NCBI GenBank assembly: GCA_016792565.1
Contig: JAEUMK010000014.1
Coordinates: 1 to 34,967 of the forward strand
DNA from: Alphaproteobacteria bacterium
Lineage (GTDB): Bacteria; Pseudomonadota; Alphaproteobacteria; Micropepsales; Micropepsaceae
Length of the DNA: 34,967 nucleotides
Reading direction: 5' to 3'
Shown: positions 1-34,967 of the stretch, one piece after another
Layout of the letters: each line of letters opens with the position of its first letter
Position numbering within the stretch: the stretch's first letter is position 1
The notes under the pieces: generated by a model
What the model was told of the DNA's origin: nothing
What the model saw: the letters and a program-made list of their open reading frames with translations, nothing else
Database searches by the model: none
Translations under genes and position numbers: made by a program

Positions 1-430
1 GGTGTGCGTCCTTCGAGACGGCCGCTTGCCGCGGCCTCCTCAGGATGAGGAAGGGCGGGGGGTTCGGCAAGGGAGCGGAGGCTGTGCGTCCTTCGAGACG
101 GCCGCGTGCCGCGGCCTCCTCAGGATGAGGAAGGTATGAGAGTCCTCAGGATGAGGAAGGATTGAGAGTTCTCGGGATGAGGACGGGCGGGGGCTCGGCA
201 AGGGAGCGGAAGTTGTGCGTCCTTCGAGACGGCCGCGTGCCGCGGCCTCCTCAGGATGAGGAAGGGCGGGGGCTCCTCAGGATGAGGAAGGTTTGAGAGT
301 CCTCAGGATGAGGAAGGTTTGGGAGTCCTCAGGATGAGGACGGTTTGAGAGTCCTCGGGATGAGGACGGGCGGGGGGCTCGGCAAGGGAGCGGGGGGGTG
401 CGTTCTTCGCGACGGGCGCGTGCCGCGCTT
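1..430. repeat. Composite palindromic repeat array, gene-free
   Basis: Four copies of a roughly 50-bp core begin at 3, 83, 214 and 399, the last one degenerate. Each full core has an outer arm pair CCTTC/GAAGG. Inside it are a GGCCGC-N5-GCGGCC hairpin (20-36 in copy 1) and a CCTCA-GGA-TGAGG hairpin (38-50). A G-rich linker containing CTCGGCAAGGGAGCGG follows. The second hairpin is embedded in a 26-bp unit that occurs once in copy 1 (38), three times in copy 2 (118, 144, 170) and five times in copy 3 (249, 275, 301, 327, 353), in exact 26-bp register. Distances between cores are 80, 131 and 185 bp, which fits 80 plus 0, 2 or 4 extra 26-bp units. The block lies downstream of the sixA stop. Elements of this type are common between genes in Alphaproteobacteria. 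I see no ORF here. Confidence 0.9.
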
Positions 431-434
431 GCAT

Positions 435-938
435 CTAGAGGCCGGCGGGCGTGAGGAAGGCGAGGGGCGTCCAGCGTCCCGCCGCCGCGCTCCGCCAGTC
501 CGCCGCCGGACTTTCGAAGGCGGCGAATGCGCAGGTCGGGAACTTCTCCCCGATGCGCCGCGCCAGATCGCCATCGCCCGCCAGCTTCAGAGCCAGGTCC
601 TCGAGGCCCGGATTGTGTCCAATGAACATCACCGCACCGACGCCGTCATCGATCGCCGCGGCGCGGCCGAGGATGGCGGCCGCCTCGGCATGATAGAGGC
701 CCGGCTCGAGACGGCAGAGCGGCTGCGGCGTCAGGAAGGGCAGGACGAGGTCGAGCGTCTCGGCCGTGCGCCGGGCCGTGGAGCACAGCACGAGCCCGGG
801 CAGGTAGCCCCGCCGCGCGACGGCCTTGCCCATCGCCGGTGCGTCGCTTCGTCCGCGATCGGCAAGGGCCCGCTCGTGGTCGGCGCCGCCGTGCCCGGCG
901 ACGGCCTTGGCATGGCGCAGGAGATACAGCCGCTTCAT
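435..938 (-). CDS. sixA: SixA-type phosphohistidine phosphatase
   Basis: This is a small (167 aa) histidine phosphatase-superfamily protein. The N-terminal motif LYLLRHAK carries the catalytic histidine of the RHG box (here RHA, as in SixA). STARRTAET and MFIGHNPGLEDL follow at the places expected for the second arginine and second histidine. The ATG at 938 was chosen because it puts MKRLYLLRHAK at the N-terminus; an in-frame upstream ATG would add 20 unrelated residues. SixA in E. coli removes phosphate from phosphohistidine proteins (the ArcB HPt domain, and the PTS protein NPr). Here the gene follows the DinG-like helicase by 49 bp on the same strand, with a hybrid kinase further upstream. 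The substrate in this organism is not known. Confidence 0.88.
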   Translation of the reverse strand: MKRLYLLRHAKAVAGHGGADHERALADRGRSDAPAMGKAVARRGYLPGLVLCSTARRTAETLDLVLPFLTPQPLCRLEPGLYHAEAAAILGRAAAIDDGVGAVMFIGHNPGLEDLALKLAGDGDLARRIGEKFPTCAFAAFESPAADWRSAAAGRWTPLAFLTPAGL

Positions 939-987
939 CGACCAGCTCCGAATATGGCGTTCAGGACGCCCGATCGCCGCCGCGCCG

Positions 988-3792
988 TCAACGGGCAAAG
1001 CCGCTGGCGATCGCGCAGGCCTCGGCCAGCGTCACGCGCTGGGGCGCCGCGCCCGGCGGCAGACCCGCCAGGACGCGCGACGGCGTCGCGGCGCCCAGAA
1101 TGACGAAGACCCCGCGATCGTCGGCGCGGCGGATGAGCCTCCCGAACGCCTGGGCGAGGCGCAAGCGGACGATGACGTCGTTATATTTCGCGATGCCGAG
1201 GCCTTTGGCGCGGGCCTTGTGGAGAATGTCCGGCCGCGGCCAGGGCACCCGGTCGAACACCACCAGACGCAGCGAGCGGCCCGGCACGTCGACGCCGTCG
1301 CGCATCGCATCGGTGCCGAAGAGCGAGGCGTTCTCCTCCTCGCGGAAGAAGTCGACCAGCGTTCCGGGATCGAGCGCATCGACGTGCTGGGCATAGAGCG
1401 GCAGGCCGGCCGCTTCCAGCCGCGCGGCGATGCGGGCGTGGACGTCGCGCAGGCGGCGAATGGAGGTGAAGAGGCCGAGGGCGCCGCCGCCGGATGCCTC
1501 GATCAGCGACCGGTAGGCCGCCGCCACGGCCTGCGGCTCCTCGATGGCGACATCGGTGACGACCAGAACCCGCGACTGGACGGCATAGTCGAACGGCGAG
1601 CCGAAGGCGGCCCTCCGGGCCGGCTCCGGCAGATGCTGGGCGCCGGTCCGCAGCTCGGCATGGCGCCAGTCGAGCTCGCCCGCCTCGGCCTCGATGCCGC
1701 GGTCGCGCAACGTGGCTGAGGTGATGAGCGCGCCGTGGGTATGCGCCAGAACCTCGGCCGCGAAGGGCAGTGTCGGGTCGAGATGGTGCCGGAAGAAGCC
1801 GGCGTCCGCTTCCCGGCCCGCTTCCCGGGCGATCCCGAACCAGTCGACGAAGCCCTCGGCCGGACGGCCGGTCGCGAGGCGGTCCAGCATCGCGATCCAG
1901 GCGTCGAGCATATAGGACGAGCGGCGCTTCAGGCCGCGCGCGACGGCCCGCAGCCGCGACGCGTCCGTCGTCGAAACCTCGCTGTCGTCCGCATCGAGCG
2001 CCGCCGCGATCGCCTCCGAGAGCGCCTTCATCGGCTTGTCGAGGGCAGCCAGGGCGGCGGCGAGGGCGACGGCCGTCTGGACGACCGGCTCGGACGGCGG
2101 ATCGATGTCGCATTCCAGATCGTAGTCGGAGCGGGCGTCGGAGGTGCGGGCGAGGACCTGATCGCGCACCGCCGCGGCGAAGCGCTCGAAGGGGCCGAAG
2201 GGGACGGCGTCGCGCAGCCGCTGCAGCCAGCCCTCGGCAGGCAGGACGGCGGCGGCGCGCTCGATCTCGTCGAGCAGGGCGTCGATCTCGGCGGAGCCGG
2301 CGGCCGCCTCGGAGAGGCGCTCGCGCAGGCCGCGCACCCGTCCGCTGCGCCCGCGCCCGCCATCGCGGCCGCGCAGCCAGCGGCGCAGCTCGGCGCCCTC
2401 CGCGACGGTGAGATGGCTGGCGAAGATGCCGTCGGCGGCGTCGAAGAGATGGTGGCCTTCGTCGAAGACGTAGCGCAGCGGCGTCTGGCGTTCGGCGGCG
2501 CCGTCCGCAGCCCCGCTCTCGTCGATCGCGCGCGGGTTCATCGCGGCGCGCGACATCACCAGCGCATGATTGGCGACGACGATCTCGGAGCGGCCGGCCT
2601 GCCGGTTGTTGCGCTCGATGAAGCAGCGCCGGTAGTGGCGGCAGGCCCCGTAGATGCATTCGCCGCGCCGGTCGGTGAGCTGGCCGACGGCGCCGTACTC
2701 GGCCGCCAGCCAGGAGGGGAAGTCGCCGCCGACGATGTCGCCGTCGCGGGTCGCCGGTATCCAGCGCGCCACCAGAGCCAGCATCACCGCCTCGCGCGTC
2801 GGCGCGAGGGCGAAGCCGCCGGCGGCCTCGTCGAAGTTCAGCAGGCAGAGATAATTCTCGCGGCCCTTGAGGATCGCCACCCGCTCGCGCTTCTCGGCCG
2901 GGTCCGGAAAGACGCGGGAGAGCTCCTGATCGAGCTGGCGCTGGAGGTTGCGGGTGAAGGTCGAGATCCAGACCGCGCCGTCGTTGCGCCGCGCCCACAG
3001 CGTCGCCGGACTGAGATAGCCGAGCGTCTTGCCGATTCCGGTGCCGGCCTCGGCGAGGATCGTGTGACCGGCCCCGCGGCGCGTCCGGGGCGCGAACGCG
3101 CCGGCCGCGGCGGCGGCGTAGTCGAACTGCGCCTCGCGCCGCTCGCGGCCCTCGCCCAGGATCTCGGCCAGCCACAACCGCGCTTCCTCCGGCGCCACCG
3201 GCTGCGCGCCGGGCTCGCCGCGCGGCGGCCGGTCTTCCCATTCCGGCAGGCGCTTCCACGTCTCGAAAGCGGCCAGGCGCTGCGGCGCGGGACCGAGGAC
3301 CTGCTCGACCGCCTTCGCCCACGGCCAGCCGGACCGTCCGGCCATCGCGGCGAGCGCACGGCACTCCTCGCGCTCGCGCTCGGCCATGGCGCCGAGCGCC
3401 TCCAGCAGGCCGGTCGCGGCCGCGGCGATCGTCGCGGCGCTTTCCTCCAGCGTGTGCGGCGGCTTCAGGCCGAGCGCCCGGGCGAGGCCGGCCGGGCTCG
3501 GGATCATCGGCCGGGCGGGATGGACGAAGGCGAAGAGCTCGGCGACATCGGCATGCGGCGGCAGGCCGGCGGCCCGGCGGCCGGGCTGGCTGAGGCCGAG
3601 GCGGCGGGCGGTGAAGGCGGTGTGGCAGACGATCAGCGCCTGCGTCCTGAAGAGTTCGGCCGCCCCGGCCCGGCCGAGATGCGCGACGCCGCGGCCGGCC
3701 TCGTGCACGGCGCCGCCGCCCGCTCCGGCGGCGATCGCAGGCAGGTATGGCGGCGCGCCGCTCTCGGGCGCTCCCTCGGGCGGCAGGGGCAT
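988..3792 (-). CDS. DinG/XPD-family Fe-S ATP-dependent DNA helicase
   Basis: A 934-aa superfamily 2 helicase, probably acting 5'-to-3' on damaged or structured DNA. The Walker A box is AEAGTGIGKT (Lys255) and the Walker B box is DEGH (444-447). VVANHALVMSR lies between them, and the helicase motifs DAMRDGVDVPG and QAFGRLIRR lie near the C-terminus. Four cysteines at about 316, 379, 384 and 390 keep the C-x4-C-x5-C spacing of the E. coli DinG [4Fe-4S] ligands, which supports an iron-sulfur cluster. The first roughly 230 residues precede the helicase core and have no recognisable nuclease motif. The gene lies 41 bp downstream of the hybrid kinase and 49 bp upstream of sixA, so the three may be one transcript. 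The long ORFs on the opposite strand are shadows. Confidence 0.9.
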   Translation of the reverse strand: MPLPPEGAPESGAPPYLPAIAAGAGGGAVHEAGRGVAHLGRAGAAELFRTQALIVCHTAFTARRLGLSQPGRRAAGLPPHADVAELFAFVHPARPMIPSPAGLARALGLKPPHTLEESAATIAAAATGLLEALGAMAEREREECRALAAMAGRSGWPWAKAVEQVLGPAPQRLAAFETWKRLPEWEDRPPRGEPGAQPVAPEEARLWLAEILGEGRERREAQFDYAAAAAGAFAPRTRRGAGHTILAEAGTGIGKTLGYLSPATLWARRNDGAVWISTFTRNLQRQLDQELSRVFPDPAEKRERVAILKGRENYLCLLNFDEAAGGFALAPTREAVMLALVARWIPATRDGDIVGGDFPSWLAAEYGAVGQLTDRRGECIYGACRHYRRCFIERNNRQAGRSEIVVANHALVMSRAAMNPRAIDESGAADGAAERQTPLRYVFDEGHHLFDAADGIFASHLTVAEGAELRRWLRGRDGGRGRSGRVRGLRERLSEAAAGSAEIDALLDEIERAAAVLPAEGWLQRLRDAVPFGPFERFAAAVRDQVLARTSDARSDYDLECDIDPPSEPVVQTAVALAAALAALDKPMKALSEAIAAALDADDSEVSTTDASRLRAVARGLKRRSSYMLDAWIAMLDRLATGRPAEGFVDWFGIAREAGREADAGFFRHHLDPTLPFAAEVLAHTHGALITSATLRDRGIEAEAGELDWRHAELRTGAQHLPEPARRAAFGSPFDYAVQSRVLVVTDVAIEEPQAVAAAYRSLIEASGGGALGLFTSIRRLRDVHARIAARLEAAGLPLYAQHVDALDPGTLVDFFREEENASLFGTDAMRDGVDVPGRSLRLVVFDRVPWPRPDILHKARAKGLGIAKYNDVIVRLRLAQAFGRLIRRADDRGVFVILGAATPSRVLAGLPPGAAPQRVTLAEACAIASGFAR

Positions 3793-3833
3793 GCGGCGAA
3801 CCTAGAGAAACCCCGAGCCGCCAGCGAGCGAAT

Positions 3834-5426
3834 TCAGGCGGCCTCGGCGCCGGCGGCGGCGTCCGGGTAGAGCTGCGCGAGCTTGCGGTGCGTCGCTTCG
3901 GTCAGCACGCCGAGCGACTTGACCTGGGGCAGCAGCACGTCGCCGTCGGCGCCGCGCCGGGCGGCCTGCGAAAGCTCGCGCGCCGCCGCGGTGAGCGCGA
4001 GGAGGCCGAGCCCGCTCGAAGCCCCGGCCAGGTCGCGCGCCGCCTGTTCCAGCTCGCCCGAATCGTGGATCGGCGCCGCCGCCTCGATGCGCGCCAGCAG
4101 CTCGGCGGCGTTGGTCATGTAGCTCTTGAGGATGTCGACGAGGACCGGCCGGCCGACGGACTTCTCCAGATCGGCGATCGCGCCGGCGTCGAACGCGCTC
4201 TCGTCCCCGCCGTCCGACAGCGCGGCGGCGAGCGCCGCGGAAACCGAGCGCACCGAGTAGGGCTTGTGCAGCAGGGCGTCGGCGACGCCGGCCGCGTCCG
4301 GGTCGGCATGGTCGCCCTCCGGGCAGGCGATCAGGATCGCCGGTCCGGCCTGGCGCTGGTTCAGGGCGCGGATCATGCGCGCCGCCTGGACGCCGCCGAC
4401 CACCGCCATCTGGGCATCGAGGAGGACCGCGTCGAAGCGGCTGCGGCCGGCCGCCTCGATCGCCTGCAGGCCGTCGGCGGCAAGTTCGAGCGTGATCTGG
4501 CAGGCGGCGCAGATGCGCTCCAGCGCGGCGCGGTGCAGCGGGTTGTCGTCGGCGGCGAGCAGGCTGAGGCCGCGCACCCGGGCGAGCGCCGCGGGGTCAG
4601 GGCCGCCATCGTCCGCCGGCGGATCGGTTTCGCTGAGCGCCATCTCGGCGGCCTGGACCGGAACGGTGAACCAGAAGGTCGATCCGACGCCCGGCTGGCT
4701 GTCGACGCCGATCGCCCCGCCCATCGACTGGACCAGCCGGCGGCACAGCGCGAGGCCGAGGCCGAGACCGCCATGGTGGCGGGTGAGCACGCCCTCGCCC
4801 TGTTCGAACAGGGTGAAGATGCGTTCGCGGTCGCGCTTGGCGATCCCGATGCCCGTGTCGCTGACCGAGATCTTCAGCGCCCGGCGCGCGCCGGCCTTCA
4901 TCTCGATGGCGATCGAGACGCCGCCGCGCTCGGTGAATTTCAGGGCGTTGCCGACGAGGTTCAGGAGGACCTGGCGGATGCGCCCGCTGTCGCCGCGCAG
5001 GCGCTGCGGCACGGCGCGGTCGACCGCGACCTCGAGGTCGAGCGCCTGCGCCCAGGCGCGCGGCTGGCAGATGCGGCGGACGCTGTCGGCGACCGCGCGG
5101 ATGTCGAGGTCGGCGCGCTCGGGCGGCGCCTCGCCGGCTTCGAGCCGCGCCAGGTCCAGAACGTCGTTGAGCAGCGTATAGAGGCCTTCGCCGGCCGTGC
5201 GGATCGCTTCGATGGCCTCGCGCGCATGCGGCGGCAAGCCGTCGCCGGAGAGCAGGTCCGCCTGGCCGAGGATCGTGTTGAGCGGGGTCCTCAGCTCGTG
5301 GCTGACCATGGCCAGGAAGGCCGACTTGGTCCGCTCGCCGGCGTGGGAGAGGCCGCGGCGCGCACGCAGCCGCGCGCGCCGTGCGGCGGCGCGTTCGCCC
5401 GGAACCGGATCGCGTTGACGAGCCAT
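3834..5426 (-). CDS. Soluble hybrid histidine kinase with REC and degenerate HPt domain
   Basis: A 530-aa protein counted from the ATG at 5426; a TTG three codons upstream is the alternative. Domain order is HisKA (phospho-acceptor His43 in SHELRTPLN), HATPase_c ([27 protein letters not shown]), a receiver domain at about 285-400 (DDN, phospho-acceptor Asp337 in LLDAQM, a Lys-Pro late in the domain), and an HPt-like helical tail at about 420-510. There is no membrane segment, PAS or GAF domain, only a basic linker of about 30 residues before HisKA, so the input is unknown and probably comes through protein contact. In the tail the usual HxLKG motif reads RDLAGAS: the histidine is Arg464. The gene is transcribed divergently from lysS, and its start lies 47 bp from it. 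Confidence 0.88.
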
Positions 5427-5473
5427 GGGCGCCAAGCATAGGGTCCGCGCCTTTCCGACCGATTAAGGACTTT

Positions 5474-7078
5474 GTGCCCGTGACAGCCTTTCGCGAGATC
5501 GCTCTGAAGGCCAAGGCCTGGCCGTTCGAGGAGGCGCGCAAGCTGCTGGCCCGGCTGCAGCGCGGCCCGGCGGCCGGCGCGCCCGACAAGGGCTATCTGC
5601 TGTTCGAGACCGGCTACGGCCCCTCGGGCCTGCCCCATATCGGAACCTTCGGCGAGGTCGCGCGCACCTCGATGGTGCGCCGCGCCTTCCAGGAGATGAG
5701 CGACTATCCCACCCGCCTCTTCGCCTTCTCGGACGACATGGACGGGCTGCGCAAGGTCCCCGACAACGTCCCCAACAAGGAGATGCTGGCGCAGCACCTG
5801 AAGAAGCCGCTGACGCGGGTGCCCGACCCGTTCGGCAAGTACGAGAGCTTCGGCGCCCACAACAACGCGATGCTGCGTTCGTTCCTCGACGCCTTCGGCT
5901 TCGAGTACGAGTTCCAGAGCTCGACCGACTGGTACGCCTCCGGCCGCTTCGACGCGGCATTGCTGCACGTCCTCAGGCGCTACGACGACGTCATCGCCCT
6001 GGTCCTGCCGACGCTGGGGCCGGAGCGCCGGGCGACCTACAGCCCGTTCCTGCCGATCTCGCCATCGACGGGGCGCGTGCTGGAGGTGCCGATCCTCCAT
6101 CGCGATCCCGACGCCGGCACCATCGTCTTCGAGGACGAGGACGGCGCCAAGGTCGAACAGCCCGTCACCGGCGGCCGCGCCAAGCTGCAGTGGAAGGCCG
6201 ACTGGGCGATGCGCTGGTATGCGCTCGGCGTCGACTACGAGATGTCGGGCAAGGATCTCATCCCCTCGGTGGAGCTGTCGTCCAAGATCGTGCGGGCGCT
6301 CGGCCATCTGCCGCCCGAGGTGCTGACCTACGAGCTGTTCCTCGACGAGAAGGGACAGAAGATCTCGAAGTCCAAGGGCAATGGCCTGGCGGTCGAGGAC
6401 TGGCTGACCTATTCGGGGCCCGAGAGTCTCGCACTCTTCATGTACCAGAAGCCCAAGACCGCCAAGAAGCTCTACTTCGACGCGATTCCCAAGGTCGTCG
6501 ACGAATACGCGGCTTTCCTCGACGCCTATCAGCGCCAGTCGCCGGAAGAGCGGCTGGAGAATCCCGTCTGGCACATCCATGCCGGCCATCCGCCGCAGGA
6601 AGCCTGGCCGCTGTCCTTCGCGCTGCTGCTCAATCTCGTCGCCGCCTCGAACCCCGACAGCAAGGAAGTGCTGTGGGGCTTCATCCAGGCTTACCGCCCC
6701 GGCGTGACGCCCGAGGCCTATCCCTCGCTGGACCGCCTGGTCGGCTACGCCATGCGCTATTATCTGGACTTCATCCTGCCGGCGAAGACCTTCCGTGCCC
6801 CGGACGAGGCCGAGCGCGCCGGGCTGGAGGCGCTCGCGGCGGCGCTGGAGACGACGGCGGAGACGAACGGCGAGGCGCTGCAGAATCTCAGCTTCGAGAT
6901 CGGCAAGGCGCACGGCTTCGCCGACCGGCTGCGCGACTGGTTCAGGGCTTTCTACGAGGTCGCGCTGGGACAGGAGCAGGGGCCGCGCTTCGGCTCGTTC
7001 GCCGCGCTGTTCGGCCCGAAGAAGACCGCCGCCCTGCTGCGCCAGGCGCTGAGCGGGGCCTTCCTGAAGGCCGCCTGA
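5474..7078 (+). CDS. lysS: Lysyl-tRNA synthetase, class I
   Basis: This archaeal-type class I LysRS charges tRNA-Lys with lysine and replaces the class II enzyme in many Alphaproteobacteria. The HIGH signature is HIGT (His55, in [13 protein letters not shown]) and the KMSKS loop is KISKS (from Lys296). The length of 534 aa is normal for the family. The start is uncertain between GTG 5474 (MPVTAFREI) and GTG 5480 (MTAFREI). An AAGGA at 5465-5469 lies upstream of both, at 4 and 10 nt. An in-frame upstream ATG at 5381 would run into the divergent kinase gene and add unrelated sequence. The gene is convergent with the S24 repressor gene, with only 3 bp between the stops. Confidence 0.95.
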
Positions 7079-7081
7079 GGC

Positions 7082-7717
7082 CTATTGCTTGGCCCACACG
7101 ATGCGGGCCATCCAGTCGATGTCGCCGGCGTCGAGCGTGCGCGGCGGGTAGGCCGCATTGACCGAATGCAGCTCGACCTTCCTGGCGGTCTTCTTGGCCA
7201 GGATCTTCGCCATGACCTCGCCGCCCCTTGTCTTCACCACGACGCGGTCGCCCTTGCGCACCTGGGCGGTGGGCGAGAGCACGAGAATGTCGCCGGCGCG
7301 ATAGAGCGGCAGCATCGAATCTCCCGATACCTCGAGCGCGAAGGCGTGGTCCTCGTCGATGGTCGGCAGGCGCACATGTTCCCAGCCGCTGCCGACCGGG
7401 AAGCCGGCATCGTCGAAATAACCCTCGGCGCCGGCCTGCGCGAGACCGAGCAAAGGCACCGCGCGCGCCGGCGGCGCCTGCTTGGCCTTGGGTACGATCA
7501 GCGACACGAATTCGTCGAGGCTGGCGCCCGTCGCCGCGAGGACCTTGGAGACGCTTTCGGTCGACGGCCAGCGCTTCTTGCCGTCGTCGGCGATGCGCTT
7601 GGACGGGTTGAACGTCGTGGCGTCCAGTCCCGATTTCCGGGCGAGCCCGGACGGCGACATCCCATAGCGCGCGGCCAGTGCGTCGATGGCGGTCCAAATT
7701 TGCTTGTGCGACAGCAT
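7082..7717 (-). CDS. HTH / S24-peptidase (LexA-CI type) transcriptional repressor
   Basis: A 211-aa protein with an N-terminal DNA-binding region (about residues 1-70, XRE-like: MSPSGLARKSGLDATTF) joined to an S24 self-cleavage domain. The catalytic Ser134 lies in VSGDSMLP and Lys171 in GEVMAKIL. They are 37 residues apart, as in LexA (Ser119/Lys156). An Ala95-Gly96 pair lies upstream at the position expected for the cleavage site. The N-terminal domain is not the winged helix of true LexA, so this resembles phage CI-like or alphaproteobacterial S24 regulators. Family knowledge suggests RecA-stimulated autocleavage, but its target genes cannot be read from the window. No phage genes are nearby. 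It is divergent from the DUF952/pyrD pair. Confidence 0.88.
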   Translation of the reverse strand: MLSHKQIWTAIDALAARYGMSPSGLARKSGLDATTFNPSKRIADDGKKRWPSTESVSKVLAATGASLDEFVSLIVPKAKQAPPARAVPLLGLAQAGAEGYFDDAGFPVGSGWEHVRLPTIDEDHAFALEVSGDSMLPLYRAGDILVLSPTAQVRKGDRVVVKTRGGEVMAKILAKKTARKVELHSVNAAYPPRTLDAGDIDWMARIVWAKQ

Positions 7718-7750
7718 GGTTCAGTCTTATGGACAGAGTGAGCTTGTGGG

Positions 7751-7780
7751 AAAATAGGCCTAAATCGGGCTGCAAATCAA
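7751..7780 (-). promoter_or_regulatory. Candidate sigma-70 type promoter for the S24 repressor gene
   Basis: Read on the minus strand, TTGATT (7780-7775) and TATTTT (7756-7751) are separated by 18 bp. The expected transcription start near 7744 would give a leader of about 27 nt before the ATG at 7717. The stretch 7718-7780 is unusually AT-rich for this window. It is assigned by sequence pattern only. Confidence 0.45.
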
Positions 7781-7813
7781 GTGCCGTCGAACGGTGGGGC
7801 CGACGAAATCGCA

Positions 7814-8158
7814 ATGAGCGGGAAAATCTACAAGATCGTGATCGCCGAGGCGTGGGCGGCCGCGAAGGCGGAGGGTGTGTTCCGGGGCGCGCCGGTCGAT
7901 CTCGCCGACGGCTTCATCCACTTCTCGGACGCCGCCCAGGTGCGCGAGACCGCAGCCCGGCACTTCGCCGGTCAGGCGGGACTGCTGCTCGTCGCCTTCG
8001 ACGCAGCCGACCTTGGCCCCCTCAAGTGGGAGGCCTCGCGCGGCGGTGCGCTGTTCCCCCATCTCTATGCCCCGCTGAACCCCGCGCTGGCGGTGTCGGA
8101 AACGGCGCTGCCGGTCGGCGCCGACGGCGCCCATGTCTTTCCGGCCGGCATTCCATGA
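7814..8158 (+). CDS. DUF952 family protein
   Basis: A 114-aa cytosolic protein of the DUF952 family, whose function is unknown. Family-typical stretches are KIYKIV at the N-terminus, DGFIHFSDAAQVRETAARHF and LKWEASRGGALFPHLY. The ATG at 7814 (MSGKIYKIV) is preferred over an upstream in-frame GTG at 7781, because family members start close to this motif. The stop codon overlaps the pyrD start as ATGA (8155-8158), so the two are almost certainly co-translated. The pairing with pyrD may only reflect shared expression. Confidence 0.88.
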   Translation: MSGKIYKIVIAEAWAAAKAEGVFRGAPVDLADGFIHFSDAAQVRETAARHFAGQAGLLLVAFDAADLGPLKWEASRGGALFPHLYAPLNPALAVSETALPVGADGAHVFPAGIP

Positions 8159-9231
8159 GCATTCTCTACGGCCTGCTGCGGCCGGCGCTCTTCGCGCTCG
8201 ATCCCGAGCGCGTCCACGCCCTGACCATCCGCGCCCTCCGGTCGGGGCTGGTGCCGGGCCCCGGGCCGGTGACCTCGCCGCGCCTGCGCCAGCGCCTGTT
8301 CGGCCTCGACTTTCCCAATCCCGTCGGCCTCGCCGCCGGCTTCGACAAGAACGCCGACGTTCCCGACGCGATGCTGCGGCTCGGCTTCGGCTTCGCCGAA
8401 TGCGGCACCGTGACGCCGCTGCCCCAGGCCGGAAACCCGAGGCCGCGCATCTTCCGCCTGACGCCGGACCGCGCCGTCATCAACCGGCTCGGCTTCAACA
8501 ATCTCGGCCACGCGGCGGCGCTGGACAGGCTGCGCGCGCGGGCGGCGCGCGGCGGCGTCGTCGGCATCAATATCGGCGCCAACAAGGATGCGGCCGACCG
8601 GGCCGCCGACTACGTGGCCGGCTACGAACGGCTCGCCGCCTTCGCGTCCTACGTCACCATCAACATCTCCTCGCCCAATACGCCGGGCCTGCGCGGCCTG
8701 CAGAACCCCGACGAACTCGCCGACCTGCTCGGCCGCGTCACCGAGGCGCGCGCGCGCTGCGGCATCGCGCGGCCCATCTTCCTGAAGATCGCGCCCGACC
8801 TCGACCGCGAGGCGATCGCCGCGATCGTCGAGGCAGCGATCGCCCACCGCATCGACGCGCTGATCGTCTCCAACACGACGATCGCCCGGCCCGCCGGCCT
8901 GCGCAGCCGCCATGCAGGGCAGGCCGGCGGCCTGTCGGGCCGGCCGCTGTTCGCGCCCTCGACCCGGGCGCTCGCCGCAGCCTTCGTCGCGGCCCGCGGA
9001 CGGCTGACCCTGATCGGGGTGGGCGGCGTCGCGAGCCCCGACGACGCTTATGTCAAGATCGCCGCCGGCGCCCGGCTGGTCCAGTTCTACAGCGCCATGG
9101 TCTACGAGGGACCGGGCCTTGCGGCGCGCCTCGCCCGCAGCCTCGGCGAGCGGCTGGCGCGCGAGAACACGACGCTGGAACTGCTGTGCGGCCGCGACGC
9201 GGCGCTGTGGCTGCAGCCGACCGACCACTAG
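8155..9231 (+). CDS. pyrD: Dihydroorotate dehydrogenase, quinone-dependent (class 2)
   Basis: This membrane-associated FMN enzyme oxidises dihydroorotate to orotate with quinone, the fourth step of pyrimidine synthesis. At 358 aa it has class 2 length, including the N-terminal amphipathic region (LLRPALFALDPERVHAL) that contacts quinone in this class. FMN and substrate motifs are GLAAGFDKNADVP, ECGTVTPLPQ, NRLGFNN, INISSPNTPGLRGLQ (class 2 catalytic serine, about 172-173), KIAPDL, SNTT and GVGGVASPDDAYVKIAAGA. The start overlaps the DUF952 stop (ATGA). It converges with the thioesterase gene at 9306. Confidence 0.96.
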   Translation: MSILYGLLRPALFALDPERVHALTIRALRSGLVPGPGPVTSPRLRQRLFGLDFPNPVGLAAGFDKNADVPDAMLRLGFGFAECGTVTPLPQAGNPRPRIFRLTPDRAVINRLGFNNLGHAAALDRLRARAARGGVVGINIGANKDAADRAADYVAGYERLAAFASYVTINISSPNTPGLRGLQNPDELADLLGRVTEARARCGIARPIFLKIAPDLDREAIAAIVEAAIAHRIDALIVSNTTIARPAGLRSRHAGQAGGLSGRPLFAPSTRALAAAFVAARGRLTLIGVGGVASPDDAYVKIAAGARLVQFYSAMVYEGPGLAARLARSLGERLARENTTLELLCGRDAALWLQPTDH

Positions 9232-9268
9232 GACGGCCTGCGAACCGACGCCCTGGAGAGAGGCCGTC
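9232..9268. terminator. Candidate bidirectional terminator hairpin
   Basis: A perfect 8-bp inverted repeat GACGGCCT/AGGCCGTC (9232-9239 and 9261-9268) with a 21-nt loop lies directly after the pyrD stop, between convergent genes. There is no T-run on either side, so intrinsic termination is doubtful. The call rests on position. Confidence 0.3.
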
Positions 9269-9305
9269 GCCATGGCGGGCCTGCCCCGAAGCCGCCTTGC
9301 GCGCC

Positions 9306-9782
9306 TCAGTCCCCGATGGGCAGCAGGAAGTGGCCGCGCAGCGTCGCGATGGGCCGGTCGTGTTCTTCCTGCCAGGCTTCGGCATGCACATTGACGACCC
9401 GCCGGCCGAGCTTGGTGATGACCGCCCGGCCATAGGTGTCGACCGGCCGGCCGGACCGCAGATAGTCGATGTTGATGTCGACCGGCTTGGGCATCACGCC
9501 GGCATTGGCCTCGAAGACGACCTGCATGATCGCCGTCGTTTCCAGGAAGCCGCCGACCACGCCGCCATGCAGGGCGGGCAGGACCGGATTGCCGATGAGG
9601 TGCTGGCCGAAGCGCAGGACCGTGGTGATCTCCGTGCCCTTGCGCTCGACCACGATGCCCAGATAGCGCGCATAGGGAATGGCGGCGATCAGCTCGGCGA
9701 GATCGGGCCGGGAGCCCGTCCTTGCGGCGTCGCCCAGGATCTGGCTGAGCGGCCGCGCCGGCAGCCGGTCGCCGGCGCTCAC
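9306..9782 (-). CDS. PaaI-family hotdog thioesterase (second gene of pair)
   Basis: A hotdog-fold protein of about 158 aa, expected to hydrolyse acyl-CoA or aryl-CoA thioesters. The fold is marked by LPALHGGVVGGFLE (HGG motif followed by an acidic residue), INIDYLRSGRP and a late strand VNVHAEAWQE. The start taken is GTG at 9782, which overlaps the TGA of the upstream gene (GTGA, 9779-9782); longer in-frame versions run antisense-like through that gene. It is a paralogue of its neighbour. The substrate is unknown. Confidence 0.82.
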   Translation of the reverse strand: MSAGDRLPARPLSQILGDAARTGSRPDLAELIAAIPYARYLGIVVERKGTEITTVLRFGQHLIGNPVLPALHGGVVGGFLETTAIMQVVFEANAGVMPKPVDINIDYLRSGRPVDTYGRAVITKLGRRVVNVHAEAWQEEHDRPIATLRGHFLLPIGD

Positions 9783-10225
9783 GGCGCGCCGTCCGGCTTG
9801 CGCCCGCCGCCGGTGCCCAGCATGAAGGCCGCCGAGACCGCGGCGATGGGATCGTTCCGGTCGGTGTGATAGGCGACGCCGCGCACGAAGGCGACGGTCT
9901 TCGTCATGCGATAGCATTCGGCGAAGGCGTAGATGTCCTCGCCCGCCGTCGCGGGCCGCATATAGTCGATGCGCAGATCGAGCGTCGCGATGCCGCCGAA
10001 GGCGCGCAGCCGCGACTGGATGGCGATGCCGGCGGTGTTGTCGAGCAGCGACGTGATGACCCCGCCGTGCAGCACGCCGGTTTCCGGATCGCCCGACAGA
10101 TGCGCCGCATAGGGCACCCTGGCGACCGCGGTGCCGTTGCCGATCTCGACCACGGCCATGCCCAGTCCCTCGGCATGGGGGATGCCGGCGAGCAACTGGG
10201 CGCCGAAGGCTTCGGTCGAGCTCAT
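9779..10225 (-). CDS. PaaI-family hotdog thioesterase (first gene of pair)
   Basis: A 148-aa hotdog thioesterase with TGVLHGGVITSLLDNTAG (HGG motif and catalytic acidic residue), DLRIDYMRPA and a terminal AAFMLG strand. The ATG at 10225 (MSSTEAFG) is preferred, because an upstream in-frame extension has no family similarity. It is translationally coupled to the following thioesterase gene through GTGA. The two may act on different acyl groups or form a heteromeric pair; that is inference. It is divergent from the GST gene, 112 bp away. Confidence 0.85.
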   Translation of the reverse strand: MSSTEAFGAQLLAGIPHAEGLGMAVVEIGNGTAVARVPYAAHLSGDPETGVLHGGVITSLLDNTAGIAIQSRLRAFGGIATLDLRIDYMRPATAGEDIYAFAECYRMTKTVAFVRGVAYHTDRNDPIAAVSAAFMLGTGGGRKPDGAP

Positions 10226-10337
10226 GGACCCCGCATAGCGCAGTCGCCGCCGCCGCTCCAGATGCCGCAACGGCAGCGGCGCGGGTGACAGCGGCATCGC
10301 GCTGGGCTTAACTCGCGCCAACCGCACGGAGGATCGC

Positions 10338-10967
10338 ATGATCGACTTCTACACCTGGACCACGCCGAACGGCCGCAAGGTCTCGATCATGCTGGAGGAG
10401 TGCGGACTGGCCTACACGGTTCATCCCGTCAACATCACGATGAACCAGCAGTTCGAGCCGAGCTTTCTGAAGATCAGCCCGAACAACAAGATCCCCGCCA
10501 TCGTCGACCGCGAGACCGGCACGACGGTCTTCGAGTCCGGCGCGATCCTGCTCTACCTCGCCGAGAAGACCGGCCGCTTCCTGCCCAAGTCGGGCGACGC
10601 GCGCTGGAAGGCGGTCGAGTGGCTGATGTGGCAGATGGCGGGGCTGGGACCGATGGCCGGCCAGCTCAACCATTTCGCGGTCTACGCCAAGGAGAAGATC
10701 CCCTACGCCATCGAGCGCTACTCCAACGAGTATGCGCGCCTGATGGGCGTCCTGGAGAAGCGGCTGGTCGAGGCCGAGTACCTTGCGGGCGAGGAGTATT
10801 CGATCGCCGACATGGCGGTCTATCCCTGGGTCGCCGGCACGCTGCCGGTCGTCGTCAAGAACTTCAGGGGCCTCATCAAGAGCCATGTCCATATCGACAA
10901 ATGGCTGAAGCATGTCCACGACCGCCCCGCCGTCCAGCGCGGCATGAACGTGCCGCCGGCCGACTGA
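10338..10967 (+). CDS. Glutathione S-transferase family protein (Nu-class / YfcG-like)
   Basis: A 209-aa cytosolic GST. The N-terminal thioredoxin-like domain starts YTWTTPNGRKVSIMLEE. The Thr-Pro-Asn at the active site in place of Tyr, Ser or Cys is typical of Nu-class GSTs such as E. coli YfcG and YghU, which have disulfide-bond reductase activity. NNKIPAIVD (cis-proline) and FESGAILLYLAEKTG complete the glutathione site, and the all-helical C-terminal domain contains YSIADMAVYPWV. GGAGG lies 5 nt before the ATG. It is the first gene of a run of same-strand genes; the next gene begins 82 bp downstream. Confidence 0.92.
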   Translation: MIDFYTWTTPNGRKVSIMLEECGLAYTVHPVNITMNQQFEPSFLKISPNNKIPAIVDRETGTTVFESGAILLYLAEKTGRFLPKSGDARWKAVEWLMWQMAGLGPMAGQLNHFAVYAKEKIPYAIERYSNEYARLMGVLEKRLVEAEYLAGEEYSIADMAVYPWVAGTLPVVVKNFRGLIKSHVHIDKWLKHVHDRPAVQRGMNVPPAD

Positions 10968-11049
10968 GCCGGCGCACGCGCGGGCCTTGCCCCGCACCCG
11001 CGCGGAAGGCAGTGTGCCGACCATCGAACCATCGCCGGACGGATCTTCC

Positions 11050-12441
11050 ATGAGCGCACTTCCCAGATCCTGCATCGTCGGTGCGGGCTGCTCGGGCTTC
11101 ACGACCGCCAAGGCCCTGCAGGATCGCGGCCTGCCCTTCGATGTCTTCGAGAAGACCGGGGAGATCGGCGGCACCTGGAACTACAACAATCCCGGCGGAA
11201 CCTCGGCCTGCTATCAGTCGCTGCACATCGACACGTCGAAGACGCGGATGCAGTTCGAGGATTTTCCGATTCCGGACCATTTCCCCGACTATCCGCACCA
11301 CGCGCAGATCCTGCGCTACTTCAACGACTACGTCGATCACTTCAAGCTTCGCGACAAGATCACCTTCAACACGGCGGTCGAGAGCGCCACGCGCCGCGCC
11401 GACGGCGTGTGGCAGGTGAAGCTGTCGACCGGCGAGACGCGGCTCTACGATGCGCTGTTCGTCTGCAACGGCCATCACTGGGATCCGAACACGCCGTCGT
11501 TTCCCGGCGCCTTCGACGGCGTGGAGATGCACAGCCACGCCTATCGCACGCCGTTCGAGCCGCACAATCTGGTGGGCAAGAACGTCCTCGTGGTCGGCAT
11601 GGGCAACAGCGCCATGGACATCGCCAGCGAGCTCGCCCAGAAGCCGATCGCCCGGCGGCTGATGGTCGCGGCGCGCCGCGGCGTGTGGATCTTTCCCAAA
11701 TACATCAACGGCCACCCGCCCGACAAAGGCGTCGCGCCCGCCTGGATGCCGCAATGGCTCTACCGCTTCGTGATGAAGCGCATGGTGGTGAAGGCGGTCG
11801 GCCACATGAGGAACTACGGCCTGCCCGAGCCCGAGCATCATCCCGCCGATGCGCATCCCTCGGTGTCGGGGGAGTTCCTGACCCGCGCCGGCTGCGGCGA
11901 CATCGTCATGAAGCCGAACATCGCGGAGAAGATGGGCCGGCAGGTGAAGTTCACCGACGGCTCGATCGAGGACGTCGACGCCATCATCTACGCCACCGGC
12001 TACAACATCACGTTCCCGTTCCTGGGGGCGGATGTCGCGCCGGTGGTCGACAATCATATCGGCCTCTTCAAGCGGATCTGGCGGCCGGGAATTCCCAACC
12101 TCTTCTTCATGGCGCTCGCCCAGCCGCTGCCGACGCTGGTCAACCTCGCCGAGCGCCAGGCGCGCTGGATCGCGGCGTTCCTGATGGGCGAGTACGCGCT
12201 GCCGCCGCAGGAGGAGATGGAGAAGGTCATCGTCTCGGACGAGCAGGCGGCGATGGGGCGCTACTACAAGTCGCGCCGCCACACGATGCAGATCAGCTTC
12301 GACAAATACTGCATCGACATCGGCATGGAACGGGAGCGCGGACGGGTGCGGGCCGCGCAGGCCGGCTACGGCCCCGGCAAGCTGCCCATTCCCCCTCTTG
12401 CCGAGACCGCCGCAATTGCGCCAACTGCCGAAGCGGCATAG
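11050..12441 (+). CDS. FAD-dependent flavin monooxygenase (FMO-like)
   Basis: A 463-aa NAD(P)H-dependent flavoprotein. The FAD-binding GAGCSGF is at residues 11-17. EIGGTWNYN follows. The FMO fingerprint FxGxxxxxxHxHxY (FPGAFDG then HSHAY) starts at about 151, the NADPH-binding VVGMGNSAMD is at about 181-190, and the late IIYATGYN motif is present. The family oxygenates soft nucleophiles (N or S), or performs Baeyer-Villiger reactions. The start at ATG 11050 (MSALPRS) is chosen; the longer in-frame start adds 21 non-family residues. It follows the GST gene, which hints at redox or xenobiotic metabolism, but the substrate is not predictable. Confidence 0.9.
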   Translation: MSALPRSCIVGAGCSGFTTAKALQDRGLPFDVFEKTGEIGGTWNYNNPGGTSACYQSLHIDTSKTRMQFEDFPIPDHFPDYPHHAQILRYFNDYVDHFKLRDKITFNTAVESATRRADGVWQVKLSTGETRLYDALFVCNGHHWDPNTPSFPGAFDGVEMHSHAYRTPFEPHNLVGKNVLVVGMGNSAMDIASELAQKPIARRLMVAARRGVWIFPKYINGHPPDKGVAPAWMPQWLYRFVMKRMVVKAVGHMRNYGLPEPEHHPADAHPSVSGEFLTRAGCGDIVMKPNIAEKMGRQVKFTDGSIEDVDAIIYATGYNITFPFLGADVAPVVDNHIGLFKRIWRPGIPNLFFMALAQPLPTLVNLAERQARWIAAFLMGEYALPPQEEMEKVIVSDEQAAMGRYYKSRRHTMQISFDKYCIDIGMERERGRVRAAQAGYGPGKLPIPPLAETAAIAPTAEAA

Positions 12442-12464
12442 GCCGGCGGTCTGAGGGGGCCAGC

Positions 12465-12824
12465 GTGAAAGCGAGGAGTGTATTGGCTGCGGCGCTCGCC
12501 GTCGCGGTCGCGGCGTGTTCGGGCGGCGCGCGGCGCGGGCCGGACATCCCGGTCGGCACGCTCGGCCTGCCCTACGAGGTCGACAGCGACCAGGTCACCT
12601 CGTTCGTGTGCTCGAACGAGAAGCACTTCACGCTGGGCTATCTCGACTGGGGCATCGTGTTCTCCACCGGCATAGGCGGCGTCATCCCGATGCGGATCTC
12701 CGGCTCGACCGCCGGCGTTCGCTATGACGGCGGCAATTTCACCGTCATCACCGTGGCGAACCGGGCGACCGTCTACTACAACGACGACTACGTGATGCAG
12801 GATTGCTACGCGATCATGCAGTAG
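12465..12824 (+). CDS. Small putative lipoprotein of unknown function
   Basis: A 119-aa protein from a GTG start, preceded by a GAGGGGG stretch. Residues 1-17 form a signal peptide ending in a lipobox VAA-C (Cys18), so it is probably lipidated and anchored in the envelope. The mature part is short and beta-rich (VTSFVCSNEKHFTLGYLDWG, FTVITVANRATVYYNDDYVM), with two further cysteines that could pair. I do not recognise a family. It lies 23 bp after the monooxygenase gene and 10 bp before the next exported protein. Confidence 0.75.
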   Translation: MKARSVLAAALAVAVAACSGGARRGPDIPVGTLGLPYEVDSDQVTSFVCSNEKHFTLGYLDWGIVFSTGIGGVIPMRISGSTAGVRYDGGNFTVITVANRATVYYNDDYVMQDCYAIMQ

Positions 12825-12834
12825 GAGTTGCGAC

Positions 12835-13170
12835 ATGCTGAGTGCGATCGTCCTCGCCGCCGCCGTCGCCGTGCCGGCGGCCGGCGACCCGATGTGGGAA
12901 TCCTACGCCTGCGAGGGCGGCCCGACGGTCCGCCTGGCGCTGGCCGGCGAGCGGCCGGCCGAGCGCGGCTTCCTGGCCCTGGAGACGGGCATCGTCGTGC
13001 TGGAGCGCCACAAGGAGGATGCGCCGGCCGTGCTGCGCGGCGCGGGCTACATGGTGCGCGCCTCGAACTGGCTCGACATCCTCTATGCGCCGCCGGGCCG
13101 CGAACGCGCCGCCTGGCAGTGCCGGGTCGAAGGCGCCACCGCAACGCCGGCCCGGCCCGCACCGGAGTAG
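12835..13170 (+). CDS. Small exported protein, MliC-like (possible lysozyme-inhibitor fold)
   Basis: A 111-aa protein with an N-terminal signal peptide (about residues 1-16, cleavage near VPAAG). The mature part starts YACEGGPTVRLAL and ends with a second cysteine in AAWQCRVEG (Cys26 and about Cys96). This two-cysteine layout, with a hydrophobic strand and an aromatic-rich segment between, resembles the MliC/PliC lysozyme inhibitor domain. The usual SASGA-Y motif is only weakly matched (RGAGYMVRAS), so the family call is tentative. It may work in the periplasm with the lipoprotein encoded just before it. Confidence 0.6.
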   Translation: MLSAIVLAAAVAVPAAGDPMWESYACEGGPTVRLALAGERPAERGFLALETGIVVLERHKEDAPAVLRGAGYMVRASNWLDILYAPPGRERAAWQCRVEGATATPARPAPE

Positions 13171-13174
13171 TCGG

Positions 13175-13534
13175 ATGGACGGCATCGTTCGCTTCGACCT
13201 CGACCGGCTGGACAGCGCCGCCGCCGAAACCGGCGCGCCGCCGCCGGAGAGGCTCGTCGAGGGCGCCCCGGTCTTTCGTACCTGGACGCTGGCCGAAAGC
13301 GCCGACGGCAAGACCTTCGCCGGGGTCTGGGAAGCGACGCCGGGGGCCTGGCGCGTCGCCTATGACGAATGGGAGTATTGCGCGATCCTCTCCGGCTCCA
13401 GCACGCTGACCCGCGACGGCGGGGCGCCTGTGCACCTGAAGGGCGGCGACCACATCGTCATCGAGCCGGGTTTCGCGGGCGTCTGGCGGGTCGAGGCGAC
13501 CACGCGCAAGACCTTTGTCGTCCGCCTGCCCTGA
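13175..13534 (+). CDS. Cupin domain protein (DUF861 / EutQ-like)
   Basis: A 119-aa single-cupin protein. The sequence from about residue 45 follows the Cupin_3 pattern: TFAGVWEATPG, DEWEYCAILSG, a turn, LKGGDHIVIEPGFAGVWRVE, then a final strand TRKTFVVRLP. Metal-binding residues of classical cupins are only partly present, so it could be a binding protein or an isomerase/decarboxylase relative. The ATG at 13175 lies 4 bp after the previous stop. A longer in-frame ORF starting at 12842 is mostly shadow of the preceding gene. Confidence 0.82.
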   Translation: MDGIVRFDLDRLDSAAAETGAPPPERLVEGAPVFRTWTLAESADGKTFAGVWEATPGAWRVAYDEWEYCAILSGSSTLTRDGGAPVHLKGGDHIVIEPGFAGVWRVEATTRKTFVVRLP

Positions 13535-13559
13535 ACGAGCAAGGGATACTGCGATCGCC

Positions 13560-14552
13560 ATGGCCGCACCGTTCGAACGACGCGAACTGCCCGAGCAGGG
13601 GTTTTTCGGACGCCTGTTCGGCCGGGTGAACCGCGAAGGCATGCTCGCCGAGGTCGAGGCGGCGCTGGCCGACGCCGAGGACTGGGCCGCGGTGCCGCGC
13701 GCCGCCATCGAGGCGATCGAGGCCAAGTACGGCGGCACGCTCCTCGCCGACGCAAGAGACGAGGCCATGGCGCTGGTCTGCCGCGCCGCCGACAGCCTGA
13801 CGCCGCAGCAGATCGTCGAGGGCGGCGTCCCCCGGCTGCGGGCACTGGGCGGGTGTCTCGGCGTCGGTCCGGAAGCCGACGCGGTCGCCCGCGCGCGGGC
13901 CGCGACCGCGCTGGGCGAAGCGGCGCAGATCCTGATCGCCGACGACGATCTCAGCGACGCCGACCGCGCAAGCTTCGCGGCCGCCGCGGAGGCGTGCGGC
14001 ATCGGCAGCGAGGCGATGGTATCGATCCTGACCGGCGCGGTGACGGCGCGCCTGAAGGCGGAAATCGCCGCGGCGATCTCGGATGGCCTGCTGAGCGACG
14101 AGGAAGAGGCGCGCATCGCGGCGCTCGGCCAGGCGCTCGGCGCGCGGCTGGAACTCGACGCGCAGATGCACGACGCGCTGCTGCAGGCGAGGCGCCTGTG
14201 GCTGGTCGAGGAAGGGACCCTGGAGCCGGTCCCGGCGCCGATCGCCCTGCCGCGCACCGAGGCCTGCCTGTTCGCGGGCTACGGCCAGGTCCTGGAGCCG
14301 CGCACGCGCGGCAAGCGCGCCTTCACCCACTCCTACGGCGCCGGCGATATCGTGCTGACCACGAAGCGCATCATCTTCAACGGCGGCGACAAGAACATCG
14401 CGGTCCGCCTCAATACGGTGATCGAATTCCAGGCCTATGACGACGGCGTCGAGGTGCGACGGGCCTCGGGCAAGCCGCTCACCTTCGCCCTGAACGCCCG
14501 CGACGAATGGTTCGCGCGTCTGTTCGCCAGAGCCCGCCGCGACGCCGGCTGA
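13560..14552 (+). CDS. Unknown protein with TerB-like helical region and C-terminal PH-like domain
   Basis: A 330-aa soluble protein. The middle (about 60-220) is acidic and helical, with two TerB-like segments (LIADDDLSDADRASF, ISDGLLSDEEEARIAAL). The C-terminal 90 residues look like a bacterial PH/GRAM-type beta domain: LFAGYGQVLEP, GAGDIVLTTKRIIFNG, IEFQAYDDGVEV, LTFALNARDEWFARLF. Such domains bind membranes or partner proteins. No enzyme motif is seen. The start is taken at ATG 13560; an in-frame start at 13515 would overlap the cupin gene. The following SAHH-like gene begins 83 bp downstream. Confidence 0.7.
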   Translation: MAAPFERRELPEQGFFGRLFGRVNREGMLAEVEAALADAEDWAAVPRAAIEAIEAKYGGTLLADARDEAMALVCRAADSLTPQQIVEGGVPRLRALGGCLGVGPEADAVARARAATALGEAAQILIADDDLSDADRASFAAAAEACGIGSEAMVSILTGAVTARLKAEIAAAISDGLLSDEEEARIAALGQALGARLELDAQMHDALLQARRLWLVEEGTLEPVPAPIALPRTEACLFAGYGQVLEPRTRGKRAFTHSYGAGDIVLTTKRIIFNGGDKNIAVRLNTVIEFQAYDDGVEVRRASGKPLTFALNARDEWFARLFARARRDAG

Positions 14553-14576
14553 GCGCGCTGCGGCATTGTGATCTCT

Positions 14577-14590
14577 GGCGGCCGGCCGCC
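14577..14590. other. 14-bp perfect GC palindrome before the SAHH-like genes
   Basis: GGCGGCCGGCCGCC is a perfect palindrome in the 83-bp gap before the tandem SAHH-like genes. It could form a hairpin or be an operator, but in such GC-rich DNA it may be chance. I looked for a SAH or SAM riboswitch in this leader and could not recognise one. Confidence 0.3.
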
Positions 14591-14635
14591 CGGCAGCGCC
14601 ACACTGCGGGGTCTTGCGATGGGGAAGTACGGGCC

Positions 14636-15775
14636 ATGAGTCTCGGCAGCGAGCACACCAGAGAATATTTTACCCGCGTCGCGGCCGATATCGGCCGGCT
14701 CGATGTCCGCCTGATCGTTCTCAACCACTGCCTGCCGGACCTTCCCGACCTGCTGGACGCGGCGCAGGCGATGGCCCCGATCTCGCTGTTCGTCCCCGTA
14801 CCCTACTCGGTCAATACGCAGGTCCTCGCGCGGCTGATGGAGAAGTTCCCGGTCGAGACGCCGCGCATGGAGACGCTGATCGACCACGAGGCGCTGGCGG
14901 CGATCGTCCGGCCGCATCTCCAGACCGGGCGGACGGCGATCCTGGAGGTCGGCGGCTATTTCGCCCCCGCGCTCGCCCGTCTCAAGGCGGAGTTCGGCGA
15001 GCGCATTGTGGGCTTCGTCGAGGACACCGAAGCCGGACACCGCCGCTATCTGAGGGCCGAGCCGCTGCCCTACACGGTGATGTCGGTGGCCCGCAGCCCG
15101 GTGAAGCAGCAGGAAGACGCGCTGGTCGGACCGGCCTGCGCCTTTTCGGCCGAGCGGCTTCTGAAGTCGCGCGGCATGTATCTTCAGGCCCGGCGCTGCG
15201 TCATCATCGGCTACGGCAAGGTCGGGCGCGGCGCCGCTTCGGCGCTCGCCGGGCGGCACAATTCGGTCACCGTCTACGACATCAACCCGATCCGCCGCAC
15301 GGTCGCCATGGGCGACGGCTTCCGCATCCCGGATCGCGAGTCGGCGCTGTCCACCGCCGATCTCGTCTTCGGCTGCACCGGCGCGACCAGCCTCCACGGC
15401 GACGATTTCCCGCGCCTGAAGAACGGCGCCATCCTCGTCTCGTGCAGCTCCAAGCGACACGAATTCGACCTGACGGCGCTCAATCGCGACTATCAGCGCA
15501 CCGAACTCGCGCCCCACATCGATCGCTACGACCGGGACGGCCACACGCTCTATCTGCTGGCCGGCGGCGCCCCGGTAAACTTCCTCGACGGCGGCGTCGG
15601 CGGCCCGGCGCTGCCGCTGGTGCAGGCCGAGATCCTGATGGCGACGGCGGCGCTGCTGGAGGCGCCGCGCGATTGCCCGGCCATCGCCGAGATCGGCGAG
15701 GATCGCCGCCGCCGCCTCGCCGAGATATGGATCGAGACCTTCTGCGATCCGAAGTCCGGCTCCTATCGCGCATGA
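14636..15775 (+). CDS. S-adenosylhomocysteine hydrolase-like NAD-binding protein, copy 1
   Basis: A 379-aa protein related to SAHH but 50-90 residues shorter. The NAD-binding Rossmann motif GYGKVGRG begins at Gly192, followed by VYDINP, FGCTGATS and SCSSKRHEFD, at the places where SAHH has ExDP, TTGC and NIGHFDxEID. In the catalytic half, Lys157 and Asp161 (SPVKQQEDA) match SAHH Lys186/Asp190. The DDGGDLT motif is instead EVGGYF (104-109), the SEETTTG region is VEDTEAG, the Asn after the Asp is Ala, and the N-terminal substrate motifs (HMT, STQDD) are absent. It probably binds NAD but does not hydrolyse SAH in the normal way. The real role is unknown. Its stop overlaps the next gene's start (ATGA). 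Confidence 0.78.
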   Translation: MSLGSEHTREYFTRVAADIGRLDVRLIVLNHCLPDLPDLLDAAQAMAPISLFVPVPYSVNTQVLARLMEKFPVETPRMETLIDHEALAAIVRPHLQTGRTAILEVGGYFAPALARLKAEFGERIVGFVEDTEAGHRRYLRAEPLPYTVMSVARSPVKQQEDALVGPACAFSAERLLKSRGMYLQARRCVIIGYGKVGRGAASALAGRHNSVTVYDINPIRRTVAMGDGFRIPDRESALSTADLVFGCTGATSLHGDDFPRLKNGAILVSCSSKRHEFDLTALNRDYQRTELAPHIDRYDRDGHTLYLLAGGAPVNFLDGGVGGPALPLVQAEILMATAALLEAPRDCPAIAEIGEDRRRRLAEIWIETFCDPKSGSYRA

Positions 15776-16908
15776 GCCTGATCTCGCCCGCCCGCCGCGC
15801 CTTCTTCGCCGACGTGGCGGCGTGGGTCGGGCGGCAGGCGGACGCCTCGATCGTCATCACCCATCTGCTGCCGCAGCGCGGCGAGTTCCTGGAGGCTCTG
15901 CACCGGATCGCGCCCATCGCGCTTGTCATTCCCGTTCCCTATTCGGTGCATCCGCCGACCCTGGACGAGGTCGCGGCCCGCTATGCGGTGGCGCGTCCCT
16001 CGCTCGACGAGATGCTGGACCCCCAGCACATGAGCGCGCTGATCGCCCCTTACCTGGGCGGCGGGCCGACCGCACTGATCGAGATCGGCGGCTATTTCGC
16101 CTCGGCCCTGGACTTGCTGAAGGCGCGCTACGGCGCGCGCATCCTCGGCTGCCTGGAGGACACGGAAGCCGGACACCGTCGCTACGACGCCGCCGCGCCT
16201 CTGCCCTATCCGGTGGTGTCGGTGGCGCGCAGCCGCCTGAAGCAGGCGGAGGACGCGCTGGTCGGGCCGTCCTGCGTCTTCTCGGCCGAGCGGCTGCTGA
16301 AGGGGCAGGGTCTCTATCTCCACGCCCGCCGCGCGCTGGTGCTGGGTTACGGCAAGGTCGGGCGCGGCGCGGCGCGGGCGCTCGACGGCCGCGACGCGCC
16401 GACCTCGGTCTTCGACGTCAACCCGGTGCAGCGCGCGCTGGCGATGAGCGAGGGCTTCCCCATCCCCGAGCGCGAGGCGGCGCTGGCCAATGCCGACATC
16501 GTCTTCGGCTGCACCGGCACGACGAGCGTCGGACCGGACGAGCTGGGGCTGCTGAAATCCGGCGCGATACTCGTCTCGTGCAGCTCCAAGCGCGTCGAGT
16601 TCGACGTGGCGACGCTTGAGCGCGACTATGCGCGGACGCCGGTCGCGCCGCACATCGACGCCTATGCCAAGGCCGGACAGACGCTCTATCTGCTGGGCGG
16701 CGGCGCGCCGCTCAATTTCCTCGATGGCGGGATCGGCGGCCCGGCGCTGTCGCTGGTCCAGGCCGAGATCATGGCGGCGGTGAAGACGCTGGCCGCCGCG
16801 CCGGCGGGCGGCGCGGTCGCCGAGGTCGATGCGGCGACGCGCCAGCACCTCGCCGCGATGTGGTGCCGCGCCTTCTCCGACCCGGAGACCGGCGCCTATC
16901 GGCTGTAG
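15772..16908 (+). CDS. S-adenosylhomocysteine hydrolase-like NAD-binding protein, copy 2
   Basis: A 378-aa tandem paralogue of the preceding protein, collinear along its whole length (the Rossmann GYGKVGRG also starts at residue 192). Shared blocks include VPYSV, GGYF, EDTEAGHRRY, LVGP-C-FSAERLLK, ILVSCSSKR-EFD, APHID and LVQAEI. The changes in the SAHH active-site motifs are the same (EIGGYF, LEDTEAG, RLKQAEDA). The pair starts with ATGA overlap, which suggests equimolar synthesis and possibly a heteromer. It ends 4 bp before the convergent acyl-CoA dehydrogenase gene. A function cannot be assigned from sequence. Confidence 0.78.
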   Translation: MSLISPARRAFFADVAAWVGRQADASIVITHLLPQRGEFLEALHRIAPIALVIPVPYSVHPPTLDEVAARYAVARPSLDEMLDPQHMSALIAPYLGGGPTALIEIGGYFASALDLLKARYGARILGCLEDTEAGHRRYDAAAPLPYPVVSVARSRLKQAEDALVGPSCVFSAERLLKGQGLYLHARRALVLGYGKVGRGAARALDGRDAPTSVFDVNPVQRALAMSEGFPIPEREAALANADIVFGCTGTTSVGPDELGLLKSGAILVSCSSKRVEFDVATLERDYARTPVAPHIDAYAKAGQTLYLLGGGAPLNFLDGGIGGPALSLVQAEIMAAVKTLAAAPAGGAVAEVDAATRQHLAAMWCRAFSDPETGAYRL

Positions 16909-16912
16909 CTTC

Positions 16913-18067
16913 TCAGAGAGCCCGCGCGATCAGCACCTTCATAATCTCGTTGGTGCCGCCGTAGATCTTCTGCACGCGCGCGTCGCGGTACATCTGGGCG
17001 ATGGGGTATTCGTTCATGTAGCCGTAGCCGCCGAAGAGCTGGAGGCAGGCATCGACGATCTTCACCTGCTCGTCGGTGACCCAGAGCTTGGCCATCGAGG
17101 CGGTGTAGGCGTCGAGCTTGCCGGCGAGCAGCTGGCCGACCGCCCAGTTGCAGAAGACGCGCGCGACGACGGCCTTGGCCTTGCAGTCGGCGAGCACGAA
17201 CTGCGTGTTCTGGAAGTCCATGACCGCCTTGCCGAACGCCTTGCGCTCGCGCGTGTACTTGACCGTCTCCTCGATCGCCCGCTCGATCATCGCGACGCCC
17301 TGGAGGGCGATCTGCAGCCGTTCTGAGGGCAGCTGCTCCATCAGCGAGATGAAGCCGCGACCCTCGCCTTCGCCGAGCACGTTGCTGGCCGGCACGCGCA
17401 CGTCCTCGAAGAACAGCTCCGAGGTGTCCTGGCCGTGCAGGCCGATCTTGTCGAGTTTGCGGCCGCGGCGGAAGCCTTCGACCTCGTCCGTCTCAACGAT
17501 CACCAGCGAGGTGCCCTTGGCGCCGCCGGCCGGATCGGTCTTGGCGACGACGATGATGAGGTTCGCCGTGCCGCCGTTGGTGATGAAGGTCTTGGAACCG
17601 TTGACGACGTAGCCGTTGCCGTCCTTGCGCGCCGTCGTCTTGATCGACTGGAGATCGGAGCCGGTGCCGGGCTCGGTCATGGCGATCGCGCCGATCAGCT
17701 CGCCGGTCGCCAGGCGCGGCAGCCAGCGCTGCTTCTGCTCGCGCGTGCCGTAGTGGAAGATGTAGGGCGCGACGATGGCGTTGTGCAGCGAGGCGCCGAA
17801 GCCGGTGACGCCCTTCTTGCCGAAGACGTCGATCAGCACCGCCTCGTGCGCGAAGCTGCCGCCGCCGCCGCCGAACTCCTCGGGCGCGGACGGGCAGAGC
17901 AGACCCGCCTCGCCGGCTTTCCGCCAGACCTCCCGCGGCACCTGGCCGGCCTCTTCCCAGGCGGCGTTGTGGGGCACCAGCTCCTTGTCGGCGAACTTGG
18001 CGGCGGCGTCCTCGAAGATCAGCAGATCCTCGGTCATCCAGTCGGGGCGTTCGATGGCCTGGCTCAT
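16913..18067 (-). CDS. Acyl-CoA dehydrogenase
   Basis: A 384-aa FAD flavoenzyme of standard family size, catalysing alpha-beta dehydrogenation of acyl-CoA and passing electrons to ETF. Motifs are IAMTEPGTGSDLQSIKT, FITNGGTANLIIVVAKT, RKAFGKAVMDFQ, QLFGGYGYMNEYPIAQMYRDARV and IYGGTNEIMKVLIAR, with the catalytic base Glu374 in GGTNE. The Glu position is that of short/medium-chain type enzymes. The ATG at 18067 is preceded by TGAGGA at good spacing. A longer in-frame start at 18136 adds proline-rich non-family sequence. The chain-length preference is unknown. Confidence 0.93.
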   Translation of the reverse strand: MSQAIERPDWMTEDLLIFEDAAAKFADKELVPHNAAWEEAGQVPREVWRKAGEAGLLCPSAPEEFGGGGGSFAHEAVLIDVFGKKGVTGFGASLHNAIVAPYIFHYGTREQKQRWLPRLATGELIGAIAMTEPGTGSDLQSIKTTARKDGNGYVVNGSKTFITNGGTANLIIVVAKTDPAGGAKGTSLVIVETDEVEGFRRGRKLDKIGLHGQDTSELFFEDVRVPASNVLGEGEGRGFISLMEQLPSERLQIALQGVAMIERAIEETVKYTRERKAFGKAVMDFQNTQFVLADCKAKAVVARVFCNWAVGQLLAGKLDAYTASMAKLWVTDEQVKIVDACLQLFGGYGYMNEYPIAQMYRDARVQKIYGGTNEIMKVLIARAL

Positions 18068-18149
18068 GGTCGGGTCCTCAGATGGAGGGTGGATTGCGGG
18101 CGGCGGGAGCATGTCCGCCCCCGGCGGCGGCATCAAGGGTGCCTTGACG

Positions 18150-18581
18150 TCAGGGCGACGGGCGCGGGGGCGAGGGACAGTCTTCGTCGAAGAGGCCGGC
18201 GAGGGCGAGCATCAGGGCGCCGACCAGCGACCAGGCGGGAAGCATGTAGAAGGGCACGCCGAAGAGATCGCCTGCCGCGGGCCCGCCGGACGGCTGCACG
18301 AAGGCCCATACCCCGCCGACCCCGACCAGCCAGGCCTCGGCGCCCCAGCCGATCGCGCCGAACAGCGCGATGAGGACGCGGCGGCGCGGGCCGTGCAGCC
18401 AGAGCGTCAGGGCCAGCAGCGCGGCGAGCGCGCCAAGGGCCGCCCAGGGCCGCGCCTGGAGCAGGATGAGTGCGGTCAGCATCATGCCGTTGAGGAACAT
18501 CTGAAGGCCGGCGATGCCCTTCGGCGTGCCGGGCCGGTACCAGTCGCCGATGCTCCGGCCGATCGCGCGTGCGGTGTCCAT
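18150..18581 (-). CDS. Small integral membrane protein of unknown function
   Basis: A 143-aa hydrophobic protein with about four membrane segments: MFLNGMMLTALILLQ, LGALAALLALTLWL, VLIALFGAIGWGAEAWLVGV and LVGALMLALAGLF. The centre, GWGAEAWLVGVGGVW followed by GVPFYMLPAW, resembles small alphaproteobacterial membrane proteins of unknown role. I do not recognise a named family with confidence. The ATG at 18581 is taken; an in-frame ATG at 18632 would extend toward the palindromic repeat. It is 63 bp from the preceding gene on the same strand. Confidence 0.65.
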   Translation of the reverse strand: MDTARAIGRSIGDWYRPGTPKGIAGLQMFLNGMMLTALILLQARPWAALGALAALLALTLWLHGPRRRVLIALFGAIGWGAEAWLVGVGGVWAFVQPSGGPAAGDLFGVPFYMLPAWSLVGALMLALAGLFDEDCPSPPRPSP

Positions 18582-18642
18582 GGCTGGTCTACGCGCGCCG
18601 GGGCCGCGCGGATGCAGATCCGGCGCAGACACGCGGCGCCCG

Positions 18643-18655
18643 CCTCAGGATGAGG
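18643..18655. repeat. Solo copy of the CCTCAGGATGAGG hairpin
   Basis: The 13-bp hairpin CCTCA-GGA-TGAGG is identical to the hairpin of the 26-bp unit in the block at 1-430. It lies across the 3' end of the CPBP gene, whose last codons Pro-Ser-Ser-stop are read from it on the minus strand. Confidence 0.8.
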
Positions 18656-19463
18656 GCCGCCCGGGGCCATGTCCGGAGCGGGCGAAGCGCCAGCGCGCCA
18701 GGGTCTGCGGCCCCCACAGCCAGACGACGAGCGCCGTGAGCGGCGCGAGGACCAGCGCCGCGGTCATCGGATCGTAGGCCGAGCCATAGTTGGGAAAGAG
18801 GAAATAGGCGACGTTGCAGAATGCGTGAAAGACGATCGCGACGAAGAGGCTGCCGCCCGAGGCGTTCGCGAGCCAAAGCGTGAGGACGCGCAGCAGCACC
18901 GTCACGGCGCAGTGCCAGGCTACCCAGACGACGCCGTTGCCGGTCTGGAGATAGGGCACGATGTGCCAAGCGGACCAGAATCCGCCGACGGCCAGCGCCG
19001 CAGCGAGCGCGCTCATGCGCGTCTGGAGACGCTCGGAGGCGACGGCCTGCCAGCCGACTTCCTCCAGCGTCCCGCTGACGAGGAAGAGGACTAGGAAGAC
19101 GGGTATGGCCGCAAGGTCGATCGCGGGCTCTGGCAGGGGCCGTCCGGCGAGAACCATCGCGACCCACGAGAGGGCGAGCGCGGCTGGCATCAGCGTGGCC
19201 GCGGCGGCGATCCAGAGCGGGCCGCGCGCAACCCGCCAGTCGCCGATGCGTGCGAGCAGGGCGCGGACGCCCGTGCCGCCGCGCTCGCGCGCCGTGACGA
19301 TGAGCGCCGCCGCGAACGGGCAGACGATCATCAGCGCGCTGAGCGGCAGGCGGATCGGCAAGGCGAGGTCGAGCCAGCGCTCGGCGGCAGGTCCGAACAC
19401 CCAGAACGGCAGGGCGAAGACGAGCGTGAGAAGGAAGAAGGGCAGTACGCGCTGCGCCGTCAT
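18645..19463 (-). CDS. CPBP (Abi/CAAX-like) intramembrane protease-family protein
   Basis: A 272-aa polytopic membrane protein with about seven or eight hydrophobic segments. The three CPBP motifs are present: EEVGWQ (Glu134-Glu135), FWSAWH and HAFCN. Prokaryotic relatives cleave or process membrane substrates; many have unknown targets. In motif 1 the usual EExxxR has Gln139 instead of Arg, so activity is uncertain. The last three codons come from a palindromic repeat copy, so the true ancestral end may have been different. It is divergent from the alcohol dehydrogenase gene. Confidence 0.85.
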   Translation of the reverse strand: MTAQRVLPFFLLTLVFALPFWVFGPAAERWLDLALPIRLPLSALMIVCPFAAALIVTARERGGTGVRALLARIGDWRVARGPLWIAAAATLMPAALALSWVAMVLAGRPLPEPAIDLAAIPVFLVLFLVSGTLEEVGWQAVASERLQTRMSALAAALAVGGFWSAWHIVPYLQTGNGVVWVAWHCAVTVLLRVLTLWLANASGGSLFVAIVFHAFCNVAYFLFPNYGSAYDPMTAALVLAPLTALVVWLWGPQTLARWRFARSGHGPGRPSS

Positions 19464-19524
19464 TGTAAGTCCTCGTCAGGCGCCGCATTGCAGGCCCGAG
19501 CCTTCAGAGCAAAAGGACGCGGTA

Positions 19525-19542
19525 CGTTGACGGCCGTCAACG
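19525..19542. promoter_or_regulatory. 18-bp perfect palindrome, candidate operator
   Basis: CGTTGACGGCCGTCAACG is a perfect inverted repeat in the 137-bp region between the divergent CPBP and alcohol dehydrogenase genes. Each half carries TTGACG, which is also a -35-like hexamer in both directions, so binding there could block transcription both ways. No matching -10 box is clear. The regulator is not encoded next to it. Confidence 0.5.
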
Positions 19543-19600
19543 GGGCTTGCCTCATACCGGGGCAGGATCGCAGGCAAGCACCGATGAGGGAGATGCGCCG

Positions 19601-20596
19601 ATGCGCGCGATGGCGCTGCTGGGAGACGACAGCCGGCTGACGGCGGTGGAGCGCGCCGATCCGGTGCCGGGTCCGGGCGAGGTGGCGCTCAAGGTCTCCG
19701 CTTGCGGCGTCTGCCGCACCGATCTGCATATCGCCGACGGCGACTTGCCGCGGCTGCGGCCGGGCATCGTGCCGGGGCACGAGATCGTCGGCACGGTCGC
19801 GGCGCTGGGGGCGGGCGTGACGGCGCTGCGGCTCGGCGAGCGGGTAGGCGTCCCCTGGCTCGGCGGGGTATGCGGCGTCTGTCCCTATTGCGCGGAAGGG
19901 GCGGAGAATCTGTGCGACGCGCCGGTCTTCACCGGCTGGACCCGAGACGGCGGTTATGCCGAAGCCTGCACCGCCGATGCGCGCTTCTGCGTGAAGCTGC
20001 CGGAGGCGCTGGAAGACGCGGTCGCCGCGCCTTTGCTCTGCGCCGGGCTGATCGGGTTCCGGGCCTGGCGCATGGCGGCGGCGGCCCGTCCGGTGAAGCG
20101 GCTCGGCCTCTACGGCTTCGGCGCGGCGGCGCATCTGCTCACCCAGCTCGCGGTGCACGAGGGCCAGCGCGTCCACGCCTTCACCAAGCCGGGCGACGCG
20201 GCGGGACAGACCTTCGCGCGCCGCCTCGGCTGCGTCTGGGCGGGCGGCGCGGACGAGATGCCGCCGGAGATGCTGGACGCCGCGATCCTCTTCGCGCCGG
20301 CAGGCGAGCTTGTGCCGCGCGCGCTGAAGGCGGTGCGCAAGGGCGGCACGGTCGTCTGCGGCGGCATCCACATGAGCGACATCCCCTCGTTCCCCTATGC
20401 CGATCTTTGGGGCGAGCGGCGGATCGTCTCGGTCGCCAATCTGACGCGCGAGGATGCGGCGCTCTATCTGCCGCGCGCCGCCGCCGCCGGCGTGCGGCCG
20501 ACTGTGACGCGCTATGCGCTCGCCGACGCCAACCGGGCGCTGGCCGATCTCTCCGACGGGCGGATCGAGGGCGCCGGCGTGCTGGTCATGTCTTGA
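19601..20596 (+). CDS. Zinc-dependent alcohol dehydrogenase
   Basis: A 331-aa MDR-family NAD(P)-dependent alcohol dehydrogenase. Catalytic zinc ligands are Cys35 (SACGVCRTDLH), His60-Glu61 (PGHE) and Cys147 (LLCAGL). The structural zinc site is Cys91, Cys94, Cys97 and Cys105 in GGVCGVCPYCAEGAENLC. The nucleotide fold starts LGLYGFGAAAH. The ATG at 19601 follows GAGGGAG; an earlier in-frame start at 19547 lies across the putative regulatory region. Its 3' end overlaps the convergent acyl-CoA ligase gene by 11 bp. It may oxidise an alcohol or reduce an aldehyde linked to the neighbouring acyl-CoA genes; that is inference. Confidence 0.92.
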   Translation: MRAMALLGDDSRLTAVERADPVPGPGEVALKVSACGVCRTDLHIADGDLPRLRPGIVPGHEIVGTVAALGAGVTALRLGERVGVPWLGGVCGVCPYCAEGAENLCDAPVFTGWTRDGGYAEACTADARFCVKLPEALEDAVAAPLLCAGLIGFRAWRMAAAARPVKRLGLYGFGAAAHLLTQLAVHEGQRVHAFTKPGDAAGQTFARRLGCVWAGGADEMPPEMLDAAILFAPAGELVPRALKAVRKGGTVVCGGIHMSDIPSFPYADLWGERRIVSVANLTREDAALYLPRAAAAGVRPTVTRYALADANRALADLSDGRIEGAGVLVMS

Positions 20597-22121
20597 GGCG
20601 TTCCTGGCGGAGCTGCGAGCGGCGCACCTTGCCGGCATCGTCGCGCAGCGGCTCGCTCGTGAACTCGATCGAGCGCGGGCGCTTGTAGACGACAAGCCGC
20701 TCGGCGAGGTGGGCGAGGAGATCGGCCTCGGTGAGTCCGGGCTTCGCCTGCACGATGGCGTGAACCTTGTTGCCGAGATCCTCGTCGGGCAAGCCGATGA
20801 CGCAGCTCGACTGCACCAGCGGGTGGTCGTCGATCGCCGATTCGACCTCGGCCGGATAGACGTTCGCGCCGCCGACCAGGATCATGTCGGTGCGGCGATC
20901 GGCGAGATAGAGATAGCCGTCTTCGTCGAACCAGCCGATGTCGCCGATCGACTCCCATCCGCCCGCGAGGGGCTTGGAGTCCGCGCCGAGATAGCGATAG
21001 GTCTCGGGCGCACCCTCGGCGCGGCGCATGAAGACCTCGCCCGTCTCGCCCGGCGGCAGGCGCTTGCCGTCCGCCGAAAAGGCAGCCATCTCGCCGCCGC
21101 CGAAGACCCGCCCGACCGAGCCGCGATGGGCGAGCCATTCGTTGCCGTCGAGGATCGTCGAGGCGATGCCCTCGGTGCCGCCATAGAGCTCCATCACGGC
21201 GTCCGGCCCGATCCAGCCGATCCACGCTTCCTTCAGCCAGGGCGGGCAGGGGGCGGCGAGGTGCCAGAGCGTTTTCAGCGAGGCGATGTCGTAGTTCGCC
21301 TTCACCTCGTCGGGCAGCCGCCAGATGCGACCCATCATGGTCGGCACCATGTAGACCCATGTCGCCTTGTGGCGGTCGATGAGGGCGAGCGTCTTCTCGG
21401 CGTCGAATTTCGGCATCAGCACGACCGGCGCGCCGGCCTCCAGCGCCGCGAATGTCGTGATGAGCGGGCCGTTGTGATAGAGCGGCCCCGGCATGAGGCA
21501 GATGTCGTCCGGACCGATCCGCCAGACGATCCCCGAGAGGCCGGTCGCGGCGGACGACGCGCCCGAGACGATGAGCTTGGGCCGTCCGGTCGAGCCGCCC
21601 GAGGTCGGCGCCTTCCACGAGGGCGAGAGGATGTCGGCGAGATCGCTGTCGTCGGCGGAGAGGGCGAACAGCTCGCCCACCGAAACCGAGGGACGTCCGG
21701 TATCGAAGGGCGCACCGATGACGATGGGGCCGCCGGCGAGATCGGCGATCGCCTTCAGTTCGGCCTCCGGCAGCCGCGAGGAGACCGGCTGGGGCGTCGC
21801 GCCGACTTTCCACAGGCCGTAGCAGACCTCGATGAAGCCGATGCCGTTGGGCAGCGCGATGGTGACGAGGTCGCCCTGCCTGACGCCTTTCGCCGCCAGG
21901 CCCCGCGCGATGCGGTTGGAGCGCCGGTGCAGCGCGGCCCACGAGATGCGTTCGTCCTCGAAGGTGACGGCGGTCTCATCGCCCTTGGCGGCGGCGATCC
22001 GGCCGAGCTGGGCGCCGAGCGAGACGAGACTCTCGGGATGCGCCATGATGTCCGCCGCCCGCGCGGCGTAACGCTCCGCCATCGCCGCGGTGCCGCGCGG
22101 CTGTTGCCCTTGTCCTGTCAT
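20586..22121 (-). CDS. AMP-dependent acyl-CoA synthetase/ligase
   Basis: A 511-aa ANL-superfamily enzyme that adenylates a carboxylic acid and transfers it to CoA. The P-loop is PTSGGSTGRPKLI (about 172-184). The others are YGGTEG, GWFDEDGYLYLADRRTDMI, GGANVYPAEVE and the C-terminal catalytic-lysine region DDAGKVRRSQL. The sequence style is close to bile-acid or cyclohexane-carboxylate type CoA ligases, though the substrate cannot be fixed. An AGGGACGAG ribosome site precedes the ATG at 22121. It lies 41 bp downstream of the large acyl-CoA dehydrogenase gene on the same strand, so ligase and dehydrogenase probably act in sequence. Confidence 0.9.
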   Translation of the reverse strand: MTGQGQQPRGTAAMAERYAARAADIMAHPESLVSLGAQLGRIAAAKGDETAVTFEDERISWAALHRRSNRIARGLAAKGVRQGDLVTIALPNGIGFIEVCYGLWKVGATPQPVSSRLPEAELKAIADLAGGPIVIGAPFDTGRPSVSVGELFALSADDSDLADILSPSWKAPTSGGSTGRPKLIVSGASSAATGLSGIVWRIGPDDICLMPGPLYHNGPLITTFAALEAGAPVVLMPKFDAEKTLALIDRHKATWVYMVPTMMGRIWRLPDEVKANYDIASLKTLWHLAAPCPPWLKEAWIGWIGPDAVMELYGGTEGIASTILDGNEWLAHRGSVGRVFGGGEMAAFSADGKRLPPGETGEVFMRRAEGAPETYRYLGADSKPLAGGWESIGDIGWFDEDGYLYLADRRTDMILVGGANVYPAEVESAIDDHPLVQSSCVIGLPDEDLGNKVHAIVQAKPGLTEADLLAHLAERLVVYKRPRSIEFTSEPLRDDAGKVRRSQLRQERLKT

Positions 22122-22162
22122 CTCGTCCCTGCGTGTTTTCTTATGGCGCGATGGCGGCGAGC

Positions 22163-23950
22163 CTAGAACGCCTCCGCCGCCAGCGCCATCACCGGTCCGG
22201 CGCCGGTCTTCAGCTTGGCGAGATGGGCGGCGGCGTCGGGCAGCATGCGCTCGACGAAATAGCGCCCGGTCACGAGCTTGGCGGCGCAGAATTCGTCGCT
22301 CGCCGCCTTGGGCGCGGCGGCCTTCGCCATCAGCGCCCAGGCATAGGCGAGGCCGCAGAGGCCGAAGAGATAAAGATAGTCCATCGAAGCCGCGCCGGCG
22401 TTGTCGAAGTTCGAGAGGCTGTTGTTCATCAGCCAGGTCGTGCCGTCCTCAAGCTGGCCGCGCACGGACCGGAGCCCGGCGACGAACGGTGCGAGCGCCG
22501 CGTCATCCTGGTTGGCGGCGATGAAGTCGTCGAGGATCCTGAACCAGGCGAAGACCGCGCGGCCGCCGTTCGCGGCGAGCTTGCGGCCGACGAGGTCAAG
22601 CGCCTGGATGCCGTTCGCGCCCTCGTAGATCATGGCGATGCGGGCGTCGCGCACGAACTGCTCCGCGCCCCATTCGGCGATGTAGCCGTGTCCGCCATAG
22701 ACCTGCTGCGCGTCGACCGCGTTGGCGAAGCCCTTGTCCGTGAGGTAGCCCTTGAGCACGGGGGTGAGGAGGCCCATCAGGTCCTCGCTCGCCTCGCGCG
22801 CCGTCTCGTCCTTCGCCTTGTGGGCGAGGTCGCCGTGCAGCGAGGTCCACAGCATGAAGGCCCGGGCGCCTTCGTTGAACGCCTTGATGTTCATCAGCAC
22901 GCGGCGGATGTCGGGGTGGACGATGATCGGATCGGCCGGCTTGTCGGGAAATTTCGGGCCGGTCAGCGAGCGGCCCTGCAACCGGTCCTTGGCGTAGGCG
23001 ACGGCGTTCTGATAGGCGGCGACCGATTGCGAGAGCCCCTGAACCGCGACGCCGAGGCGGGCCTCGTTCATCATCGTGAACATGGCGCGCATGCCCTTGT
23101 GGGCTTCGCCGATGAGATAGCCGGTCGCGCCGTCGTAGTTGAGGACGCAGGTCGCGTTGGCGTGGATGCCCATCTTGTGTTCGAGCGAGCCGCACGAGAC
23201 GCCGTTGCGCGCGCCCAGCGTGCCGTCGGCGTTCACCAGGTATTTGGGCACGATGAACAGCGAGACGCCCTTGATGCCGGCGGGCGTGTCGGGCCCGGCG
23301 ATCTTGGCGAGCACCAGATGGATGATGTTCTCGGCGAGGTCGTGCTCGCCGGCCGAGATGAAGATCTTGGTGCCGGATATCCTGTAGCTGCCGTCGGCCT
23401 GCGGCTCGGCGCGGGTGCGCATGAGGCCGAGATCGGTGCCGCAATGCGGCTCGGTCAGGTTCATCGTGCCGGTCCACGCGCCGCTCACGATGTTCGGCAG
23501 ATAGGTGTCGCGCTGCGCCTGCGAGCCGTGGACATGGATCGCCGAATAGGCGCCGTGGCTGAGGCCCGGATACATCACGAAGGCCATGTTGGCGGCCGAG
23601 ACCATTTCGCTGAAACAGGAGCCGAGCACGTTGGGCAGGCCCTGGCCGCCATAGTCGGGATCGGAGGTGAGCGCGCCCCAGCCGCCGTCGGTGAACTGCC
23701 TGTAGGCCTCCTTGAACCCCTTGGGCGTCGTCACCGAGCCGTCGGCGTTTCGGGTGCAGCCTTCCTGATCGCCCGAGTGATTGAGCGGCTGCAGCACGTC
23801 CTCGGCGAGCCGCGCCGCGCCGTCCAGGATGGCGTCCACCATGTCGGGCGTCGCGTCGGCGAAGCCCGGCAGATCGCCATAGGATTGCAGGTCGAGGACG
23901 TCGTTCAGGATGAAGCGATAGTCGGCCAGCGGCGCGGTGTAGCTCGGCAT
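22163..23950 (-). CDS. Large acyl-CoA dehydrogenase (DmdC/FadE-like)
   Basis: A 595-aa acyl-CoA dehydrogenase of the long subfamily that includes 3-methylthiopropanoyl-CoA dehydrogenase. An N-terminal extension (MPSYTAPLADYRFILNDVL) is followed by the standard core: TGTMNLTEPHCGTDLGLMRT, KIFISAGEHDL, VYGGHGYIAEWGAEQFVRDARI and MIYEGANGIQALDLVGRKL, with the putative catalytic Glu443 in YEGAN. A C-terminal helical domain of more than 100 residues follows. The ATG at 23950 has TGAGGA just upstream; an ATG at 24007 adds non-family residues. The MerR regulator gene lies upstream on the same strand. Confidence 0.92.
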   Translation of the reverse strand: MPSYTAPLADYRFILNDVLDLQSYGDLPGFADATPDMVDAILDGAARLAEDVLQPLNHSGDQEGCTRNADGSVTTPKGFKEAYRQFTDGGWGALTSDPDYGGQGLPNVLGSCFSEMVSAANMAFVMYPGLSHGAYSAIHVHGSQAQRDTYLPNIVSGAWTGTMNLTEPHCGTDLGLMRTRAEPQADGSYRISGTKIFISAGEHDLAENIIHLVLAKIAGPDTPAGIKGVSLFIVPKYLVNADGTLGARNGVSCGSLEHKMGIHANATCVLNYDGATGYLIGEAHKGMRAMFTMMNEARLGVAVQGLSQSVAAYQNAVAYAKDRLQGRSLTGPKFPDKPADPIIVHPDIRRVLMNIKAFNEGARAFMLWTSLHGDLAHKAKDETAREASEDLMGLLTPVLKGYLTDKGFANAVDAQQVYGGHGYIAEWGAEQFVRDARIAMIYEGANGIQALDLVGRKLAANGGRAVFAWFRILDDFIAANQDDAALAPFVAGLRSVRGQLEDGTTWLMNNSLSNFDNAGAASMDYLYLFGLCGLAYAWALMAKAAAPKAASDEFCAAKLVTGRYFVERMLPDAAAHLAKLKTGAGPVMALAAEAF

Positions 23951-24041
23951 GGGGTCCTCATCTGCGGCCTGGCCGCGAGTCGTCATTTCTGAGCTTTTAT
24001 AGCGCAAGCTGCGGCGCGGCCCACAGGGGCGCCGGAATGCA

Positions 24042-24070
24042 GACGGGCCGCGCTTGCCGCGCGGCCCGTC
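24042..24070 (-). terminator. Strong hairpin after the MerR gene, candidate terminator
   Basis: Perfect 11-bp arms GACGGGCCGCG/CGCGGCCCGTC (24042-24052 and 24060-24070) with a 7-nt loop begin about 26 bp beyond the MerR stop and before the dehydrogenase gene. There is no U-rich tail, so it may attenuate rather than fully terminate. Confidence 0.5.
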
Positions 24071-24095
24071 GGAAGGCCTGGAGGGATGCGGACCG

Positions 24096-24539
24096 TCAGG
24101 TGCCGGTGCGCGGCATCACGCCGTAGCCGACGAGGTTCATCGACTTGTCGCGGGCTTCCGCTTCCTCGCCGACCTGGATGCGCTCGTCCATCCAGGCGAT
24201 CGACTGCTTGAGGCCTTCGATCGAGGCGTCGATGTCGATGCGCTGCTGCTCCAGCGCGACGATGCGGTCGGCGAATTTCTTGCGGCTGACCTTGAGCTGC
24301 GTCACCTGGCCATCGCCGATGTCGTAGAGGTCGAGCATTTCGCGGATTTCGGCGAGCGAGAAGCCGACGCGCTTGCCCTGCACGATGAGGCCGAGGCGGG
24401 CCCGATCGCGCACCGAGAAGATACGCGTCTGGCCCTGGCGAGCCGGGGCGATCATGCCCTCGGATTCGTAAAACCGGATTGCGCGCGGGGTGATGTTGAA
24501 CTCGCGCGCGAGCTCGCTGATCGAGAAAGTCGTCTTCAT
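24096..24539 (-). CDS. MerR-family transcriptional regulator (LiuR-like)
   Basis: A 147-aa dimeric DNA-binding regulator. The winged helix starts ISELAREFNITPRAIRFYESEGMI, followed by ARLGLIVQGKRVGFSLAEIREMLDLYD and a long coiled-coil dimerisation helix. No cysteine metal site is present in the C-terminus, which argues against a metal sensor. The layout and genomic setting resemble LiuR-type MerR regulators of branched-chain amino acid and fatty acid breakdown. The ATG at 24539 was chosen; the ORF can be extended upstream to 24653, but that would run through the promoter described here. The likely targets are the downstream acyl-CoA dehydrogenase/ligase genes and itself. Confidence 0.85.
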   Translation of the reverse strand: MKTTFSISELAREFNITPRAIRFYESEGMIAPARQGQTRIFSVRDRARLGLIVQGKRVGFSLAEIREMLDLYDIGDGQVTQLKVSRKKFADRIVALEQQRIDIDASIEGLKQSIAWMDERIQVGEEAEARDKSMNLVGYGVMPRTGT

Positions 24540-24596
24540 ACGCTTCGGCTCCCTAGGCCACACCATTCCACGGGTCTTCGGCCCGTAGCGTGACAC

Positions 24597-24625
24597 AGTA
24601 TAAACCGCGCTGACGTAAGCGGCAA
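24597..24625 (-). promoter_or_regulatory. Candidate promoter of the MerR gene
   Basis: On the minus strand TTGCCG (24625-24620) and TATACT (24602-24597) are 17 bp apart. The leader to the ATG at 24539 would be about 50 nt and includes a small ACGGG/CCCGT hairpin. The spacing is the normal 17 bp rather than the 19-20 bp of MerR-activated promoters, which suits repression rather than activation. Confidence 0.5.
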
Positions 24626-24630
24626 CGTCA
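24611..24630. promoter_or_regulatory. Candidate MerR operator, TGACGT-N8-ACGTCA
   Basis: A 20-bp inverted repeat with 6-bp perfect arms covers the -35 box and spacer of the proposed MerR promoter. A further TGACGT half-site lies at 24655-24660. The position suggests autorepression. The motif is assigned by symmetry only. Confidence 0.5.
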
Positions 24631-24731
24631 AGGATGCAAAATTTTCGATCCATTTGACGTACGCGTAATGTTGTTGCGCCTCGTGGTAAACGACACCCCT
24701 TTTCTTGCGCAGGTGGAATTCGAAGTCCAAA

Positions 24732-25613
24732 TCAGCTCGACGCGGGCGGCGGGTCGTTCAAGCGCTCATTGTCGGCCCTCTCCTCTGTTTTCGCTGCGTC
24801 CTCGCGTGCCTGGGCGGCGTCGGCGAGCGGCGTGAGGGCGTCGAGTTTCCGGTGCTGGTGCACCTTGCGGTAGTGAAGGAGAACGGTCGGGATCAACGCG
24901 ATCTCGATCTCGATTTCGTCGAACGCCATGCCGACGAACTGCGTCGCGCGCTGGATCTGGCGGACATTGTGCAGCCGCTCGATGAGCTGGCGCGTGAACC
25001 ACTTGCCCTCGCAGTCCTTGAGCAGCGCCTCGCGGACCTCGTCGCTGATCTCCTCGTCGAGGGCCAGGTGCAGCAGCACCTTGGGCGGTACCGACAGACC
25101 CAGCTCGATCTCGGAGACCCGGTAGCCGGCCCGTTCCAGGAACGGCAGCGCCTCGTTGATGTTGGCGACGATCGACCTGACCGCCTCGGTCGAGGCGGTG
25201 GCGATGGTCTTCGAGGCGCTCTGGGCGATCGAGACCGTGGTGTCGGAGACCGCCTTGCCGACCTTGCCGAACGCCGCCCCCGTCTGCTGACGCACCTCGT
25301 CGAAATGCGACACCGTGTGCTTGGCCATCTCGGCGCTTTCGTGTGCCCCCTCGCGGGCGACGCTGACGGTCTCGCGCGCCACCTCGGCCGTCACGTGTGC
25401 GGCCTTGGCGGCGGCGTCCTTGGTGGCGGCCGCGATCTTCTGCGCTGTCGATTGCAGCCGCGACCAGAGGCCGCCCCTGGCGGCGTGCGGCGCCTCCGGG
25501 CCGCCCTCGGGCGGCGGTTCGGCCGTGCTGTCATGCGCTTCGGCCGCCGGCTCGAGCGGCGGGGTGGGGTCGGGGCCGGGCGGGCCGGCCGGCGGATCGT
25601 CGGGCGTCGTCAT
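24732..25613 (-). CDS. Unknown protein with long amphipathic helical region
   Basis: A 293-aa protein with no family I recognise. Residues 1-45 are proline- and acid-rich and probably disordered. About 48-150 is Ala/Lys/Glu/Thr-rich amphipathic helix with an irregular 11-residue feel (KIAAATKDAAAKAAHVTAEV, REGAHESAEMAKHTV), similar to LEA-like or membrane-surface helices. About 155-260 is a compact mixed region (LERAGYRVSEIELGLSVPPK, IQRATQFVGMAFDEIEIEIA). The C-terminus is charged. There is no signal peptide or membrane segment. GAGGTG precedes the ATG at 25613. It is divergent from the podJ-like gene and shares its TTAA-rich intergenic region. Confidence 0.72.
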   Translation of the reverse strand: MTTPDDPPAGPPGPDPTPPLEPAAEAHDSTAEPPPEGGPEAPHAARGGLWSRLQSTAQKIAAATKDAAAKAAHVTAEVARETVSVAREGAHESAEMAKHTVSHFDEVRQQTGAAFGKVGKAVSDTTVSIAQSASKTIATASTEAVRSIVANINEALPFLERAGYRVSEIELGLSVPPKVLLHLALDEEISDEVREALLKDCEGKWFTRQLIERLHNVRQIQRATQFVGMAFDEIEIEIALIPTVLLHYRKVHQHRKLDALTPLADAAQAREDAAKTEERADNERLNDPPPASS

Positions 25614-25696
25614 GGCGGCACCTCACCAGAGCGCCGGGCCGTTGAGAAGGCGTCGATTGACGGTTCTTCATCTTGGTTAACCGCGGGCGTTAACTT

Positions 25697-25712
25697 TTAA
25701 CCTCGCATTAAC
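25697..25712. promoter_or_regulatory. CtrA box (TTAA-N7-TTAAC)
   Basis: TTAACCTCGCATTAAC is an exact match to the CtrA consensus TTAA-N7-TTAAC. Two GTTAAC sequences (25676-25681 and 25689-25694) lie just upstream, giving four TTAA in 35 bp of very GC-rich DNA. The box is 84 bp from the divergent unknown gene and 133 bp from the podJ-like start, so either or both could be controlled. Confidence 0.7.
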
Positions 25713-25763
25713 GCCAATCGTCCCAACGTGGCACGGCCGGGAGGGGGATTTGCCCGGGCGCGC

Positions 25764-25768
25764 GATTC
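25764..25768. promoter_or_regulatory. GANTC site (CcrM methylation / GcrA-type promoter mark)
   Basis: GATTC lies between the CtrA box and the podJ-like start. In Alphaproteobacteria with CcrM, GANTC in promoters is a target of methylation and GcrA control. A single 5-bp match is weak alone, but the position next to a CtrA box supports cell-cycle regulation. Confidence 0.4.
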
Positions 25769-25844
25769 GGCGCGCCGCAGGCTGTCCGGCTGCCGGAGCG
25801 TTCTTAACCACTATCTGCCGGGGCGACCGGCCTGAAGGCTTCCG

Positions 25845-28800
25845 ATGAGATCGCGCGTTCCGTGGAACGTGTCGGGCATACCGCCGGAACTGCGGGACGC
25901 GGCGCGCCGCGCCGCCGAACGGGCCGGCGTGCCTCTCGAGGAGTGGCTGCAGGGCGTCATCGCTGAACGAACGGCCGGTTTGCCCCCTTCCAGGGGCAGC
26001 CGGTCCGAACAAGGAGCCGCCGACATGAGCGCGGGATCGTATCTGCGTCGCGACGACAATCCGTGGAACGCCTATTCGCGGGTGCCGGGCAACCGGCCTC
26101 GGGAGACCGGGTACGGCATGGGCGATCCGGGCGGCGCGCTCACCGATCTCCACCGCCGGATCGAGGAGACCGAGCGGCGCCAGTTTGCCGCGGTCGAGCA
26201 GCTGGACCGGGCGGTCGCGGCGATCGCCGACCGGCTGGAATCGGCCGACAGCCTGAAATCGGCGGCCGACAGCGCGATGCGCGCCGCCGCCGAGGCCTAC
26301 GAGACCTCCAATCGCGAACAGACCTCGGCCTTCGAATCGCTGGAGCGCTCGGTCGATGGCATGGTGTCGCGCCTTGAAGAAACCTCGTCGAAGGCCGAGA
26401 CGGCGCTCGCCGCCACGTCCTCGCTGTCCGGCGTGCAGGAGGCGATCGACCGGCTGAAGGGCCAGATCGAGCAGTCGGCCGCGCGGGCCGCCGCTTCGGG
26501 CGGAGACCTGGAAAAGGCGATCGGGGCGATCGCCGCAAGGCTCGGCGCGCTCGAAAAGAACCAGGCGAATGCGCTCGACGCGACCTTTGCCGACCTCAAG
26601 AAGCAGTTCGCGGCCGCCGAGTCGCGGGCGCTGGAGTCGGCCAGTGCGCTGACCGCCTCGTTCGCTGCCCTGTCGGGGCGCCTCAACGGACTGGACGAAC
26701 GCCACAGCCTGTTCGGCGAGGAGTCCGCCCATTCGCGCGAGGTCCTCGCGACGCTGGAAGCCGCCGTCGGCCATCTGCGCAGCCAGACCGCCAGCGCCGA
26801 GGCGCGCGCCCACGAAAGCGCCCGCGACCTCGCCCAGTCGCTGTCGCAGATCGCCGACCGGCTCGGCACGCTGGAGAGCCGCCATGCGGTCGCCGCGGCG
26901 GAGCAGGACCGCGCCCGCGGCCTGTTCGAGACTTTCGAGCAGTCGATCGCATCGCTCAAGGCGCAAGCCGCCCAGTCCGAAGCCCGCGCCGGCGAGGCCG
27001 CGACGACGGTCAATGCCGCGCTGTCCTCCATTTCCGAGCGGCTGGCCGGCTTCGAGGAGCGCCAGGCTTCGGCGGCGCGCGAGCTGAAGCGCTCGATCGA
27101 CGACGTTTCGGCCGCCCATGCCGGCGAGATCAAGGCGCTGGCCGAGCGGCTGAACGACATCGACGGCCGCCACGGCGCGGCCTCGCGCACCGTCGAGACG
27201 GGCCTCGCCCAGGTGAGCGGGCGCCAGGACGGCGAATACCGCGCCCTCGCCGACCGGCTGAGCACCCTGGAAGCGCGCAACGCCGAGACCGCGCGCAACC
27301 TGAAGGAGACGCTGGTCAAGCTGGTGCAGCGCTGGGAAGAGCGCGGCGCGGATCAGGACGGCGCCGCGGCGCTGAAGGCGCAAGCCGACGAGACGCGCGC
27401 AATCGGCGCGACGATCCAGGCCCACGCCAACCTGTTCAAGACCCACGACGACGCACTGAAGGCGCTCGAAACCCGCACCCGCCAGCAGGACGGCCGTCTC
27501 GGTTCGGTCGACGAGGCGCTGCGCGCCGCGGAATCCCGCCTCGCCGATGCCGAAGAACGGCTCGCCGCCCGACTGCGCGAGCAGCTGGCGAACGAGATCG
27601 ATGCCCTGAAGGGACAGGAAGGCAGGCTCTCCGCCCACGAGAAGCGCATCGCCGAGCTGGAGGCGCATGCGGCTTCCGGGCCGCTTGGCTTTTCGGACGA
27701 GGACTTCGACCGCGTGCGGCGGCAGATCGCCGATGAGTTCGAGATCTACAAGGCCGGCCTGCCCGAACCCGCCGACCTCGACGTGTTGCGCGCCGAATTC
27801 GCCGGCGACATCGGCGATCTGAAGGCGCGCACCGAGAGCTTCGCCGAGGCATCGCGCCGGATCGACGAACTGGAGGCGCGGCTGACGGCCGGCGCGCCGG
27901 CCATGACGGGCGAAGACCTCGACGGGATGCGCCGCCAGATCGCGGACGAGTTCGCCGCCTTCAAGGCCGGTCTGCCCGAGTCGCCTGACATGGACGGGCT
28001 GCGCGCCGCTTTCGCCGGCGACATCGGCGATCTGAAGGCGCGTACCGAAAACTTCGCCGAGGCGGTACGCCGCCTCGACGAGCTGGAAGCCCGCGTTGCG
28101 TCGCCGGCGGCCGGCGAAGAGATCGAGAAGCTGCGGGTTGCGGTCGCCGACGCCTCGACAAGCCTTCTGACCCAGGCCGAAAAGCTGGACGCGCTCGGCG
28201 CCGACCTCGCCGCCATGAAGGCGCTGCCTGCTCCGGAGACGACGCCCGACCCGGAGACGCTCGGCCGCGTCGCGACCATCGAGCAGCAGCTCCAGACGCT
28301 CGCGGTGCAGATCGGCCATGCCGAGCGGCGCCAGGGCGAATCGGCCTCGACCGTCGAGCAGGCGCTGCGCGGCGTCGGGACGCGCGTCGAAGCCGGCGAA
28401 AAGCGCCAGCGCGATGCGCTGGGCGCGATCCAGAACCAGCTCGAAGCAGCGCTGCGCCGCCTGGAAGCGCTGGAGAATGCGCCGCCGCCTGCACCGGCCG
28501 CGGCGCCCGCGATGTCCGTCGCGCCGGCCGCGCCCATGCTTGCGCCCGCCGCCTTCGAGCGGGCGGCGAAATTCGACGAGGCGATCTCGTTCGAGCCGCC
28601 GCCGGCCGACGAGGTTGCCGCGCCGCCGCCGGCCGCCGATCTGTCGTTCGAGCCGCCGCCGGCCGCCATCGCGGAGGCCGAGGCCGATCAGGAACTGTTC
28701 GGCGCCCCCGACGCCGCGCCGCCCGCCTTCGACGAGGAGGCCTATGGCGAGGAAGACTTCGACGACGAGCCGCCCTTCGAGGACGAGGACGCCTACGCGC

Positions 28801-30047
28801 CGCTGACGGCCGGCGAAGTCGAGCGCAACACGCTGATCGAGCCGCCCGCCCAGGAGACCGAGGTCGAGGCGGCGATCGCCGAAGTGCTGGGCCGTCCCGA
28901 CGAGCCGCCGACCCGCAGGACAGACGACTTCCTGGCCGCGGCGCGTCGCGCCGCCCAGGCCGCCGCCGCGGCTGAGGCCGACGCGCTGTCGCCGCGGGCC
29001 CGCGAAGGGCGCAACCGGTTCGACGCGACCGCGGGCGAGGGCGGCACCAACTGGGTGCGTCTGGCCCTCATGCTCTCGGTGCTGCTGGCTCTGGCCGCCG
29101 CTGCCTACTACTTCCTGGTGATGAAGCCGCAGGCGGCGCCTGAGGAGACTGCGCCGCCGGCAGCGGCGGACACGCCTGCGCCGCAGGCCGAGCCGACTGC
29201 CACGACGCCGTTCGAGGAGCTGCCGCCCGCGCCGCCGCTCGCCGGCGAACCGGCGGCCCAGCCGGAAGGCACGCCGGCCGCGCCGGATGCCGCCCCCACG
29301 GGCGAAGTCCCGCCCGCCGCCGATCCGCAGGCCGGCGCTCCTGAAACCCCGGTTGCGCCCGACGCCTCGCCGGCGCCGGCCGAGCCGGTTGCCGCCGCTC
29401 CCGCCGAGCCGGCCCCGACCGCCGCGCCCATGAGCCGGATCGAGAAGCTCACTGCCGACGCCGAGGCGGGCGATCCGCGCGCCCAGTTCGAGCTTGGCCT
29501 GCGCTACGCCGAAGGCGAGGGCGTCAAGAAGAACAACAAGGAAGCGGCGAAGTGGATGATGCGCGCCGCCGAGCAGGGCCTGCCGCCGGCCCAGTATCGC
29601 ATGGGCGTGATGTACGAGCGCGGCCTGGGCGTGCCGCGCGACATGAAGCAGGCCAAGGTCTGGTACGAGCGCTCGGCGAATGCGGGCAACCGCAAGGCGA
29701 TGTACAACCTGGCCGTGCTGCTGGCCGACGGATCGACCGGCAAGCCGGACTACAAGAACGCCGCCAAATGGTTCCTGGCGGCTGCTGAACTCGGCCTGAA
29801 GGACTCGCAGTTCAATATCGCGATCCTCTACGAGCGCGGCCTCGGGGTCGAGGTGAACCTGATCGAGGCCTACAAATGGTACGCCGCCGCCGCCGCACAG
29901 GGCGACACGGACGCCGGTGCCCGGGCCGCCGCGCTGGAAGGCCGGATGCCGGAAGCCGACGCCGCCGCCGCCCGCCAGGCCGCCGCCGATTTCAAGGCCA
30001 AGCCCATGAACGCCGCCGCCAACGACGTGCCCTCGCTCGAAGAGTGA
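25845..30047 (+). CDS. podJ: PodJ-like polar localization factor with Sel1 repeats
   Basis: A 1400-aa membrane-anchored polarity scaffold. The N-terminus (VPWNVSGIPPELRDAARRAAERAGVPLEEWL, shown by the PodJ-type WxVxGxxPExRxxAxxAA-RAG pattern) is cytoplasmic. About residues 85-880 are predicted coiled coil, rich in Ala, Glu and Arg, with two tandem 71-residue repeats at about 620-763. A Pro/Glu-rich acidic region follows (about 880-1030). One membrane segment lies at about 1070-1093 (WVRLALMLSVLLALAAAAYY), then a Pro/Ala-rich periplasmic linker and about four Sel1/TPR-like repeats (1210-1365). No peptidoglycan-binding domain follows the repeats, unlike Caulobacter PodJ. In Caulobacter PodJ organises the flagellar pole; the role here is inferred by similarity. 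Start ATG 25845 is preceded by GAAGG. Confidence 0.88.
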   Translation: MRSRVPWNVSGIPPELRDAARRAAERAGVPLEEWLQGVIAERTAGLPPSRGSRSEQGAADMSAGSYLRRDDNPWNAYSRVPGNRPRETGYGMGDPGGALTDLHRRIEETERRQFAAVEQLDRAVAAIADRLESADSLKSAADSAMRAAAEAYETSNREQTSAFESLERSVDGMVSRLEETSSKAETALAATSSLSGVQEAIDRLKGQIEQSAARAAASGGDLEKAIGAIAARLGALEKNQANALDATFADLKKQFAAAESRALESASALTASFAALSGRLNGLDERHSLFGEESAHSREVLATLEAAVGHLRSQTASAEARAHESARDLAQSLSQIADRLGTLESRHAVAAAEQDRARGLFETFEQSIASLKAQAAQSEARAGEAATTVNAALSSISERLAGFEERQASAARELKRSIDDVSAAHAGEIKALAERLNDIDGRHGAASRTVETGLAQVSGRQDGEYRALADRLSTLEARNAETARNLKETLVKLVQRWEERGADQDGAAALKAQADETRAIGATIQAHANLFKTHDDALKALETRTRQQDGRLGSVDEALRAAESRLADAEERLAARLREQLANEIDALKGQEGRLSAHEKRIAELEAHAASGPLGFSDEDFDRVRRQIADEFEIYKAGLPEPADLDVLRAEFAGDIGDLKARTESFAEASRRIDELEARLTAGAPAMTGEDLDGMRRQIADEFAAFKAGLPESPDMDGLRAAFAGDIGDLKARTENFAEAVRRLDELEARVASPAAGEEIEKLRVAVADASTSLLTQAEKLDALGADLAAMKALPAPETTPDPETLGRVATIEQQLQTLAVQIGHAERRQGESASTVEQALRGVGTRVEAGEKRQRDALGAIQNQLEAALRRLEALENAPPPAPAAAPAMSVAPAAPMLAPAAFERAAKFDEAISFEPPPADEVAAPPPAADLSFEPPPAAIAEAEADQELFGAPDAAPPAFDEEAYGEEDFDDEPPFEDEDAYAPLTAGEVERNTLIEPPAQETEVEAAIAEVLGRPDEPPTRRTDDFLAAARRAAQAAAAAEADALSPRAREGRNRFDATAGEGGTNWVRLALMLSVLLALAAAAYYFLVMKPQAAPEETAPPAAADTPAPQAEPTATTPFEELPPAPPLAGEPAAQPEGTPAAPDAAPTGEVPPAADPQAGAPETPVAPDASPAPAEPVAAAPAEPAPTAAPMSRIEKLTADAEAGDPRAQFELGLRYAEGEGVKKNNKEAAKWMMRAAEQGLPPAQYRMGVMYERGLGVPRDMKQAKVWYERSANAGNRKAMYNLAVLLADGSTGKPDYKNAAKWFLAAAELGLKDSQFNIAILYERGLGVEVNLIEAYKWYAAAAAQGDTDAGARAAALEGRMPEADAAAARQAAADFKAKPMNAAANDVPSLEE

Positions 30048-30078
30048 GGGGGTGACGGCCTTTGGGGCTGGCGATCAT

Positions 30079-30117
30079 CGGCGCGCGGTCCTAAAGACGG
30101 CGCGCCGGTTTCGTTTC
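30079..30117 (+). terminator. Candidate intrinsic terminator after podJ
   Basis: CGGCGCGC (30079-30086) pairs with GCGCGCCG (30100-30107) across a 13-nt loop, followed by GTTTCGTTT. It lies about 30 bp after the podJ stop. This is the best intrinsic terminator shape in the window. Confidence 0.6.
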
Positions 30118-30163
30118 CGCAGACCGGCTGACCGGCTGCGCCGCCGCCCGCCCGCGATGTGAC

Positions 30164-31087
30164 ATGCAAATCTACCTTCCCATCGCAGAGATGTCGGTCA
30201 ATATCTGGCTGATCCTTGCGATGGGCGGGGCGGTCGGGTTCGTGACCGGCATGTTCGGCGTTGGCGGCGGCTTCCTGATGACGCCGTTCCTGATCTTCGC
30301 CGGGGTCTCGCCGGCCGTCGCCGTCGCGACCGGGGCCAGCCAGATCGTCGCTTCTTCGGTCTCGGGCGTCGCCGCCCAGATCGGCCGCCGCGCGGTCGAC
30401 TTCAAGATGGGAGTGGTGCTGGTGGCCGGCGGCGTGCCCGGATCGATCGCCGGCGTCTATCTCCTCTCGGTCCTGAAGGGGACCGGACAGACCGATCTCG
30501 TCATCAAGCTGGCCTATGTGATCCTGCTCGGATCGGTCGGCCTGCTGATGCTGACTGAGAGCCTGCGCACGCTGCTGCGCGCCCGGCGAAAGGCCCCCGC
30601 AAAGCCCAGGACCGCGCACCATTACTGGCTGCACGGCCTGCCGCTGAAGCTGCGCTTCCGGGTGTCCAAGCTCTATATCTCGGCGCTGCCGCCGCTGGGT
30701 CTCGGCTTTGTCAGCGGCGTCCTGTCGGGTGTGATGGGGATCGGCGGCGGCTTCATCATGGTCCCGGCGATGATCTACATCCTGCGCATGCCCACTGCCG
30801 CGGTGGTCGGCACGTCGCTGTTCCAGGTGCTTTGCGTCACCGTCTTCACGACCTTTCTGCAGGCCTGGATCAACCAGACGGTCGATGTCCTGCTCGCGCT
30901 CCTGCTCATGGTCGGCGGCGTCGTCGGCGTGCAGTATGGCGGCCGGGTGGGCGCGCGGTTGCGCTCCGACCAGCTGCGCTTCCTGATCGCGCTGCTGATC
31001 GTCGGCATGGCCTTGCGACTTGCCATCGAACTCATCGCGCCGCCGGCCGATCTCTACTCGATCGCCCCGCCGGAGGAGGCGCGATGA
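30164..31087 (+). CDS. Sulfite exporter TauE/SafE (TSUP) family permease
   Basis: A 307-aa inner-membrane permease with about eight membrane helices in two related halves. Each half carries the conserved TSUP loop: GMFGVGGGFLMTP near residue 30 and GVMGIGGGFIMVP near residue 195. A basic cytoplasmic loop (RTLLRARRKAPAKPR) separates them. The start MQIYLPIAEMSVN matches alphaproteobacterial members. The family moves sulfur-containing or other small anions; the substrate here is unknown. Its stop overlaps the start of the next gene by ATGA, an arrangement conserved in this class. Confidence 0.9.
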   Translation: MQIYLPIAEMSVNIWLILAMGGAVGFVTGMFGVGGGFLMTPFLIFAGVSPAVAVATGASQIVASSVSGVAAQIGRRAVDFKMGVVLVAGGVPGSIAGVYLLSVLKGTGQTDLVIKLAYVILLGSVGLLMLTESLRTLLRARRKAPAKPRTAHHYWLHGLPLKLRFRVSKLYISALPPLGLGFVSGVLSGVMGIGGGFIMVPAMIYILRMPTAAVVGTSLFQVLCVTVFTTFLQAWINQTVDVLLALLLMVGGVVGVQYGGRVGARLRSDQLRFLIALLIVGMALRLAIELIAPPADLYSIAPPEEAR

Positions 31088-31833
31088 GACGCCTCGCGCT
31101 CTTCCTTCTGCTGGCGCTCGCACCCGCCGCGCGGGCCGACGAGCAGCTTGTCGTCGGCCTGACCGAGGACGTCATCCACATCAGTTCCAGCTTCACCGGC
31201 GCCGAGTTCGTCGTCTATGGCACGGTCGAGACGATCGACGCGTTCAAGGACGCTGACGAACGAGACATTGTCATCGTCGTGCGCGGTCCGAACCGGACCG
31301 AGACCGTGCGCCGGCGCGAGCGGATCGCCGGCATATGGGTCAATGCCGACGCCGCCATATTCGGCAATGTGCCCAGCTTCTATCACGTCGCGAGCACCGC
31401 GCCGCTCGATCGCATCACCGCCCCGGCGGTGCTGAAGCGCAAGAGCATCGGCCTCGACAACCTCGCCCTGGAAGAGCCGGACCGGCGCGACGCCGCCAGC
31501 TTCCGCAAGGCGCTGGTCCGGAACCGTACCGCCGCCGCGCTCTACGTGGAGGACATCGGCGGGGTCGAGATGAATGGCCCGGCGCTGTTCCAGGCGCGCA
31601 TCGCGATGCCGGCCAACGTGCCCGTCGGCGCCTATACGGTAGAGGCCTATCTCTTTCGCAGCGGCCAGGAGATCAGCGCCTACTCGGCGCCGCTGGTCAT
31701 CGACAAGGTGGGCCTTGAGCGCACGCTGTTCGACGTCGCGCATGCCTACAGCGCGTTCTACGGCGTTGCGGTGATCCTGCTGGGCGTCCTGATCGGGCTG
31801 GGCGCCGCCTTCGCGTTCCGCGAGCGCGACTGA
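31084..31833 (+). CDS. TIGR02186 / Alph_Pro_TM family membrane-anchored periplasmic protein
   Basis: A 249-aa protein with a signal peptide (RRLALFLLLALAPAARA, cleavage after ADA-like ARAD), a periplasmic domain beginning LVVGLTEDVIHISSSFTGAE and a single C-terminal membrane helix (FYGVAVILLGVLIGLGAAFAF), ending in a short basic tail. This layout and its coupling to a TSUP permease mark the alphaproteobacterial TIGR02186 family, whose role is unknown; assistance to the permease is inferred from the coupling. It converges with pdeM, with 4 bp between the stops. Confidence 0.88.
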   Translation: MRRLALFLLLALAPAARADEQLVVGLTEDVIHISSSFTGAEFVVYGTVETIDAFKDADERDIVIVVRGPNRTETVRRRERIAGIWVNADAAIFGNVPSFYHVASTAPLDRITAPAVLKRKSIGLDNLALEEPDRRDAASFRKALVRNRTAAALYVEDIGGVEMNGPALFQARIAMPANVPVGAYTVEAYLFRSGQEISAYSAPLVIDKVGLERTLFDVAHAYSAFYGVAVILLGVLIGLGAAFAFRERD

Positions 31834-31837
31834 GGGG

Positions 31838-32533
31838 TCAGCGCCGCGCGAGGCGCTGGCTGGCGACGGCGTGCACGCCGCGCTCGCCCAGCATCAGCGC
31901 CTGGAAGCGCCGCCCGAAGAGGTCGCGCAGCGCCGGATCGAAGACGTCGAGGCCGCCGGCATAGGCGCCGAAGGCCGGCAGGACGAGGCGCTCGCCGTCG
32001 GTGACGAAGCAACGGCGGCGGATCGAGCGGCCGCGCACGCTGACCCGCGCCGCCGGGTGCAGGTGCCCGGCGATCTCGCCCTGCACCGGCCGGGCACGCG
32101 GCTCGTGGCGCAGCGTCAGCGGCCCGATGCGCAATTCAAGGGCGGTCTCGCCGCCGATGCCCCTTGGCGGCGCGGGATCGTGATTGCCGAGCACGAAGGT
32201 CCAGCGCGCCGCCGCTGCGATGAGGCCTTCGAGCCGCGCCCGGTCGCCCGGCGCGAGGCGGTCTTCCGCCTTGCCGTCGTGGAAGGTGTCGCCGAGCAGA
32301 ACGACATGGGCTGGGCGCAGCCGCCGCACCGCGTCCTCCAGCCGGGCGAGCGTCGCCTGCGTGTCGTAGGGCGGCAGCATCTGGCCGCGCGCGGCATAGG
32401 CCGAACCCTTTTCGAGGTGGAGATCGGCAGCGATCAGCACGCCCTCGTCCGGCCAGTAGAGCGCGCCGCTCCGGTCGGCCGTCATCGAAGCGCCCGAGAC
32501 GCACAGACCTTGCTCTCCATCGGCCTCAGACAA
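31838..32533 (-). CDS. pdeM: Ligase-associated DNA damage response metallophosphatase PdeM
   Basis: A 231-aa calcineurin-like phosphoesterase. Metal-binding motifs in order are ADLHLEKGS, LLGDTFHDG, VLGNHDP and GHLHPAARV. SGALYWPDEG near the N-terminus is characteristic of PdeM. The TTG at 32533 is chosen because it overlaps the helicase stop and leaves the usual 20-odd residues before GALYWP; an ATG at 32485 would cut the conserved N-terminal strand. PdeM lies with a helicase, an exonuclease and an ATP-dependent ligase in many bacteria, and is thought to act in double-strand break or damage repair. The other two genes would be beyond the window edge, if present. Confidence 0.9.
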   Translation of the reverse strand: MSEADGEQGLCVSGASMTADRSGALYWPDEGVLIAADLHLEKGSAYAARGQMLPPYDTQATLARLEDAVRRLRPAHVVLLGDTFHDGKAEDRLAPGDRARLEGLIAAAARWTFVLGNHDPAPPRGIGGETALELRIGPLTLRHEPRARPVQGEIAGHLHPAARVSVRGRSIRRRCFVTDGERLVLPAFGAYAGGLDVFDPALRDLFGRRFQALMLGERGVHAVASQRLARR

Positions 32534-34967
32534 GGCGCGTCGCCTCCGCGATCAGGGTTTCGGCCGCCGCCTCGCCCAGCAGGTCTTCGTCGGCCGCGCC
32601 GAAGATCGGCTCCTTGCCGATCTCCAGAAGCACCGGCACGGCGAGCGGCGAGACGCGGTCGAGATGGCGGGCGACGAGTCGCCCGCGCACTCTGTGCAGC
32701 AGATCGGAGAGGCGCTGCAAGTCCAGCAATCCGGTCAGCGCGTCGTGCCGGGCGGCCCGCATGAGGATGTGGTCGGGCTCGTGCGCCTTCAGCACGTCGT
32801 AGATGAGGTCGGACGAGAAAGTGATCTGCCGTCCGGTTTTTTCCTTCCCCGGAAAGCGCGTCTCGATCAGGCCGCCGATGATCGCGCAATTGCGGAACTG
32901 GCGCTTCAGCATGATCGATTCCGACAGCCACTCCTCCAGATCGTCGCCGAGCAGATCGGGCGCGAACAGCCCGCCGAGATCGAGCCGCGACATGTCGCGC
33001 AGGCCCCAGACCGAGAGCGCGTACTCGCCGGCGACGAAGCCGAGCGGGCGCATCCCCATGCGCTCGAGGCGGCGGGTCAGCAGCATGCCGAGCGTCTGGT
33101 GCGCGAGGCGACCGTCGAAGGGGTAGCAGACGAGGTGGAATTTCGCGTTGCGCGGAAAGGTCTCGACCAGCATCTCGTCGGCCGCCGGCAACACCGAGCG
33201 CCAGGCCTGGAGGTTCAGCCATTCGGCGACCTGGGCAGGGAGGTTCCTGACCCTCTCCGGATGGGCGATCATCTCGCGCACGCGCTGGGCGAGATAGGTG
33301 GTGAGCGGAAACTTGCCGCCCTGCCAGCTCGGAACGGTCGGCTCATCGGCGGTGCCGCGTGTGACGATGGCGTCGGTCTCCACGATCGTTTCGAAGCGCA
33401 GGATCTGGCCGCCGAACACGAAACTGTCGCCGGGCGTCATCTGCTCGAAGAACCACTCCTCCATCTTGCCGAGCACGCGCCCGCCCGTCAGCGGCCGGCC
33501 GCCCTTCGCCGAGCGTACAAGGCGGACGGTCAGCATCTGCGCCTCGACGATGGTGCCGGCGTTGAGGCGGTAGCGTTGCGCCACCATCGGGTTGGCGACG
33601 CGCCAGCGTCCCTCCGCCGTCTGCCGCAGCTTGGCGAACCGCTCGTAGGATCTGAGCGCGTAGCCCCCGGTCGCAACGAACGCCAGCGTCCGTTCGAAGG
33701 TCTCGCGGGCGAGGAGGCGATAGGGCTCGGCGGTGACGATCTCCTCATAGAGTTCGTCGGCATCGAACGGGTCGGCGCAGGCCATGCCGAGAATGTGCTG
33801 GGCGAGCACGTCGAGGCCGCCCTCGCGTCGCGTCTCGCCGTCCTGCTTGCCGGCCGCGACCGCCTCGCGCGCCGCCAGGCATTCCAGCACCTCGAACCGG
33901 TTGGACGGGACCAGCAGCGCCTTCGACGGCTCGTCGAGCCGGTGATTGGCGCGGCCGATGCGCTGCTGCATCCGGGAAACGCCCTTGGGCGCCCCCATCT
34001 GCACGACGAGATCGACATCGCCCCAGTCGATGCCGAGATCAAGCGTCGAGGTCGCGACGACGGCGCGCAGCCGGCCGGCCGCCATCGCCGCCTCGACCTT
34101 GCGCCGCTGGCCGGCATCGAGCGAGCCGTGATGGAGCGCTATGGGCAGGTTGGCGTCGTTGAGGCGCCACATCTCCTGGAAGGCAAGCTCGGCCTGGGCG
34201 CGGGTGTTGACGAAGACGATCGCCATGCGGGCACGGGAGATTGCCGCCATGATCTCCGGGATCGCGTGGCGCGTCGTGTGGCCCGACCAGGGAATGCGCG
34301 CCTCGGACTCGAGCACGTCGATCTGTGGCTGCGCCCCGGCCTGGCCAGTGACGAGGCGCGCCAGGCGCGGCTCTTCGGTCGTCTGCGGCACGAGATAGCG
34401 GCGCAGGTGATCGGGATCGGCGACCGTCGCCGACAGGCCGACGCGGCGATGCTGCGGTGCGAGGCGGGCGAGGCGCGCGAGGTCGAGACTGAGGAGATCG
34501 CCGCGCTTGTTGGCGACAAGGGCATGCAGTTCGTCGAGGACGATGGTGTCGAGGCCGCGAAAGAGGTTTGCGGCCTCGCGGCTCGCCAACAACAGCGCCA
34601 GCTGTTCGGGCGTGGTGAGCAGGATGTCGGGCGGGTCGACCTTCTGGCGCTGGCGCTTGGAGGCGGAGGTGTCGCCGGTGCGGGTCTCGATGCGGACGCC
34701 GAGCCCCATCTCGGCGACGGGCATCTCCAGATTGCGCGCGATATCGACGGCGAGCGCCTTCAGCGGCGAGATGTAGAGGGTGTGGATCGAGCGCTTCTGA
34801 AAGGGCGTCCAAGCCTCGACCGAAAGGGCGTTGCGCCCTGTTGGGGACTTGGTGCGGTCCTCCCCGTGTAGCGGCAGGGGGACGGCTCCGCGCTCTGCCA
34901 GGGCGATCAGGCTCGGCAGGAAGCCGGCGAGGGTCTTGCCGCCGCCGGTCGGGGCGGTAAGGAGGAC
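32526..34967 (-). CDS. Ligase-associated DEXH-box helicase, Lhr-like (N-terminus cut by window end)
   Basis: At least 814 aa, open to the last base. Visible motifs are Walker A APTGGGKTLAGFLPSL (close to 34950-34905), YISPLKALAVDIARNLE, TTPEQLALLL, DELH (Walker B), GLSATVADPD, ATSTLDLGIDWGDVDLVVQ and QRIGRANHR. The Lhr-type winged-helix and C-terminal domain follows. Together with pdeM it marks the ligase-associated DNA repair cluster; the helicase is expected to unwind DNA 3'-to-5'. An internal ATG at 34724 is not the real start, since Walker A lies upstream of it in the same frame. Between SLIALAERG and SIHTLYISPLK there are about 33 extra residues that family members lack, as far as I can recall. 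Confidence 0.9.
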   Translation of the reverse strand, partial: VLLTAPTGGGKTLAGFLPSLIALAERGAVPLPLHGEDRTKSPTGRNALSVEAWTPFQKRSIHTLYISPLKALAVDIARNLEMPVAEMGLGVRIETRTGDTSASKRQRQKVDPPDILLTTPEQLALLLASREAANLFRGLDTIVLDELHALVANKRGDLLSLDLARLARLAPQHRRVGLSATVADPDHLRRYLVPQTTEEPRLARLVTGQAGAQPQIDVLESEARIPWSGHTTRHAIPEIMAAISRARMAIVFVNTRAQAELAFQEMWRLNDANLPIALHHGSLDAGQRRKVEAAMAAGRLRAVVATSTLDLGIDWGDVDLVVQMGAPKGVSRMQQRIGRANHRLDEPSKALLVPSNRFEVLECLAAREAVAAGKQDGETRREGGLDVLAQHILGMACADPFDADELYEEIVTAEPYRLLARETFERTLAFVATGGYALRSYERFAKLRQTAEGRWRVANPMVAQRYRLNAGTIVEAQMLTVRLVRSAKGGRPLTGGRVLGKMEEWFFEQMTPGDSFVFGGQILRFETIVETDAIVTRGTADEPTVPSWQGGKFPLTTYLAQRVREMIAHPERVRNLPAQVAEWLNLQAWRSVLPAADEMLVETFPRNAKFHLVCYPFDGRLAHQTLGMLLTRRLERMGMRPLGFVAGEYALSVWGLRDMSRLDLGGLFAPDLLGDDLEEWLSESIMLKRQFRNCAIIGGLIETRFPGKEKTGRQITFSSDLIYDVLKAHEPDHILMRAARHDALTGLLDLQRLSDLLHRVRGRLVARHLDRVSPLAVPVLLEIGKEPIFGAADEDLLGEAAAETLIAEATRLV
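34788..34886. repeat. In-frame palindromic-element-like insert inside the helicase gene
   Basis: About 99 bp encode the extra segment between the first helicase motif and LYISPLKAL. The DNA has a perfect hairpin AGGGCG-TTG-CGCCCT (34825-34839) and an imperfect one (TCCTCCCCGTG with GCAGGGGGA), as in small intergenic palindromic elements. It preserves the reading frame. Whether this family of element is repeated elsewhere in the genome cannot be seen from here. Confidence 0.45.

Follow-up and report, generated by a model that had tools for sequence, protein, structure and literature searches.

A tandem pair of SAHH-fold proteins predicted to keep the hydroxyl-oxidizing half of the SAH hydrolase active site

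In SAH hydrolase (SAHH, AhcY), as read from the mouse structures, Thr157 and Lys186 contact the 3′-hydroxyl and Asp190 the 2′-hydroxyl, Asp131 and His301 serve the chemistry at C4′ and 5′ (pulling the C4′ proton and releasing the 5′ leaving group), and Thr57 and His353 grip the adenine, with His353, Thr57 and Asn191 grouped as residues of adenine binding and closure (PMC4647836). Not all homologues hydrolyse SAH. AgmF is an SAHH homologue that functions as an NAD-dependent nucleoside dehydratase in angustmycin A biosynthesis and does not accept SAH; His56, Asp129, Lys184, Asp188 and His299 are essential to it, and its cluster includes PRTase and phosphatase genes together with one for a LOG-type phosphoribohydrolase (PMC8599513). 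In animals, AHCYL1/IRBIT is a pseudoenzyme that regulates AhcY in mixed oligomers and whose SAHH domain is preceded by a regulatory N-terminal stretch.

Here we compare these systems with a gene pair in the window, by which we mean the whole stretch of 34,967 nucleotides analysed (contig JAEUMK010000014.1 of assembly GCA_016792565.1, Micropepsaceae). The pair belongs to a group of SAHH-like proteins, termed here the GGYF family, whose fold and superfamily are known and for which no characterized family, NCBIfam equivalog or published paper was found, the literature having been searched for SAHH-like proteins and for HD/MFS and NUDIX contexts.

The gene pair and its predicted fold

An initial annotation, made from the DNA letters alone, described two overlapping paralogous SAHH-like genes with GYGKVGRG starting at residue 192 in both, and its coordinates proved exact. 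The features of the pair are as follows.

14636..15775, + strand: SAHH-fold GGYF-family protein, copy 1 (379 aa; sequence, Pfam, AlphaFold, Foldseek, VIA-align)
15772..16908, + strand: SAHH-fold GGYF-family protein, copy 2 (378 aa; sequence, Pfam, AlphaFold)
15772..15775, + strand: ATGA stop/start overlap of copy 1 and copy 2 (sequence)
14726..14728, + strand: His31 codon of copy 1, aligned with human SAHH His55, kept (profile alignments, family table)
14951..14962, + strand: GGYF motif of copy 1, replacing GGDLT; the preceding residue (Asp131 position) is Val
15104..15118, + strand: K157-D161 of copy 1, conserved and equivalent to human K186-D190; N191 is replaced by A162, which follows directly
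15209..15232, + strand: GYGKVGRG NAD-binding loop of copy 1
16087..16098, + strand: GGYF motif of copy 2
16345..16368, + strand: GYGKVGRG NAD-binding loop of copy 2

The two copies are 56% identical over their full length, and the ATGA overlap makes translational coupling between them likely; a promoter and terminator scan found nothing. Pfam identified PF00670, the AdoHcyase NAD domain, in copy 1 (5.5e-19) and copy 2 (1.3e-14), and neither copy matched the PF05221 AdoHcyase domain. Scores against the AhcY equivalog models NF004005 and TIGR00936 were 93.3 and 86.6 bits for copy 1 and 76.6 and 73.0 bits for copy 2, all far below the curated cut-offs of 275 and 497.6 bits, respectively, and no other NCBIfam equivalog fitted. 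The genome does contain a canonical ahcY, as the initial annotation had suggested checking; it lies on a different contig and matches PF05221 at 2.3e-145.

AlphaFold gave confident models of both copies (pLDDT 89.4 for copy 1 and 84.3 for copy 2). The 50 best Foldseek matches to the copy 1 model were exclusively SAHH entries, with E-values down to 8.8e-21, and VIA-align superposed it on SAHH with Z∼37 over 364 residues at ∼22% identity. Since these matches are full length, the model indicates that copy 1 has the whole SAHH architecture, beyond the shared Rossmann core. The alignment with SAHH starts at model residues 1–2, so that, unlike AHCYL/IRBIT, the protein has no N-terminal extension. 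In the model, the first N-terminal strand ends at His31. Viral structures (BFVD) yielded weak Rossmann-type matches only. Both copies end in a DPxxGxYR tail (15740–15775 and 16870–16908) that is found only in the four copies of the genus. This tail resembles that of SAHH, which ends in HYRY and reaches into the neighbouring subunit, but the likeness is too short to argue for homology.

Active-site residues and the wider GGYF family

Residues were mapped to human numbering by profile–profile alignment to AhcY together with a table of 14 GGYF members. Thr157, Lys186, Asn346 and the NAD glycines are kept across the 14, the Asp190 position in 13 of them, and an acidic residue remains at the Glu243 position; Glu156 has changed conservatively to Asp in most. 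His is present at the His55 position in all 13 members that contain that region (His31 of copy 1). Asp131, His301, Asn191, Thr57 and His353 are lost. Val or Ile occupies the Asp131 position (the genus copies included; one diverged member has His) and Ser the His301 position in all 14, while Tyr108, Glu132, Arg153 and Glu160 are new residues that are invariant or nearly so. Hence, judged from these alignments, the family keeps the hydroxyl-oxidizing half of the SAHH site but has lost the elimination half and the adenine grip. In the pair, K157, D161 and the glycine loop (G192-xG-xxG) are all kept. Because the NAD contacts Asn191, Thr158 and Thr159 are changed, NAD binding is likely rather than certain.

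Several points of the initial annotation can be assessed on this basis. The replacement of DDGGDLT by E-V/I-GGYF and of the catalytic Asn by Ala162, with K157 and D161 retained, is evident in the profile alignments and family table, and the motif changes are shared by the two copies and by their orthologues from SO-S41, another strain of the genus. The claimed loss of the N-terminal HMT motif holds for its Met and Thr and not for its His. VPYSV, EDTEAGHRRY and SCSSKR, proposed as private motifs, are private to the clade of four copies only; other family members have PKPKSV, EDTENG and VTSxDDEF instead.

A tree separates the 14 GGYF members from nine AhcY sequences with 100/100 support, although the positions within the group are unsure owing to long branches. 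Beyond the genus, members are rare, occur as single copies and are carried mostly by plasmids or prophages. Distant plasmid-encoded relatives of the pair occur in Streptomycetaceae NBC_01309 (41% identity), Aeromonas caviae (35%), Rhizobium CB3171 (35%), Lactiplantibacillus and Pediococcus (27%) and Staphylococcus epidermidis (22%), with further plasmid members in Agrobacterium and Photobacterium, and more are found on viral-collection contigs from actinomycetes and one lactobacillus. Their common motifs are GGYF, E-x-T-E-N-G, VARSxxKxxED and GYGKVG. A 500-residue Streptomyces form groups with the family yet retains the DD of DDGGY. Annotation pipelines name these relatives adenosylhomocysteinase, a label that the lost residues contradict. 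In phage records, the query proteins P0001 and P0005 gave only partial matches of the canonical ahcY type, and P0008 gave none.

Two further plasmid loci deserve mention. A 369-residue ‘adenosylhomocysteinase’ on a Klebsiella plasmid (L032, 5677–6786) represents another divergent group (CNPTTVQDD, EMGADIT) and adjoins cobT/cobS; its relative on a Yersinia frederiksenii plasmid (L029) is frameshifted. Directly upstream of the Rhizobium CB3171 member (L025, 8630–11754) are two transposase ORFs that match in length and start, with a DDE domain in the one that was searched.

Distribution, locus and gene company

The tandem pair is present in two of the five genomes surveyed from the genus, the window genome and SO-S41, and absent from the other three; across the order it occurs in 2 of 96 genomes surveyed, the other 94 lacking it. 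Most relatives searched carry an ahcY-type match. Among 385 members of the class and 398 of the phylum, only the window genome scored above the ordinary AhcY level. A scan of genome contigs with the single protein P0001 as query found only SO-S41. The SO-S41 orthologues are 80% (copy 1) and 83% (copy 2) identical in amino acid sequence, with dN of 0.13 and 0.125 and dS of 0.63 and 0.69, respectively, giving dN/dS∼0.2 for each. Identity at this level, with dN far below dS, excludes chance or decay and indicates purifying selection on both copies. The view that this is a maintained family is thus borne out, as also by the well-supported separation from AhcY. In the tree, each copy from the window genome groups with its SO-S41 orthologue at full support, and therefore the duplication predates the split of the window genome and SO-S41. 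The pair is adjacent in both carriers in the genus; the question of whether it is always so was raised in the initial annotation, and since relatives elsewhere are single-copy, pairing is not a requirement of the family.

The site is bounded by two marker genes.

13560..14552, + strand: left flank gene (330 aa), conserved in 5/5 genus members
16913..18136, − strand: right flank gene, acyl-CoA dehydrogenase

The left flank protein matches no Pfam or NCBIfam model; by eye it has TerB-like helices and a PH/GRAM-like C-terminus. The flanks abut in one genome of the genus (G001), enclose a GNAT acetyltransferase gene in two (G002 and G004), and enclose the pair in the window genome and SO-S41. With flanks conserved and contents varying, the slot is a site of gene gain or loss. 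Neighbours in the window encode an FMO, a cupin, the TerB-like protein and the acyl-CoA dehydrogenase. No nucleotide-metabolism gene adjoins the pair, no mobile-element gene was found at the site, and the base composition of the pair resembles that of the neighbouring genes. Searches of the literature for Ter-linked nucleoside-metabolite systems found no usable paper.

The relatives keep different company. The actinomycete plasmid and prophage proteins are the closest outside the genus (37–41%) and keep and lose the same residues as the pair, but they are single-copy, lack the DPxxGxYR tail and have a NUDIX gene directly downstream in 4/4 copies, the four contexts representing one lineage; on the NBC_01309 plasmid the NUDIX frame looks frameshifted. 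On Firmicute plasmids, an HD-domain gene immediately precedes the SAHH-like gene, and an MFS transporter gene is also present. A conserved MFS-HD-SAHH-like cassette was seen at three loci read (L026, L027 and L071) and in ∼44 Lactiplantibacillus/Pediococcus plasmid records that likewise count as one lineage, and at the three loci an FRG-domain gene lies beside it. The proteins of this cassette from lactic acid bacteria and S. epidermidis belong to the GGYF family by alignment and tree, but they are 21–27% identical to the pair, occur as single copies and have HD and MFS partners, which are missing beside the pair.

In S. epidermidis the SAHH-like operon resides on 24.9-kb plasmids (CP052964 and NZ_CP121498, our loci L028 and L070) and encodes DUF523, LOG, ParB-like, HpaB-type oxygenase, NUDIX, peptidase, PALP enzyme, PRTase, HD, SAHH-like and MFS proteins. 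It looks like an uncharacterized cluster for a nucleoside or nucleobase analogue. Its gene content differs from that of the tgs 6-thioguanine operon of staphylococci (PMC7994395), from which it is distinct, and a literature search on a 6-N-hydroxyaminopurine cluster found no informative paper. The 500-residue Streptomyces form adjoins methyltransferase, PRTase and HAD phosphatase genes in a plasmid operon (L030, 9491–14867; L031, 9488–14867), followed in L030 by a B12-binding radical SAM gene. The Aeromonas, Rhizobium, Agrobacterium and Photobacterium members, like the window pair, are orphans without such partners. Because NUDIX, HD, PRTase or phosphatase genes adjoin the distant relatives, the substrate of these relatives is probably nucleoside- or nucleotide-like. 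For the window pair itself, a link to nucleosides is hinted at by the family and not proven, since the pair and other lineages lack such neighbours.

Proposed function and alternatives

The residues lost and the model scores together make it very probable that the pair are not SAH hydrolases. Hydrolysis of SAH or of another S-nucleosyl-homocysteine would account for the weak matches to PF00670 and the AhcY models, but it is highly improbable given scores of 93 and 87 bits (copy 1) against cut-offs of 275 and 498, the missing PF05221, the loss of Asp131, His301, Asn191 and Thr57, and the normal ahcY elsewhere in the genome. What is shared with AhcY (TIGR00936, PF05221 plus PF00670) is the full-length fold, the NAD loop and the His55, Thr157, Lys186, Asp190 and Asn346 positions; what sets the pair apart, besides these losses and the scores, is the absence of His353 and the presence of GGYF in place of GGDLT. 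A different NAD-linked reaction, which the initial annotation had also favoured, fits the residues retained and lost.

We propose, with about even confidence, that the pair is an NAD-dependent enzyme that oxidizes or epimerizes the diol of a nucleoside-like metabolite. The proteins would bind the vicinal diol of a nucleoside- or sugar-like metabolite beside NAD and carry out oxidation–reduction there, as a dehydrogenase, an epimerase or an oxidize-then-reduce enzyme, with no elimination of homocysteine; Tyr108, Glu132, Arg153 and Glu160 are candidate new catalytic residues. The substrate may differ from that of the relatives, because the clade departs from other members at the Lys of PKPKS and at TSADDEF and has no nucleotide-metabolism neighbour. 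The ATGA overlap and joint conservation suggest that the two copies may assemble as a hetero-oligomer resembling the SAHH tetramer. The fuller proposal, in which the 3′-oxidation half was kept and the elimination half lost to give an NAD(H) oxidoreductase or epimerase that was duplicated in the genus into an obligate two-gene hetero-oligomer, is tentative and on balance doubtful.

The main rival to a purely redox enzyme is a nucleoside dehydratase or lyase like AgmF, in which NAD oxidizes a hydroxyl, a β-group is eliminated and NADH reduces the product again. AgmF is an SAHH homologue that performs such chemistry in nucleoside biosynthesis without being a SAH hydrolase, it shares the fold and NAD loop, its His56, Lys184 and Asp188 correspond to residues kept in the pair (His55, Lys186 and Asp190), and the LOG, PRTase and phosphatase genes of its cluster resemble the gene company of the S. 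epidermidis relative. However, D129A and H299A abolish AgmF activity (PMC8599513), and both positions (Asp131 and His301 in SAHH) are replaced throughout the family. The loss of two residues without which AgmF is dead weakens this alternative, and we consider it unlikely. The comparison with AgmF is with its published description, and the window pair lies outside any nucleoside biosynthesis cluster, such company being confined to distant relatives.

Another alternative is an AhcY-regulating pseudoenzyme in mixed oligomers like AHCYL1/IRBIT, for which the full SAHH fold with active-site residues lost and the canonical AhcY of the same genome would speak. Across phyla, however, neither the redox residues nor the NAD loop vary, unlike in a pseudoenzyme free to change, and the order's remaining 94 surveyed genomes lack the pair, although most relatives searched carry an ahcY-type match. 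Moreover, plasmids of Staphylococcus, Lactiplantibacillus and Pediococcus carry relatives, and these bacteria rely on Pfs/LuxS to recycle SAH and are not known to have an AhcY to regulate. The regulation of SAH metabolism offered in the initial annotation is accordingly less supported, and on account of the invariant residues and these hosts we judge it improbable. Improbable, too, is that the pair was gained by gene transfer as mobile-element cargo serving defence, immunity or drug resistance, such as the inactivation or export of a toxic nucleoside. Relatives are found on plasmids and on prophage-like contigs near integrases or resolvases, or near IS copies, the site in the genus is either empty or filled by the pair or a GNAT gene, and NUDIX genes of actinomycete elements have an immunity role (PMC3218068). 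Against this, the window site has no mobile-element gene and a neighbour-like base composition, and PADLOC gave only weak scores for the window proteins and weak Rossmann-type matches elsewhere in the family.

If the redox-only reading of the GGYF family is true, the two halves of the SAHH mechanism would be separable, and plasmids of food and skin bacteria would carry an unrecognized NAD-linked step of nucleoside-analogue metabolism.
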